DNA of 64,000 bases, from contig NZ_JACIFE010000002.1 in the NCBI RefSeq assembly GCF_014197255.1, positions 124,001-188,000 of the forward strand. The letters are read 5' to 3'. Under the pieces are notes generated by a model. The model made no database searches and was not told where the DNA came from. It was given only the letters and a program-made list of their open reading frames with translations. This stretch comes from Bartonella fuyuanensis (lineage in GTDB: Bacteria > Pseudomonadota > Alphaproteobacteria > Rhizobiales > Rhizobiaceae). Made by a program: the position numbers and the translations under genes. Below, one piece after another: positions 1-64,000 of this stretch (the stretch's first letter is position 1; each line of letters starts with the position of its first letter).

Positions 1-372
1 CGTTTTTCATATTATTACAGTTTCATTTGATGATATCATTATAGATTTGTGAAAAGTAAATCCAAAGATAATTATCTTCTAAATAATAAGAAATTGAAGT
101 TTTCATCGGTTGGTGCGACGGCGGTGCACCTATTTTTTCTTTATTTAGAATTCTCTACGCTATCACCTGATTGCGCGTTTTACTTTTTTATATATTTATA
201 ACTAACTGTTTTTATTTGATTTTATTTATAAAATTGCCTTTTGTATATAATCTTGCTATCAAATGAAATCGCTCCAAGTGCGATTCAAAAGGTGGTTTAG
301 AAGGTGGTTTAGAAGGTGGTTTAATTTTTTCTAATTTCTAATACTGAAAAATAAGGGGAAATCCACATATCG
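1..372. other. AT-rich intergenic stretch before tRNA-Leu
   Basis: No open reading frame or RNA gene was recognised. The DNA is very AT-rich with short T runs, and its only structured element is the 12-bp tandem repeat at 291-323. Confidence 0.6.
291..323. repeat. Three tandem 12-bp units (GGTGGTTTAGAA)
   Basis: The unit GGTGGTTTAGAA occurs at 291-302 and 303-314, followed by a partial third copy (GGTGGTTTA) at 315-323. It lies about 50 bp past the 3' end of the leftward tRNA-Leu gene and outside any gene. Short tandem arrays of this kind usually arise by slippage and vary in copy number. No function is visible. Confidence 0.85.
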
Positions 373-458
373 TGGTGCGGACGGCGGGACTTGAACCCGC
401 AAGGCCTTTAGCCGGCAGATTTTAAGTCTGCTATGTTTACCGTTTTCATCACGTCCGC
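373..458 (-). tRNA. tRNA-Leu (anticodon UAA)
   Basis: Read on the minus strand, an 86-nt cloverleaf runs from GCGGACG to the matching CGTCCGC plus ACCA. The anticodon arm is GCAGA-CTTAAAA-TCTGC, giving anticodon UAA. The long variable arm expected of a class II tRNA is present (CCGGCTAAAGGCCTTG region), and the T arm carries GTTCAAG. The CCA end is encoded. Confidence 0.95.
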
Positions 459-603
459 GATAAGAGTTCTCTCATAAGCTATATCTTTTATTGAATCAAG
501 AATTAATGACAAAAGAAATTTTTTTTGTTTTTTTAGTGAAATTTTGACTGACAATAGTTTCGTTTATAGCTAGAAAAAGTCTTAATAATATACAAAGCAT
601 GAA

Positions 604-1881
604 ATGATTAATGTTATGGGTAAATTTATTCAAGCCGTTACAAAAGCGATGGGGGAATTGCAGCACGTGTTTGCTGAAACGCCACTTCAAAAAAATGATT
701 TTCTTAGTCAAAAGTATGATGCAGAAATTTATTTGAAGCGTGAAGATTTAACACCAGTGCGGTCTTATAAGATTCGTGGTGCTTTCAACTTTGTTTCAGA
801 AATGCTTAGCAGTATATCGCTAGATTCTGTATTTGTTTGCGCGTCAGCGGGAAATCATGCTCAAGGTCTTTCATTTGTTTGTCGTTATTTTAAACGTAAA
901 GGCGTGATTTTTATGCCTATGACAACGCCACAACAGAAAATTGAGAAGACGCGTATTTTTGGTGAAGAGTTTATTGATATTCGTTTGGTTGGTGAAACAT
1001 TTGATCAATGTTATAAAGCTGCGCAATCTTTTGTCGTCGAGAGCGGGGGTGTGATGGCACCCCCTTTTGATGATATTCGCATTATTACGGGGCAGGCAAC
1101 AGTGCTCTGCGAAGCTGCTTTGCAATGGAAAAAACTCAATGGAGAAGGTGAGCCAAATTTAATGATTGTGCCGGTAGGAGGGGGGGGATTGGCAAGTGGG
1201 GTGAGTAAGTTTTTACGTGAATATGGTTGGAATACAAAGCTTTGTTTTGTAGAGCCGCAAGGAGCTGCAAGTTTGCTTGCTTGTTTGAAGGGTGGAAAAC
1301 GTGTTAAACTGGAAAGTATCGATACATTCGTAGATGGTGCTGCGGTGGCTGAAATTGGTGCACTAAATTATACAATTTTAAAGCAATTTTCTCCTGATTG
1401 TGTCATTACAGTTCCTGAAAATCGCGTTTGTTCTACGATGGTTGAAATGCTTAATATTGAAGGTGTGGTTCTTGAACCGGCAGGTGCTTTATCGATTGAT
1501 GCACTGAATAGTATTCCTCCTCGAGAGTTAAAGGGCAAAAAAATTCTTCTCGTTATTTCAGGAGGTAATTTTGATTTTGAGCGTTTGCCAGAAATTAAAG
1601 AGCGTTCTTTACGTTTTCAAGGCTTGAGAAAATATTTTATTTTTAGTTTTCCACAACAGCCTGGTGCATTGCGTCATTTTCTTTCTACATTATCACCGGA
1701 TGATGATATTGTGCGTTTTGAATATCTTAAGAAATCAGCGAAAAATTTTGGTTCTGTATTGATTGCGATTGAAACAAAAAAATACGGTAATTTTTGTCTT
1801 TTAGAGGAAAAATTTCAAGCGTTAGGTTGGCACTATCGTGATATTACTAACGATCAAACATTATTTGATTTTGTTATTTGA
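604..1881 (+). CDS. ilvA: Threonine ammonia-lyase (threonine dehydratase), biosynthetic type
   Basis: This PLP enzyme deaminates threonine to 2-oxobutanoate, the first step of isoleucine synthesis, in the cytosol. The product is 425 residues. The PLP lysine is K56 in RSYKIRGAFN, and the phosphate-binding glycine loop is VPVGGGGLASG near residue 194. The catalytic fold fills about residues 15-330, and the last 90 residues match a single C-terminal ACT-like regulatory domain, as in the shorter IlvA type. An in-frame ATG at 616 is an equally plausible start; neither has a strong ribosome binding site. It is transcribed alone, divergent from tRNA-Leu and followed by pseudogene remains. The family assignment is firm; feedback inhibition by isoleucine is only inferred from the ACT-like domain. 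Confidence 0.93.
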   Translation: MINVMGKFIQAVTKAMGELQHVFAETPLQKNDFLSQKYDAEIYLKREDLTPVRSYKIRGAFNFVSEMLSSISLDSVFVCASAGNHAQGLSFVCRYFKRKGVIFMPMTTPQQKIEKTRIFGEEFIDIRLVGETFDQCYKAAQSFVVESGGVMAPPFDDIRIITGQATVLCEAALQWKKLNGEGEPNLMIVPVGGGGLASGVSKFLREYGWNTKLCFVEPQGAASLLACLKGGKRVKLESIDTFVDGAAVAEIGALNYTILKQFSPDCVITVPENRVCSTMVEMLNIEGVVLEPAGALSIDALNSIPPRELKGKKILLVISGGNFDFERLPEIKERSLRFQGLRKYFIFSFPQQPGALRHFLSTLSPDDDIVRFEYLKKSAKNFGSVLIAIETKKYGNFCLLEEKFQALGWHYRDITNDQTLFDFVI

Positions 1882-1949
1882 GGGACTAAAATTTTACTAA
1901 AACAAGAGATATAACAATAAAATGCATTTTTTATTTTGCGTTATTTAAA

Positions 1950-2784
1950 ATGTCAAGGGGTTTTCTTGCTTGGGTTCTTGAGTGGAGAGTTTTGCTGATT
2001 ACTCTACTCGTTTGGTTAAGAATTTACTTATTTACTGGGATGAGTAAATCTGAGCCTATATAAGAAAAAGTTATTCCGGCTCTGTTGAAAGGACACGATA
2101 TTTTAGGTATTGCGTAGACAGGTTCTGGAAAAACCTGGGCATTTGGCTTATCTACTTTAAATCAGGTTTTTGCTTTAGGTGATAAACGCTGTTCGAAGCT
2201 TGCGCGCGCTTTGATTTTATTTCCAACCCGTGAACTTACTGTTCAGATTGATGAGACAATTTGCGCTGTGCCAAAAGTGGCACATCTTTTTATGTATTTT
2301 ATTTTTTGGGGGGGTATTACGTTTAAAATAGATTAGACGTATGGAGCTAGGTGTGGAGGTTTTGATAGCAACTCCGGGGCATTTTGAGGGATTTTGTTCG
2401 CAAAAAGTGTGTTGATTTTTCTTAAACTCGTTTTTTGATTTTGGATGAAGCAGATCGTATGTTGGATATGGAATTTATTCATGATATCAAGCAAATTTCA
2501 AAGATTTTGCATCAAGGGTGTCAGACAGCACCTTTTCTGCTACGATGCTAAAAGGAATTGCTATGCTTGCACAATGTTGACTTAATGACTCGGTTTAGAT
2601 TGAAGTTTTCCCTCAAAGAACTGTGGTGACAGAAATTAATCAAAAATTATATTGTATTCTTACGAGTGAAGAAAAGGATATTTTAAATAAAGTTTTGATA
2701 AAACCAGCTTTTACTTCGATTATTATTTTTACTCGAATTAAATATGGAGCTGAAGCTGCCACGCGCAGTTTAGCAAAGATGTAA
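1950..2784 (+). pseudogene. Decayed DEAD-box RNA helicase (RhlE-like)
   Basis: Translation in shifting frames recovers ordered helicase motifs: a Q-motif-like segment (SEPI-stop-EKVIPALLKG near 2050), motif I as GIA-stop-TGSGKT (2108-2140) with the expected Gln codon turned into TAG, motif Ia PTRELTVQI (near 2229), motif II LILDEADRMLD (near 2440), motif III FSAT (near 2535), and a C-terminal stretch with IIIFTRIKYGAEAA (near 2720). At least three in-frame stops and several frameshifts interrupt it. The gene is clearly dead. The RhlE subgroup is inferred from the order and wording of the motifs, and another paralogue elsewhere presumably serves the cell. Confidence 0.88.
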
Positions 2785-3001
2785 TATTTATTTGCAACAA
2801 CAAATTGATTTATAATGATAATTCATTGCTTTGTATAATATATAAAGAGTAAGTAAAATACAATAGTTATGTCTAATATGAGGGAATTGATGAATCTTGA
2901 TTTTATGATGTTTTTTGATTCTATCTCTAATTTTTTTATAGCTTCAAGAGTTAGTCTTTTACGATTTGCGTTCTTTGTGTAGAGAGATGCCATCATAGTA
3001 T

Positions 3002-3459
3002 CATTATGGCAATTGCTGGATATATGATAATGCTTTTATTTTAAATCCTGCCCATATTTATGAAACTAAGGTTTTTAATAATGGGTAATGTTTATGGCAA
3101 AGCCCATGTATGTGACTGTGCCCGCGTTTATGAAAATGCCTATGTTCATGCTGTTGTTAGGGGTGCTGCAAAAATTTATGGCAAGGTCGATGGAAATGCT
3201 AACGTGGGGAGGGTATACTGAGATTTACGGTTCTGTTTATGGAAATGCAAAAGTGACTGGTCATCATACCATTAGAGGTTTGGTGCATGGCAATGCAAGA
3301 TTAAAAAGAGATGGTTATTCATATACAGAACAGAATCCTTATTATGTATATGGGATTCCTAAAGATTGTGAAATTTATGAAAATGATACCGTTGTAAAGA
3401 TTAGTAAAAATAACGCGAGGGCTGTTTTTATAGCAAAAAAGAAAGCCGTGCTCTTATGA
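3002..3459 (+). pseudogene. Frameshifted beta-helix repeat protein (YGNA-type repeats)
   Basis: Three reading frames must be joined to follow the protein. The first gives GNCWIYDNAFILNPAHIYE (from about 3008), the second NVYGKAHVCDCARVYENAYV and AKIYGKVDGNANVGRVY (to about 3217), and the third EIYGSVYGNAKVTGHHTI onward to a stop at 3459. The short repeated units with Y-G-x-A and V-Y-x-N-A spacing are typical of a left-handed or parallel beta-helix built from hexapeptide-like turns, as in phage-associated and cell-surface proteins. Two frameshifts mean the full-length product is not made; a 123-residue ORF from 3088 survives only in the third frame. Its original function is unknown. Confidence 0.72.
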
Positions 3460-3470
3460 ACGCGGCTTTT
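3442..3470 (+). terminator. Rho-independent terminator after the beta-helix remnant
   Basis: A hairpin with arms AAAGCCG and CGGCTTT (about 14-nt loop) overlaps the stop codon of the beta-helix remnant and is followed by a short T-rich run. It suggests that the gene was once a functional transcription unit. Confidence 0.6.
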
Positions 3471-4372
3471 ATATTTCAAAAATAATTATAGATAAGGAGA
3501 ATTAATTACAAAAAAACAAATAGAAAATCACATATTTTTTGTATAAATGCAAGTATATTTTTATCAAGTTGAATTAATTAATAAATGGTGCTATATTCTA
3601 AAGCATACAGAGTGTAAGAACTTTCTTATGCAACGTTATGATGGCACTGTATTCTCGTTGTTTTTCAAGTTGAAGCGATATTCCTGTTTAAAGATATCAC
3701 AAAAGATGTGCCTATTAAGACACGTTTTTTTTGTATATTAGCGCTTGTAATTTTATACATAATGTTCTATATTCCAAAGAATAACCTGAGAAATTGATAA
3801 AGTCATGAAAAACCTTGTTATGTGTTTACATAACAGGGTTTTCTTTTATGCTAGGATTTGGTTTTCTCTATTATGTTTAGCTGAGGATTTTTTTCTAAAA
3901 TTTCTTTATTCATTTTGGGGAAATTTCTTTAAGTTAAAATCCTTCCTTCTGAAACATGAACTAGCTAAGTAATAAAGAAAAAATATTATAAATTAATTCC
4001 ATATATTATAAAAATTAATTTATTGAAAATTTTAATTTTTAATATTTTATACATATTAAAATAGAATATATATTATAATGTAATTTTATAGAAAAAATGT
4101 AAATAAAATTATAAAAATATTTATTATATAAAATTTAAAATGCGTTAAAATTTAAAAAAAATGAAAGTGTATTTAAAATAAATTTGAAAAATATTTTCGT
4201 AGAATTTTTTATTGTAGATAGTTATTAGGATATATTCTGTTTGAAACTAGAAAAAATTCGCATACAAATTTTATTTTTCTACTTTTTTAGATAAAATTTA
4301 AATGTTTGATTAATAAAAAATGTATGTAGAATTCAGAGAGAATTCTTTGCAGATAGCTCCTGTCTTCTGTGG
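3471..4372. other. Long AT-rich gap with probable gene debris
   Basis: No credible gene remains. A 64-codon ORF at 3547-3741 can be joined by one frameshift to an ORF ending near 3797 (KDITKDVPIKTRFF...), and a strong terminator sits just past that point, so a decayed small gene is possible. From about 3960 to 4300 the DNA is almost pure A and T with no coding signal. Confidence 0.5.
3808..3846 (+). terminator. Strong rho-independent terminator
   Basis: A 14-bp stem (AAACCTTGTTATGT pairing with ACATAACAGGGTTT, one G-T pair, 4-nt loop) is followed by TTCTTTT. It closes whatever decayed gene preceded it at 3.5-3.8 kb. Confidence 0.82.
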
Positions 4373-4400
4373 AAAAAGGGTAACTTTAGTTACCCTTTTT
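4373..4400. terminator. Bidirectional terminator downstream of the permease
   Basis: AAAAAGGGTAAC, a TTTA loop and GTTACCCTTTTT form a perfect 12-bp stem with A tract and T tract on opposite sides, so it can act in both directions. It lies 11 bp beyond the stop codon of the leftward cycA-like gene. Confidence 0.85.
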
Positions 4401-4411
4401 TTGAGATGTTT

Positions 4412-5812
4412 TTATTTACTATTTGGAGTTGTATGTTTTCTTACGAACATAAAATACATTGTACCTAAGAAAATAAACCAAACTATACTATATTTTAAGG
4501 CTGTTAGAGTGTCAGGTTCTAATGTTAACAAATAGAGCATGAAGGCAAAGAAAACTAAGATTATTCCACACATGATAACACCTCCCGGCATTTTATAGAT
4601 GGATTCAGCATGCAGATGAGGATAATTGCGGCGATACACAATATAGCTAATTAAAATTACAGACCATACGAATAAAAACGCAATGGCTGAAATACTAGTT
4701 ACAATTGTAAAAGCACTTATGAGGCTTGGAGAGAGTGAGGCAATTGTATATCCTATTAAAATACATAAGCAGGAAAAGAATAGAGCATTAGCTGGAACGT
4801 GGTATTTGGAGAGTTTACCTAAAAGTGGAGGGGCACCTTTTTGTGTTGCAAGCCCGTATATCATACGGCTAGTAGAAAAAATACCACTATTTGCTGAAGA
4901 GGCAGCTGAGGTGAGAACGACAAAGTTTACCAAGCCAGCAGCTATCGGAATGCCTGCAAGTAAAAACATTGATACAAAAGGGCTTTTATCTGGAACAATT
5001 TGGTCCCAAGGTGTGACAGACATAATTACAGTGAGCGAAAAGATGTAAAAAAGTACAATTCGGACCGGTATTGCATTAATTGCTTTTGGGAGAATTTTTT
5101 TAGGTTCTTTTACTTCAGCGGCGGTTGTTCCAGCAATTTCTATCCCAACAAAAGAAAAAATGGCAATTTGAAATCCAGCAAAAAAGCCTGTTATTCCTCG
5201 TGGAAAAATATTTCCATCGTTCCATACGTGATTGAGAGAAGCAACCGTGCCATTTGGAGAGGTAAAGCCCGTAGCGATCATATAAAATCCAACAAAAATT
5301 AATGCTAAAATTGCTAGGACTTTGATGAGACCAAACCAGAATTCAAGTTCACCAAATAGTTTTACGGCAAAGAGGTTAGAGATTAAAAAGACACTAATAC
5401 AAGCAAAAACGGTAAACCATGGATTGAGTGTTGGCCACCAAAAGTTCATATAAGTAATAATGGCGATAATATCAGCAGCTCCAGTTACAATCCAGCTCAA
5501 CCAATAGCTCCAACCAACAAAAAAGGCAATTCCTGGTCCTAGCATATCGCTTGAAAAATCAATAAGAGATCGGTATTGTGAATTAGAAACCAATAATTCT
5601 CCCATAGCACGCATGACAAAGTATAGAGCAAAACCAATAATAGCATAAACGAGTATGATGGATGGACCTGCTACACTAATTGTTTTTCCTGATCCCATGA
5701 AGAGACCTGTTCCAATAGCACCACCAATGGCTATGAGTTGTACATGTCGGTTGTGTAGTCCACGCTGCAATTTATCGTGAGAATTATCTTTTAAATTTTG
5801 TTTGTAGTTCAT
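4412..5812 (-). CDS. cycA: Amino-acid permease, CycA-like (D-serine/D-alanine/glycine transporter)
   Basis: The product is a 466-residue inner-membrane proton symporter of the amino acid-polyamine-organocation (APC) superfamily. The N-terminal helix motif IGGAIGTGLFMGSGKT (about residues 29-44) is diagnostic, and about 12 hydrophobic segments follow. Long stretches match my recollection of E. coli CycA closely, including GFFAGFQIA, GTTAAE, VTPW, KSPFV and SAASSANSG. The stop lies beside a bidirectional terminator. The gene stands alone, with long AT gaps on both sides. Uptake of glycine, D-alanine and D-serine is inferred from family resemblance; close paralogues take up other neutral amino acids. 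Confidence 0.86.
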   Translation of the reverse strand: MNYKQNLKDNSHDKLQRGLHNRHVQLIAIGGAIGTGLFMGSGKTISVAGPSIILVYAIIGFALYFVMRAMGELLVSNSQYRSLIDFSSDMLGPGIAFFVGWSYWLSWIVTGAADIIAIITYMNFWWPTLNPWFTVFACISVFLISNLFAVKLFGELEFWFGLIKVLAILALIFVGFYMIATGFTSPNGTVASLNHVWNDGNIFPRGITGFFAGFQIAIFSFVGIEIAGTTAAEVKEPKKILPKAINAIPVRIVLFYIFSLTVIMSVTPWDQIVPDKSPFVSMFLLAGIPIAAGLVNFVVLTSAASSANSGIFSTSRMIYGLATQKGAPPLLGKLSKYHVPANALFFSCLCILIGYTIASLSPSLISAFTIVTSISAIAFLFVWSVILISYIVYRRNYPHLHAESIYKMPGGVIMCGIILVFFAFMLYLLTLEPDTLTALKYSIVWFIFLGTMYFMFVRKHTTPNSK

Positions 5813-6662
5813 TTTTTTGGGGTTCCCTTTAATTATTTTGAGATTAAATTACATTAAAAAAGGCATCATTTTATATCGAAGCATGATATAAATGAGGTGT
5901 AAAGAAAAAAATGTTTTTTATGATTTCATGTGGATAAAGAAAAGAATATGGTTTTGAAAAAAGATAATGTTTTCCTCTTAAATAGTGTAGCATATATTTG
6001 AATATGAAGTTTTTTATTATTTTGATAACAAATAAATGGCGAATAAAAATACTTCGCATTCTAGGAGGATTTTAAAATTATTTCAGAAAGTTTTGAGGAT
6101 TTTTTCTTACTTTTTTAAATTTGTTCTTTGGAATCAGGATCTTATTATGTTCTTCATAATAGGGATAGTTTTGATTTTTGTTCAAATAGCATTAGAGAGT
6201 TGTCATTTTATTTAGGAAAAGCTTTAATGACGGGGAATTAAAATGATTTTTAAAAACACTTTATTTATTTTTATAATGCTCTCATCAGTGAAAAGTGGTC
6301 ACTTTTGTTTTATGAAGGAAAAGAGGAATCCCATAGCTTCTTTCTTCTAAAGAAATTCACATTGTTTATACGAAAATCCTTGAACCTGTGATAAAGAAAT
6401 GCAGCGTAATTCAATTATACAAAGAAAATAAGAAAGAATATGGGTTACTATGTTGTATACATATCGTTATTTTCTCTTTTAATATTCTTTCCAAATCATC
6501 AATGAAAACTTTTTTGTGCTGAAAGTAGGTTGATAATTTAACTTTTATCTATCTATTATTTCACGCTTGAAAAAATATAAAAACATGCCAACGTGATTAA
6601 TTTCACTTTTCTATTTTTTCATTTTCTAATGATAAGAAAGATTTTTTATTCACCCTTATTTA
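5813..6662. other. 850-bp gap without recognisable genes
   Basis: Both strands are full of stops and poly-A/T runs. The only ORF above 60 codons (5871-6059, minus) has low-complexity content and no ribosome binding site. It is probably eroded DNA, plus the promoter of the permease near its right-to-left start at 5812. Confidence 0.5.
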
Positions 6663-8240
6663 TCAAGAGAGTTGGCTTTTTTCTGGTAATACAAGTGGAG
6701 AAATAAGGATTTTAGATATATTGCGGCGTTCCATTTCGATAACTTTAAAGCGTAAACCTTCAATTTCAAAACTTTCTCCTTCATTGGGTAAATGGCCAAA
6801 TTGCCAAAGCATAAAGCCTGCTAGAGTCGTATAACGATCTGCTTCATCAACAAGATTACGCCCAAGATAACCGCTTAAACGGCGGATATCAGCATATCCC
6901 TCTACAAGAAGATTTCCATTTTCAAGTTGTTCTGCGATCATGAGTTCTTCATCGTCATCAGGAAAGTCACCTGCAATAGCTTCAAGAATATCGGTTGGTG
7001 TTGCAATCCCTTCAAAAGATCCGTGTTCATCAACAATAATTGCAAGTTGAATTGAAGAATGACGCAATTGCTCCATTAATCGTAAAACACTTGTGTTTTC
7101 ATGAACAACGAGGGGTTCTCGCATAGCTTTTTTCCAATTAATTTTTTTTCCTTCAGCCAAATTCAAAAGAAGATCTTTTGTCAATGCAACGCCAACAAAT
7201 TCATCCACTTTTTCACGCGCAAGAATTAAGCGGCTGTGTTTAACTTTTTGTAATTCTTCACGCATTTCATTTTCATCAGCATTTAAATCTAACCACTCAA
7301 TCTCATTACGGGGTGACATAATAGAGCGGACAGGACGATCAGCTAAATCGAGAACGCCACGAATCATCTCCTTTTCTTCTGGTCTAAACAATTCAGAAGC
7401 TGCGGCCTGTTCAGCAATAACATCTACAGTCTCAGCAAGATTACTATCTTTGATTCCTCCTCCTAAGAGTCTCAAAACAGCATCAGCGGTTTTACTCCGT
7501 AGATCATTAGTTGTAATCATTTTTTCACGGTTTCGACGTCCGATTTGATTAAAAACTTCGATGAGAACAGAAAAGCCAATAGCCGTATACAAATATCCTT
7601 TTGGAATATGAAAACCAAATCCTTCAACAATAAGAGTAAAACCAATCATCATCAAAAATCCAAGACAAAGGATTACAATAGTGGGATGACGATTAATAAA
7701 ATGCATAAGTGCACCCGATCCACACATCATTACTCCCATAGCAGCAATGACTGCGATATACATAACTACTGCCTGCTCTTTTGCAATCATACCTGTTGCG
7801 GTAATAATACTATCTAGTGAAAAAATGGCATCCAGCACAACGACTTGAACAATTACTTGCCAAAAAACAGCATAAGAAACGCCAGTTTTTCTTTCATGTG
7901 ATACTCCTTCTAACCTTTCATGTAATTCTAGTGTTCCCTTTGCCAGCAAAAAAGCTCCGCCACCGATTAAAATAAAGCTATGCCAACTAAATACAAAAGA
8001 TGAAAGTGAAAGAATTACTGTGTCGAGCTTCATAATCCACCCAATAACTGTAAGGAGGAAAAGCCGCATAATTAATGCTAAAGTAAGGCCTATAAAGCGT
8101 GCACGGTTGCGCAAATGCAGCGGTAATTTTTCAGCTAAGATTACAATAAAGATAAGATTATCTATTCCTAAAACAATTTCGAGAAAAACCAACGTGACCA
8201 AACCAAACCACGCATGCGGATCAGTGATCCATTCCATCAT
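6663..8240 (-). CDS. TerC-family membrane protein with CBS pair and CorC/HlyC domain
   Basis: The product has 525 residues. About seven membrane helices fill residues 10-235, with the paired acidic motifs of the TerC family, ExVLGIDN (residues 21-28) and LDAIFSLDS (near 137). A cytoplasmic CBS pair (about 290-420) and a C-terminal CorC/HlyC transporter-associated domain (about 435-515) follow. This order matches E. coli YegH and YoaE. TerC-type proteins are implicated in metal ion export or metal loading, but the substrate here cannot be told. The gene is monocistronic and starts MMEW, so either ATG may be used. Confidence 0.86.
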   Translation of the reverse strand: MMEWITDPHAWFGLVTLVFLEIVLGIDNLIFIVILAEKLPLHLRNRARFIGLTLALIMRLFLLTVIGWIMKLDTVILSLSSFVFSWHSFILIGGGAFLLAKGTLELHERLEGVSHERKTGVSYAVFWQVIVQVVVLDAIFSLDSIITATGMIAKEQAVVMYIAVIAAMGVMMCGSGALMHFINRHPTIVILCLGFLMMIGFTLIVEGFGFHIPKGYLYTAIGFSVLIEVFNQIGRRNREKMITTNDLRSKTADAVLRLLGGGIKDSNLAETVDVIAEQAAASELFRPEEKEMIRGVLDLADRPVRSIMSPRNEIEWLDLNADENEMREELQKVKHSRLILAREKVDEFVGVALTKDLLLNLAEGKKINWKKAMREPLVVHENTSVLRLMEQLRHSSIQLAIIVDEHGSFEGIATPTDILEAIAGDFPDDDEELMIAEQLENGNLLVEGYADIRRLSGYLGRNLVDEADRYTTLAGFMLWQFGHLPNEGESFEIEGLRFKVIEMERRNISKILISPLVLPEKSQLS

Positions 8241-8673
8241 TTTCTACCTTTAAAAAGCTTAAAAGTGTGCATTTGACAAAAAATCATGAGCTTTTATTCG
8301 TATATTGGATCATGGATGTTGAATGTAAAAAACTTACATCAAAGAAAAACAACAACAAAATATTGCTTAAATGCATGTGATTATTGATAAAACAAAATGA
8401 TGCCCCATCTCGTCTATAACCACAAGAAGGTTCCTCTAAATTTTGCTCGGGCATTATGCTCGATAATCCTCCAACTATAGATTCCGTCTAACAATCAGAA
8501 TATTTATTTATAAAGCCCCTTATAATGGGTTCATTTTTATGTAAGATCAAGTAGCGCATATCACATTTTTAACCTTACAGACAATGAGGCTATATAAAAA
8601 ATTATAAAATATCTAGACATTCAATCTTAGGAACGTTATAGAGGCGCTCATTCTCATCCTCTGAGAAATTTAT
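8241..8673. other. Intergenic stretch before tRNA-Lys
   Basis: No ORF or hairpin with terminator features was seen. It must contain the promoters of the leftward TerC-like gene and of the rightward tRNA-Lys. Confidence 0.5.
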
Positions 8674-8749
<76 letters not shown>

Positions 8750-8907
8750 TTTATTTTATAGCATGAATAATTTATTGTTGCATAAACTTTTTTAAAATAT
8801 GAGATGCTAAATAAAATTGGGGAATAGAATTTCCCCATCTGCGTTTATTTAAGTGTAGATTCTTGCTATAGCTTGTCATCAAGTTTTGTAGATTTTAACA
8901 CTAGTGT

Positions 8908-9032
8908 ATTTTGACAGTAGGTTTTGCATTAAATGGGAAAAGCTAGGATTAGGTAGGAATACGTGGTAATTTGTTGTTTTTATGTATAAAATTTAGCATT
9001 AAAAGCGCGTTTTGTCAAAATAGATTTTGACA
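8908..9032. repeat. ATTTTGACA repeats, candidate transposase end sites
   Basis: The 9-mer ATTTTGACA occurs at 8908-8916 and at 9024-9032. The latter forms a perfect inverted repeat with TGTCAAAAT at 9013-9021, separated by AG. Mu-type ends carry several spaced binding sites for the transposase in both orientations, and the position just left of the repressor gene is the expected one. Assignment to MuA binding is inference. Confidence 0.5.
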
Positions 9033-9228
9033 CCTAAAATTGTAAAAAAGAGCTAAAAAGAGTGAAAATCAGAAAAAAGAGCGTTTTTATGGTAAAAATG
9101 AAAGAAGGCTTTGAAAAGTCTGTGAAAGCCCAGAAAACCGCCTTTGAAGACCCTTTGAAAAAAATCCAATAAAATGTGAAACGCATTGCAAAATCAGCCA
9201 AAAATGACCAAAAAAGCAAAAAAGATAT

Positions 9229-9242
9229 GCGCCATATGGCGC
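9229..9242. promoter_or_regulatory. Perfect GCGCCATATGGCGC palindrome, possible terminator
   Basis: A 14-bp perfect palindrome lies about 100 bp past the stop of the leftward repressor gene. T-rich DNA follows on both strands, so it may terminate the repressor transcript, but the absence of a loop makes a protein-binding site equally possible. Confidence 0.45.
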
Positions 9243-9342
9243 GTTTCTATTTTTTGCAAATATAATTCTTTAAAAACAAAGTGTTATTACAATTTCTTCA
9301 TGTAAGGAGAAACGCGCCTGTATTTTTCATTTTAAAGGAACA

Positions 9343-9873
9343 TTACGCCGTATCTTGTGTAGCTTCTAGATGTACTCTTTTAGCTTCGATTTGACGCTTT
9401 AAATGAATCTTAAGAAGAGGAAAAGTCGCTTCGACTTCTTCCATATCGTTGATGTTTTGAACAAGCTCTTGCAGTTTTTTATAAAGTTCCGCCGCGAGTT
9501 CCGCTATATCTTCAGGGGGGAGTTTTATTTTTGCATCGCGATAGGTTGTATAAGCTATGCGACCGAGTTTTTTCATGAGTCCAGTAGGGATAGTTTGTGG
9601 TTTAAAACCTGCTGCTTTCGCTTTTGCCATGTCGCTAAACATTTCGCCTTCACCCGTAACAAGCCAATGAGGATTAATGTTATAGGCTGTATAATAAGCA
9701 TTAATTACTGATGATGGTGGCTCATGTGCCCCAATTTCATAATTGGCAAGGGTATTACGTTGTAAATTAAGGCGTTGCGCAAAAATACTCCGTTCTTCGT
9801 TTCCGAATATTCGTCTTATTTCACGCAACCGCTTTGCCAGTGGTGTTTTAGGTTCTACTTCCGGACGTGCCAA
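9343..9873 (-). CDS. Mu-like phage repressor, XRE-type helix-turn-helix
   Basis: The product is a 176-residue DNA-binding protein. Residues 8-55 form a cro/CI-like helix-turn-helix (PLAKRLREIR, then IFAQRLNLQRNTLANYEIG) followed by the NPHWLVTGEG box common in phage repressors. The remainder is helical and presumably mediates oligomerisation; there is no obvious LexA-type peptidase domain. It is divergent from the Ner gene, and the 33-bp palindrome between the two is the obvious operator. It most likely silences the early genes. The reading frame is intact, so the protein may still be made although the transposase is dead. Confidence 0.8.
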   Translation of the reverse strand: MARPEVEPKTPLAKRLREIRRIFGNEERSIFAQRLNLQRNTLANYEIGAHEPPSSVINAYYTAYNINPHWLVTGEGEMFSDMAKAKAAGFKPQTIPTGLMKKLGRIAYTTYRDAKIKLPPEDIAELAAELYKKLQELVQNINDMEEVEATFPLLKIHLKRQIEAKRVHLEATQDTA

Positions 9874-9889
9874 AAAAATTACCTCAACA

Positions 9890-9922
9890 CCAAATAAATT
9901 GTTTGCAAAACAATTTATTTGG
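9890..9922. promoter_or_regulatory. Perfect 33-bp inverted repeat, phage operator
   Basis: Arms CCAAATAAATTGTTT and AAACAATTTATTTGG (15 bp, no mismatch) flank GCA. The site begins 16 bp upstream of the leftward repressor start and lies about 100 bp before Ner. A promoter-like pair (TTGCAA at the dyad centre, TATACC 16 bp downstream) would fire toward Ner and be occluded by a bound dimer or tetramer. Operator function is inferred from symmetry and position. Confidence 0.78.
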
Positions 9923-10025
9923 TATATACCTATTATTACCGCCCGCTATTGAGGGCAGATATTCTACCATTAACCCCACAAAAAACGGATGGTTTGAGCA
10001 TCCGTTTAAAGCAGGAGCGAAACTT

Positions 10026-10319
10026 ATGACAACCACACAAAAATGGGATCGCCATAGTATTTTAGCTGAGCTACGCCGCCGTAACATGACCTTGGCGGAG
10101 CTCGCGAAAGCTTATCAACTATCGTCATCCAGTGTTCAACATATCTGGACACGGTCTAACGAGAAAGCCGAACGTGCTATTGCCGATTTTATCGGTTTGC
10201 CCGTCGAGCAAGTTTTTTACGACCGCTACCCCAAAAGTCGCCGTCGCATTTTTAAAGCAGCAAAACATGCCAATACAGATTCGGCAACACAGTCCGCATT
10301 GCGCGGTAATGCTGCTTGA
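10026..10319 (+). CDS. ner: Ner/Nlp-family phage regulator
   Basis: The product is a 97-residue basic DNA-binding protein. KWDRHSILAELRRRNMTLAELAKAY and the following SSSSVQHIW form the winged-helix-like helix-turn-helix of the Ner/SfsB (Nlp) family, with the conserved ERAIADFIGLPVEQVFYDRYP downstream. The ATG at 10026 is preceded by AGGAGCG at good spacing. In Mu, Ner shuts down the early and repressor promoters after induction. Here it is the first rightward gene after the operator, exactly as in Mu. Confidence 0.88.
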   Translation: MTTTQKWDRHSILAELRRRNMTLAELAKAYQLSSSSVQHIWTRSNEKAERAIADFIGLPVEQVFYDRYPKSRRRIFKAAKHANTDSATQSALRGNAA

Positions 10320-10392
10320 ATTCCGTTACACGGCTTTGCGTTTTTGCGCATTTGCCATGAATTTAAATACCATAAGATAAAAAGGTTTATCA

Positions 10393-10530
10393 ATGTCTAA
10401 AGATCAGTACGAAATAGGCAAGATAAATTGCATAGAGTTGCATCATAGAACAGCCGTTTGGGTAGTTTTGTTTTCCATAGGTGGTAAGCGGATTTTACTA
10501 ATGGGGGATGGTTATGGTTGCAGCTTATAA
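10393..10530 (+). CDS. Small phage early ORF, unknown function
   Basis: This 45-residue ORF starts MSKDQYEIGK and has AAAGG nine bases before its ATG. It sits in the Mu early region between Ner and the next gene and overlaps the start of that gene by 17 bp, a typical phage packing. Residues 22-30 are hydrophobic (VWVVLFSIGG), too short for a clear membrane span. No family was recognised; reality rests on the ribosome binding site and position. Confidence 0.45.
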   Translation: MSKDQYEIGKINCIELHHRTAVWVVLFSIGGKRILLMGDGYGCSL

Positions 10531-10912
10531 TTTATGGATGCCAGAGGCAAAAAGAGAAATTTTTAATCCTTATTCAGAAGCTGAGCGATTACAAATGATG
10601 CTTTCCTGTTCTTTAAAAGCAGTGAGTGGAGGCTTTCGACATATACCGATACGGTATATTATTGACCCCCCGCATGGCTTATTTGATGCGATATTAGCAC
10701 GGCAGATTGCTATTCATATTTTGCATTATCAATTTGAGGTGCCGCGGCGGCGTATTGTTGCCATGCAAGTACGGAAGCAGACTGCTATCTTTCTTGCTTT
10801 GCAAGTGATTAACCGGCGTTTGGAAGAACCCGTTTTTGCGAAAGCTTATCGAAGATGGGCGGGGCGTGCGATGGATTTATTCTTTAAAGAGATCAGAAAG
10901 GCGGCAGCGTGA
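10514..10912 (+). CDS. Phage early protein with possible DnaA domain IV-like segment
   Basis: The product has 132 residues and is rich in Arg. The ATG at 10514 follows GGGGGA; an ATG two codons earlier is less well placed. Residues 55-115 (ARQIAIHILHYQFEVP, then RRRIVAMQVRKQTAIFLALQV) recall the C-terminal DNA-binding domain of DnaA, in which a helix after F-x-V is followed by R-x-x-A-x-Y-L. The GRDH signature is not obvious, so this is only a suggestion. The stop overlaps the next start (TGATG), so the two are probably translated together. Its role in the phage is unknown. Confidence 0.6.
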   Translation: MVAAYNLWMPEAKREIFNPYSEAERLQMMLSCSLKAVSGGFRHIPIRYIIDPPHGLFDAILARQIAIHILHYQFEVPRRRIVAMQVRKQTAIFLALQVINRRLEEPVFAKAYRRWAGRAMDLFFKEIRKAAA

Positions 10913-11907
10913 TGGCACAGTTTCAAAAGCTTGCTCTTGATGTGATTGTGGTGCCGGAGCGTATACGCCCTGTAGATGATGAGCATGCCAAGGCACTTGC
11001 ACAATCAATAGTGCGGGAGGGATTGATGAATCCGATTACGGTGCGCCATACTCCCAATGCTAAGGAAGGCAATTATACGCTTATTGCTGGTGCGCATCGG
11101 CTTCGTGCTGCTGAGCTTTTGGGCTATAGTGACATTGATGCGGTTGTGGTGCAGGCTGATAAGGACAATGCCGCGCTTTTAGAAGTGGCTGAAAACCTGT
11201 TTCGCAATGAATTGTCAGTGATTGATCGTGCACTTTTTGTCCAGACTTACCGCGAATTGTGGGAAAAGAAGTATGGGGAAATTAAGGTTGGTGGGGACGG
11301 TAGTAATCAACATAAAGTCAAAAAAGAGCAATTGGGTAAAGTTTATCCTATTGCTCAAATCAGTGATAATGCCTCTTCAAATGACAATAAAATCGGGTGT
11401 GAAGGAGACAAAGTGGCAAAGGTGCAAGTTGCACCTTTGATCGGTGGTGATGCACATTTAAAGCAATTGGGCCAAGTTGACCCTATTGCTCAAATGGAGG
11501 GAGAAGATGGCAAGAGGAGAACTTTATCTTTTGCTAAACATGTGGCGGACCGCATTGGTTTTTCTCAAGATGTTGTAAAACGTCTTAACTGTATTGCCCA
11601 ACATTTACAGACGGAGTTGCGCTCTGTTTTGCGGGGGACAGCATTGGCGGATAATCAAGCGCAGTTGTTAAAATTAGCCAAGATGGAGCCGGTTGCGCAA
11701 CGGCGGGTGGCGATTGCGCTCCAACAGGTTGAGGGGGTTTTACGGCGGGCTGTTGATTTGGTCAATGGGGTTAATACGCCGCCGCAAATTAATGAACAGG
11801 AACGGATTTTTGCGCAGTTATTAGAGGTGTGGCAGAGAGCAGATGCGCAGACAAAGGCGCGGTTTTGTGATTATCTTGCAAGAGAACGAGGGGAGGTGCT
11901 GTCATGA
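10912..11907 (+). CDS. ParB/Spo0J-type protein of Mu-like prophage
   Basis: The product has 331 residues. Residues 5-105 are a ParB N-terminal domain with the phosphate-loop motif GAHRLRAAELLGY (canonical ParB has GERR or GxHR) and VAENLFRNELS, the box that in ParB proteins contacts partner molecules. A helix-turn-helix-like region (FAKHVADRIGFSQDVVKRL) follows around residue 210. The segment between them is unusual: L-G-K-V-Y-P-I-A-Q and L-G-Q-V-D-P-I-A-Q are encoded by two 33-bp DNA copies, and LAKMEPVAQ appears later. The ATG at 10912 is preferred over a GTG one codon earlier. ParB-like genes precede the transposase in some Mu-like phages; whether it segregates DNA or regulates is unknown. 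Confidence 0.82.
   Translation: MAQFQKLALDVIVVPERIRPVDDEHAKALAQSIVREGLMNPITVRHTPNAKEGNYTLIAGAHRLRAAELLGYSDIDAVVVQADKDNAALLEVAENLFRNELSVIDRALFVQTYRELWEKKYGEIKVGGDGSNQHKVKKEQLGKVYPIAQISDNASSNDNKIGCEGDKVAKVQVAPLIGGDAHLKQLGQVDPIAQMEGEDGKRRTLSFAKHVADRIGFSQDVVKRLNCIAQHLQTELRSVLRGTALADNQAQLLKLAKMEPVAQRRVAIALQQVEGVLRRAVDLVNGVNTPPQINEQERIFAQLLEVWQRADAQTKARFCDYLARERGEVLS
11328..11495 (+). repeat. Two 33-bp direct repeats inside the ParB-like gene
   Basis: Copies lie at 11328-11360 and 11463-11495, identical at 28 of 33 positions, beginning GCAATTGGG and ending CCTATTGCTCAAAT. They encode the duplicated LGxVxPIAQ peptide. The spacing is 135 bp, a multiple of three, so the frame is kept. Confidence 0.85.
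11417..11439. promoter_or_regulatory. Perfect 23-bp palindrome inside the ParB-like gene
   Basis: CAAAGGTGCAA and TTGCACCTTTG flank a single G without mismatch. The site sits between the two 33-bp repeats, in the linker of the ParB-like protein. Centromere sites of ParB proteins are palindromes of similar size and sometimes lie in or beside their parB gene, so it is a candidate binding site. The sequence is not the classic parS. Confidence 0.5.
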
Positions 11908-12362
11908 AGAGGCATGGTTGCGGGCAGCTTGATTTTTTCCAAAAGCCGGTTTTTCCCTGTCGTGAACCCGTTGCGCAGATTGATTTAGAGCGGTTTCGTT
12001 CTCGTATAAAGCGCGCTATGGCGCGGGCTTTGAGAGAATGCCGGTATGAGCGCAGTGAGATTGCAGAGCGCATGTCGCATTATTTAGGGATTGGGTGTTT
12101 AAGTAAGGCGAGTTTGGATGCTTATGTTGCAGAAAGTAAGCAGGTGGATATTTCTCTGCCGCGGTTTAAAGCCTTTGTGCGGGCGACAGAGGCATTTTGG
12201 CTCTGGGATGAGGTGGTGAGTGAAGATGGATTGTTGCTGTTGCAAGGAGATGAGGCGCGGTTAGCAGAAATTGCGCGGCTCCAGCAGGAACAGCGGGAGA
12301 TTGCGGTGCGCTTGAAAGTCATGCGTGCAACGCCGGTGCAAATTAAACGGGGGCAGTCATGA
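11904..12362 (+). CDS. Mu-like prophage early protein, unknown function
   Basis: The product has 152 residues, starts with an ATGA overlap on the ParB-like stop and itself overlaps the next gene by ATGA, so it belongs to one coupled operon. The middle (RSRIKRAMARALRECRYERSEIAERMSHYLG) is basic and helical and could bind DNA; the C-terminus (about residues 118-145) looks like a short coiled coil. Proteins of this length directly before the A gene occur in other Mu-like phages, but I do not recognise a named family. Confidence 0.68.
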   Translation: MKRHGCGQLDFFQKPVFPCREPVAQIDLERFRSRIKRAMARALRECRYERSEIAERMSHYLGIGCLSKASLDAYVAESKQVDISLPRFKAFVRATEAFWLWDEVVSEDGLLLLQGDEARLAEIARLQQEQREIAVRLKVMRATPVQIKRGQS

Positions 12363-12832
12363 AGGAATGGTTTACTATTGCTGAATTGGCTGAGGCGGCT
12401 TTGCCAGGGTTGCCTAAGAGTAAGGGTGGATTGCGTAAGATTTTGGCGACCACATGGCGTCATCAAAGTGGTTTGACATGTAAAGTTAAAGGGGTTTCTC
12501 GTCCTGTTGTGGAGGTTCACATTTCCTTATTACCGGAGGGGGCACGGACGGTATTGATAGTGCGCTGTGGTGGGGTGTGTGTTGCGCAACAAAGTCAAGG
12601 TGAGAAAAAAGCTGAGCAACGTGATCAAAAGACAAGTGTTTGGGAGCGTTATGAAGGGCTTTCCAAGGCACATAAAAGGCGATGTGAAGAGCGTTTGAAG
12701 GCACTTTGCTTTTGGGAAGATTTGCTCCATGCCGGTATGGGGGTGCATGATGCGGCAAGTTTGAGTGCTGTGCAATTTGGTGTGAGCCGGATGTCGCTTT
12801 TTAATTGGCGGCAGATGGTGGAGGGGGTATGA
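12359..12832 (+). pseudogene. MuA-type transposase, N-terminal part (separated by frameshift)
   Basis: These 157 codons encode the end-binding and enhancer-binding part of a MuA-like transposase. The Mu-type winged helix begins EWFTIAELAEAALPGLPKSK, and a second helix-turn-helix region ends SRMSLFNWRQMV. The frame then closes at a TGA (12830-12832) where homologues run on into the catalytic core. Continuing one frame over gives YERPD, an amber TAG at 12843, then LAALAP of the second half, so a frameshift plus a nonsense codon split the gene. The fragment could still be translated and bind ends. Confidence 0.8.
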
Positions 12833-12845
12833 GCGCCCTGATTAG

Positions 12846-14375
12846 TTGGCAGCGCTTGCACCTTGTTATGGTGAGGAGAATGTTTCGCAATTTGCGCCGT
12901 GTCATGAGGGGGCGTGGGAGGTTTTTTGTTCGGATTATTTGCGCTCCTCTAAACCTGCTTTTTCGGCGTGTTATCGGCGGATGGTTTCGGTGGCGCAGGA
13001 GCGTGGTTTTGAGCCCATTCCTTCTGAGCGGGCTTTGCGGCGTCGTTTTAAGGCGGAAGTTTCCAAAGCGGTTGTGGTTTTAGCGCGTGAGGGAGAAGAA
13101 AAGGCAAAAAAGCTTTATCCGGCACAATGGCGTGATCGCTCAAGCCTGCATGCACTGCAAGCAGTGAATATGGATGGACATAAGCTGGATGTTTTTGTGA
13201 ATGTTCCTTGGACAGAAAAGCCTGTGCGGCTTTATCTGATTGCCATTCAAGATCTTTATTCGGGCAAGATTTTATCGTGGCGCTTGTCGGATGCTGAGAC
13301 TTGGGAAATCGTGCGTTTGGTGATTGGGGATATGGTGGAAGCTTATGGAATACCGGAGCGGATGACCTTGGATAATGGGCGTGCCTTTACCAGCAAGTGG
13401 ATTTCTGGAGGTGTGCAAAATCGCTTTCATTTTAAGATTAAGCCGGATGATCCGCAAGGGCTTTTGACGAGTTTGGGTGTGCAATTGCAATGGACCACCC
13501 CTTATAGCGGACAGTCTAAACCGATTGAGCGGGCATGGCGTGATCTGGCAGAAGCGATTTCGAAACATCCCTTTTGTGCGGGGGCTTATACGGGCAATAA
13601 ACCGGATGCCAAGCCTGAAGATTATGGCAAGCGCGCGATAGGATTTGAAGCGTTTAAAGCTCATGTTGGTGCGCAAATTGTGGCGCATAATGCGCAAGCG
13701 GGGCGTAAGGCGGTTAATTGTGCGGGGCGCAGTTTTGATGAGACCTTTACTGAGAGCTTGCAAGCCGAGGGGACGATTATTCGGCAAGCAACGGCGGCAC
13801 AACGGGCTTTATGGCTTTTAACCTCTGAGGCATTGCGTGCGCAAAAGGGTACGGGCGAGATCCATTTTTATGGCAATCGTTATTGGGCGCGGGCGTTGAA
13901 TGAGCATGCGGGGCAAAAGGTGATTGTACGCTTTGATTCGGATAATTTGCATCAAGATTTACGGGTTTATGATTTGAACAATCGGTTGCTTTGTTTGGCA
14001 CCATGCCTTTGTGATGTGGGTTTTTATGACCAGCAGGCGGTGCGCTTGAATGGGCGTTTGCGTAAAGAATATGTGAAGGCTGTTAAAGCAGAAAAACAGC
14101 TAGCGGCAAAGCTTGCGCTTGATCACTTGGCTGATGTTTATGCCAAAGCTGCACCAAAGGAAGATGATTCAAAATCAAAGCCTCTCATCAAGCCAAAGGT
14201 TAGCTGCTTGGTTTTAAGCAATGTGGGGAATTTAGCTTTGAAAGCTAATAGTTGTGAAGATTTAGGGGATGATAAAGCTTTGGAGGCAGAAGAATTTAGT
14301 CAACATTTGCATAAAGCTTTAAAACGGCTTTCTGTTTCTGATAACGGGCGTGAAGTGGTTAAATTTCCACGATAA
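12846..14375 (+). pseudogene. MuA-type transposase, catalytic part (DDE recombinase)
   Basis: This 509-codon frame opens with a TTG and no ribosome binding site, right after an amber codon. It contains the RNase H-fold core: Asp (codon at 13173, in NMDGHKLD), Asp (13371, in TLDNGRAF) and Glu (13527, in SKPIERAWRD). The spacings of 66 and 52 residues agree with MuA D269-D336-E392. The Mu-type beta-barrel follows (HFYGNRYWARAL, KVIVRFDSDNL), and then the charged C-terminal region that would contact MuB and ClpX. All catalytic residues are present, but without the N-terminal part it cannot recognise ends. No MuB follows. Confidence 0.85.
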
Positions 14376-14411
14376 GAGGGATAAGAGAAGGAAGTTTTAA
14401 GGGGGACGATT

Positions 14412-14522
14412 TTGTATCGCGTACGGTTTGAAGCATTAACAAAGAAAGGGGGAGGAACCTTATTCATTTCAAAGTTTCAATCAACACATGAAGTTTTTAG
14501 GTATCTTTGCTTGATTGGGTGA
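14412..14522 (+). CDS. Tiny ORF downstream of the transposase
   Basis: This 36-codon frame with TTG start follows GGGGGA at reasonable spacing. The product begins MYRVRFEALT and is basic and short. It may be a phage scrap or chance. The remaining DNA up to 14630 shows no gene. Confidence 0.25.
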   Translation: MYRVRFEALTKKGGGTLFISKFQSTHEVFRYLCLIG

Positions 14523-14630
14523 GCTGTGTGGAGTGTTCATTACCTCTCAAGAGATAAAGAGAGGAGGATTTTCTAAGGAAGCCGATTTTGTATTGGGATT
14601 GGCATTGGCATAGAAAACCTCTTCAACTTC

Positions 14631-14888
14631 TCACGCTAATTGGTCAACAAAGCGTGTGCTATCTGCATATGTTGCATAACATTCAACATTTAGCGTTAAA
14701 ACACGTCGCCTTACTCCATAATCATCCCCATCTTCAATCGTTTCACTTTGTATTGAGATATTAATGGTCGGCGTTGTTTCAATAAATAAATTGAAGTCAT
14801 GCATATTGAAAATATTGTCACCAGCAGCCGTCTTTGCTGCTTTAATCAACGCAACAAAGCTTTCCCTTATCGTTTCTCTCGGATGCAT
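14631..14888 (-). CDS. Phage tail protein fragment (tail-terminator or minor-tail U-like)
   Basis: The product has 85 residues: MHPRETIRESFVALIKAAKT at the N-terminus, SIQSETIEDGD in the middle and LTLNVECYATY near the end. This pattern, a short helix followed by T-P-x-I-x-I-y-s-e-d-E and a beta strand, recalls lambda gpU-like tail-terminator proteins of about 130-150 residues. If so, the C-terminal third is missing. It is on the opposite strand to the Mu-like early genes and lies alone, so it probably comes from another phage or a rearranged late region. The family assignment is tentative. Confidence 0.45.
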   Translation of the reverse strand: MHPRETIRESFVALIKAAKTAAGDNIFNMHDFNLFIETTPTINISIQSETIEDGDDYGVRRRVLTLNVECYATYADSTRFVDQLA

Positions 14889-14973
14889 GAGTGTTCCTGT
14901 TATTTAACATTTATCCTTTTCTTTAGATTGGTATCGTGTTATGATACATAAAAGAACGAATAAAGGTGATTTG

Positions 14974-15255
14974 GTGATTGAATCTTTTGCGGATAAGCGG
15001 TGTAAAGATCTTTTAGAAGGCAATCCGCCCAGAGGCTTTTTTACCACTCTAGTACGCATAGCACAAAGAAAATTGTTTATGCTCGATAAAGCAGTTGATC
15101 TTAAAGATTTGCGCAGTACTCCGGGAAATTGTCTAGAGGCATTGAAAGGAGAGCGTAAAGGTCAATATTCTATTTGTATTAATGACCAGTTTCGTCTTTG
15201 TTTTGAATGGCGTACTAATGGCGCCTATGAAGTTGAAATCGTAGATTATCATTGA
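14974..15255 (+). CDS. higB: HigB/RelE-type toxin
   Basis: The product is a 93-residue mRNA interferase-like toxin of the HigB (killer protein) branch. Family landmarks are VIESFADKRCKDLLEG at the N-terminus, RKLFMLDKA, DLRSTPGN, the RKGQYSICINDQFRLCFEW block and the end VEIVDYH. The GTG start at 14974 is preceded by AAAGGTG and gives the usual family length; an in-frame ATG at 14941 would add eleven residues. The antitoxin gene follows after 16 bp, the reversed toxin-first order typical of hig loci. The toxin is expected to cleave ribosome-bound mRNA; that activity is family knowledge. Confidence 0.88.
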   Translation: MIESFADKRCKDLLEGNPPRGFFTTLVRIAQRKLFMLDKAVDLKDLRSTPGNCLEALKGERKGQYSICINDQFRLCFEWRTNGAYEVEIVDYH

Positions 15256-15271
15256 TCTGTAGGAGGTCGAG

Positions 15272-15568
15272 TTGAAAAATTATATAGCGATTCATCCCGG
15301 AGAAATTTTACGAGAGGAATATTTAAAAGAATATGCTCTGTCTGCTTATGCTCTTGCAAAAGCATTAAATGTTCCACGCACGAGAATAGAACGTATTGTT
15401 GCTGAGAACGGTCCAGTGACTCCCGATACAGCACTAAGATTAGCCTGTTTTTTTGATACTACTGCTGAATTTTGGCTTAACATGCAAGTTGCTTATGACG
15501 TTAGTATATTACAAATTGAAAAAGCAGACGAATTTGCCAAAATCAATAAATTTGAATGTAGGGTTTAA
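15272..15568 (+). CDS. higA: HigA-type antitoxin, XRE helix-turn-helix
   Basis: The product is a 98-residue antitoxin and autorepressor. The opening IHPGEILREEYL is characteristic of HigA (VapI family), followed by the helix-turn-helix (SAYALAKALNVPRTRIERIV) and TALRLACFFDTTAEFWLNMQ. It starts with TTG at 15272, six bases after a consensus AGGAGG, so the rare start is well supported. Together with higB it forms a two-gene operon. It should bind both the toxin and the operon promoter. Both frames are intact, so the pair may still work. Confidence 0.9.
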   Translation: MKNYIAIHPGEILREEYLKEYALSAYALAKALNVPRTRIERIVAENGPVTPDTALRLACFFDTTAEFWLNMQVAYDVSILQIEKADEFAKINKFECRV

Positions 15569-15572
15569 CCAT

Positions 15573-15611
15573 CTCCCCATTTTGAGAACAGGGAGGGGAG
15601 TTCTATTTTTT
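15573..15611 (+). terminator. Probable terminator of higBA
   Basis: CTCCCC and GGGGAG arms with a 16-nt loop are followed by TTCTATTTTTTT just after the higA stop. The loop is long but the stem is G+C only. Confidence 0.55.
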
Positions 15612-15626
15612 TAATTAAGCAACCTT

Positions 15627-15926
15627 TTAATGGGGCTTTCTAAATAGGGCATAAGTTTGCAATGACGGTTTCATGCTGTGCGGTAGTTCTGAAGTTCCAA
15701 AACCTGTAAGAATTGCAGGAATCTTTGTAATATTCAGTATTTCATCTTGAAGTTTTAAAATCAAAACTTTTTCTACTACATTCATGATGTCAACCAGAGC
15801 ACTACAATTTTTATCATCTACATATTCACAATTTACAAACTGAAACAATGCTATCCACAAATCGCATAAGAAATAGGTGTCTATCTTTATTGGACACCTT
15901 CGTGAATTTTCTCTCTCAAACATGCC
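15627..15926 (-). CDS. Unrecognised small protein downstream of antirepressor fragment
   Basis: A 99-codon frame (ATG at 15926; the open frame extends upstream to 16004) overlaps the end of the antirepressor fragment by 40 bp. The product starts MFERENSRRC and ends with ILTGFGTSELPHSMKPS and YALFRKPH. No family is recognised. It could be the C-terminal piece of a larger phage protein. Its base composition is host-like and there is no strong ribosome binding site, so its reality is uncertain. Confidence 0.35.
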   Translation of the reverse strand, partial: GMFERENSRRCPIKIDTYFLCDLWIALFQFVNCEYVDDKNCSALVDIMNVVEKVLILKLQDEILNITKIPAILTGFGTSELPHSMKPSLQTYALFRKPH

Positions 15927-16273
15927 GATCCTTTGGATGTAATTTTCGTTGAATGGAGTACCTTTTCTGTACCATCTGGTCTTTGAATGGTAATAGCGGG
16001 ACAATCCATGAATCCTTTCTTAATTTTGTCCTGATAAGGTAACAATGGACCACTTGGAGCCCGTCGATATACCCAGTCATGTTTACGCAAGTAATTCGTT
16101 AAATCTTTTAGTCGCACCTCTAACATTTTTGCAACTTCGATGAGACCAAACAGACTATCAGAGCGCTTTAAATCTTCTAAAGCTCCAGCTTTTGGCGTCA
16201 ATTCGGCAATGGTGTTATCTTTCTGCTCGATTTGACTTTGTAGATGATTTAAGACGCCAAGCAACGCTTCCAT
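15887..16273 (-). pseudogene. Phage antirepressor, KilAC C-terminal domain only
   Basis: The 128 codons encode a short coiled-coil start (HLQSQIEQKDNTIAELTPKA) and then a clear KilA-C domain: LEDLKRSDSLFGLIEVAKML, LRKHDWVYRR, LLPYQDKIKKG and SKGSACLREKIHEG. Complete phage antirepressors carry an N-terminal Bro-N, Rha or KilA-N domain of 100 or more residues before this. Here the upstream frame hits a stop within about 30 codons and no such domain is found, so the gene is truncated. It is on the minus strand and unrelated to Mu, indicating debris of a second, lambdoid-type phage. Confidence 0.8.
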
Positions 16274-16515
16274 TTTGGAATAACCAACTTGTGGTGTTGC
16301 TGATTGTGATACGGTTCGAGAGTCTTTAAGGATTTTGATTTTTTAGAAGTTGAGGCTTTTTGAGCAGCAGGTAGGGCAAAAAAACACTCCGAAAAGAACT
16401 ATTGATTCGCAATAATTAAGAGGCATATTAAAATCCTATTCTCTTAATATTTATGCATCCCTCACGGTGAAAAAGATACATAAAAACCAATAGATTGTGC
16501 ACAGTAAAAAGGCTA

Positions 16516-16590
16516 TGGTACGCCCAAGGGGAATCGAACCCCTGTTTCCGCCGTGAAAGGGCGATGTCCTAACCGCTAGACGATGGGCGC
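16516..16590 (-). tRNA. tRNA-Glu (anticodon UUC)
   Basis: On the minus strand a 75-nt cloverleaf runs GCGCCCA...TGGGCGT-ACCA, with anticodon arm TCGCC-CTTTCAC-GGCGG (UUC) and T arm GGGGTTCGATTCCCC. The acceptor begins with a G-U pair. It marks the right edge of the accessory island. Confidence 0.95.
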
Positions 16591-17839
16591 AAATCGATCA
16601 TGAGGCTTATAGAGAGGATCTTTGTACTTCGCAAGCCCTTTGTGTCATTTTTTTAAAAAAAAATGTGTTTTATTGAATAACTTTTGAACGGTGCTTGTTT
16701 GAACTATTTTATTTTCTAAAATTTTTGGGACAAAAGTATAGAGTTATCACGATTGATAGAAAATTTTGATGTGAGGATCATTTCAATGAATGATATTTTC
16801 GTTTGTTTTCAGTTTGAGGAATAGGCAAAAATAACCAAAATGGCATTAAAAATGCGCTTATTTTTTATATATTTTTTAGTTGTTATCGTTACACTTGCAT
16901 ATAAGGATATTATTTAATTTTCTGGAAAGAGCTTTTATACAGAAGGTTTCTTATTTGTTACTAAGTTAATAAATAGCATGAATCGTAGAAAATTTTCTTT
17001 TGAAGAGTAGGTCATAGATTCTTTTTAGTTTTACAAAATGTTAAAGCAAATTTTTCAAACTATATTAAAAGTTGTTTTTCATCTTGCTTTTTACATGAGT
17101 GCAAGAAATTTGAAATTAAAAACTCTTCATTTGTTCTCGCACGTATTGAGTGAGGTCTTTATTTGAAAATGAATCGGCGTGGGTAAAGGGCTGATTTAGG
17201 TTCTTATCATTTCAATTCGTTAATTTTGCAAAGAGAGGGGAATGGCAATAAATTGAAGTAAAATATTCGAATTTTGTAAAGTTATTGGCTATGTTTATAA
17301 TATCTTGGAATTACGGTATATACACATTAAGCTTTTTTTTATTTTAATGTAAGGTTCTATTTCGATATATAAGAACGTTAAAAATTTGATATTGAAGGAC
17401 TATTTTTCAAACTATGGAATGGTAGAAGGGGATGGGGTATTATTTACTGATCTAATTTATTGTCTATTCTTTTAATTTATCATATGAGAGAATGTTTTTT
17501 ATTAAATAGAAGAGATATTTTTGTGTTTTCTTACCAATTTTTCAATCTTATTTATTGATTATTTTATAACTTTTTTTGTGCTTTGTTGATAGAGTCTAGT
17601 TTTTATGAAAAGATTTTTGGTTTTTAAAAACAAAGCAATTTTTTATGGAAACTTGTATTTATCAGTTTTGCAGATTTTTATGCTGAATTAGATGCTTTAA
17701 TAAAGGTTCTAAAATCTTTGAAGAAAGTAGATATTTGTATTTTTAGGAATTTTTATTAAACAAGTAGGGATAATGCGATTAGAGAAAATTGCGTGAAGAG
17801 AGTAGGTTTTCAATGAAGATAGGCATCAGTGGTTAGATA
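16591..17839. other. 1.25-kb gap upstream of hom, no gene recognised
   Basis: This is the longest empty stretch in the window. Both strands are broken by stops; the only small frames (for example a 25-codon hydrophobic one near 16842) lack support. No terminator, riboswitch fold or phage motif was identified. Close to hom, a seven-codon frame (MKIGISG) ends eight bases before its start; it contains no run of regulatory codons. Confidence 0.5.
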
Positions 17840-19159
17840 ATGGCAGAATCTTTAAAAGTTGGCATTGCGGGACTTGGTACGGTTGGTACTTCAGTTGTTC
17901 AAATTCTACGTGAAAAAGCGAATAGTTTAGCTTGTCAATGTGGACAATTAATCAAAGTCGTTGCTGTTAGTGCGCGAGATAAAGGCCGTAATCGTGGAAT
18001 TGATCTCAGTGAGATAAGATGGTTTGATTCACTTATGGAGATGGCTGCCTCTGATGAAATTGATGTTTTTGTAGAGTTAATTGGTGGTGAATTGGATGTT
18101 GTATATAATGCTGTTAAGAAGGCGCTTGAAACGGGCCATCATGTTGTAACTGCCAATAAAGCTCTTCTTGCTCGACATGGAGTAGAGTTGGCTATAATTG
18201 CAGAAAAAAAAGGTGTTTTTCTGCATTTTGAAGCAGCCGTTGCAGGGGGAATTCCTATTGTTAAAGCGATGAGAGAATCGTTCTCGGGTAATCACATATC
18301 ACGGATTTATGGTATTCTTAATGGAACCTGTAATTATATATTAACACGCATGTTTACGAAAGGGCTTTCATTTAAAGATTGTTTAGCAGAAGCACAGAGA
18401 CTTGGTTACGCTGAAGCAGATCCAACTTTTGATATTGAGGGCGATGATACTGCTCATAAATTAGCTTTATTGACGAGTTTGGCATTTGGGACAGCTGTTT
18501 CGTTGGATGATGTTTATGTTGAAGGAATTCATAATATTTCGCAAATTGATATCCGAGCGGCTGATGAATTAGGATATCGGATCAAGCTTTTAGCGGTTGC
18601 ATTAAAAACAGATTCTGGAATAGAGCAACGTGTTCATCCAACAATGGTACCAACATCTTCAATGATTGCTCAGATAAATGGTGTAACCAATGCCCTTTCT
18701 ATTCAAAGTGATTTATTAGGTGAATTACTATTTTCTGGTCCTGGTGCTGGAGGAATGGCAACAGCATCCGCCGTTATTGGTGATTTGACGGATATAGCAA
18801 AAGCGCGTTTTGGTTTTTACTATTCACCTGTTTTTAAACGCCCAGCATTAGAACTTTCTCCTCATAAAAAAGCACGTATTTCGCATCATGCAGGAGGGTA
18901 TTTTATTCGTTTAAATGTTCATGATCGTGCTGGTGTTTTTGCTGCGGTTGCAAGGCATATGGCTGATAATCACATTTCATTAGAATCGATTGTTCAGAGA
19001 TCTTTTGTAGAAAATCAAATTGAAAAAACGATTATTTTAATCACGCATGAAACAACAGAAGTAAATGTGCGACAGGCACTTGCTGAAATTGAAAAAGATG
19101 GACATCTTATTGCAAAATCTCAATTCATTCGTATTGAACGTATGGCAAAGAATCGATAA
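17840..19159 (+). CDS. hom: Homoserine dehydrogenase
   Basis: This cytosolic NAD(P)-dependent enzyme reduces aspartate semialdehyde to homoserine, the branch point to threonine, isoleucine and methionine. The product has 439 residues. The nucleotide-binding GIAGLGTVGTS is at residues 8-18, the catalytic core contains GILNGTCNYIL (about 165) and LGYAEADPTFDIEGDD (about 197), and an ACT domain fills about 350-430 (VHDRAGVFAAVA). The length fits the monofunctional Gram-positive/alphaproteobacterial type. It is followed by glpX in the same direction, a common Rhizobiales arrangement. Feedback control by threonine is likely from the ACT domain. Confidence 0.94.
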   Translation: MAESLKVGIAGLGTVGTSVVQILREKANSLACQCGQLIKVVAVSARDKGRNRGIDLSEIRWFDSLMEMAASDEIDVFVELIGGELDVVYNAVKKALETGHHVVTANKALLARHGVELAIIAEKKGVFLHFEAAVAGGIPIVKAMRESFSGNHISRIYGILNGTCNYILTRMFTKGLSFKDCLAEAQRLGYAEADPTFDIEGDDTAHKLALLTSLAFGTAVSLDDVYVEGIHNISQIDIRAADELGYRIKLLAVALKTDSGIEQRVHPTMVPTSSMIAQINGVTNALSIQSDLLGELLFSGPGAGGMATASAVIGDLTDIAKARFGFYYSPVFKRPALELSPHKKARISHHAGGYFIRLNVHDRAGVFAAVARHMADNHISLESIVQRSFVENQIEKTIILITHETTEVNVRQALAEIEKDGHLIAKSQFIRIERMAKNR

Positions 19160-19298
19160 TTTTTTTATCATAATCAAAAGGCAAGATTGAGTGCTTTTGT
19201 CTCTTGTGGAAGGTTTTTACCTTTGCCAAACGCTTTATTTTTAGTGCTTGATAAGTATTAATGTTTTTTCTAATATTCATTCTGTAGGATTTTTTCAT

Positions 19299-20285
19299 AT
19301 GCCCACAACTCAGAAGATTATAAATGGATTTGATCGTATTTTGACACTTGAATTGGTACGTGTTACCGAATGTGCTGCTGTTGCTGCTGCACGCTGGCGT
19401 GGACGTGGAGACGAAAAGGCTGCAGATCAAGCTGCGGTCGATGCAATGCGAAGGGAACTTAATCGATTGCCTATCGAAGGAACTGTGGTGATTGGGGAAG
19501 GTGAGCGGGATAAAGCGCCTATGCTCTATATTGGAGAAAAAGTAGGTCTTCAAAATGGAGTGGAAATTGATATTGCACTTGATCCATTGGAAGGAACAAC
19601 ACTTTGTGCTAAAAATCTTGCTAATTCTTTGGCAGTTATTGCAATTGCTGCAAAGGGGAATCTTCTTTATGCTCCTGATGTTTATATGAAAAAAATTGCT
19701 ATTGGTCCTGGTTATCCAAAGGGAGTGGTGGATATAGATGCTTGTCCTGCTGATAATATCTATGCACTTGCAAAAGCTAAAGGAGTGGCTGTTAATCAGA
19801 TTACTGTTTGTATTATGGAGAGACCTCGTCATGAAAAATTGATTGATGAAGTACGAGCGACAGGGGCATCGATTCGCTTGATCGGTGATGGAGATGTTGC
19901 TGCGGTTATTGATACAACTAATCCAGAAGAAACAGGTATTGATATCTATATGGGTATTGGTGGAGCCCCAGAGGGTGTTTTAGCGTCTGCTGCTTTGCGC
20001 TGTATTGGGGGACAGATGCAAGGTCGTTTACTGCTTGATACAGAAGAAAAAATTTCTCGTGCAGCTAAAATGGGAATTAGTGATCCCAATAAGGTTTATA
20101 CAATGGAAGAAATGGCAAAGGGTGATGTTTTATTTTCAGCAACAGGGGTGACAGATGGTAATATGCTTTCTGGCGTTAAATTCATGTCTCGCTACATTCA
20201 AACGGAAACTCTCGTAATGCGTTCCCATACAAGCACAGTTCGTAATATTAAAGCACAGCATAGAGATCATTCAAAATTTGATTAA
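19299..20285 (+). CDS. glpX: Class II fructose-1,6-bisphosphatase
   Basis: The product is a 328-residue metal-dependent phosphatase of gluconeogenesis that converts fructose 1,6-bisphosphate to fructose 6-phosphate. GlpX signatures are WRGRGDEKAADQAAVDAMR, GEGERDKAPMLYIGE and the metal-site block DIALDPLEGTT (about residue 88). ATG 19299 is chosen because GTAGGA precedes it; an upstream in-frame TTG at 19248 would add 17 poorly conserved residues. It lies 139 bp after hom. Dependence on gluconeogenesis fits an organism that feeds on host amino acids, but this is inference. Confidence 0.92.
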   Translation: MPTTQKIINGFDRILTLELVRVTECAAVAAARWRGRGDEKAADQAAVDAMRRELNRLPIEGTVVIGEGERDKAPMLYIGEKVGLQNGVEIDIALDPLEGTTLCAKNLANSLAVIAIAAKGNLLYAPDVYMKKIAIGPGYPKGVVDIDACPADNIYALAKAKGVAVNQITVCIMERPRHEKLIDEVRATGASIRLIGDGDVAAVIDTTNPEETGIDIYMGIGGAPEGVLASAALRCIGGQMQGRLLLDTEEKISRAAKMGISDPNKVYTMEEMAKGDVLFSATGVTDGNMLSGVKFMSRYIQTETLVMRSHTSTVRNIKAQHRDHSKFD

Positions 20286-20339
20286 TGTTTTCTTTTTTTG
20301 TCTCCACTAAAAAATAAAAAAATCTTCAGCGAGAATCTG

Positions 20340-20375
20340 CGCTTCCATGAGGATAAATATATATGCATGGAAGCG
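20340..20375. terminator. Hairpin between convergent glpX and ilvE
   Basis: CGCTTCCATG and CATGGAAGCG pair perfectly over 10 bp with a 16-nt loop, followed by TTTAT. Lying between two convergent stop codons, it probably ends transcription from both sides. Confidence 0.7.
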
Positions 20376-20404
20376 TTTATAGATATGGGAATATCAGCTT
20401 ATTA

Positions 20405-21511
20405 TTATGAGAGTTGTACAGAATGTACCCAGCCATTTTTATCTTCTATGTTTCCTTTTTGAAGACCAACCAATTGCAGACGAAGTTGCTTTGTAATTTC
20501 TCCAACTGTCTCATTTCCGATGATAAATTCTCCTCCTTTATATCTAAAACGGCCGATTGATGTGACAACGGCAGCTGTACCACAAGCAAAAACTTCTGTA
20601 AGATGTCCACTCTTTGCGTCTTCCTGAAGAGATTTAAAAGAATAAGGACGCTCTTTTATCTCTAAACCCATTTGTCTCGCTAATTCTAAAAGTGAATGAC
20701 GTGTTATTCCTGGAAGGATAGTTCCATTAAGTGGAGGAGTTACGAGTGTATTATCGTTCATAATAAAGCAGATATTCATACCACCAAGTTCTTCAATCCA
20801 TTTATGTTCAATCATGTCAAGAAAGAGCACTTGGCTACAATTGTTTTCAGTTGCACTTTTTTGTGCAAGTAAGCTTGCTGCATAGTTTCCACCACATTTG
20901 GCAGCACCTGTCCCGCCAGGACCGGCTCTACTATAATCTGTTTCAATCCAAACACTGACAGATTTTTCTTCTCCTTTGAAATAAGATTCAACTGGAGAGG
21001 CTATGATACAAAAAAGATATTCTTGAGAAGGACGTACTCCCAAAAAGTTTTCATTGCCAAACATAAATGGTCGTATATAAAGGCTACTATCGGGATGATC
21101 AGAGACCCATTTTTGATCAATTTTTACTAATTGATGAACAGCATCTAGAAAAATCTCTTTTGGTAATTCTGGCATAGCTAATCTTTGTGCTGATTCTATA
21201 AAACGTTGTGCATTGGCATCAGGACGGAAAAGCAAAATACGCCCATCTCTTGCACGATATGCTTTTAGACCTTCAAAAATTTCTTGGCCGTAATGCAAAA
21301 CGGTACTTGCAGGGTTAATTGCTAAAGCTTTATATTGAGAGATAATGGCATTATGCCAACCTTTGTCTTTAGACCATTGAATAGTACACATGTGATCTGT
21401 AAAAAATTGACCAAAACCGGGATTTTTTAGAATTTCTTCACGTTTTTCTTTTGGCAGAGGTGATAAGTGTTTTTCTGTCTTAAATGGAAGGGATGATAGA
21501 GGAGATTTCAT
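20405..21511 (-). CDS. ilvE: Branched-chain amino-acid aminotransferase
   Basis: This PLP enzyme interconverts Leu, Ile and Val with their 2-oxo acids. The product has 368 residues and belongs to the longer, eukaryote-like BCAT class (class IV aminotransferase fold), unlike the approximately 310-residue E. coli IlvE. The PLP lysine is K205 in GGTGAAKCGGNYA. Other landmarks are GQEIFEGLKAYR (75-86), YIRPFMFG (145-152) and the phosphate-binding LPGITRHSLLELA. It is monocistronic and convergent with glpX. In a cell possibly lacking complete branched-chain synthesis it could serve mainly in Leu/Ile/Val breakdown. Confidence 0.93.
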   Translation of the reverse strand: MKSPLSSLPFKTEKHLSPLPKEKREEILKNPGFGQFFTDHMCTIQWSKDKGWHNAIISQYKALAINPASTVLHYGQEIFEGLKAYRARDGRILLFRPDANAQRFIESAQRLAMPELPKEIFLDAVHQLVKIDQKWVSDHPDSSLYIRPFMFGNENFLGVRPSQEYLFCIIASPVESYFKGEEKSVSVWIETDYSRAGPGGTGAAKCGGNYAASLLAQKSATENNCSQVLFLDMIEHKWIEELGGMNICFIMNDNTLVTPPLNGTILPGITRHSLLELARQMGLEIKERPYSFKSLQEDAKSGHLTEVFACGTAAVVTSIGRFRYKGGEFIIGNETVGEITKQLRLQLVGLQKGNIEDKNGWVHSVQLS

Positions 21512-21794
21512 AAGAAAAACCTTTTGAATATGTTTTATTTTTCAATAAAAATAATAAGCTATTTTAATCGTAACTCTATTATTAGCAAAACCTTTGTGTC
21601 AATGTTTTATTATAGAATTCAAAGATTATGGTAGATATTTTGGTTTCTATTCTTAGTTCTTTTATCAACTTTCTGCAGTGATATGGAACCTTTATCTGTA
21701 TTTATCGTTTTCTCAAAGTAAGTATTTGAATAATTTTGTATATGCATATTTTCTAGAAATTTAACGGTAAGGGAATTGAGAAAAGGAATCTATC

Positions 21795-22070
21795 ATGATT
21801 GATAAAAATTATCACACATATGAAGAACGTATGGCTGCAGAAAAAAAAGATCGTGAACAGCGCGTTTCAATCGCTAAGGGTATTTTTGCTATCCTTCTTG
21901 CGCTCGTTATTATCTGGTTTATTTTTGGTTTTTTGGGATCTTTTTTTGCAAAATCTCCTAAAAATATTTCGCATTATAATACTCCAGAAACAAGTCAGAC
22001 CGTAACAACGCCTCAAAAAGATTTAAATTCATTACCTTCTGTACCTTATACCTATAAGGGTACGCAGTGA
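21795..22070 (+). CDS. Small single-span membrane protein
   Basis: The product has 91 residues: a charged N-terminus (HTYEERMAAEKKDREQR), one membrane helix at about residues 28-51 (IFAILLALVIIWFIFGFLGSF), and a Pro/Thr-rich polar tail. AAAAGGA precedes the ATG. It is convergent with the SPOR-domain gene and separated from it by a terminator. No family was recognised. The helix lacks a cleavage site, so it is probably an N-in anchored protein. Confidence 0.72.
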   Translation: MIDKNYHTYEERMAAEKKDREQRVSIAKGIFAILLALVIIWFIFGFLGSFFAKSPKNISHYNTPETSQTVTTPQKDLNSLPSVPYTYKGTQ

Positions 22071-22210
22071 TTTATTCATAAACATAATTTTTTAGCTAAG
22101 ATAAAAACGGTGTAGCTTAAATAATACAGTTAGCGCAAATCCAGTAGGAGGAAAAGATTAAAACGATTTTTATTTCTGAAGTTTTCAGTAAGTAATTAAT
22201 GGACTGTGGA

Positions 22211-22251
22211 ATAAATAATGCAACTGGGTTAATAACCGTTGCGTTATTTAT
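22211..22251. terminator. Bidirectional terminator between convergent genes
   Basis: ATAAATAATGCAAC pairs with GTTGCGTTATTTAT (one G-T pair), with a nested GGTT/AACC stem in the loop. It directly abuts the stop codon of the leftward SPOR-domain gene and serves the rightward small gene as well. Confidence 0.75.
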
Positions 22252-24756
22252 TTAGCGTGTGATGAAGCAATTTCCACCGGAATTTTTAATGTTTTCACAG
22301 AGAGATACAGCTTCATTCCGATTGTGTGTTTGAATACGAACTCGGTAATAGGTACCTTTTCCTGGTATAAAAGCCGGTTGAATATTTAAAGGACGGGCAT
22401 CGATAAGGAAGCCAAATTTAGATTTCATATTTTTTAAAGAATCTTTAGCTAGCTCATACGTTGGTTGAGATGCAAGTTGTACATAATAATTTTCTGAATT
22501 TTGTGGTGTGACTCTGTTTGATGATGTGAGGTGAGACGCGGCAGATGCTTCAACGTGTGCATTTTTTTCTGCTTGAGAAGGAATTGGGATAAATTTTCCT
22601 TCAGTATTTAAGTTAAAAGTATTTTCAGCTATTATTTTATCGATACTATTTTTGAGATCATGTTCTATTTCTTGGTCATTTATATCGGAATCATACGACG
22701 AAACAAGAGACGAATTTTGAAGTTCATCAGAAGTTTGATTAATAGCTTCTTCAGATTGAGCGGTATTTTTGCTCTTTATTTGATGCACGGGAGATAGGGA
22801 TACTGTACCATCTTGATTTACAATAACAGTTTGAACTTCTTTCGTGGGAACAGTATGACTGTTGGCTTCTGTGATTGCATCTTCAACATCAAATTCATTT
22901 GAAAAAGGTGATGAAAAGTTTAAAGATTCTTCTGGATTTAATTTCTCTAAATTTTCAGGTTGTTCAGAGTTATCAATAAGAAATTGTTGTGCATTCTCCT
23001 GTTTCTCATTTTGTTCAGTTGTTTGTTTATAGATATCTAAATTATGTTCAACATCATTTTTCGTTTCAGTCGTTTCTGGTTTGAGTTTAAAAGGCGCATT
23101 ATCCGCGTGAATAATAATCGTTTCTTCATTTTTGTGTGATGTCATAAAAAAGTGAGAATAACCAGAAAATCCAATTGCTATTAAAATAAGAAGAAAAATA
23201 CCTTTGATAAAAATTTTACTAAAAATAAAATTTTTTAAAGGAGAGGAAGCTGATGAATGCATAGGAATCTCATCTGAGCTTGTATCTGGTAAATTTTCGG
23301 TAAAAGAGGAAGAATTATACTCCATATTGGCAACAGAAAAATAGTCAGCATTTTGCTCTTTAGAGTTTATAGAAACACCTTCTTTTGAATTTTGCATAGT
23401 TTGATGAAAAACTTCATTAAAGACCTCATTTTTTTGTTGTTTTTGAGGAAAATTATCTGTTGGGATATTTCCTACATTGAGTACATCAGCAAATTCTTCT
23501 TCTAAACCACCACTAGTTGGTAAATCATATTCTGGGGCTTCATATGGAACTTCTGGAACCATAATAGGGCCAGTCTTTTCTACAATTTCCTCTGAAAATT
23601 TATAAGTATCAACACTGGGAGGGAGAGTATTTCTGTGCATATAATTGTGGGCAAAAAAACTAGCTGTTTGCTTCATATTAAGGGAGTCTGACGAGGAAAG
23701 AAACTCATTTAAATTATTTTCGTTATAGGAGGTTTCGCTGTCTGAGGTAGAGATATTTTCAGCGTTCTTGATGGCTTGGGCTTGAGCATCATTATCTATT
23801 GGAACTTTTTTGCTATAAATTTCTTGTTGTGAAAGGGGAGCTTCAAAAAAATAAGGATAATTGCTTGTATAATTTTCTTTTGTTTCCTCTTTTAAGTAAG
23901 ACTGTTTACCAACTTGTGTAGAATATAAAGGTGAAGAGAAATCACCTGTTGTTTTATTTTTGGTAGTCTTTTGTTTTTCTGATGCAAAGTTAGAAGATGA
24001 AAAAAACTTATTTTCCTCTGTAGAAGAGGAGATATCAGTTTCAAGCCAATTTTCTTGATCCGCTGAAATTTTATAGGGATTGTTTAGGGGAGTTTCAAAG
24101 CAGTTTTGATTGTCATCATAATTTTTTTGTGGATTCTGAGTTTCTGATTGTTGTGAGGTTGCTTGTGAAAGATAGGCTTGTTCCATGGATTCTGCTGTAT
24201 CCCGCTTATTTTCACGTTTTTCAGATTTATCAAAAAAGAAATTTTCTGATTCTGATTTTGAAATAAGGTTATTTTTTTCAAAAAAAGGGTTAACACTGGT
24301 TGATGGTGTTTTCTGGTGAGGTGATTGATTCTTTTGAATTGGTAATGGAGAAAGCGCGTCTAAAATTTGTTCCTCATCATGGTTAGCAGGTGAAGAATAT
24401 TTCTCTTCAGACAAACTATTTTGTTTTAGATGCTTGAAAGAAGCAGTTTGTGCAATATCTGAATCTGATGCGTTGCTGATTGCGTGTAAATTCCATTGCT
24501 TTTTCTGATCATCAAATGATAAGTTATGCGTTAAATTGTCTGTCAGTTGCTCTTCTAAAAAGGATAAATCAAAATCATCATCATGAGGTAATGCTTCTCG
24601 GTGGGATGTTGATTGATTCGTCGGTAAAGAAAATCGCTCATTTTTGTTTCCGATTTGTTTGTTCGGATTAAAAATGCGTGTAATTCTTTCTAAAGTATCA
24701 TGGTGTTCATGATCTTGTTTTGTTTCGTACAGATTTTTGCGATCGTTATCGCTCAT
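22252..24756 (-). CDS. Large single-span SPOR-domain protein
   Basis: The product has 834 residues from the ATG at 24756 (MSDNDRKNLYE); a start twelve codons earlier is possible. Residues 1-510 are hydrophilic, rich in Ser, Asn, Gln and Glu, and low in complexity. One membrane helix lies at about 513-537, and the periplasmic part ends with a SPOR domain (about 755-834: NYYVQLASQPTYELAKDSL and TYYRVRIQTHNRNEA). SPOR domains bind denuded peptidoglycan glycans at division septa, so a cell-division or envelope role is likely. Its place just downstream of argS and dgt matches Rhizobiales. The cytoplasmic region of about 510 residues is unusually long. Confidence 0.85.
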   Translation of the reverse strand: MSDNDRKNLYETKQDHEHHDTLERITRIFNPNKQIGNKNERFSLPTNQSTSHREALPHDDDFDLSFLEEQLTDNLTHNLSFDDQKKQWNLHAISNASDSDIAQTASFKHLKQNSLSEEKYSSPANHDEEQILDALSPLPIQKNQSPHQKTPSTSVNPFFEKNNLISKSESENFFFDKSEKRENKRDTAESMEQAYLSQATSQQSETQNPQKNYDDNQNCFETPLNNPYKISADQENWLETDISSSTEENKFFSSSNFASEKQKTTKNKTTGDFSSPLYSTQVGKQSYLKEETKENYTSNYPYFFEAPLSQQEIYSKKVPIDNDAQAQAIKNAENISTSDSETSYNENNLNEFLSSSDSLNMKQTASFFAHNYMHRNTLPPSVDTYKFSEEIVEKTGPIMVPEVPYEAPEYDLPTSGGLEEEFADVLNVGNIPTDNFPQKQQKNEVFNEVFHQTMQNSKEGVSINSKEQNADYFSVANMEYNSSSFTENLPDTSSDEIPMHSSASSPLKNFIFSKIFIKGIFLLILIAIGFSGYSHFFMTSHKNEETIIIHADNAPFKLKPETTETKNDVEHNLDIYKQTTEQNEKQENAQQFLIDNSEQPENLEKLNPEESLNFSSPFSNEFDVEDAITEANSHTVPTKEVQTVIVNQDGTVSLSPVHQIKSKNTAQSEEAINQTSDELQNSSLVSSYDSDINDQEIEHDLKNSIDKIIAENTFNLNTEGKFIPIPSQAEKNAHVEASAASHLTSSNRVTPQNSENYYVQLASQPTYELAKDSLKNMKSKFGFLIDARPLNIQPAFIPGKGTYYRVRIQTHNRNEAVSLCENIKNSGGNCFITR

Positions 24757-24902
24757 AGCTTCTCTCACATGATGATTTGCACTTATGCGCAATCAACGGT
24801 TAATTTTGATTTATTTTAAAATTACAAATTTTCCCCCTCTCATGCAAGGATACATGAAAAAGTTTATCCATAGTATTTATTGTATGTATTTATAGAACTT
24901 TT

Positions 24903-26660
24903 TCAACGCATTTCTATTGGTGCTTCAACTCCTATGATGGTAAGCCCCGATGATAAAATATTGATAATAGCTTGTATCAATCCCAATCTTGCAAAGGATA
25001 ATTCTTTATCATTAGGTTGAATAAAGCGTAAATTGAGATTTTCATTCCCTTTATTCCAATGAGTATGAAAGTTGGAGGCAAGATCATAAAGATAAAATGC
25101 TAATCGGTGTGGTTCCTTATGAACTACAGCCTGCTCAATGATACGTGGGTATTCAGAAAGTTTACGTATTAACAATATTTCGTTGTCATCTGTTAGTCGA
25201 TGAAGATAGGCGGTTAATGTATCATTTGAAAAGCTTTCCATATAAAGCGCTTCTTGTGCTTGACGAAAGACTGAGTGACAACGTGCACTTGCATATTGTA
25301 CATAAAAGATGGGGTTATCTTTTGATTGTTCTGTCACTTTTGCAAAATCAAAATCAAGAGGCGCTTCACACTTACGGTATAGCATCATAAAGCGTACTGG
25401 ATCACGGCCAACTTCCTCGACAACATCTCGTAGAGTGACAAATGATCCTGCTCTTTTTGACATGCGTACAGGTTGGCCGTTGCGGAAGAGTTTTACCAAT
25501 TGACATAAGAAAACACTTAATTTGGCTTTATTACCAGAAATTGCTTTTGCCATTGCCTCTAGTCGTTTTACATAGCCTGTATGGTCTGCTCCTAGTATAT
25601 AAATCATTTCATCAAAATGACGATTTAATTTATCTCGAAAATAAGCAACATCAGCAGCAAAATAAGTGTAAGAACCGTCAGATTTGATTAAAACACGGTC
25701 TTGGTCATCACCAACATTTGTTGATCGGAACAAAGTCTGTTCATTTGGTTCCCAGTCTTCTATATTTTGTCCCTTGGGAGGAGGGAGTTTTCCTTTATAG
25801 ATATAACCATTTAAAGTAAGGTCGTTAATTGTGTTATGAATAGCGCGTGCATTATCTGCATAAAGCATTCGCTCAGAGAAAAAAATATCATGATAAATAT
25901 TAAGAGCAGCTAAATCCTCGCGAATCATGGACATCATTGCATGAATTGCACGTTCTTTCACAAGAGATAAGGATTCATCTTTATCCATGGTAAGTAGTTG
26001 ATCACCAAACTCTTGAACAAGCGCTTGACCCAATGGGACTAAGTATTCTCCAGGATAGAGTCCTTCTGGAATTTCATTAATTTTTTGTCCAAGAGCTTCA
26101 CGATAGCGCAAGAGCACGGAGCGAGCAAGGATGTCGATTTGCTGACCAGCATCGTTGATGTAATATTCTTTCGTAATGTTATAGCCAGTAAATTGTAGCA
26201 AATTAGAGAGAACGTCTCCAACAACGGCTCCGCGGCAGTGCCCTACATGCATTGGTCCTGTCGGATTTGCTGAAACATATTCAACATTGACACGTTTTCC
26301 TTGTCCTATTGAGATACGACCATAAGAAGTGCCTAATTCAAGCATAGATTTTAGAGCATCTTGCCAAAATAATTTTGTAAGCTTGATATTGATAAAACCA
26401 GGACCAGCAACTTCAATATTTTCAATGGAGGAGTCCTTTTTAAGGAGTTTTATGATTTGATCTGCAAGTGCACGTGGATTGAGTTCAATAGATTTTGCAA
26501 GCACCATAGCAGCATTGGTTGATAAATGACCATGAGAGGAATCACGGGGGGGATCAACGGTGATTTTTGATAAATCTAACTCGTCACCATTTTTTCTTTT
26601 TATATCAGATAATTCAATTGATCTCTTAATTTTTTTTTCGAAGTGTTTAAAGATATTCAT
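24903..26660 (-). CDS. argS: Arginyl-tRNA synthetase
   Basis: This class I synthetase charges tRNA-Arg with arginine. The product is 585 residues, the normal length. The N-terminal additional domain spans about 1-110. The HIGH-like motif is HVGH at residues 138-141 in [10 protein letters not shown]. The region [14 protein letters not shown] around residue 405 carries the degenerate KMSKS motif. The all-helical DALR anticodon-binding domain forms the C-terminus, ending VEAPIEMR. It lies 30 bp downstream of dgt on the same strand, probably in one operon running on toward the SPOR gene. Confidence 0.95.
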
Positions 26661-26690
26661 ATTTAACTTCCATGATAATGCTAAAAACTA

Positions 26691-27893
26691 TTAAACGAAA
26701 TTATCTGTACAATCAAATAAACGGTGATATTCACGTAGAGCGTAGTGATCAGTCATGCCTGAAAGAAAGTCAGCAATTAGACGGGCTAACTCTTGATTTT
26801 TTAAGTGCACTGTTTGACTGTACCAATTTTCAGGCATTGTATTTGGATTTTCATAATAACAATTGAATAATTTTTGTACAATGCATTTTGCTGCATTGCG
26901 ACGACAGAGAACTTGTTCATGGTAATAAAGATTTTTAAATAAAAAGTTTTTTAATTCTTTTTCGTAAACGGTCATTATCGGTGAAAAGGTGACAATGGTT
27001 TGTTTTGCGTGGTAAATATCGTTTATGCTTGTTGGCTTGATGTATGCTAAGTTTTTTTGTGATTGTTTGATAACATCTTCAACCATGCTTGTTATTTGTC
27101 TTCGTATAAGTGTGTAACCACGTCGTGCTTGGTCGAGGTGGGGATGCTCATCTGTTATATCCTTTAATATTGCAGCTGTTAGTGAAACATCTTCAAATTG
27201 ACCGAGTGTTAGAAATTGCGACCGTAAACCATCATCAATATCATGCGCATTGTATGCTATATCATCTGCAATAGCCGCACATTGAGCTTCTAGTCCTGCA
27301 AAACAATCGAGCGCAAGATCTTGCTTTGCATTGTATTGTAAAATATCGATTGGAACCTCCTTATTTTTTGCATGAGGTCCTAAAAGGGGACCATTATGCT
27401 TTACAAGTCCTTCGAGTGTTTCCCATGTAAGGTTAAGGCCATCAAAAATTGCGTAACGCTGTTCTAGTTTTGTGACAATGCGTAATGCTTGTGCATTATG
27501 GTCAAAGCCGCCATAAGGTTTCATAGCTTCATTAAGCGCATCTTCGCCTGCATGGCCAAAGGGCGTGTGTCCAAAATCATGAACAAGGGCAATGGCCTCA
27601 GCAAGGTCTTCATCAAGACACAAGGCACGGGCTAATGTTCGTGCAATTTGAGAAACTTCTATGGAATGGGTTAGACGAGTACGATAATGATCGCTTTCAT
27701 CAGCAATAAACACTTGTGTTTTATGTTTAAGACGTCGAAATGCATTAGAATGGATAATACGATCTCTATCTCGTTGAAAAGGTGAACGCGTGCTGTTCAT
27801 CGTTTCATGGAATAATCTACCACGGCTTGTTTGCGGATTCGCACTGTAGACTGCTCGATATTGGTAATTGAAGTTGATCTTGCCTATATCCAT
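26691..27893 (-). CDS. dgt: dGTPase-like deoxynucleotide triphosphohydrolase
   Basis: The product has 400 residues. The HD-domain signature is complete: [17 protein letters not shown] supplies the first His, [19 protein letters not shown] the His-Asp pair, and [17 protein letters not shown] the last Asp. It also has the family block [15 protein letters not shown] near the N-terminus. These enzymes hydrolyse dNTPs to the nucleoside and triphosphate. The length fits the shorter type 2 family rather than E. coli Dgt (about 505). It is divergent from erpA with about 108 bp between, and upstream of argS. Confidence 0.92.
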
Positions 27894-28001
27894 TGTAAGC
27901 TATCCATTATCATCTTAAAATTGCGAGTGGTTTATAACGAATAAACTTCTCTTTAAGTGTGGGATACTCTTTCTTGATGTTTTAATGCAAGGATATATAA
28001 A

Positions 28002-28325
28002 ATGAATGTGAAAATTTCAGATGTTGCTGCCGAGAGAATTGCACAGATACTTTTGTGTGAACCCGATAAAATAGCATTACGTATTTCTGTTGTAGGGGGG
28101 GGGTGTTCTGGTTTTTCTTATAAATATGACTTGGTTTCTGAAATGCATAAAGATGACCTTGTTCTCAAAAAAGATGGGGCAATTGTATTTATTGATTCAC
28201 TATCACTTCCTTTCATGGAGGGAGCTGAGATTGATTTTGTTGATGATCTTATGGGGCAGTCTTTTCAAATCTATAATCCCAATGCTGTTTCATCGTGTGG
28301 TTGTGGTGTAAGTTTTTCAATTTAG
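28002..28325 (+). CDS. erpA: Iron-sulfur cluster insertion protein, ErpA/HesB type
   Basis: The product is a 107-residue A-type carrier that delivers Fe-S clusters to apoproteins. The three conserved cysteines are C35 (GGGCSGFSY), C99 and C101 (SSCGCGVSF). An ATG at 28002 sits 8 bp after AAGGA. The divergent pairing with dgt/argS is common in Rhizobiales, where the gene is usually named erpA; IscA or SufA-like roles cannot be excluded from sequence. Confidence 0.9.
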   Translation: MNVKISDVAAERIAQILLCEPDKIALRISVVGGGCSGFSYKYDLVSEMHKDDLVLKKDGAIVFIDSLSLPFMEGAEIDFVDDLMGQSFQIYNPNAVSSCGCGVSFSI

Positions 28326-28326
28326 A

Positions 28327-29355
28327 ATGATAGCATTAGTAATATTGTTTCTTGAAAAAAATATTATATTAGTCAACAATGTAAAAATGGATATTCTTAT
28401 AAAAATAATGTACCGATGTGTGTGGTTATACGGGGTGATTATTTTAGTGGTGTGGAATCACTGTACTTTTTCGAAAGAAGGAGAAAGGCAAAGTCAGCAG
28501 CAGAGACAATCAAGGAGTTTTATTGTAAAATCTCAAGAGCAAGAAAAAGAAAATTTAGCATTTCAAACACAACTCATTTTGAAAGCTCGATTAACAAATA
28601 GTCATCAGGAGATTGATAAAGGGCTTGTTTGGCGGGTTTATGCACCTGTTCTAGGAATTGATAATAAATTACCATTAGTAGCAACCTATAAGGGGGGAAG
28701 AGCCCGTTTTGATCTAAATCCAGGAAGTTATCTTATTCATGTCTCATTTGGTCATATGAGTGCTGTGCGTCATATTCGTCTTGAGAATGGGCAGAGTCTT
28801 GTGGAAGACTTTGATCTTGAGGCTGGTGGTGTTATCTTAAATGCAACATTGCTCAATGGTGTGATTAATGAAAAAGAATTACATTTCACTATTTATGAGG
28901 ATGAAAAGGAAAATGATGATACGGGAGTGATTTTATCAAATGTTAAACCCCAGTCAGTTGTGCGTTTAAAAGCTGGACGCTATCATGTTGCTTCCCATTA
29001 CGGTTCTATTAATGCGACTGTTCGTTCAGAGATTCAAGTAGAGGCTGATAAAATGACAGAAGTTACTCTTGAACATCAGGCAGCTCAAATTGTCTTAAAA
29101 TTGGTACGACAAGAAGGTGGAGAAGCACTTGCAGATACAAGCTGGTCTCTTGCTAATGATTCTGGTGATATTGTTCATGAAACTGTTGGTGCTTATGTTT
29201 TACTCGTATTAGCGGAAGGAGAGTATATTGCGATTGCTAAAAATAAAGATAAAATTTATCAAAAAGTTTTTTCGGTTGTTTCTGGGCATGATGAAGATAT
29301 AAGTGTGGTGGCAAATGAACAAAATATGCAACGAATTGATGAAGACATGGATTGA
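28327..29355 (+). CDS. Exported or membrane-anchored protein of unknown function
   Basis: The frame has 342 codons from the first ATG; ATGs at 28387 and 28408 give more normal signal sequences, so the true start is uncertain. A hydrophobic segment (YGVIILVVWNHCTF) is followed by a Gln/Ser-rich stretch and then a long beta-rich region with repeated units such as PLVATYKGGRARFDLNPGSY, PQSVVRLKAGRYHVASHYG and VLLVLAEGEYIAIAKNK. These resemble carboxypeptidase regulatory-like or transthyretin-like beta sandwiches in the periplasm. A cysteine after the hydrophobic segment is not in a clear lipobox. It lies between erpA and ccdA. Confidence 0.72.
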   Translation: MIALVILFLEKNIILVNNVKMDILIKIMYRCVWLYGVIILVVWNHCTFSKEGERQSQQQRQSRSFIVKSQEQEKENLAFQTQLILKARLTNSHQEIDKGLVWRVYAPVLGIDNKLPLVATYKGGRARFDLNPGSYLIHVSFGHMSAVRHIRLENGQSLVEDFDLEAGGVILNATLLNGVINEKELHFTIYEDEKENDDTGVILSNVKPQSVVRLKAGRYHVASHYGSINATVRSEIQVEADKMTEVTLEHQAAQIVLKLVRQEGGEALADTSWSLANDSGDIVHETVGAYVLLVLAEGEYIAIAKNKDKIYQKVFSVVSGHDEDISVVANEQNMQRIDEDMD

Positions 29356-29401
29356 TAGTTTGTTTATAAGGCTAAACCATGATGAAAGATAGGGTTAAAT
29401 T

Positions 29402-30187
29402 TTGTTTGAAATTTCAATAGTTGGGGTATTTTTCGCTGGGGTACTCTCTTTTTTTTCGCCGTGTGTTTTACCATTAGTTCCTTCTTATTTGTGCTATATG
29501 GCAGGTATTGGGATTGATGATTTTCGTTTAGAAAATCGTGAGAAGAAAGTCTTTATAAGATGGGCTTTATTATCTTCTGTTATTGCTTTTTCTCTTGGGT
29601 TTACCACTATTTTTGTGGCTTTAGGTGCTAGTGCAAGTACAATTGGTAAATTCATCAGTTATTATCGTGATTGGTTTACATTTGCTGCTGGAATTATTAT
29701 TATTATTATTGGTTTAAATTTTTTAGGGTTTTTCAGGATTACTTTTTTATTTTGTGAAGCGCGTTTTCAGATCCATAAAATACCTACTGGTCTTTTAGGG
29801 GCATATGTTATTGGTTTAGCTTTTGCCTTTGGTTGGACACCGTGTATTGGTCCCATTTTAGGGCCTATTATAACGTTGGCTGGAACAAAAGAAACTGTGG
29901 GTGAGGGAGTTGTTCTATTAACGATTTATGCATTAGGTCTTACGGTTCCTTTTGTGTTGGCAGCTCTGTTTTCGAGCAGTTTTATGCGGTTTTTAGGAGC
30001 TTTTCGTATTCATTTAGGAAAAGTTGAAAAAATTATTGGTATTTTTCTTATTTTTACAGGAATTTTGTTTTTAACAGGCTCTATGCAGGATTTTTCATTT
30101 TGGCTTTTAGAATATTATCCTTCGTTGAGTTATATTGAAAGTATTCGCTGGCACGATATTATGATTTTTTTAGGATTTTCTCGTTAG
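29402..30187 (+). CDS. ccdA: CcdA-type thiol-disulfide transmembrane electron carrier
   Basis: This inner-membrane protein (261 residues, about six helices) moves electrons from cytoplasmic thioredoxin to periplasmic partners for cytochrome c maturation and disulfide reduction. The two redox cysteines are C21 ([14 protein letters not shown]) and C148 ([13 protein letters not shown]). The frame opens with TTG at 29402; no in-frame ATG lies upstream. AGGG stands nine bases before it. It is 46 bp after the unknown exported protein and 14 bp before glmU. Confidence 0.9.
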
Positions 30188-30201
30188 TCTTATGTGTTTT
30201 T

Positions 30202-31551
30202 ATGGTTAGAAGTTGTCTTTCTATTGTTCTTGCTGCAGGTGAGGGGACGCGTATGAAATCGTCTCTGCCTAAGGTGCTTCATAAAATTGCTGGATTGCCT
30301 CTTATATGCCACGTTCTAAGACAAATAGAATTGGCAGGTTCTTTACAATTAGCAGTCGTTGTGGGATGTGGGGCTAAAGAAGTTGCACACGTTGTTCAGT
30401 CATTTGTAAAAGATGTAATGATTTTTGAACAAAAAGAGCGTTTAGGGACGGCTCATGCTGTTTTATCTGCTCGTTTAGCTTTGCAGAAGGACGTAGATGA
30501 TGTTCTCATTGTTTTTGGTGATACTCCTCTTATTCAGCAAAATTCATTGCTAGAGGTGCGTGCGCAACTTGCTGATGGAGCGGATGTTGTTTTTGTTGGC
30601 TTTCATTCCCCAAATCCAACAGGTTATGGACGTCTTCTCAAGAAAGAAGGTAAATTGATCGCAATTGTAGAAGAAAAAGATGCTAGTGATGAAGAAAAAA
30701 AGATTTCTTTTTGTAATGGTGGAATATTCGCTATGCGTGGGAAACATGCGCTTTCTCTTTTAGAGAAGGTTGATAATAACAATATGAAAAAAGAATATTA
30801 CTTAACAGATATTGCTTCTCTTGCAATACGTGGAGGATTAGATGTACGCATCGTTGAAGTTCCTTTTGAAGATATTGTAGGAATTAATAACTGTTTTGAG
30901 CTTTCTGAAGCTGATTCTTTGTGGCAAAAACGTAAAGCATACGATTTAATGTTATCAGGTGTTACACTCTTAAAACCAGAAAGTGTATATTTTTCTTATG
31001 ATACAGAAATTGAACCAGGTGTAGTGATAGAACCAAATGTTTATTTTGGATTAGGTGTGAAAGTACAATCTGGTGCTGTTATTCATGCATTTAGTTATCT
31101 GGAGGGTGCTGTGGTTGGTATAGATGCACAAGTTGGTCCTTATGCACGTTTACGTCCTGGAACAGAGTTGGCGAATTCCGTAAAAGTTGGAAATTTTTGT
31201 GAAGTCAAACAAGCCAAGGTAGGAAAAGCCTCTAAAATTAATCATTTAAGTTATATTGGTGATGCTGAAATTGGTGCACATAGTAATATTGGAGCCGGTA
31301 CGATTACTTGCAATTATGATGGATTTAACAAATATAAAACTATGATTGGTGATAATGCTTTTGTTGGATCTAATACGGCACTTGTTTCTCCATTAGTGAT
31401 AGGAGACGGTTCTTATGTTGCTTCAGGAAGTGTTATTACTAAAAATATTCCTATAAACAGCATGGCTTTTGGGCGTGCAAGACAGGTTATAAAAGAGGGC
31501 TATGCAACAAAATTTCGCGCGCGCTTATTAGAAAAAAAACAGAATAAATGA
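30202..31551 (+). CDS. glmU: Bifunctional UDP-N-acetylglucosamine pyrophosphorylase / glucosamine-1-phosphate acetyltransferase
   Basis: The enzyme makes UDP-GlcNAc, the precursor of peptidoglycan and lipid A. The product has 449 residues. The N-terminal uridyltransferase begins with [11 protein letters not shown] (10-20) and LPKVLHK. The C-terminal half is a left-handed beta-helix of hexapeptide repeats with the acetyltransferase motif [17 protein letters not shown]. It sits 14 bp after ccdA and 159 bp before glmS, so the last two steps of amino-sugar supply are adjacent. Confidence 0.95.
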
Positions 31552-31710
31552 TCATTTTCAATCTATTTCTTTATTTAGGGCTGATCTAAGGTAGGTAGGA
31601 GGTTGCCATACTCCATGTATAAGTTATTTTATTATTTACAGTTTTAAATAAAGGGGCTGTTGGATTGTTTTATAAGATTTAAATCTTAAAATGTGGGTTG
31701 GAGCTTTTAA

Positions 31711-33534
31711 ATGTGCGGAATTATTGGAATTCTTGGAAAGAGCTGTGTCATATCCTCTTTGCTTGAGGGTTTAAGACGCCTTGAATATAGAGGTTATGAT
31801 TCATCTGGGGTGGCAACAGTCCATAATGGGCGTCTTTATCGTATGCGTGCTGAAGGAAAACTTGATCATTTAGAAGAAAAATTAAAAAAAATACCTTTGA
31901 AAGGAAGTTTAGGGATTGGCCATACTCGTTGGGCTACGCATGGAGTTGCTGTTGAACGCAATGCGCATCCCCATGTGACTGAAAAGCTTGCGGTTGTTCA
32001 TAATGGTATTATTGAAAATTTTGTAGAATTGCAAAAGGAACTCATTGAGGATGGTTATATCTTTGAAACAGAGACAGATACGGAAGTTATTGCGCATTTA
32101 ATAACACGTGCATTAAAAAGAGGTCTTTCTCCGCAAGAAGCTATGCGCACAAGTTGGAAAAAGCTGCAGGGGACTTTTGCTATAGCTCTTATTTTTGAAG
32201 GTGAAGATAATCTTATGATTGCAGCTTGTTCTGGTCCACCGCTGGCGATTGGTTATGGAAAAGATGAGTTTTTTGTGGGGTCAGATGCTATTGCTTTAGC
32301 GCCATTTGTTGATCATATTAGTTATATGGAAGATGGAGATTGGGCTGTTCTCACACGGGAAGGTGTTACAATTTACGATGGACGCAATCAACCGGTAAAA
32401 CGCCCTGTGACAACATTACTTGAAGGGGCTTTATTGATTTCTAAGGGTAATCATCGTCATTTTATGCATAAAGAAATGTTTGAACAACCTGAAGTAATTT
32501 CGCATAATTTGGCGCATTATCTTGATCTTGGAAATTATGCAGTTCGATCACTTGAGAATTTGATTAATTGGAAAAATATTAATCGACTTCTTTTTGCGAG
32601 TTGTGGAACGGCTTATTACTCAACCTTAGTTGCACGCTATTGGTTTGAAAAATTTGCTGCTTTAAGTGTTGATAATGATATTGCTTCCGAGTTTCGTTAT
32701 CGTGAACCACCTGTAACATCTAATGTATTATCACTGTTTGTTTCTCAATCTGGTGAAACAGCTGATACATTGGCTTCTTTGCGTTATTGTCGTGAGAGGG
32801 GTATAAAAACAGCAACAATTGTCAATGTTAATCAATCAACAATGGCACGGGAGGCTGATTTTATGCTCCCAACATTTGCTGGACCGGAAATAGGTGTTGC
32901 TTCAACGAAAGCTTTTACCTGTCAATTGGCAACGCTTGCTTCATTAGCACTTAGTGCTGCTAAACAACGTGGTTATCTCTCAGCTCAAATGGAACAACAA
33001 TTGGTTCAACAGTTGGCAGAAGTTCCACGTATTTTAAATGAGGTCTTAAAATTAGAGAGTAAAATTGAATGTATTTGTCGTGATTTGATGAATGCAAAAA
33101 GTGTTCTTTACTTAGGACGTGGAACTTCTTATCCGATTGCTTTAGAGGGTGCTCTTAAATTGAAAGAGCTTTCTTATATTCATGCTGAAGGTTATGCAGC
33201 AGGTGAGTTGAAGCATGGACCAATTGCATTAGTGGATGAGACAATACCCATTATTGTTGTGGCGCCTTATGACCGATGGTTTGAAAAAACTTTTTCTAAT
33301 ATGCAAGAAGTGGTAGCGCGCAATGGCCGTATTATTTTAATAACTGATAAAAAAGGAGCAGAAGCAGCGAGTTTTGAGATTTTATCAACGATTATTTTGC
33401 CAGATATTTCAGAATTTATTGCTCCTATTATTTATGCTCTACCCATTCAGTTAATCGCTTATCATACGGCTGTTTTGTTAGGAACAGATGTTGATCAACC
33501 CCGTAATTTAGCAAAATCAGTTACGGTTGAGTAA
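31711..33534 (+). CDS. glmS: Glutamine-fructose-6-phosphate aminotransferase (isomerising)
   Basis: The product is 607 residues and makes glucosamine 6-phosphate from fructose 6-phosphate and glutamine. The N-terminal glutaminase starts MCGIIGILG, so Cys2 is the nucleophile once Met is removed, with GYDSSGVA and IGHTRWATHG. Two SIS sugar-binding domains follow (LFASCGTAYYS, SQSGETADT; YLGRGTSYPIALEGALKLKE), and the normal C-terminus DQPRNLAKSVTVE is present. No glmS ribozyme is seen in the 159-bp leader. Confidence 0.95.
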   Translation: MCGIIGILGKSCVISSLLEGLRRLEYRGYDSSGVATVHNGRLYRMRAEGKLDHLEEKLKKIPLKGSLGIGHTRWATHGVAVERNAHPHVTEKLAVVHNGIIENFVELQKELIEDGYIFETETDTEVIAHLITRALKRGLSPQEAMRTSWKKLQGTFAIALIFEGEDNLMIAACSGPPLAIGYGKDEFFVGSDAIALAPFVDHISYMEDGDWAVLTREGVTIYDGRNQPVKRPVTTLLEGALLISKGNHRHFMHKEMFEQPEVISHNLAHYLDLGNYAVRSLENLINWKNINRLLFASCGTAYYSTLVARYWFEKFAALSVDNDIASEFRYREPPVTSNVLSLFVSQSGETADTLASLRYCRERGIKTATIVNVNQSTMAREADFMLPTFAGPEIGVASTKAFTCQLATLASLALSAAKQRGYLSAQMEQQLVQQLAEVPRILNEVLKLESKIECICRDLMNAKSVLYLGRGTSYPIALEGALKLKELSYIHAEGYAAGELKHGPIALVDETIPIIVVAPYDRWFEKTFSNMQEVVARNGRIILITDKKGAEAASFEILSTIILPDISEFIAPIIYALPIQLIAYHTAVLLGTDVDQPRNLAKSVTVE

Positions 33535-33926
33535 AAATAGATTTTATATTTCTGAAGTTTTTGAAAAATAATCAAGTGGAACAAATTGTGTTATGATGAC
33601 GGCTTACTTTTCTCTGGTGCATGAGGATACCGAAGACAGGATTTTTCATACCAAATCTTTTATGGCAGAATAAAAATATTTCTTACCTGTCAAAAAATGG
33701 CTCAGTTGTGTAAATATAATGGGGAAAGAAATATGGTATTACTTCAGCTGTTTTAATGCAAGAGTAATCCAGGTTGAGAGAGAAGATACAACTGTTGGTT
33801 TGTTATTCTTTCGTGAAGCATAAAGATAGTGTAGGGATTGTATTAGGTTATCTAGAAGTGATTCCAAGAAAGGAATCAAATTTGAAGGGAGTTTTTTTAT
33901 TTTTTATCAAAAGTTCTTTTTTATCG
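33535..33926. other. Gap between convergent glmS and recG
   Basis: No gene or clear terminator hairpin was found. A 78-codon minus-strand frame that overlaps the end of recG (33848-34084) is a shadow. Confidence 0.5.
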
Positions 33927-36035
33927 TTAGCCTGCTCGTAAGAGGCGTGTGGCATTGTCGTGTCCAAAAAGATAAAGAAGCAACCGTAAAGCTTGTCCTT
34001 GTTCAGAAGAAAGATGAGGATCGCGTTGTAAAAATAAACGTGCATCCTGTCTTGCCATTGACAAAAGATCGCTGTGAACTGCAAGGTTTGCTATATGAAA
34101 CTCAGGTACGCCGGATTGTTTTGTTCCTAGAAGCTCTCCTTCTCCTCGCAAGCGCCAATCTTCTTCAGCGATTTCAAAACCGTCTTCTGTATTGCGTATA
34201 ATATTAAGGCGCATTGCTGCTGTTTTTGTCAATGGATCTTTGTATAGCAGAATGCAGGAAGATTTTTTATCTCCTCGTCCCACACGCCCACGCAATTGGT
34301 GCAGTTGTGAAAGACCAAAATGTTCCGCATGTTCGATGATAATGATCGAAGCATCTGGAATATCTATCCCTACTTCAATAACTGTGGTTGCAACTAAAAT
34401 ACGTGTATTTCCGTATTTAAAAGATGTCATAGCGGCTTCTTTTTCTGCTGTCGACATTTTTCCATGGATCATACCAACGCGTGCTCCAAAGCGTTCACGA
34501 AGAAATACAAAGCGGTTTTCAATTGAAGTGAGATCAAGAGCTGTCGATTCCTCGATTAAAGGACAAATCCAATAGAGTTTTTCTCCTTTTTCTAATGCAA
34601 TTTCGATTCGCTCGAGAAGTTCATCGATACGTTTCAAAGAAAGCGTTGCTGTTGTAATGGGTTGTCGTCCAATTGGTTTTTCTTTGATTTTAGATACATC
34701 CATATCGCCAAAAGCTGTTAAGACAAGAGTGCGAGGAATGGGCGTGGCCGTCATCACTAGCATATTAGGTTGATTACCTTTTTCTGTAAGAGCGATACGT
34801 TGATGGACACCAAAACGGTGCTGTTCATCGATAATAGTTAAAGCGAGATTGTTATAAGTAACGCTATTTTGTATGAGAGCATGGGTTCCGATAACAATAG
34901 AAACTTGACCTGATAAAATATCGTTCAGGATATTTGTCCGCAATTTTCCTTTTTCTCGTCCTGTTAAAAGAGTTGTTTGTAATCCAATCTTTTCGGCAAG
35001 ACGAGAAATGGTAGAAAAATGTTGTCGTGCAAGCACTTCGGTTGGTGCCATTAAAGCTGATTGCCCTGAATTTTCAGCAATTTGTGCCATTGCCATTAAT
35101 GCTACAACAGTTTTGCCTGCGCCTACATCACCTTGGAGAAGTCTTAGCATCGGTTCTGGTGAAGCAAGATCATTTGCGATCTCTTCTACCGCTTTTATTT
35201 GTCCGGTTGTAAGTTGAAAGGGAAGAACATTAAGTAACTTTTTAGTATAAATTCCTGTTGATGGTCGAGCAGTGCCAACAAGAGATTTGGTTTTCAAACG
35301 TACGAGGCCTAGTGCCAATTGACAAGCGAGCAATTCATCATAAGCAAGACGTTTACGCGCTGTACTTTCTAAAGATAGATCATCGGGATTAATGGGTGCA
35401 TGGATACGATGTAAAGCAACAGAAAAAGAAGAAAAGTTTTGCTGCTTTTTTACATTTTCATTTATCCACTCTGGTAGAAGGGGAATAAAATCGAGAGCGT
35501 TTTGTATGGCACATCTTAGCGTCTTTGCAGTTAGACCTGTGGTCGATGGATAAATAGGTTCGATGAGAGGGATCTGATTTGATTGTTCGCTTGAGGTGAT
35601 GTGGTCGGGATGTGCCATTGTAAGTTGTCCGTTAAACCATTCAACCTTTCCTGATACAACGACTTTTTTTCCTTCAGGAAGCTGTTTTTTTAGCCAAAGA
35701 GGATGGGCATGAAAAAAGACTAAATTTATTTTTCCTGTTTGATCATGAGCAATAACACGATAAGGGATTCGGTTATAACCACGGGGTGGTGGTTGATGTT
35801 GATCAATGACAATTTCAAGCGTAACCGTATCTCCTTCTTTTGCATAAGCAATATTGGGACGCATTCGACGGTCTATAACAGAATATGGCATTAATTGAAG
35901 AAGATCAATGAGAGTTGCTTCACGTTGTGTCGGGTTAACATTTAAGAGTTTGGTCAGTAAACCGTAGACTTTAGGTGTAATACCAGAAAGGGTTCGAATA
36001 GAATTAAAAAGGGGGAAAAGAAGACTTGGAAGCAT
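33927..36035 (-). CDS. recG: ATP-dependent DNA helicase RecG
   Basis: The product has 702 residues. An N-terminal wedge/OB domain (with VSGKVEWFNGQLTMAHPDHI) precedes the superfamily 2 helicase core. The core has Walker A GDVGAGKTV, motif Ia APTEVLARQH, the DEQH box IIDEQHRFGV, MTATPIPRTL and motif VI QLRGRVGRG. The C-terminal TRG-like hook (WRLRGEGELLGTKQSG) confirms RecG. It remodels stalled forks and Holliday junctions. It is divergent from dnaE with about 380 bp between. Confidence 0.95.
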   Translation of the reverse strand: MLPSLLFPLFNSIRTLSGITPKVYGLLTKLLNVNPTQREATLIDLLQLMPYSVIDRRMRPNIAYAKEGDTVTLEIVIDQHQPPPRGYNRIPYRVIAHDQTGKINLVFFHAHPLWLKKQLPEGKKVVVSGKVEWFNGQLTMAHPDHITSSEQSNQIPLIEPIYPSTTGLTAKTLRCAIQNALDFIPLLPEWINENVKKQQNFSSFSVALHRIHAPINPDDLSLESTARKRLAYDELLACQLALGLVRLKTKSLVGTARPSTGIYTKKLLNVLPFQLTTGQIKAVEEIANDLASPEPMLRLLQGDVGAGKTVVALMAMAQIAENSGQSALMAPTEVLARQHFSTISRLAEKIGLQTTLLTGREKGKLRTNILNDILSGQVSIVIGTHALIQNSVTYNNLALTIIDEQHRFGVHQRIALTEKGNQPNMLVMTATPIPRTLVLTAFGDMDVSKIKEKPIGRQPITTATLSLKRIDELLERIEIALEKGEKLYWICPLIEESTALDLTSIENRFVFLRERFGARVGMIHGKMSTAEKEAAMTSFKYGNTRILVATTVIEVGIDIPDASIIIIEHAEHFGLSQLHQLRGRVGRGDKKSSCILLYKDPLTKTAAMRLNIIRNTEDGFEIAEEDWRLRGEGELLGTKQSGVPEFHIANLAVHSDLLSMARQDARLFLQRDPHLSSEQGQALRLLLYLFGHDNATRLLRAG

Positions 36036-36418
36036 GAGAAAATTTAACCTTCTCTTGTTGTTTTTTCTAGACCTTTAGAAAAGCTTTTTGGGGATAAAGT
36101 CAGTAAAAAGGTAGTTACTTTATTTACACATTGAGTTTTAGGAAAAGGAATTAATATTTAAAAGAGAAATGTAATAAAAGAGCGCAAATAAAGGTGCTTA
36201 TATGAAATATACTTTATCTCCTTTTGATTTTAAGCGTTTATTTGCTGTGAATAGAGGTATTTTCCTGATAGAACTTTCTTATGGATATCAATAAAGTCAC
36301 GTTTATGTGGGATGGCTTTAAAGATTAGAATAAACTAGCGTTTTTTCTTTTATAAGGGGGGCTGTTTGGCATTTATTTTGTAGTGGGAATTGTAAGTGTG
36401 ATAAAAGATAAAAATAAA
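36036..36418. other. Divergent intergenic region between recG and dnaE
   Basis: No ORF is present. It should contain the promoters for both genes, but no clear consensus pair could be assigned. Confidence 0.5.
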
Positions 36419-39400
36419 ATGCAAGATAACAAAAATTCTCTTCCTCGCTTTATTCATTTGAGAGTACATTCAGCGTATTCCTTGCTCGAAGGAGCTTTAA
36501 AAATTCCCCAGATTGTTCAACAGGCGATTTCAGATCATACACCAGCGGTCGCTATTACCGATACCAATAATTTATTTGGTGCCTTGGAATTTTCACAGCA
36601 TTGTCTTTCTCATGGGGTTCAACCTATTATTGGTTGTCAGCTTACTGTTGATTTTTGTAATAAAAATGATCATTCGCGTTTGGTTAAATGGCGTAATCCT
36701 TCTGATTTCTGCTCTATGGTTCTATTGGCTGCTAGCGAAACAGGTTATGCTCATTTGGTTCATCTTGTTAGCCGTGCTTATCTTGATAAATGTGATACTG
36801 ATCCTCCTCATATTAAAGCTGATTGGTTGTCTGTGTATAGTGAAGGTATAATAGCTTTAACAGGAGGTAAGGGAGGACCTATCAATCTTTCTTTGTCAGA
36901 GGAAAAAAAAGAGCACGCTGTTGAGCGCTTAATTTATTTGAAAGAATCTTTTGCTGATCGTCTTTATGTGGAGTTACAACGGCATAGTTCTTATGACCGG
37001 AGAGTAGAAGCTGATCTTATTGAATTGGCTTATGCGCATGAAATTCCTCTTGTTGCAACGAATGAAGCCTTTTTTCTAACGAGAGAGGGGTATGAAGCGC
37101 ATGATGCGTTGATGGCTGTTTCAGAAGGACAAATTGTCTCTAATCCAGATCGCAAACGTGTGACACCAGATCATTATTTGAAATCACAAGATGAAATGGT
37201 TGCACTGTTTTCTGATCTTCCAGAAGCTTTAGAAAATAGTGTGGAAATTGCATTTCGTTGTCATACTGCTACGCCCATTCGAAAACCAATATTGCCTCGT
37301 TTTATAGAACAATCTATTAATTCAGAAACGACTTTAGAAGTAGAAGATAGTGAGTTATTAAATCAGGCTAAAGCTGGTTTAAAAATGAGACTTGAAACAA
37401 TTGGATTGGCGGAAGGGTATACGATTACAGATTATGAACAGAGGCTTGATTATGAAGTTTCAGTTATTACGCGTATGCAATTTTCTGGATATTTTCTTAT
37501 CGTTTCAGATTTCATAAAATGGGCAAAGGTTCATGACATTCCTGTTGGTCCAGGGCGGGGTTCTGGTGCTGGTTCACTTGTTGCTTATGCATTAACGATC
37601 ACTGATGTCGATCCATTGCGTTTTTCTCTTTTATTTGAACGTTTTTTGAATCCAGATCGTGTTTCTATGCCAGATTTTGATATCGATTTTTGTCAAGAAA
37701 GACGTGAAGAAGTTATTCAGTATGTTCAAAAAAAATATGGACGTGATCAAGTTGCTCAAATTATTACTTTTGGTAAGTTACAGGCACGTGCAGTTTTGCG
37801 TGATGTGGGCCGTGTTTTAGAAATTCCTTATCGTCAGGTGGATTATCTTACAAAATTGGTTCCCGCTACGCCAGGAAGTCAGGTGGAGTTGGCTGATGCT
37901 ATTAAGGATGAACCTAAATTTGATGAAGAAAAGAAAAAAGATCCTGTCGTTGGGCGCGCATTAGATATAGCACTCCAGTTAGAAGGACTTTATCGTCACA
38001 CTTCGACTCATGCTGCTGGGATTGTTATCGGAGACCGTCCACTTTGGAAGCTTGTACCGATGTATCGTGATCCTCGTTCCGATATGCCTGTTACACAATT
38101 TAACATGAAATATGTTGAACAGGCCGGATTGGTAAAATTTGATTTTCTTGGGTTAAAAACACTTACTGTTTTAAAAATGGCAGTCGATTTTGTTGCCAGA
38201 AAAGGAATCAAAATAGATTTGTCAAATATTCCACTGAATGATGAAGCAACCTACACTATGATGGCACGTGGTGAAACAGTTGGTGTGTTTCAAGTGGAAA
38301 GTTCTGGTATGCGCAAGGCTCTGATTGGAATGAGGCCAGATCGTATTGAAGATATTATTGCGCTGGTTGCACTTTATCGTCCTGGTCCAATGGAGAATAT
38401 TCCAACCTATAATGCACGTAAACACGGAGAAGAGAAAATCGCTTCTATCCATCCTAAAATAGATCATCTGATTAAAGAAACGCAAGGTGTTATTGTGTAT
38501 CAAGAACAAGTGATGCAGATTGCTCAGGTGCTGGCTGGCTATTCGCTTGGGGAAGCTGATTTATTACGTCGTGCTATGGGGAAAAAAATTCATGCAGAAA
38601 TGCAAAAACAGCGTACGCGTTTTATCAATGGAGCCGTTGCTGGTGGTGTTGATAAAGATCAAGCTGATATTATCTTTGATCTTTTAGCAAAATTTGCCGA
38701 TTATGGTTTTAATAAATCACATGCTGCTGCTTATGCAATTGTTTCTTATCAAACAGCCTATATGAAAGCAAATTATCCCGTTGAATTTTTAGCTGCTTCA
38801 ATGACGTATGATATGACGAATACGGATAAGTTAAATGATTTTCGGCGTGAAGCATTAAGGCTGGGTATTGAAGTTATTGCACCTTCCATACAAACATCGC
38901 ATCGTATTTTTGAAGTTGGTGATAATTGTATTTATTATTCTCTTGCTGCTATTAAAGGTGTGGGAGAGACAGTTGTAGATCATATCGTCGCTTGTCGTGG
39001 AAATAAGACTTTTAAAGATTTGGAAGATTTTTGTGCACGTGTTGATCCTCGTATTGTTAATAAGCGTGCGATGGAAAGTTTGATTTTCGCTGGTGCTTTT
39101 GATTGTTTTAATATTGCACGTGAGATTTTATTAGCGAATCTTGGGGCTCTTCATGCGCGGGCACTTCGTATTCTCGATGACAATTCTAGCGGGCAGGTTG
39201 ATATATTTGGTGTGGCAGGCGGATTAAAAGAGCCCTTAATTTTAGCGCAATCTTCCCCTTGGTTGCCGGCTGAGAAGCTTTATCGAGAATTTCAAGCTAT
39301 AGGTTTTTACTTTTCAGCTCATCCATTGGATGAGTATCAAGGTATTCTTATGAAAAAGCGTGTTCAGACTTGGGGTAATTTTGCCAATGCCGTTAAAGCA

Positions 39401-39886
39401 GGGGCAACGGCTGCACGACTTGCTGGAACTGTTGTGGCAAAAAACGTGCGCAAAACAAGATCTGGTAAAAAAATGGGAATTATTCATTTTTCTGATACAA
39501 GTGGACAATATGAGGCGGTTCTCTTTTCTGAAGCACTCTCGAATTATGAGGAGATACTAGTACCCGGAAAATCTTTTATTATTACGGTGAGCGCGGAAAA
39601 TCGCTCTGAAGGGGTTAGTTTGCGCATTGAGACGATTCAGTCTTTGGAAGAGGAATCATTACAGCAGCATAAAATGATGCGTCTTTTTATAAAAACAGTT
39701 GATATGCTTCCACAAATTGAGAAAAATTTAAAGCTTGGGGGCAATGGAGAAGTTGGGATTGTTTTAATTCAAGAAGATGGATTGCGAGAAATCGAGATTG
39801 TGCTTCCCAAGCGATATAATGTGAATTCGCATGTTGCAAATACTATGAAATTAATTCAGGGAGTTATCAATGTAGAATTGAGTTAA
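36419..39886 (+). CDS. dnaE: DNA polymerase III alpha subunit
   Basis: This is the replicative polymerase, 1155 residues from the ATG at 36419; a GTG at 36383 would add twelve residues, and neither has a strong ribosome binding site. The N-terminal PHP domain begins IHLRVHSAYSLLEGALKI. The polymerase core has VGPGRGSGAGSLVAYAL and the catalytic acids in MPDFDIDFCQERR. Later come the tandem helix-hairpin-helix (about FNKSHAAAYAIVSYQ onward) and an OB fold (AARLAGTVVAKNVRKT). It is complete and typical of the DnaE1 class. Confidence 0.95.
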   Translation: MQDNKNSLPRFIHLRVHSAYSLLEGALKIPQIVQQAISDHTPAVAITDTNNLFGALEFSQHCLSHGVQPIIGCQLTVDFCNKNDHSRLVKWRNPSDFCSMVLLAASETGYAHLVHLVSRAYLDKCDTDPPHIKADWLSVYSEGIIALTGGKGGPINLSLSEEKKEHAVERLIYLKESFADRLYVELQRHSSYDRRVEADLIELAYAHEIPLVATNEAFFLTREGYEAHDALMAVSEGQIVSNPDRKRVTPDHYLKSQDEMVALFSDLPEALENSVEIAFRCHTATPIRKPILPRFIEQSINSETTLEVEDSELLNQAKAGLKMRLETIGLAEGYTITDYEQRLDYEVSVITRMQFSGYFLIVSDFIKWAKVHDIPVGPGRGSGAGSLVAYALTITDVDPLRFSLLFERFLNPDRVSMPDFDIDFCQERREEVIQYVQKKYGRDQVAQIITFGKLQARAVLRDVGRVLEIPYRQVDYLTKLVPATPGSQVELADAIKDEPKFDEEKKKDPVVGRALDIALQLEGLYRHTSTHAAGIVIGDRPLWKLVPMYRDPRSDMPVTQFNMKYVEQAGLVKFDFLGLKTLTVLKMAVDFVARKGIKIDLSNIPLNDEATYTMMARGETVGVFQVESSGMRKALIGMRPDRIEDIIALVALYRPGPMENIPTYNARKHGEEKIASIHPKIDHLIKETQGVIVYQEQVMQIAQVLAGYSLGEADLLRRAMGKKIHAEMQKQRTRFINGAVAGGVDKDQADIIFDLLAKFADYGFNKSHAAAYAIVSYQTAYMKANYPVEFLAASMTYDMTNTDKLNDFRREALRLGIEVIAPSIQTSHRIFEVGDNCIYYSLAAIKGVGETVVDHIVACRGNKTFKDLEDFCARVDPRIVNKRAMESLIFAGAFDCFNIAREILLANLGALHARALRILDDNSSGQVDIFGVAGGLKEPLILAQSSPWLPAEKLYREFQAIGFYFSAHPLDEYQGILMKKRVQTWGNFANAVKAGATAARLAGTVVAKNVRKTRSGKKMGIIHFSDTSGQYEAVLFSEALSNYEEILVPGKSFIITVSAENRSEGVSLRIETIQSLEEESLQQHKMMRLFIKTVDMLPQIEKNLKLGGNGEVGIVLIQEDGLREIEIVLPKRYNVNSHVANTMKLIQGVINVELS

Positions 39887-40020
39887 AGCAAGATTAGAAG
39901 GTGGGAGCTATTTGGGGGAGGTATTTTTGCTTTTGTTTTTAGTAAATTATGATTGATTTTCAGTGTTCTAAATTCGAAAAACTCTTTTTTCTTTGTAATA
40001 TTCAAAGTATTAGAAGGATT

Positions 40021-41274
40021 TTATAAGTTTTTATCATTATTTTGTATAGAATTCATAGCATCATACATATAAAGCCAATTGAGATTTGACATAATGCTCT
40101 CTGATGTACGAATTTTCATCATGAGATTACGTGCGATTGCTAGAGGACCGGTTGCATGATAGACTAATCTATTGAAATCTCCTCGTTTTTTAACTGCTGC
40201 AAGACGGGGGATGCGTGTTGTTTCGTAAAGTGAAAGTGCTTTCATTAATGAAAGATCTTTCAATGAAAGTACTTCTGCTAATATGGCGGCATCTTCGATT
40301 GCCATAGCAGCGCCTTGCGCTGCAAAAGGTAAAGCTGCATGTGCACAATCGCCAACAAATACTTGTCTTTCTAAACCTAGAAAACGATTCTGTTTCATTT
40401 GAAAGAGAGGCCAATATCTCCATTCGTCAATATGATCAAAGATTTGTAAAATTTTTGAATTCCAAGCTTTAAAAAGAGACTTGAGTTTTTCTTTATCTCC
40501 TTTATGTGCCCATCCTTCTTTTGAATGCTCTCCATGCGTAATGGCGACAAAATTAAAAGTTTTTTCTGACGATTGAATAGGGTAGACAATAAGATGATTT
40601 TGGGGGCCCATCCACGCTGTAATTGTTTTCATATTTTGCAACGAAGAACGAAAGCTTTTAGGAAGATTATCAAATGTTGTTGTTGCACGCCAAGCAATAA
40701 AACCACTAAAAGTCGCTTTTTCATAAAAAGGAGATTGTTGCCGTAACGTTGACCAAACTCCATCACATCCGATTAGGAGAGGGGTTGAATAAAGCTGCTG
40801 CTGTTGTATTGTTGTATCTGTTTTTATTGTTGTTATTTTAATGTTGGTTGCAGAGGGGGTAGATGCAACAACAGCTTTGCCTGTCTTGTATTTGATCAAA
40901 GGATTTTCAATCACTGCATTATATAAAATTTTTTGTAAAGCCGCACGGTGAATCGTTATATAAGGGGCTTTCCAAGATTTTTCCGTTAGATTGATAAGAT
41001 GGGCACGTAGACGTATTTTTAAAGATATTCCATCTTTTAACTCAAGAAAATGTGGTATTGTAGCAACTTCGGTGAGTTTGTTAAGAAGTTTCCAGTGTGC
41101 GAGAATAGATGTTGCATTTGGAGTAAGTTGAATACCAGCACCTATCGTTTCAAGCTGTTTACACTTTTCGAGAATGGTGCTTGCAATTCCTTTATGAGCA
41201 AGCGCTAAAGCGGTACTTAAACCAGCAATTCCTCCTCCAACGATGATGGGTGATTGAACCACAAACGATTTCAT
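40021..41274 (-). CDS. FAD-dependent aromatic-ring monooxygenase (salicylate-hydroxylase-like)
   Basis: The product has 417 residues. The N-terminal dinucleotide motif is IIVGGGIAGLSTALALA (about 11-27), the ribose/DG motif is LIGCDGVWS (about 168), and the GD motif is VFVGDCAHAALPFAAQGAAMAIEDA (about 308). This is the group A flavoprotein hydroxylase family that includes salicylate hydroxylase and UbiH/UbiF. The substrate is unknown. It is followed on the same strand by nothing close, and preceded upstream by the small zinc-finger gene. A ubiquinone-ring hydroxylase role is possible but unproven. Confidence 0.85.
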   Translation of the reverse strand: MKSFVVQSPIIVGGGIAGLSTALALAHKGIASTILEKCKQLETIGAGIQLTPNATSILAHWKLLNKLTEVATIPHFLELKDGISLKIRLRAHLINLTEKSWKAPYITIHRAALQKILYNAVIENPLIKYKTGKAVVASTPSATNIKITTIKTDTTIQQQQLYSTPLLIGCDGVWSTLRQQSPFYEKATFSGFIAWRATTTFDNLPKSFRSSLQNMKTITAWMGPQNHLIVYPIQSSEKTFNFVAITHGEHSKEGWAHKGDKEKLKSLFKAWNSKILQIFDHIDEWRYWPLFQMKQNRFLGLERQVFVGDCAHAALPFAAQGAAMAIEDAAILAEVLSLKDLSLMKALSLYETTRIPRLAAVKKRGDFNRLVYHATGPLAIARNLMMKIRTSESIMSNLNWLYMYDAMNSIQNNDKNL

Positions 41275-41326
41275 ATTAACTAAGCAGAATTTAAAAAGCG
41301 GTTATTTAAGAAAGTTCAACAACACA

Positions 41327-41575
41327 TTATAATAGCTTGTCTGGATGATATAAACACCCTGAAGGGTTCGTTTGATTGGACGATAGCGAGGGAACATAAC
41401 GATAAAGGGTTGAGCAATAAGGGCAAATTCTTTCATCAGCTGCTCCCATGTCGATAAAGATATGAGGATGATCGAATGGTTGTGTCGCACCGGCACACAT
41501 AAACTCTTTTACACCAATTTCGATTATTTTATATCCAAGATCATTTTGGAAATGGGGAACACTGTGATCAGCCAT
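41327..41575 (-). CDS. Small zinc-finger protein, CHCC type (NDUFS6-like)
   Basis: The 82-residue product has HFQNDLG, then IGVKEFMCAGATQPFDHPHIF, and CPYCSTLYRYV, the C-x8-H-x14-C-x2-C pattern of the zf-CHCC family. In alphaproteobacteria this family includes the Complex I accessory subunit related to mitochondrial NDUFS6. It lies 52 bp upstream of the monooxygenase gene on the same strand. An overlapping frame (41302-41496) is a shadow. Confidence 0.82.
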   Translation of the reverse strand: MADHSVPHFQNDLGYKIIEIGVKEFMCAGATQPFDHPHIFIDMGAADERICPYCSTLYRYVPSLSSNQTNPSGCLYHPDKLL

Positions 41576-41902
41576 GGCAGATGAACTCCAAAGTAAATTT
41601 TCTCATCATCTTAATGATAGAGCTTTGCTATTTTATAAGTATGAGTTTGTAATAAAGCTTATAATAATGCAAGATGCTTTAAGGCAAATTGTTCCTCTTT
41701 TATGCTATATTAGAAGAGTAGTCGTGTTTTTAGTGCTTTGCGTATTGAGCTCGCTCCAAGTATTTTAAAATATTAAATGGAAATATGATTAAGAAAAGTT
41801 AGGCATTGATATATTCTTATGATGATAACTTATTCTAAAATGTTATGTGAGATGTTTTTTAAAAGGATTTTAGAAAGTATAAAAGAAGTTTAGTTACAAT
41901 AT
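41576..41902. other. Divergent gap before ppk
   Basis: AT-rich, no gene. A 64-codon plus-strand frame starting at 41574 lacks a ribosome binding site and begins opposite the start of the zinc-finger gene; I treat it as chance. Confidence 0.5.
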
Positions 41903-44083
41903 ATGGAAAAGAGGGTGGCAGATAAAATTTCTAGATCGGATATAACAATGAAAAATCCGGCACGGTTTATTAATCGAGAGTTTTCATGGCTTCAATTTAA
42001 TAATCGTGTTTTGATGGAAGCGGATAATTCGAAAAATCCTTTATTAGAACGTCTACAATTTCTTTCGATTTCAGCAACAAACCTTGATGAATTTTTTATG
42101 GTTCGTGTTGCAGGACTTGCCGCTCAAATTCGTGCTCATGTTACAGCGTGCAGTGCAGATGGATGTACACCACAGGAACAACTTGATGTTGTGTTAGCTG
42201 AGATTTCACAGTTGCAGGCTCAGCAGCTACGAAAATTAAATGTTTTACGTGATGAATTAAAAAAGAATGATATTGAAATTATTTGTTCTGATGATCTTTC
42301 AGAAGTTGAAAAATTATGGCTTGAAGAATATTTTCTTGATACAATTTTTCCCGTTCTAAAACCTTTTCCTGTTGATTCTACTCATCCTTTTCCATTTATT
42401 CCTAATTTAGGGCTTTCTCTTGCGGTCCAGTTGACTCGAGGAACTGATCAACACTTACGCACAGTGTTGTTGCCTATTTCAATGCTTTTAAGACGTTTTG
42501 TTCTTCTTCCTCAAAAGGGCAATCATTTTCGTTTTATTGCATCTGAAGATATTATTCTTCTTTTTATTAAACAAGTGTTTCCTAATTATGAGGTTAAGGG
42601 AATTGGTACATTTAGAGTGATTCGGGATAGTGATATTGAAGTAGAAGAAGAAGCTGAGGATCTTGTTCATTTTTTTGAAACTGCTCTTAAAAGGCGAAGA
42701 CGTGGGCAAGTTATTCGAGTTGAATTTGACGCAAAAATGCCAGAGAATTTACGCCAATTTATAGCGAATTGTCTTGCTGTTCCTGATAATTGTATTAATA
42801 TCCTTGATGGATTTTTAGCGCTTAATATGGTATCAGAGATTGTTGCTATTCCCCGTGATGATCTCAAATTTATTCCTTATATTCCTCGTATTCCGGAATG
42901 CATTCGTAAACATAATGGGGATTGTTTTTCGGCTATTCGTGAGAATGATATTGTGATTCATCATCCTTATGAGACATTTGATGTTGTTGTCCAATTTTTA
43001 CGTCAAGCTGCTTGTGATCCTAATGTTGTGGAAATTAAACAAACTCTTTATCGTACATCAAATGATAGCCCAATTGTTAGCGCTTTGATTGAAGCAGCTG
43101 AACAGGGAAAGTCCGTGACTGCTTTGGTAGAACTTAAAGCACGTTTTGATGAAGAAGCAAATATTCGTTGGGCACGGGATCTCGAATGTGCTGGGGTTCA
43201 AGTTATTTTTGGTTTTATTGCATTAAAAACGCATGCTAAAATGTCACTAGTTGTGAGGCGTGAAGGAAAACACCTTTGCTCGTATGTTCATCTTGGAACA
43301 GGAAATTACCATCCTGTTAACGCTAAGACTTACACTGATCTTTCTTTTTTTTCCACGAATGATGATATCGCTCATGATGTTGCGTTATTATTCAATTATA
43401 TTGCGCAATATGAGCGTCCAAATGAAACCATGAAGATTGCTTTTTCGCCCTTAACATTGCGTGATCGTATTCTTCAGCATATTGAAGGAGAAATTGCGAA
43501 TGCACAACAGGGAAGGATTGCTGCTATTTGGATGAAAGTTAATGCATTGGTTGACCCTGAAATTATTGATGCTTTATATCGTGCCAGTCAAGTAGGGGTG
43601 AAAATCGATTTGGTTGTGCGAGGAATATGTTGTTTGCGTCCTCGTATTCCAGGAATTTCGGATAATATTCGTGCAAAATCAATAGTAGGGCGTTTTCTTG
43701 AACATAGTCGCATTTTCTGTTTTGGAAATGGTCGAGATTTACCTAATGAAAATGCACTTGTTTATTTAGGTTCTGCTGATATGATGCCTCGGAATCTAGA
43801 TCATCGTATTGAAATATTGGTTCCAGTTTTTAATAAAACAGTGCATCGGCAGATTCTTTTGCAAATTATGTTGGCTAATCTCATTGATAATCAACAAAGT
43901 TTTGATATATTCAAAGATGGAACATCAAAGCGTATCATACCAAAAGAAGGTGAAAATCTGTTTAATGCGCAGGAATATTTTATGACCAATACAAGTCTTG
44001 CGGGGGGAAATGAGTCTTTTGAATCTTCTGTTTCGCGCTTGGTGGCGTTGCATAGGCAACAAATCGAAATACGTAAAGACTGA
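41903..44083 (+). CDS. ppk: Polyphosphate kinase
   Basis: This enzyme reversibly builds polyphosphate from ATP. The product has 726 residues, with four-domain PPK1 layout. The N-terminal signature is [16 protein letters not shown]. The autophosphorylated histidine is H444 in [12 protein letters not shown], and HLGTGNYHP follows. A second phospholipase D-like half holds [16 protein letters not shown] and [17 protein letters not shown]. An in-frame ATG at 41948 is an alternative start. ppx begins 6 bp after its stop, so synthesis and breakdown of polyphosphate are co-transcribed. Confidence 0.95.
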
Positions 44084-44089
44084 AATCCA

Positions 44090-45607
44090 ATGACATATAT
44101 AGATGCTCAAGGCCGGCTAAAAGGGTGTAAACCTGTTGCTGTTATTGACATTGGCTCAAATTCTGTTCGGTTGGTTATTTATGAGGGGCTTGTTCGTTCA
44201 CCAACGGTTTTGTTTAATGAAAAGGTTCTTTGTGGTCTCGGTCACGGTGTGGCAAGAACAGGATTTTTAGAAGAAAAATCGATGAAAATGGCGTTGCAAA
44301 CACTGAAAAGGTTTCGTGCACTTTGCTGGCGAATTGGAGCAGATGAGGTCTATATTTTGGCAACGGCAGCAGCACGAGATGCAAAAAATGGCGTGGCGTT
44401 TATTCAGCAAGCTGAGGATATTTTGCAAAATAAAATATATCTTCTTTCAGGAAGTGAAGAAGCTATGTATTCAGCATATGGAGTTGTGTCTACCTTTTAT
44501 CAACCAAAGGGTATTTCTGGGGATCTTGGTGGTGGAAGTCTCGAGCTGATTGATATCAATTATTCTGATGTCGGTGAAGGAATAACGCTTCCGTTAGGTG
44601 GTTTACGGCTACAGTATATGTCAAATAACGATAGTGTTGTAGCTACAAAAATTGTACATGAGCAATTTTATAAATCTTTCGTTCCCCGTACGCGTAAAGG
44701 TATAACACGTTATTTTTATGCAGTAGGGGGGACATGGCGTAATTTGGCAAAACTTCATATGGCAGTGAAACACTATAGGCTCCCTGTTATGCATGGCTAT
44801 GAAGTTGATGCCGTTGAACTGGAGAAATTTTTACGTCTTGTAGCAAGTGGCAATATTGATAATATGAGAGGAATTGCAGCAGTTTCAGAGAATCGTCGGA
44901 AACTTTTATCTTATGGTGCAATAGTTCTTATTGAACTCATTCAATGTATGAAATTTGAAAAGATAATCTTTTCTGGTGCTGGAGTTCGTGAAGGTTTTCT
45001 TTATTCACGATTGCCACAGGAGATTCGTATTTCAGATCCTCTTATTGCAGCGTGCACAGAAATGGCTATTTTACGGGCACGTTCGCCCAAACAAGCAAAA
45101 GAGCTTATTGATTTTACGACGAATGCCTTTGAAGTTTTTGGAATTTCAGAAACTGAAAATGAATACCGTTATCGCCAAGCTGCTTGTCTTCTTGCTGATA
45201 TTGGTTGGCGTATACATCCAGATTATCGAGACAATGAAGCGGCAAATCAGATAGCATTAGGATCTTATCCAGGAATTTCACATGAAGGACGCCTTTATGC
45301 AGCGCTTGCTGTTTTTTTTCGCAATACGAATTCACTGGTTGATAAAGAATCTCTTCCCATTTTCCAGTTAGCAACTCAAAATATAATTGAAAAAGCACGT
45401 ATTCTTGGTGAAACTATGCGTATTGCTTATCTTTTTAGTGCTTCTGTTGCAGGGATTTTACCTCATTTATTATGGCATAAAAAAACAGGTCAGATTATTC
45501 TACGGATTCCAAAGAATTATGCTGAATTATTAGGAGAACGCCCTCTTGGACGATTAAGGAAGTTATCAAAAATAATAAAACAGCCTCTCGCTTTTGAAAT
45601 TTTTTGA
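44090..45607 (+). CDS. ppx: Exopolyphosphatase / guanosine pentaphosphatase family
   Basis: The product has 505 residues of the Ppx/GppA family (ASKHA fold). The first phosphate loop is AVIDIGSNSVRLVIY and the second GDLGGGSLELIDI. It can degrade polyphosphate or convert pppGpp to ppGpp; the two activities are not separable by sequence. Position 6 bp after ppk favours Ppx. The C-terminal region is HD-like (with IHPDYRDNEAANQIALG). Confidence 0.93.
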   Translation: MTYIDAQGRLKGCKPVAVIDIGSNSVRLVIYEGLVRSPTVLFNEKVLCGLGHGVARTGFLEEKSMKMALQTLKRFRALCWRIGADEVYILATAAARDAKNGVAFIQQAEDILQNKIYLLSGSEEAMYSAYGVVSTFYQPKGISGDLGGGSLELIDINYSDVGEGITLPLGGLRLQYMSNNDSVVATKIVHEQFYKSFVPRTRKGITRYFYAVGGTWRNLAKLHMAVKHYRLPVMHGYEVDAVELEKFLRLVASGNIDNMRGIAAVSENRRKLLSYGAIVLIELIQCMKFEKIIFSGAGVREGFLYSRLPQEIRISDPLIAACTEMAILRARSPKQAKELIDFTTNAFEVFGISETENEYRYRQAACLLADIGWRIHPDYRDNEAANQIALGSYPGISHEGRLYAALAVFFRNTNSLVDKESLPIFQLATQNIIEKARILGETMRIAYLFSASVAGILPHLLWHKKTGQIILRIPKNYAELLGERPLGRLRKLSKIIKQPLAFEIF

Positions 45608-45893
45608 TTTTTCATCCTAATTTATTCATGTTGTATGTCTTATAGGTGCTATTGTTAGGTATTTTAGTTGCTATTTGGTCGACCTGATAAAGATTTAGGT
45701 GTTATTTTTAATGAGAATTTGCTGTTTAAGTTTTTAAATTTACTCAGAGATCTTTCTACATCTTTCAAATGAAATTGGTTTATTAAAATGCAATTGTAAA
45801 ATTTTTTTCTTTTAATTCCCGTCTTATTGTGACATAAGGCGGTTTTTCCTTTAGAAAGCTTCATGGAAATTTCAGTATGTAGAGGAATGTAAA

Positions 45894-47045
45894 TTAAAGT
45901 TGTTTTGTGCTTATTTTCCCATCATTAAAGTAAAAGCCTATTTGACCCTGTAGCAGTTGTTCGGCCTTTTGACCAAATATTTCATAACGCCAACCATTCA
46001 TAGCGGGAATATTTTTCTTTATTTCTCCGTTGGCGATTTTTTCTAAATCATTGGATGTTGCAATAATTTTAGGAGCAATGTTATTTTCATTTGCAACAAG
46101 TTTTAATAACACTTTGAGAAGATCGATAACAGCGTCGGGCGTATCATTGAGGGGGTTATATTTAGGAATGGGGGGTAAAGTAGAAAGATCTAATTCTAAG
46201 CCATCATGGATAGCTTTGATTAATGATTGAGCAATTGGGAGTTTATCCCAATTCTTATTAAGACCGCGCAATCGTTTTAATGCAGATTTATCTTTTGGTT
46301 GTTGGGTTGCTATTTCTATAAGACATTCATCTTTCATGATATGGCGACGTGGCATATTGTATCTTCGCGCTTCACGTTCACGCCAAGCTGCTATCTTTTG
46401 TAATATAGCGAGTTCACGTGGTTTTTTAACTTTTCCTTTCACTTTTTTCCATGCTTCATCTTCTGGCATATCATAGGTTTTAGGATTTAAAAGGGTTGTT
46501 ATTTCATCATTCATCCAGTGAGCACGTTGATTTTTTTCTAATCTTTTTTTCAATAATAAGTAAACATCTCTTAGATAGGTTACATCGGCAAGAGCGTAGA
46601 GCAGTTGTTTTTCAGATAAAGGGCGATAACTCCAGTCTGTAAAACGGGAGGATTTATCAAGATGATGCCCTGTGCAGTGTTGTACAATTTGATCATAGGA
46701 GATAGAATCACCAAATCCACAAATTGATCCTGCTATTTGCGTATCGAAGAGAGGGTAAGGAATAACACCCCCAAGATGATAAATCGTTTCAATATCTTGG
46801 CGGGCGGCATGAAAGACTTTTACAACTTTTTTATCGATCATAAGGTCAAAGAACGGTTGTAAATCAATATTTGGTGCTATGGGATCAATTAAAACAGTAA
46901 CATCTGGTGATGCGAGCTGGATTAAACACAGTTGAGGCCAAAAAGTTGTTTCGCGGATAAACTCAGTATCAACTGTTACAAAATCAGAAGTATGTAGTGC
47001 AGCAAGTGCAATTTTAAGATCTGTTGTTTGTGTAATAAGATTCAT
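45894..47045 (-). CDS. rnd: Ribonuclease D
   Basis: The product is a 383-residue 3'-5' exoribonuclease that trims tRNA precursors. The DEDDy exonuclease core has D26 and E28 in VTVDTEFIRE, the next Asp in HAARQDIETI, and the final Tyr/Asp in LLYALADVTYLRDVY. HRDC domains follow after about residue 200 (LAILQKIAAWREREAR). It is divergent from aspS by 121 bp and convergent with ppx. Confidence 0.93.
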   Translation of the reverse strand: MNLITQTTDLKIALAALHTSDFVTVDTEFIRETTFWPQLCLIQLASPDVTVLIDPIAPNIDLQPFFDLMIDKKVVKVFHAARQDIETIYHLGGVIPYPLFDTQIAGSICGFGDSISYDQIVQHCTGHHLDKSSRFTDWSYRPLSEKQLLYALADVTYLRDVYLLLKKRLEKNQRAHWMNDEITTLLNPKTYDMPEDEAWKKVKGKVKKPRELAILQKIAAWREREARRYNMPRRHIMKDECLIEIATQQPKDKSALKRLRGLNKNWDKLPIAQSLIKAIHDGLELDLSTLPPIPKYNPLNDTPDAVIDLLKVLLKLVANENNIAPKIIATSNDLEKIANGEIKKNIPAMNGWRYEIFGQKAEQLLQGQIGFYFNDGKISTKQL

Positions 47046-47166
47046 AATTTTACTGTAATTTGTCCTTTATTGATTTTATTTTCGAGTTTTTATTCTCATA
47101 TCTTGACAAATGATTATTAAAAAGCGTTTGTAACGCATGTAAGTATTATAATCAAAGGCAAAAAAT

Positions 47167-48960
47167 ATGCACCGTTATCGCAGTCATCATTGTGCAGCTC
47201 TTCGTAGATGTGATGTAGGAACACAAGTTCGTCTTTCAGGATGGGTTCATCGTGTTCGTGATCATGGAGGAATTCTGTTTGTGGATTTACGTGATCATTT
47301 TGGAATCACGCAAATTATTGCCAACTCTGCTTCACCAGCTTTTAAAGTTATGGAAAAAGTACGCTCTGAGTGGGTTATTCGTGTGGATGGAGAGGTTTGT
47401 GCACGTTCTGATGAGGTTATTAATGCGACGCTTCCAACAGGTGAAATTGAAATTTTTGCACAAGAGGTAGAAATTCTTTCACAATCTGATGAGCTGCCTT
47501 TACCGGTTTTCGGCGAGCCTGATTATCCAGAAGATATTCGTTTGAAGTATCGTTTTCTTGATTTACGTCGGGAAACTATGCACAAAAATATTATGCGTCG
47601 GACTGAAATTATTACTGCCATGAGACGAGCTATGCAAAATAATGGTTTTACGGAGTTTACAACGCCACTTTTGACAGCTTCATCGCCGGAAGGGGCGCGT
47701 GATTTTTTGGTTCCAAGTCGTGTTCATCAGGGAAAATTTTATGCACTACCACAAGCTCCACAGCAGTATAAACAGTTGTTAATGATATCAGGTTTTGATC
47801 GTTATTTTCAAATTGCTCCATGTTTTAGGGATGAAGATCCACGAGCAGATCGTCTTCCTGGAGAATTTTATCAATTAGATGTTGAAATGAGTTTTGTTGA
47901 GCAAGAGGATGTTTTAAGAACGATGGAACCTATTATGCGTTCTATTTTTGAAGAATTTGCAGATGGAAAAACTGTGACACAGAGCTTTCCTCGCATTTCT
48001 TATGATGAAGCAATGCAGAAATATGGTTCTGATAAGCCTGATTTACGTAATCCGATCATTATGGAAGATGTTTCTCAGTATTTTTATAATTCTGGTTTCA
48101 AAGTTTTTGCTCAGATTTTAGCAAATGATGAAAATGCCCAAGTTTGGGCTATTCCTGCTAAAACGGGTGGAAGTCGTGCTTTTTGTGATCGTATGAATAT
48201 ATGGGCACAGGGAGAGGGGCAACCAGGGCTTGGTTATATTTTCTGGCGTGAAGAAGAAAAAAAGATCGAAGGAGCAGGACCTATCGCCAAAAATATTGGT
48301 GAACAGCGAGTTGAAGCGCTTCGGATACAACTTGGACTTAAAAGTGGTGATGCTTGTTTTTTTGTGGCTGGAGATCCAAAAAAAATTGCATCTTTTGCTG
48401 GAATGGCTCGTACACGGGTAGGAGAAGAATTAAATCTTCTCAATAGAGAGAGTTTTGCTTTGGCGTGGATTGTTGATTTTCCATTTTTTGAGTGGAATGA
48501 AGATGAGAAAAAAATTGATTTTGCACATAATCCTTTTTCCATGCCTCAAGGGGGAGAAAATGCTCTTGCCTGTCAAGATCCTCTTACTCTTAAAGCTTTT
48601 CAATATGATCTTGTTTGCAATGGTTATGAGATTGCATCAGGTGGCATTCGTAATCACTTACCAGAAATGATGCTTAAGGTTTTTGAACTTGCAGGACTTT
48701 CTAAAGAAGTCGTGGAAGATCGTTTTGGTGCTCTGTATCGTGCATTCCATTATGGAGCTCCACCACATGGTGGTATGGCTGCGGGAATTGACCGTATCAT
48801 TATGCTGTTGCAAGATGTTAAAAATTTGCGTGAAGTTTCTTTATTTCCTATGAATCAGCAGGCGCTTGATCTTTTAATGAGTGCTCCATCTGATGTTACT
48901 TCTACACAATTACGTGATTTAGGAATCCGCGTGGCTTCTGCTCATAAAAATAGTTCGTAA
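47167..48960 (+). CDS. aspS: Aspartyl-tRNA synthetase
   Basis: This class II synthetase has 597 residues. The N-terminal OB-fold anticodon-binding domain spans about 1-105 ([21 protein letters not shown]). The catalytic domain includes motif 2 ([20 protein letters not shown]), a bacterial-type GAD insertion (about 280-420) and motif 3 ([12 protein letters not shown]). Because many alphaproteobacteria lack asparaginyl-tRNA synthetase, it may be non-discriminating and also charge tRNA-Asn, which the sequence does not settle. AAAGG precedes the ATG. Confidence 0.95.
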
Positions 48961-49284
48961 AGTGTCTTAATATTATTTATTTTTTAATGCCAGTTATCTT
49001 GATTTGATAATGAAATATTATTTCTTTCTTTTGTTTTTTATTACTTAAAAAAGATATTTAAAAAAGTTTTCGATAATGTATTAAGTATTTTCATATATTA
49101 CTTATGGTAAAGAGGCAGAACATGTATAAATTTTTCAAATTGATATAATTTTCTGTTCATGTTTTAATTGCAATGTTTATTTTTATGTAGATGACTTTTA
49201 ATAAAAAATCTGACTCATAAAATTCTTCATTAAATAAGTCCTATAATAATTTCTTATTATTGTGAGAATTGTTATTTTAATACT
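48961..49284. other. Gap between aspS and parC
   Basis: AT-rich without an ORF or a hairpin of note; it presumably contains the parC promoter. Confidence 0.5.
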
Positions 49285-51534
49285 ATGTCTGATAAAATGA
49301 ATTCACCGTTTGATAAGGAATATGTTGAACCAATAGAATTACGTTCTGCTTTACAGGAACGTTATTTGGCTTATGCGCTTTCTACAATTATGCACCGTGC
49401 ATTGCCTGATGTTCGTGATGGATTGAAGCCTGTTCATCGGCGGATTGTTCACGCAATGCGTCTTCTCAAATTAAACCCTGGACAGTCTTATGCGAAATGT
49501 GCGCGGATTGTCGGTGATGTTATGGGAAAATTCCATCCTCATGGAGATTCAGCTATTTATGATGCTTTGGTGCGCCTAGCTCAAAGTTTTGCAGTTCGTT
49601 ATCCATTGGTTGATGGTCAAGGCAATTTTGGTAATATTGATGGTGATAATGCTGCTGCTATGCGTTATACGGAAGCACGCATGACTGAAGTAGCTGCATT
49701 ATTACTTGAAGGAATTAATGAAAATGCTATTGATTTTCGTTTGACTTATAATGAAGAAGATTGGGAGCCTGTTGTGTTACCAAGCGCTTTCCCTAATCTT
49801 TTAGCAAATGGTTCCTCTGGTATTGCTGTTGGTATGGCGACATCTATTCCCCCCCATAATGTTGCAGAGCTTTGTGATGCAGCGCTGCATTTGATTGCAC
49901 ATCCTGATACACATGATGAGGATTTAAATCAATTTGTGCTGGGACCGGATTTCCCAACCGGTGGCATTTTGGTTGAGCCTAAAAAAAGTATTAAGGAATC
50001 TTATCGTATAGGTCGGGGTTTTTTTCGATTGCGTTCGCGTTGGTATCAGGAAACTGGCAGTCGTGGTTCTTATGTGATCGTTGTGACCGAAATTCCCTAC
50101 CAAGTTCAAAAATCACGCCTTATCGAAAAAACTGCGGAATTATTGCTTGCGCGGCGATTGCCGATGCTTGAGGATATTCAAGATGAGTCAGCAGAAGATA
50201 TCCGTATCGTGCTTGTTCCTAAAAATCGTACTGTTGATCCTGAACTTCTTATGGAATCCCTTTTTAAATTAACGGATTTTGAAGTGAGGTTTCCTCTTAA
50301 TCTTAATGTTTTGTCTTCTGGAAGAAGACCCAATGTTCTTTCTTTGCGCGAGAGTTTACAGCAATGGCTTGAACATCGGCAGGAAGTGCTCATTCGTCGC
50401 TCGCGTTATCGGCTTGAGCAAATTGAAGGTCGATTGGAAATGCTCCATGGGTATCTTATTGCTTATTTGAATCTCGATGAGGTCATTCAAATTATTCGTG
50501 AAGAGGATGAACCTAAAAAGCAGCTGATCAGTCATTTTAAATTAACACAAAATCAAGCTGAAGCTATTCTTAATATGCGTTTGCGTTCTTTACGTAAGCT
50601 TGAGGAATTTGAAATTCGTAAGGAATTTGAAACCCTTAAAGTTGAAAAAGAAAAACTACAAAATTTATTGGCCTCTCCTATAAAACAATGGAAAATAATT
50701 TCAGAAGAAATCAAAAAGATTCGAAATACTTTTGGTCCTGAAACTTTCTTAGGAAAAAGACGTACGACATTTGAAGAGGCACCAAAACATGATCTTGATG
50801 ATATCCAACAAGCAATGATTGAAAAAGAACCGGTTACTATTGTCGTTTCTGAAAAGGGATGGATGCGTGCTTTGAAGGGACACTTGAACGATTATAAAGT
50901 ACTTTCTTTTAAAGAAGGAGACAGTTTAAAGGTAGCATTTCCAGCATTTACAACAGACAAGATTGTGCTGATAAGCACTGGTGGGAAGTTTTATGCTATT
51001 GGTGCAAATAATTTGCCTGGAGGGCGAGGGCATGGTGACCCCATCCGTCTTTTAATCGATATGGACGATGGGCATGATGTTCTGACAGCTTTTGTACATC
51101 ATGCAGAGGAAAAACTACTTTTGGTTTCATCTCACGGAAATGGTTTTATTGTCCGTGCTGCAGAAGTGATTGCCAATACACGAAAAGGAAAGCAAGTAAT
51201 GAATGTAAAATATCCTGATAAGGTAAGACTTTGTATTCCGGTAAATGGTGATCATATTGCAGTGGTTGGTGAAAATCGCAAAATGCTTATTTTTGCTATT
51301 GAACAAATACCAGAAATGAATCGTGGTAAAGGTGTTCGCTTACAGCGTTACAAAAAAGGTGGTATTGTTGATGCAAAGACTTTTAATTTATCAGAAGGTT
51401 TAAGTTGGAAAGATACGGCTAATCGAATCTTTAACCGTCAAGCTGATGATCTCATTGAATGGATGGGAATGCGTGCGGGAGTAGGGCGTTTGGTTCCAAA
51501 AGAATTTCCAAAATCAGGAAAATTTACTAATTAA
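49285..51534 (+). CDS. parC: DNA topoisomerase IV subunit A
   Basis: The product has 749 residues and decatenates chromosomes with ParE. The breakage-reunion domain starts at [22 protein letters not shown]; the catalytic tyrosine is Y128 (MRYTEARM). The quinolone region is [10 protein letters not shown] with S89 and D93, the usual sensitive-type residues. The coiled coil lies around 360-470, and a GyrA-like beta-pinwheel C-terminus is shortened, as expected for ParC rather than GyrA (no GyrA box seen). ParE is not in the window. Confidence 0.92.
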
Positions 51535-52345
51535 ATGCATTTTATAAACAGGAAAATCCTGTATAGCTTTATGATATATTGATTTATAAGGTTAATTTAT
51601 TTATTCTGATTTTGTCCAAGTTAAGTTAATCAAAACTATTTGCTTGCATGTCATAAGATGAAGAAGCCAGCGCCCATAAAAGCTATTGAAAAAAAAGAAT
51701 AAAAAATTCTTCTTATAAATCATTTCAATGAAATACAAGAGTTTTTGAAACAATAAAAACATTTTTTTCTAGGGCAGTGATTGTGTTTTCAGGAAATGGG
51801 AAATGGTATAATGATAAATCCATTGAACACCTCCATCTTTACGTTTGTGAAGTAACAAGCCAGCACTATCATTATATTTTCTAGCTCTCAATGTTGCGAC
51901 AGCTCTTGCATTAAGGCGGTTCATAAGGAGCATTTTTACTCCTTTTTATACAAATTTGATCCACACACTCATCCTACTTGTGATGTGCAAAAGAGAGGTT
52001 TTGATTGATTCAAGATAAGCAGGTTTGAAATGAGAGAATCTTACGTTATTCGAGACTCTAATTCAACATAAAAAAACAATAAATTATCATTATAAATCAA
52101 TTACTTATAAATAATATCATGATAATCGTTTGGATCTTTATTAAGTAAAAATATTGGTATTCAATGGTTTTTAGATTTTTTATCATTATATTATTTATAG
52201 GTGCTGTCGTGAAATGATTTAATGCTTTGAGAGGTGTATATTTAAAATAAATATGTGAATGTTTAACGCAAAAATGCCCTATTTGGAGCGATTAAATATT
52301 TGCTTATCATCTAGGAGAGGTGTTATTAATCTTTGATGGCAATGT
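51535..52345. other. Gap between parC and the efflux gene, with an integrase remnant
   Basis: Other than the integrase fragment at 51769-51933, the DNA is AT-rich and non-coding. A short hairpin (ACAGGA-AAA-TCCTGT, 51548-51562) just past the parC stop may terminate transcription but has no long T run. Confidence 0.5.
51769..51933 (-). pseudogene. Phage/island integrase, N-terminal remnant
   Basis: On the minus strand a 54-codon frame begins MLLMNRLNARAVATLR and continues KYNDSAGLLLHKRKDGGVQW and IYHYT before diverging and stopping. This matches the arm-binding N-terminus of P4-type tyrosine integrases (DUF4102-like), whose typical text is K-L-T-x-x-x-V-x-x-L-x-P-x-K-Y-x-D-G-x-G-L-x-L-x-V-x-P-x-G-x-K-x-W-x-x-R-Y. 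The remaining 340 or so residues, including the catalytic RHRY set, are gone. No tRNA lies beside it. It is too short for ordinary gene callers. Confidence 0.75.
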
Positions 52346-53602
52346 TTATTCGTTAGGATTGCTATGACATTGTCTAAAAAGATGACCGCGTTCAGCCCAT
52401 AAGACAAGAAGTATAGCAATAACACTCAGAAAGAAAAATCCTGCTGAGTTTGGGATAGTTGTTTCATCAAATTGTTGTGCTATAAAGAAACTAACTCCTG
52501 CACCGATAGATGTTTGAAGAAATCCGGATACAGAAGATGCGGTTCCAGCAATTTCTCCTGCAGATTCGAGAGCAAGTGTATTAAAATTAGCTATCATGCC
52601 ACCACAGGTAAACATTAATATGCAATATAACGTCATATAAAAAGGAAAAGGGATAACACCATCTGCTAAAATCGATCCAATAAACCAAATACAGGAAGTG
52701 ACACAAAAGAGAAAAAGCATAGTATGGGCAATACGTCTCATTCCAAGAAGTCCGACAAGTTGAGAATTGATAAATGATGAGAAAGCTTGAAATGCAGCAC
52801 CGATTGCAAATGCTATAGGAAACCAAAAGCCTAAGTTATAAATTCCTTCATAAGTTTGTTGGGATGTATTAACAGCAATAAAAATACAGCCTAAAATAAT
52901 GGAAGTTGCAAGTGTGTAGCAAAGTGTTGTACGGTTAGTTACAATAATCCATAAATTTTGTTTGACTGCAGAAAAAGAAAGAGGGCATTGTTCATGATGT
53001 GTTTCAGGCAAGCGTAATTGAATCCAAATCATTAAGCCGAAACCAACCATTGCCATGAAAATAAAGATAAATTGCCAATACCCAAGCAGTAGAATAATCT
53101 GTCCGACTGCTGGGCCGACCATTGGTGCTACAAGAAAAACCATCATAACAATAGACATAACTTCTGCCATTTTTCGTCCACTGTAAAGATCACGTACAAC
53201 AGAAACCGTAAGAACGCGCATAGCAGCTCCTCCAATACCTTGCAAGATACGTAGAATGAGTAAGAGAGAAAGATCCGTTACAAAGGCACAGCCGATTGCC
53301 GTAAATGAATAAAAAGCAAGCCCAATAAGAATAAGCCTACGTCGTCCATACCGATCGCTTATTGGACCGAAAAATATTTGAGCAATACCATAGCTAATAA
53401 GATAACTCGAAATGATATAATGTTGATCATTTTCATTGAGAATATTTAATCCATCCAAAATATTGGGCATAGCTGGAAGCATAATATCAACAGCTATAGC
53501 ATTAGTAGCCATGAGCGAAGCAATAAGAATAACAAATTCTTTATAGCCAATTCTTTTTCCAATTGCATCACTATGTGTTTGTTTATCGATTAAATATGAC
53601 AT
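52346..53602 (-). CDS. Bcr/CflA-family drug efflux transporter (MFS)
   Basis: The product has 418 residues with about 12 hydrophobic helices. The cytoplasmic loop motif GPISDRYGRRRLILIG (motif A) and RILQGIGGAAM (motif B) are typical of drug/H+ antiporter MFS proteins, and the AVDIMLPAMPNI opening and LVAPMVGPAVGQIIL fit the Bcr/CflA branch. The substrate is unknown. It is the last gene of the leftward block, 67 bp past grxD. Confidence 0.88.
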   Translation of the reverse strand: MSYLIDKQTHSDAIGKRIGYKEFVILIASLMATNAIAVDIMLPAMPNILDGLNILNENDQHYIISSYLISYGIAQIFFGPISDRYGRRRLILIGLAFYSFTAIGCAFVTDLSLLLILRILQGIGGAAMRVLTVSVVRDLYSGRKMAEVMSIVMMVFLVAPMVGPAVGQIILLLGYWQFIFIFMAMVGFGLMIWIQLRLPETHHEQCPLSFSAVKQNLWIIVTNRTTLCYTLATSIILGCIFIAVNTSQQTYEGIYNLGFWFPIAFAIGAAFQAFSSFINSQLVGLLGMRRIAHTMLFLFCVTSCIWFIGSILADGVIPFPFYMTLYCILMFTCGGMIANFNTLALESAGEIAGTASSVSGFLQTSIGAGVSFFIAQQFDETTIPNSAGFFFLSVIAILLVLWAERGHLFRQCHSNPNE

Positions 53603-53668
53603 ATGGCATCCTTGAAATAAAAATTTTGGCTGGAAAAACTCTTTTTTAAGAGTTTAAATAAAAGATAC

Positions 53669-54001
53669 CTATGATTGATGACAGGAAATATTTTTTTCTT
53701 TCAAAAGTTCCTGCAATTCATTGCTTTGAAACATTTCTTTAACAATATCACAGCCTCCAATAAATTCACCTTTGACATAAAGTTGTGGAATTGTTGGCCA
53801 ATTTGAGTAATCTTTAATTCCTTGACGCAACTCGACAGAAGTTAAGATATTAATTCCTTTATAATTCAATCCTAAATAGTCAAGAATTTGAACAACTTGC
53901 CCTGAAAACCCACATTGCGGAGCATTAGGCGTTCCTTTCATGAATAAAATGACATCGTTTGTTTTAATTTCGTTATCAATAAAATCATAAACTGTTGTCA
54001 T
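53669..54001 (-). CDS. grxD: Monothiol glutaredoxin
   Basis: The product has 110 residues from the ATG at 54001, which follows GAGGGA; an upstream ATG thirteen codons earlier is less likely. The CGFS motif has its cysteine at C30. The glutathione-binding WPTIPQLYVKGEFIGGCDIV is intact. Monothiol CGFS glutaredoxins carry Fe-S clusters and pair with BolA, whose gene lies 88 bp upstream on the same strand. Confidence 0.93.
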   Translation of the reverse strand: MTTVYDFIDNEIKTNDVILFMKGTPNAPQCGFSGQVVQILDYLGLNYKGINILTSVELRQGIKDYSNWPTIPQLYVKGEFIGGCDIVKEMFQSNELQELLKEKNISCHQS

Positions 54002-54088
54002 TTTTATCCCTCGATATTTCAGATTTTTACAAGTGCGCAATCTATACTCATACTCTTTAAATGAATGAATGCAAGAAGAAATTTTAGA

Positions 54089-54325
54089 TTATTTTGGGAT
54101 ATTTGTTTGCAACACTAAGGCATGAAGATCATTTCCCATATTACCTTTAAGGGCATCATAGACCATTTTATGTTGTTGAAGACGAGTTTTACCGCGAAAG
54201 CTTTCAGAAATAACTTCTGCAGCATAATGTTCTCCATCACCAGCAAGATCACGAATTCTTACGGTGGCATCGGGAATGCCTTCACGAATAAGCGTTTCAA
54301 TTGCATGGGCACTCATTGCCATCAT
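54089..54325 (-). CDS. bolA: BolA-like protein
   Basis: The product has 78 residues with the BolA core FRGKTRLQQHKMVYDALKG and the invariant histidine in HKMVY. It starts at the first ATG after AAGGAGA. With grxD next door it very likely forms a BolA-Grx4 cluster complex; this is family knowledge plus gene order. Confidence 0.92.
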   Translation of the reverse strand: MMAMSAHAIETLIREGIPDATVRIRDLAGDGEHYAAEVISESFRGKTRLQQHKMVYDALKGNMGNDLHALVLQTNIPK

Positions 54326-54364
54326 TATTCTCCTTTTTGTAAGAGCTATTTGAGAAAAAAAAAT

Positions 54365-56575
54365 TTATTCTTCACCCATAAATTGTGGAAACCAGTTTTC
54401 ATAGGCTTGTGTAAGTTTGTCTACCGAAAGGGTTAAGATTCCTTCGATATTGAGCGAATCCCCCTCAACTCTACCAAGCTCTGTTAAAGAAATGGTATTG
54501 ATTTGTGCTTGCTTTTTAAGACTGCTGAGAGCATGAGGCTTGACAGCTAAAAGATAACGTCCTTGGTCTTCTCCAAAAAGTTCTGCATGATGCGGGGATT
54601 TATTGCTTAATTTTATTTTGATTCCTTTCTTGGCTTTAATTACCATTTCGGCGAGTGCAATCGCTAATCCCCCGTCAGAAATGTCATGAGCAGCATGAAT
54701 AAAACCGCTATTAATAACATCTCGAACAAATTGACCATGTTTTTTTTCAAGTTGTAAATCTACAGGGGGAGGGGTGCCTGCATCAATATTTAAAATATTA
54801 CGCGCATAGATTGATTGTCCTAAATGAGAACCACAATCTCCCACTAAAATGATACTATCTCCATTTTGCATACCACTTATTGTTACCAATTTAGACCAAT
54901 CCTTAAGAAGGCCTACTCCAGCAATTGTGGGGGTCGGAAGAATAGCTTCCCCATTTGTTTCGTTGTAAAGAGAAACATTGCCTGAAACGATAGGAAAGTC
55001 GAGGATTCTACAAGCTTCCCCTATACCTTTAATAGCAAAAATTAGTTGTCCCATAATTTCAGGTTTTTCAGGATTACCAAAATTGAGATTATCTGTAGCG
55101 GCCAGTGGTATTGCACCTGTCGTACTAATATTTCGCCAGCATTCTGCGACAGCTTGTTTTCCTCCTTCATAAGGATCGGCTTCACAATACCGAGGTGTTA
55201 CATCAGAAGAAAAAGCAAGAGCACGTTTGCTATTGTTGCTTATACGGATAACGCCTGCATCACTTCCTGGATAAACAAGGCTATTTCCTTGAATAAGAGT
55301 ATCATATTGTTCATAAACCCATCGCCGTGAACTTTGATCAGCAGAATTCAATAAGGTTAAAAGTGCATCATCAAGATTTTTAATTTTTTTGATATCTTCT
55401 GCTTTCAGGGGTGTTTTTTTTGTAGGTTCGCGCCAAGGACGATCATAAACAGGTGCTTCATCACCGAGTTCTTTAATGGGAAGATTGACAACTTCTTCCC
55501 CTTGATGAAATACGCGGAAATGTAAATCATCGGTTGTTTTTCCAATAATAGAAAAATGTAGCCCCCATTTATGAAAAATTTCTGCTGCTTGCTTTTCTAA
55601 TTCTGGTTTGAGAATCATGAGCATACGCTCTTGACTTTCAGACAGCATCATTTCATAAGCCGTCATGTTTTCCTCACGAACGGGCACATTATCAAGATTA
55701 AGCTGTATTCCCAGATTTCCTTTTGCACCCATTTCAACAGCAGAAGAAGTAAGGCCTGCTGCACCCATATCTTGAATAGCAACTACAGCTCCAAGTTCCA
55801 TGAGCTCTAAGCATGCTTCAAAGAGACATTTTTCTGTAAAAGGATCACCCACTTGAACAGATGGGCGTTTTTCTCTGATTGAATCATCAAATTCAGCAGA
55901 AGCCATTATTGCTCCACCGACGCCATCACGCCCTGTTTTTGCACCAAGATAAACGACGGGAAGTCCGATGCCTTGTGCTTTAGAATAGAAAAGAGCGTCT
56001 GTCTTTGCGATACCGGCTACAAAAGCGTTAACAAGGATATTGCCATTATAACGCTTATCAAAATTTACTTCTCCACCAACAGTTGGAACGCCAAAAGCAT
56101 TGCTGTAGCCACCAATTCCAGAAACAACACCAGAAACAAGATGGCGTGTTCGTGGGTGATCAGGAGAACCAAATCGCAATGCATTCATAGCAGCAACAGG
56201 ACGAGCTCCCATTGTAAAGACATCACGTAAAATACCACCAACGCCTGTTGCCGCACCTTGATAAGGTTCAATATAAGAAGGATGGTTGTGGCTTTCCATT
56301 TTGAAAACAATACATTGTCCTTCACCAATATCGACAACACCAGCATTTTCACCAGGACCTTGAATGACACATTTTCCTTCTGTTGGAAGGGTTTTTAGCC
56401 ATTTTTTAGAGGATTTATAGGAACAATGTTCGTTCCACATGGCAGAAAAAATTCCCAGTTCAGTAAATGTTGGTTCTCGACCGATTAACGTCAAAATACG
56501 TTGATACTCATCCTCTTTTAGACCGTGTTGCGCAATGAGCTCTGGTGTGATAGTGATGTTATTACAAGGCTTCAT
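54365..56575 (-). CDS. purL: Phosphoribosylformylglycinamidine synthase, large subunit
   Basis: The enzyme converts FGAR to FGAM in purine synthesis. The 736-residue size is the small-PurL type that requires PurS and PurQ, both encoded upstream on the same strand. Motifs include [10 protein letters not shown], the ATP-binding [22 protein letters not shown] and the second-half MHISG-like [13 protein letters not shown] 282-bp gap separates it from purQ, unlike the tight spacing of purS and purQ. bolA begins 39 bp after its stop. Confidence 0.95.
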
Positions 56576-56857
56576 AAGTATTTATCCATCAAATTAATCG
56601 AAATTTAGCATTTTTATTTTTTAATCTAGCAGCCTATATTATAGCAATAATGTTGTTTAATAATAAAAATATTCATAGACCCGAAGCTGAAAATTTTACT
56701 CGTTTGTTTAGTGAGACTTAAGACTCAAACCGGTCTTAAATAGTTATGTATTTAGAGAATAATATCCACTGTTGTTTGTGAAGAACGCCGGTCATAGACT
56801 CATTAATACGGAATATAGATCTTTTTTACAGTTATGGAGTACAAGGGGTTTCTAGCA

Positions 56858-57529
56858 TCACCCATTTACTAACTCTAAAACACCTTGAAAAAATAAACGA
56901 CCGTCAATACCTCCATGGGCGGGCTCAATAAAGTTTTCAGGATGAGGCATCATACCGAGAACATTACCAGCTTTATTAACAATTCCAGCAATATCTTTCA
57001 TTGAACCGTTAGGATTTGTATTTTCTGCATAGCGAAAAACAATTTGTTCATTATCTTCCATTTGTTTTAATGTTTCATTGTCAACAAAGTAATTTCCATC
57101 GTGATGGGCAACAGGACAACGAATAATTTGCCCTTTAGAATAATATCGAGAAAATTTTGTTTTAGCGTTAACAACTTCAAGTTTGATTTCACGACAAACA
57201 AATTTCAAGGAAGCATTTCGCATTAAAGTACCTGGTAATAATCTCGCTTCCAACAAAATTTGAAATCCATTGCAAATGCCTATTATTGTAGTTCCTCCTT
57301 GTGCTTTCTCACGAATGGCTTTTAAGATAGGTGTTCGCGCTCCAATAGCACCACATCTTAAGTAGTCACCATAAGAAAAACCACCAGGAATGATAATAAC
57401 ATCTACATCTGGAATTGTTGTTTCTGTTTGCCAAATCTTTAGTGGTTCAGCTCCCGTTATATGATGTAATGCTGCAACCATATCTCGATCACGATTTAAT
57501 CCAGGAAGTTGAATGATGGCAGTTTTCAT
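56858..57529 (-). CDS. purQ: FGAM synthase glutaminase subunit
   Basis: The product has 223 residues of the class I glutamine amidotransferase type. It provides ammonia to PurL. The nucleophile is the Cys in [13 protein letters not shown], and the His/Glu are in [12 protein letters not shown] near the end. The oxyanion block [14 protein letters not shown] is present. It starts 11 bp after purS. Confidence 0.95.
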
Positions 57530-57540
57530 AAGTTTTCCGC

Positions 57541-57780
57541 TTAAAGAATTTCAATTGTATAATTTTCAATGACAGTATTCACGAGTAACTCTTCACACAT
57601 CTGCTCAAGTTTTCTCTTTGCAGTTTCAGAAGGTTGATCATCAAGAACAATATCAAAAACCTTTCCCTGACGAATGGAAAGAATACTTTCGAAAGCTAAA
57701 CTTTTTAAAGCACCGACAATTGCTTCTCCTTGTGGATCAAGGATGCTTTCTTTTAAAGTAACTATAATACGTGCTTTCAT
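57541..57780 (-). CDS. purS: FGAM synthase subunit PurS
   Basis: The product is 79 residues, the small ammonia-channel/structural component that bridges PurL and Pur[23 protein letters not shown] is the typical opening. It lies between purC (81 bp) and purQ (11 bp). Confidence 0.95.
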
Positions 57781-57861
57781 TTTTTGCTTCCTGATTGTAA
57801 AAAATTTTCCCTTTGAAGAGGGGTATTGATAGATAGAAGGTGATATTATTTTACCTTGTGT

Positions 57862-58626
57862 TTATTTCACGAGAACAGGACCTGTTGGTCGTATCGGCTC
57901 ATTTTCATTCATAATCCCAAGACGTTTGGCGACTTCTTGATAGGCGTTAATAAGCCCCCCCATATCACGACGAAAACGATCTTTATCCATTTTTTCTTGT
58001 GTTTGCATATCCCATAGTCGTGCAGAATCAGGTGAAATTTCATCCGCAAGAACGATACGCATTGTTTCATCTTCCCATAGGCGACCGAATTCCATTTTAA
58101 AATCAATTAATTGGATGTTAACACTGGCAAAAAAACCAGAAAGAAAATCATTAATACGGATTGAAAGTTGCATGATATCTTCTAGCTCTTGTGGGACAGC
58201 CCACCCAAAAGCAGTGATATGTTCTTCTGTCACCATAGGATCCTCAAGAGAATCATTTTTATAGTAGAACTCAATGATGGATTGTGGAAGTGGGGTCCCT
58301 TCTTTCAGTCCTAACCGTTTAGCAAGAGAGCCGGCAGCAACATTGCGAACAACGATTTCCAACGGAATGATTTCCGCTGCTTTAATAAGTTGTTCGCGCA
58401 TGTTTATGCGTTTGATAAAATGTGTTGGGATGCCCAAACGTCCAAGATGACTAAAGATATGTTCCGAAATTCGGTTGTTTAAAACCCCTTTTCCGTCGAT
58501 AATTTCGTGTTTTTTTGCATTAAAGGCAGTTGCATCATCTTTAAAAAATTGAATATAAGTTCCTGGTTCAGGTCCTTCATATAAAATTTTGGCCTTGCCT
58601 TCATAAATACGGTGGCGACGATTCAT
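57862..58626 (-). CDS. purC: SAICAR synthetase
   Basis: The product has 254 residues and joins CAIR to aspartate in purine synthesis. [32 protein letters not shown], the block ending [12 protein letters not shown] and [11 protein letters not shown] are family landmarks. It is the first gene of the purC-purS-purQ unit. Confidence 0.95.
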
Positions 58627-58799
58627 AATAATTCTCTATTTTCCTTGAGAGGTTTTTAATAATATTGCTAAGTGATACTATCCTAATTGATGGAAATTCT
58701 CAATGATCTTGCTATGATACTTTTATTAATTTTTGTCATTCCACATTTATCCAAAGGGTGAGATATATAGGCGATTAGAATAAAGGATTACCTTTTATA

Positions 58800-59348
58800 T
58801 CAAATTTTTGCAAGAAAGTGAGAGAGGACCATAAGTCCTTCAGGCCAAGGCCCGTGTCCAGATTCTGCGTTAATATGGCCAGAATATCCAGCATCAACAA
58901 GGAATGATCCCCAGTCATTAGCTATTTTTTCTGCTACTGAAAATTGACAAAAAATGTCGTTCCGGCTAGCTATAATAATTGAAGGAAAAGGTAACTTTTG
59001 GCGATGATAAGGGCCAAATGTCATTAAATGTTTGGGACGTATTTTCTCATTGGCTAGATCAGGAGGTGCAACAAAGAAAGCGCCACAAATTTTTTCTGCA
59101 TTTTGTATAGCTGCCTGAATAGCAGTAGGAACTCCTAGTGAATGAGCAATAATCATAACAGGTTTTTGAGCTTGTGCGATGGCGGTTTGAACTTTATAAA
59201 CCCACTCTTCATAAACAGGTTTTGACCAATGGATTTGTTCAATGCGGCGGGCAGTTGACAATTTTTTTTCCCAGCGTGTTTGCCAATGATCTGGACCAGA
59301 TCCTTTGTAGCCAGGAACAATAAGAATATCGAGTTGATTTACTTTCAT
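58800..59348 (-). CDS. RBBP9/YdeN-type serine hydrolase
   Basis: The product has 182 residues, an alpha/beta hydrolase. It begins with the family LIVPGYKGSGPDHWQTRWE; the nucleophile serine is in IIAHSLGVPTA, the Asp in SRNDIFC, and the His in SGHINAESGHGPWPEG. The physiological substrate is unknown. It lies between purB and purC on the same strand, in the purine block, although there is no known functional link. Confidence 0.88.
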   Translation of the reverse strand: MKVNQLDILIVPGYKGSGPDHWQTRWEKKLSTARRIEQIHWSKPVYEEWVYKVQTAIAQAQKPVMIIAHSLGVPTAIQAAIQNAEKICGAFFVAPPDLANEKIRPKHLMTFGPYHRQKLPFPSIIIASRNDIFCQFSVAEKIANDWGSFLVDAGYSGHINAESGHGPWPEGLMVLSHFLAKI

Positions 59349-59418
59349 GAATTATTTTCTTGTTACAACAGGTTCTTGATTATAGGTAGAAAAGATTTGG
59401 GTTTTCTATGTTGTTCTA

Positions 59419-60726
59419 TTATTCTTCAAAAACACGTTTGAAAATTGTATTGATATGTTTGGTGTGGTAAGAAAGATCAAATTTTTCGCGAAGTTCTTCT
59501 TCACTTAAAGCTTTGGTAACATCTTTGTCATTGAGCAGTTCTTCTAAAAAATCTTTTCCTTGTTCCCAAACCTTCATCGCATTTCGTTGTACAATTCGAT
59601 AAGAATCTTCGCGACTGATTCCTGCTTGTGTGAGTGCTAAAAGTACTCGTTGTGAGTGAATAAGCCCCTGGAATTTATTGAGATTTTTTTGCATATTTTC
59701 TGGATAGACAATTAAATTTTCAATAACAGATGTGAGGCGCGAAAGAGCAAAATCAAGCGTAATAGTCGCATCTGGACCAATATAACGCTCGACAGATGAA
59801 TGAGAAATATCACGTTCATGCCAAAGTGCTACATTTTCCATGGCTGGGAGTGAAAATGCACGTACCATCCGTGCTAATCCAGTTAAATTTTCTGTTAAAA
59901 CCGGGTTACGTTTATGAGGCATCGCCGATGAACCTTTTTGCCCAGGTGCGAAATGTTCCTCTACTTCAAGAACTTCTGTTCTTTGTAGATGGCGTATTTC
60001 TATCGCTAATCTTTCAATAGAGGAAGCAATAACACCAAGTGTTGCAAAAAACATAGCATGACGATCCCGTGGGATTATTTGAGTGGAAACTGGTTCAGCA
60101 CACATGCCTAAAGCTTTTGCTACATGTTCTTCAACGCGTGGATCAATATTTGCAAAAGTTCCTACAGCTCCAGAAATTGCGCAAGTAGAAATTTCTTCGC
60201 GTGCTGCAAGAAGACGTTTGCGACAACGGAAAAATTCAGCGTATGCAAGAGCGAATTTAACTCCAAATGTTGTCGGTTCGGCATGAATGCCATGGCTCCG
60301 ACCAATAGTAATTGTTTCTTTGTGTTCAAAAGCACGTCTTTTTAATGCTTCAAGAAGTTGATCTATATCCTTTAGTAAAATATCACTAGCGCGCATCAAT
60401 TGAATGTTTAGTGTTGTATCGAGAACATCAGATGATGTCATGCCTTGGTGGATAAAACGTGCTTCTGGTCCAATGAATTCAGCTAGGTGGGTTAGAAATG
60501 CGATCACATCATGTTTGGTAATTGCTTCAATTTCACCAATACGATTGACATCAAATTCAGCTGCCGCTCCTTTTTCCCAAATGACTTTGGCGGCTACTTT
60601 CGGAATAATTCCTAGTTGAGCAAGGGCATCACAAGCATGTGCCTCAATTTCAAACCAAATACGATATTTTGTTTCAGGAGACCAAATTGTTACCATTTCA
60701 GGACGGGAGTAACGTGCGATCATCAT
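59419..60726 (-). CDS. purB: Adenylosuccinate lyase
   Basis: The product is 435 residues and catalyses two fumarate-releasing steps of purine synthesis. The fumarase/aspartase signature is GSSAMPHKRNPV (about residue 263), with GMTSSDVLDTTL and GRSHGIHAEPTTFG. It overlaps rpe by 4 bp (ATGA), so it is translationally coupled. Confidence 0.96.
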   Translation of the reverse strand: MMIARYSRPEMVTIWSPETKYRIWFEIEAHACDALAQLGIIPKVAAKVIWEKGAAAEFDVNRIGEIEAITKHDVIAFLTHLAEFIGPEARFIHQGMTSSDVLDTTLNIQLMRASDILLKDIDQLLEALKRRAFEHKETITIGRSHGIHAEPTTFGVKFALAYAEFFRCRKRLLAAREEISTCAISGAVGTFANIDPRVEEHVAKALGMCAEPVSTQIIPRDRHAMFFATLGVIASSIERLAIEIRHLQRTEVLEVEEHFAPGQKGSSAMPHKRNPVLTENLTGLARMVRAFSLPAMENVALWHERDISHSSVERYIGPDATITLDFALSRLTSVIENLIVYPENMQKNLNKFQGLIHSQRVLLALTQAGISREDSYRIVQRNAMKVWEQGKDFLEELLNDKDVTKALSEEELREKFDLSYHTKHINTIFKRVFEE

Positions 60727-61409
60727 TTTTTTCCTTGTTGTGAGAGAATTGCGGCTTGGCGCAATGCATGAATACGTGTTTTGTAAAGCTCTTTGTTTCC
60801 ATTTTTATAAATTGCAGAGCCTGCGACAAATATATTCGCACCGGCTTTTGCAGCTATCCCAATTGTGTCAACGGTGATACCGCCATCAACTTCGAGATCA
60901 ATAGGGCGGTTTGCAATCATGTTTTTAACGCGCTTAATTTTATTTTTTATTTCTGGAATGAAACTTTGTCCGCCAAAACCGGGATTGACTGTCATAATGA
61001 GGATAAGATCTAATTGATCAAGCAAGTATTCAAGGATATGTTCAGAGGTGCTTGGATTGAGTGCAAGTCCGGCTTTTTTTCCCATTGCTTTAATCGTTTG
61101 TAATGAACGATGAAGATGTGAACTGGCTTCAGCGTGAATAGTTATAATATCTGAACCAGCTTTTGCAAACGCTTCCAAATAAGGATCTACAGGTGTAATC
61201 ATCAGGTGAGCATCAAATATTGCTTTGGTTAATGGGCGCAGACTTTTAACGACTTCAGGACCAAAGGTGATGTTAGGAACAAAGTGCCCATCCATGATAT
61301 CAAAATGGAGCCAATTGGCACCAGCATCCACAACATCTAATATTTCTTGTCCAAGTTTAGAAAAATCAGAAGCCAAGAGTGATGGTGAAATGAGATGAGA
61401 ATGGGGCAT
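60723..61409 (-). CDS. rpe: Ribulose-phosphate 3-epimerase
   Basis: The product is 228 residues, a TIM-barrel metal enzyme of the pentose phosphate pathway. Landmarks are PSLLASDFSKLGQE at the start, LHFDIMDGHFVPNITFG with the metal-site residues, VNPGFGGQSF and VDGGI. It is the promoter-proximal gene before purB and could couple ribose phosphate supply with purine synthesis. Confidence 0.95.
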   Translation of the reverse strand: MPHSHLISPSLLASDFSKLGQEILDVVDAGANWLHFDIMDGHFVPNITFGPEVVKSLRPLTKAIFDAHLMITPVDPYLEAFAKAGSDIITIHAEASSHLHRSLQTIKAMGKKAGLALNPSTSEHILEYLLDQLDLILIMTVNPGFGGQSFIPEIKNKIKRVKNMIANRPIDLEVDGGITVDTIGIAAKAGANIFVAGSAIYKNGNKELYKTRIHALRQAAILSQQGKK

Positions 61410-61553
61410 TAAAATCTCCTTGATTGACTGTTTTTATCATGTTGTTGTGTAGACACAAATATCTTTTATGTTATGACGGAAAAGAAAAATATGTATTATA
61501 GGTCTTTTATGGAAAGATCTCTTGAAATTTTAAAGTTTTATTAAGTGAAAGAT

Positions 61554-62087
61554 ATGTCGAATCATAAAACATATTTAATGCCTGAACTTCAACGGAATAT
61601 TACAGTTTCTTCGCAAGAATATCGAGATGCTATGAGTCTTTTTGCAGGAGCTGTGCATATTGTGACAACAAATGGTGTTAAGGGAAAGCGTGGGGTGACA
61701 GTTTCGGCATGCTGTTCTTTATCTGATACTCCTCCAAGCCTTCTTGTGTGTCTTATGCGCCATAATCTGAATAATCAGGTATTTATGGAGAATGGAAATT
61801 TTTGTGTTAATAGCTTGGCAGGAAAACATCGTCCATTAGCGGATGTTTTTTCGAGACATTGCAATTTTACACAAAATGAGTGTTTTAATGTTGCACAATG
61901 GGGAACTTTGCAGACGGGGGCGCCTAGTCTTTCAAATGCTTTAGCGTCTTTTGATTGTCGTTTGATTTGTTGGCATGAGCACTCAACCCATAGTGTTTTG
62001 ATTGGTGAGGTTGTTGCAATCAACTGTAATCAGGAAAAGGATGCTTTGATATATTTAAAACGTGGATATCATATTTTGCCTTTATGA
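61554..62087 (+). CDS. Flavin reductase (FMN-binding split-barrel)
   Basis: The product has 177 residues from ATG 61554; a GTG three codons earlier is possible. The signature text is MSLFAGAVHIVTTNG, then TVSACCSLSDTPPSLLVCL and NFCVNSLAGKHRPLADVF, typical of NAD(P)H:flavin oxidoreductases that feed two-component monooxygenases (HpaC, RutF). No partner monooxygenase is adjacent. It is transcribed alone, divergent from rpe. Confidence 0.87.
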   Translation: MSNHKTYLMPELQRNITVSSQEYRDAMSLFAGAVHIVTTNGVKGKRGVTVSACCSLSDTPPSLLVCLMRHNLNNQVFMENGNFCVNSLAGKHRPLADVFSRHCNFTQNECFNVAQWGTLQTGAPSLSNALASFDCRLICWHEHSTHSVLIGEVVAINCNQEKDALIYLKRGYHILPL

Positions 62088-62462
62088 AGATTTTATTTTT
62101 TTGTATTAATGAAATGATTTTATTGTTGCTCCGTTTAAATTTTAGTGCCATGAGGAAGAAGAGGGGAGATGGCTCTGAATATTTGAATTTTCTTCTTTTT
62201 TAGGTTTATTAACAAATAAGCGAGATAATTTTCAAATGAGATTTGATTAAGAATTCAGGATTCACAGAAAAGCAATCAAGATCAATTAGTGCATATGGAT
62301 GTTATTTCCTACTTCTGTCAATAAATATATTATTAAGTAGAACAAATTTAGAAATGTTCTTTTTTTGTAAAGAAATGCAATAAAATTAAAAAAAAGTATG
62401 TTTTTCTCTTGCACTTCTGTTGTGAAAATTTTAGGAAATGTGCATCAAATAAATGTAAATGA
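62088..62462. other. Gap before tRNA-Pro
   Basis: AT-rich and without ORF or hairpin; it should hold the tRNA promoter. Confidence 0.5.
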
Positions 62463-62539
62463 CGGAGCGTAGCGCAGTTTGGTAGCGCACCTGATTTGGG
62501 ATCAGGGGGTCGTAGGTTCGAATCCTATCGCTCCGACCA
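62463..62539 (+). tRNA. tRNA-Pro (anticodon UGG)
   Basis: A 77-nt cloverleaf with acceptor CGGAGCG/CGCTCCG and encoded ACCA. The anticodon arm is CCTGA-TTTGGGA-TCAGG (UGG). The T arm is TAGGTTCGAATCCTA. Confidence 0.95.
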
Positions 62540-62627
62540 TATTTGTGAGGTATTTGAGAATGTCCCTATTGGATACGCGTGGTGAGAAGCCATCATTCGA
62601 GCGTTGTGTAATTGGAAGGGAAAAAGC

Positions 62628-62933
62628 ATGATTGCACGTATTTATAGTCCTGCTAAAACAGCTATGCAATCAGGAAGGGCGGGGACAGGTTTTTGGATTC
62701 TGCAGTATGAACCAATGAAAGCAAAAATGTTAGAGCCTCTTATGGGGTATACGGCAACATCTGATATGAATAGTCAAGTGAGAATCCGATTTAATAGAAG
62801 AGAAGAAGCAATTGCTTTTGCACGCAAGAATGCTATCCCTTACCGTGTAGAAAAGATGCATATGTCGATTCGGCGTGCTGTTTTTTATTCTGATAATTTT
62901 CGCAGTGATCGGCAGCAATCTTGGACACATTGA
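62628..62933 (+). CDS. NDUFS4-like Complex I accessory subunit (ETC_C1_NDUFA4 family)
   Basis: The product has 101 residues from ATG 62628, after GGAAGGG; a longer frame starts at 62604. The alphaproteobacterial version reads ARIYSPAKTAMQSGRAGTGFW, then PLMGYTATSDMNSQVRIRF and AIAFARKNAIPY, the conserved ETC Complex I subunit region. It is shared with mitochondria, where it is NDUFS4. It lies between tRNA-Pro and tRNA-Arg, far from any nuo operon. Confidence 0.9.
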   Translation: MIARIYSPAKTAMQSGRAGTGFWILQYEPMKAKMLEPLMGYTATSDMNSQVRIRFNRREEAIAFARKNAIPYRVEKMHMSIRRAVFYSDNFRSDRQQSWTH

Positions 62934-62981
62934 ATTGAAAATGCTATTTTGAGTTGAGAAAATAAAGGAAATAATCAGTTA

Positions 62982-63058
<77 letters not shown>

Positions 63059-63122
63059 GATTTAAATAATGTCAATAGGCTACAAGAAAATTGAAAGCTT
63101 TTGTTTATCATTCATATGGATT

Positions 63123-63539
63123 TTAATCATCGCGATAAACTTTTTCACGTCGTTCGTGACGTTCTTGTGCTTCTAATGATAAAACAGCAATTGGCCGAGC
63201 CTCAAGACGCTTTAAGCTAATGGGTTCACCGGTTTCTTCACAAAAACCATATGTCCCATTATCAATGCGCTCTAAAGCAGCATCTATTTTTGAAATAAGT
63301 TTTCTCTGACGATCACGGGTGCGTAATTCAATTGTTCGATCCGTTTCACAAGATGCCCTATCGGTCAAATCGGGTTGGCCAATATTCTCATCCTGTAAAT
63401 TTTCCAAAGTCTCACGAGCCTCTTTTAATATATCATTTTTCCAAGAAACCAATTTAGCGCGAAAATACGCCTTTTGCCGTTCATTCATAAAAGGCTCATC
63501 TTCACTAGGGCGATATTGACTATCAATCTCTTTGCTCAT
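63123..63539 (-). CDS. dksA: RNA polymerase-binding regulator DksA, cysteine-poor type
   Basis: The product has 138 residues from ATG 63539, which follows GGAGG; the open frame extends 52 codons upstream but without conservation or a start signal. DksA works with ppGpp at the RNA polymerase secondary channel. The coiled-coil tip acids D57 and D60 (PDLTDRAS) are kept. Of the four zinc cysteines of E. coli DksA only C100 remains; the others correspond to T103, S121 and A124. The same loss is common in Rhizobiales DksA. The C-terminus is YGFCEETGEPISLKRLEARP and ERREKVYRDD. Confidence 0.93.
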   Translation of the reverse strand: MSKEIDSQYRPSEDEPFMNERQKAYFRAKLVSWKNDILKEARETLENLQDENIGQPDLTDRASCETDRTIELRTRDRQRKLISKIDAALERIDNGTYGFCEETGEPISLKRLEARPIAVLSLEAQERHERREKVYRDD

Positions 63540-64000
63540 ATAATGAAAAACCTCCACATCTGCTATGTGCGGTCTATATATTGCGCAATACCCATCAACA
63601 CAAGAGTAAAATATTTTTTTGTAACAATCGATAAATATATTCGTACAAAAATAATTCATGTTAAAAAAACATAAATGTTTCCATAAGATTTTCATAATTT
63701 TATACTGCTTTAAGCAATTCTCATCATACCAGAACGCATTCTACCGATGTAATTTTAGAGAAAAGACTTAAAAATCATAAAAAATTTCCCTAAGAAGAAA
63801 TATAAACCAATAATCTGCACTGTGCTTATATAAAATCTAGCTGTATCGATTCTTCACCCTTCTTTTTCTATCCTCTTAAGGGCTCTTCTTCAAAAAACTC
63901 TAGATTCTCTTACACTCCAAATTCAAAACAATAAACATTTTTTCAAACTCTAAAAGTCTTATTATAAAGAAAGTAAAGACCTCTTTTTAAAAACATTTTC
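63540..64000. other. AT-rich end of window upstream of dksA
   Basis: No gene is seen. The region upstream of the dksA start includes a spurious in-frame extension to 63695. The last 200 bp are T/A-rich with no clear ORF. Confidence 0.5.

Follow-up and report, generated by a model that had tools for sequence, protein, structure and literature searches.

A perfect 35-bp dyad as the probable operator of an XRE-type repressor in a Bartonella Mu-like prophage remnant, with variable operators and tandem repressor arrays among its relatives

The window analysed here is a 64-kb stretch of Bartonella fuyuanensis DNA that contains a remnant of a Mu-like prophage. A perfect dyad at 9889-9923 is very probably the operator of the adjacent XRE-type c repressor, which would block the early promoter from this site, and the arms of the dyad would set the specificity of the switch. 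The dyad is assigned to the repressor because its letters co-vary with the helix-turn-helix (HTH) region of the repressor across relatives. As an element, the dyad is of an already known kind. What sets it apart is how widely the predicted specificity ranges on a single scaffold, together with the repressor arrays of related prophages.

The dyad has a total length of 35 bp and consists of the following parts.

9889 to 9904, no strand: left arm of the dyad (predicted operator half-site), a perfect 16-bp arm
9905 to 9907, no strand: dyad centre GCA, read from the sequence
9908 to 9923, no strand: right arm of the dyad (predicted operator half-site), a perfect 16-bp arm inside the spacer of the predicted early promoter

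The initial annotation described a 33-bp dyad with 15-base arms around GCA. The dyad is real and perfect, and this description was slightly short by one base in each arm. It is the only perfect inverted repeat in the window with arms of at least 14 bp and a loop of at most 12. The chance level was estimated from 40 dinucleotide-Markov simulations of 64 kb each, which gave mean counts per simulated window of 1.375 repeats with arms of at least 10 bp, 0.3 with at least 11 and 0.05 with at least 12, and no longer ones; the statement that the dyad is far beyond chance is therefore well founded. Neither arm has a second copy with fewer than two mismatches in the window. With up to three mismatches, the arms are found as a single copy in the source genome and in one of 71 genus genomes, which is the source genome itself.

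The genes around the dyad follow the order of a Mu-like transposable prophage early region: the repressor, which is divergent, then ner, an unknown protein, a ParB-like protein, a further regulator and a split MuA transposase. The main genes are as follows.

9343 to 9873, minus strand: c-type repressor of 176 aa, XRE/HTH_19, with a TTG start, identified by a profile hit and sequence relatives of solved structure
10026 to 10319, plus strand: Ner/Nlp regulator of 97 aa (PF13693, phrog_769)
10909 to 11907, plus strand: ParB-like early protein of the prophage, identified by a profile match
12359 to 14375, plus strand: MuA-type transposase, frame-broken, in two ORFs (12359-12832 and 12846-14375)

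The XRE repressor and Ner border the dyad on its two sides, as the initial annotation had it, and its description of a dead transposase is borne out by the stops that lie within the MuA match. A tail-terminator fragment is also present, and the remnant is bordered by host genes for a TerC/CorC-type membrane protein and a homoserine dehydrogenase. MuA matches occur in 28 of the 71 genus genomes. Of the MuA matches listed for the genus, 34 run uninterrupted over the full length, and a different contig of the source genome carries one of these.

The N-terminal DNA-binding fold of the Mu c repressor is common to MuA. The repressor studied here matched HTH_19, and HTH_Tnp_Mu_1 matched the transposase only, which places the repressor outside the Mu c family. 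Its relatives of solved structure, judged by sequence, include the 434 repressor, P22 C2 and the ICEBs1 Xre regulator. The name "Mu repressor" given earlier is thus right for a repressor of a Mu-like prophage and wrong for its type, which is 434/P22-like XRE. Most relatives start with TTG and some with ATG or GTG, and the ribosome-binding site is kept. All 28 loci found in a repressor search of genome contigs are Bartonella. One scan of viral contigs with the repressor gave no relative. Among 297 genomes of the order, 12 match the repressor at E 1e-15, two of which are Bartonella, and side-by-side matches were found in none of the 10 others.

The comparison set comprised the window and 100 regions from genus genomes, among the matches listed, all scanned for repressor copies. 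Nearly all listed N-terminal matches of about 80 aa (E about 1e-17 to 1e-19; two were taken) were skipped, as was G068:C78, and copies whose match began beyond the first 8 residues were left unscored. Among the matches listed, 111 repressor copies had a placeable start; 98 were first in line and 13 lay directly behind another repressor match. Omission of 13 first-in-line copies with a frame below 160 aa or an odd start codon left 85 intact copies, and merging of identical ones left 80 distinct copies. HTH-segment and promoter analyses used 78 of these (L159 and L162 omitted), the analysis of a small second dyad used 75 distinct regions, and the Ner comparison used 43 loci with one full-length Ner.

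Across the 80 distinct switch regions, the position of the dyad is kept and the letters of its arms vary. Among the matches listed, a dyad with 12 or more of 17 pairs lies immediately ahead of 49 of the 85 intact first-in-line copies, and in 40 of the 85 the dyad score is reached by no more than two of 200 shuffles. None of the 13 downstream tandem copies among the matches listed has an upstream dyad of at least 12 of 17 pairs. The centre of the dyads with at least 12 pairs lies about 30-35 bases ahead of the start codon. The initial annotation had proposed a search of related prophages for the same arms; they are absent, within three mismatches, from the 70 other genus genomes, and the 49 copies carry another dyad at the same spot, which is what would be expected of an immunity-specific operator. 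The remaining 36 intact copies among the matches listed form fewer than 12 of 17 pairs, and long perfect dyads are therefore not the norm. Most members of classes C, D and F have 9-11 pairs, and the half-sites of the low-scoring copies look shorter or wider apart.

The variation of the arms follows the DNA-binding part of the repressor. In Mantel tests, which remove shared ancestry only partly, operator distance correlated with the distance of the repressor N-domain (r 0.75, P 0.001; 0.73 given the C-domain; n=80). The corresponding values were 0.02 (P 0.39) for the C-domain given the N-domain and 0.06 (P 0.14) for flanking DNA (n=80). The best segment was HTH residues 30-50, which comprise helix 2, the turn and helix 3 (r 0.78; 0.65 given the DNA of codons 1-12; n=78). 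The letters of the site thus co-vary with the recognition region, as for an operator of an XRE repressor. In 34 distinct dyads, which were selected for at least 12 pairs, two or more kinds of Watson-Crick pair occur at every position between the 5th and the 17th, both included.

The 80 distinct copies fall into nine N-domain clusters: A with 7 members, B with 9, C with 9, D with 8, E with 25, F with 11, G with 9, and two single outliers. From these sequences, at least seven immunity specificities are predicted on one scaffold in one genus. In class A, the operators can be sorted by the residue that follows QR in the recognition region of the repressor: N goes with the centre TTGCAA (the window, L065 and L069), G with ATCAAATATTT-type arms (L066 and L067) and T with GCCAAATAT-type arms (L070 and L072). 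Class B provides a counter-example, since residues 30-50 of L080 are identical to those of L076, yet its operator is unlike that of L076 and resembles that of L068. With about 80 naturally matched repressor-operator pairs that share a scaffold, and at least seven specificities predicted within a single genus, the rules of HTH-operator recognition and of the change of immunity group become directly testable. Genomes did not significantly avoid sharing a class, as 8 of 73 within-genome pairs share one against 12.05 expected (P 0.116). In four of these eight (L072/L073, L117/L118, L122/L123 and L138/L139), which were kept in the test, the two members agree fully in upstream stretch and N-domain and may be products of transposition or of the assembly. 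Double modules with two repressor switch regions about 0.9-1.2 kb apart are present in L088, L104, L114, L119, L125 and L133, and HTH class differs within all six.

The dyad overlaps the lytic promoter predicted from the relatives.

9902 to 9907, plus strand: predicted -35 of the early (ner) promoter, TTTGCA, in the register of the relatives
9925 to 9930, plus strand: predicted -10 of the early promoter, TATACC, in the register of the relatives

For 54 of 78 regions, among them the window, the highest-scoring rightward match combines a 17-bp spacer with a -35 located 23-30 bases ahead of the repressor start. The -35 of relatives lies at or beside the dyad centre and is often TTGACT, TTGACA or TTTACA, and the -10 lies just outside the arm and is often TATATC or TATACC. 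Best rightward scores of at least 9 of 12 occur in 50 of 78 regions vs about 28% of shuffles. No leftward promoter for the repressor stands out, with 20 of 78 regions scoring at least 9 vs about 27% of shuffles. A TTGCAA/TATACC pair had been noticed at the outset, and it can be read as TTGCAA with a 16-bp spacer or as TTTGCA with a 17-bp spacer; the relatives favour the latter register. The promoter is predicted from the relatives only and is weak in the window itself, where each hexamer matches the consensus at 4 of 6 positions, the score of 8 of 12 is at shuffle level, and the pair is absent from the output of a generic promoter scan.

A repressor dimer, or a pair of dimers, would bind both arms of the dyad. 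Once bound, the repressor would occupy the -35 at the dyad centre as well as the right arm, which makes up most of the 17-bp spacer. This would block the early promoter, from which ner and the transposition genes are expressed, and may also adjust leftward expression of the repressor gene itself. In related Bartonella prophages, changes of the arms go together with changes of the repressor HTH, which would give rise to distinct immunity specificities.

The dyad lies upstream of ner, and in phage Mu, Ner binds between two divergent promoters. It could therefore be a binding site of Ner and not of the repressor, and we consider this extremely unlikely. At 43 loci, the correlation of operator divergence with Ner divergence is r 0.00, vs 0.756 with the repressor N-domain, so the proposal of a genetic switch at this place is strongly supported for the repressor and finds no support for Ner. 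Ner also varies less at these loci (mean identity 0.87, range 0.39-1.00, vs a mean of 0.57 for the repressor N-domain). A separate small dyad nearby fits Ner better.

9939 to 9944, no strand: left half of the small second dyad, CCGCCC, a candidate Ner site by its sequence
9953 to 9958, no strand: right half of the small second dyad, GGGCAG, a candidate Ner site by its sequence

The small dyad has 6-bp halves and an 8-bp spacer, and five or six of its six pairs are present in 55 of 75 distinct regions vs about 17% of shuffles, with any offset counted. Judged by sequence, the dyad at 9939-9958 is the better candidate for a Ner site than the one at 9889-9923.

The perfect stem spans 16-50 nt ahead of the repressor start codon and would be transcribed if the repressor promoter lies to the right of the dyad. 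That the dyad acts as an RNA hairpin in the repressor mRNA 5' leader, with a role in translation control, processing or termination, is nevertheless very improbable, because such a role does not predict the co-variation of the arms with the repressor HTH, and the stems are weak in several classes. In the 34 distinct dyads selected for at least 12 pairs, G-T cells make up 17 of 109 non-Watson-Crick cells (0.156), somewhat above the composition expectation of 0.106, but A-C cells (34) are twice as frequent as G-T cells (17) on the same strand, which gives no clear sign of a wobble preference on the mRNA strand. Recombination that moves neighbours together could make the co-evolution of dyad and N-domain only apparent, since the two are adjacent and the DNA of codons 1-12, which is nearer to the operator than the HTH is, likewise shows a correlation with it (r 0.56, n=78). 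We give this little credence. The correlation with codons 1-12 falls to 0.06 given the HTH (P 0.075), but the HTH keeps 0.65 in the reverse comparison. Furthermore, the match between downstream tandem copies and first-in-line relatives sets in at about the start codon, and thus joints that separate operator from HTH seem to arise.

An operator bound by the adjacent repressor, which we prefer, has counterparts in known systems. The same layout with other letters is present in Ochrobactrum POA1180, Rhodobacter RcWaterboi and RcapMu (0 of 100 shuffles each). Sinorhizobium Aussie and Rhizobium RR1-B show it less strongly (2 and 3 of 100, respectively), and Sinorhizobium StopSmel has no dyad above shuffles (48 of 100). 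POA1180, RcapMu and RcWaterboi share with the window a divergent repressor and ner-like gene, a related repressor and a dyad at the same place, theirs with a GTAAA centre. They differ in arm letters, and repressor identity is 34-46% over the matched part. Unlike in some Bartonella relatives, no tandem repressor is annotated in the examined stretches of these three phages. In coliphages Mu and D108, the repressor and Ner are divergent around the early promoter, and heteroimmune relatives have altered operators. The Mu c operator is a multi-site one that doubles as the transposition enhancer, in contrast to the one compact dyad of a 434/P22-like XRE repressor here.

In the Pseudomonas D3112/MP22 group, sequence variation of the repressor and Ner is taken as a marker of immunity group, and the main text on these Mu-like phages makes no mention of an operator, palindrome or inverted repeat (PMC4378225). 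In Cluster A mycobacteriophages, repressor distances vary with the distances of binding-site motifs, leading to homo- or heteroimmunity; their stoperators are 20-30 asymmetric sites per genome, vs one symmetric dyad here (PMC6550527). Gifsy-1 and Gifsy-3 of Salmonella have heteroimmune repressors and different operators with a common antirepressor, an arrangement comparable to the conserved C-domain and variable HTH here; tandem repressors are not mentioned in the main text of that paper (PMC3121763).

Several relatives carry arrays of two to four repressor genes, mostly of different HTH classes, behind one operator (L079, L064, L068, L070, L071, L074, L077, L084 and L099). The longest, L079 (G038:C2:214082-216241), has four consecutive repressors, which belong to classes F, D, B and A. 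Among the matches listed, 12 of the 13 downstream copies have their first repressor in the region, and 11 of these 12 belong to another HTH class than the first; randomly drawn classes also usually differ, so the class difference excludes simple self-duplication and is by itself no proof of selection for diversity. The twelfth, in L074, has class B twice, and the recognition regions differ. The downstream repressor of L071 has an N-domain whose identity to the one of L067 is 1.00. Compared with their nearest first-in-line relatives, the 13 downstream copies show dN/dS of 0.09-0.44, two of them over 110 codons only. Two copies, the second in L070 and the final one in L079, extend into assembly gaps (N). 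The usual phage flank returns after the last copy of regular arrays.

In all listed arrays but L064, the genes are separated by a conserved linker of 78-90 bases that ends in a ribosome-binding-site-like GGAG. A 72-base linker query gave ten strong matches (E 5e-19 or better) in six of 71 genomes, all ten between tandem repressor genes, and twelve weak partial matches (E 1.5e-4 to 0.009) in ten other genomes. The source genome has a repressor pair of classes E and F, without the 72-base linker, that adjoins an intact transposase. The downstream copies of L116 and L121 have odd start codons and no linker, and they look like fused remnants rather than array members.

Downstream repressors, which have no separate operators, would be transcribed from the promoter of the first repressor. 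Stacked repressors would give the lysogen simultaneous immunity to several heteroimmune relatives, and the C-terminal domain that these repressors have in common could allow their joint inactivation. With somewhat less than even confidence, we propose from these sequences that the arrays form an expandable immunity locus, in which an operator-matched first repressor is followed by one to three others that stack immunities, the shared C-domain serves as a joint off-switch, and isolated remnants such as L002 represent an end state kept by the host. If tandem repressors act as predicted, a prophage stacks the immunities of its competitors in one operon, and the genome-based reading of superinfection immunity and polylysogeny would change. 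In the PMC literature, which covers few subscription journals, neither titles nor opening lines of abstracts among the search results pointed to work on the repressors of Bartonella Mu-like prophages, on the operators of these repressors or on repressor arrays.

At L002:5906-6992, an orphan repressor with its operator and about 1.1 kb of a prophage end lies beside tRNA-Gly. The 12.5-kb L002 locus has no good match to ner, ParB or a tail gene and no MuA match. The orphan repressor and operator may be an end state in which the immunity gene is kept by the host, and the window may be an earlier stage of similar decay. The window repressor and the L065 orphan, which is at the same place as L002, show a dN/dS of 0.13, and their divergence may predate decay. 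An intact repressor accompanies a broken or partial MuA in the window, L078, L082, L092 and L097, and the repressor is broken in L145, L146, L148, L149 and L152. Since both kinds of locus occur, the switch of the remnant may reflect recent decay or retention, with neither favoured.

A hairpin lies between ner and the operator.

9983 to 10007, minus strand: 9-bp hairpin (arms 9983-9991/9999-10007) followed by Ts, terminator-like toward the repressor, read from the sequence

This hairpin recurs in many relatives and was not listed by a generic scan. It may shield the repressor gene against leftward read-through. Behind the repressor, an inverted repeat GGCGCGTTTCT/AGAAACGCGCC is located at 9238-9248 and 9308-9318, with a 92% copy on C18 of the source genome. 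Relatives have alternative repeats at the place of GGCGCGTTTCT/AGAAACGCGCC, for example GTGGAAATCT/AGATTTCCAC, and on this ground the site may be a second variable dyad near the prophage end. The remnant also contains a HigB-like toxin and HTH antitoxin-like gene pair at 14941-15568 and, on its right side, a KilAC-type phage antirepressor piece at 15887-16273.
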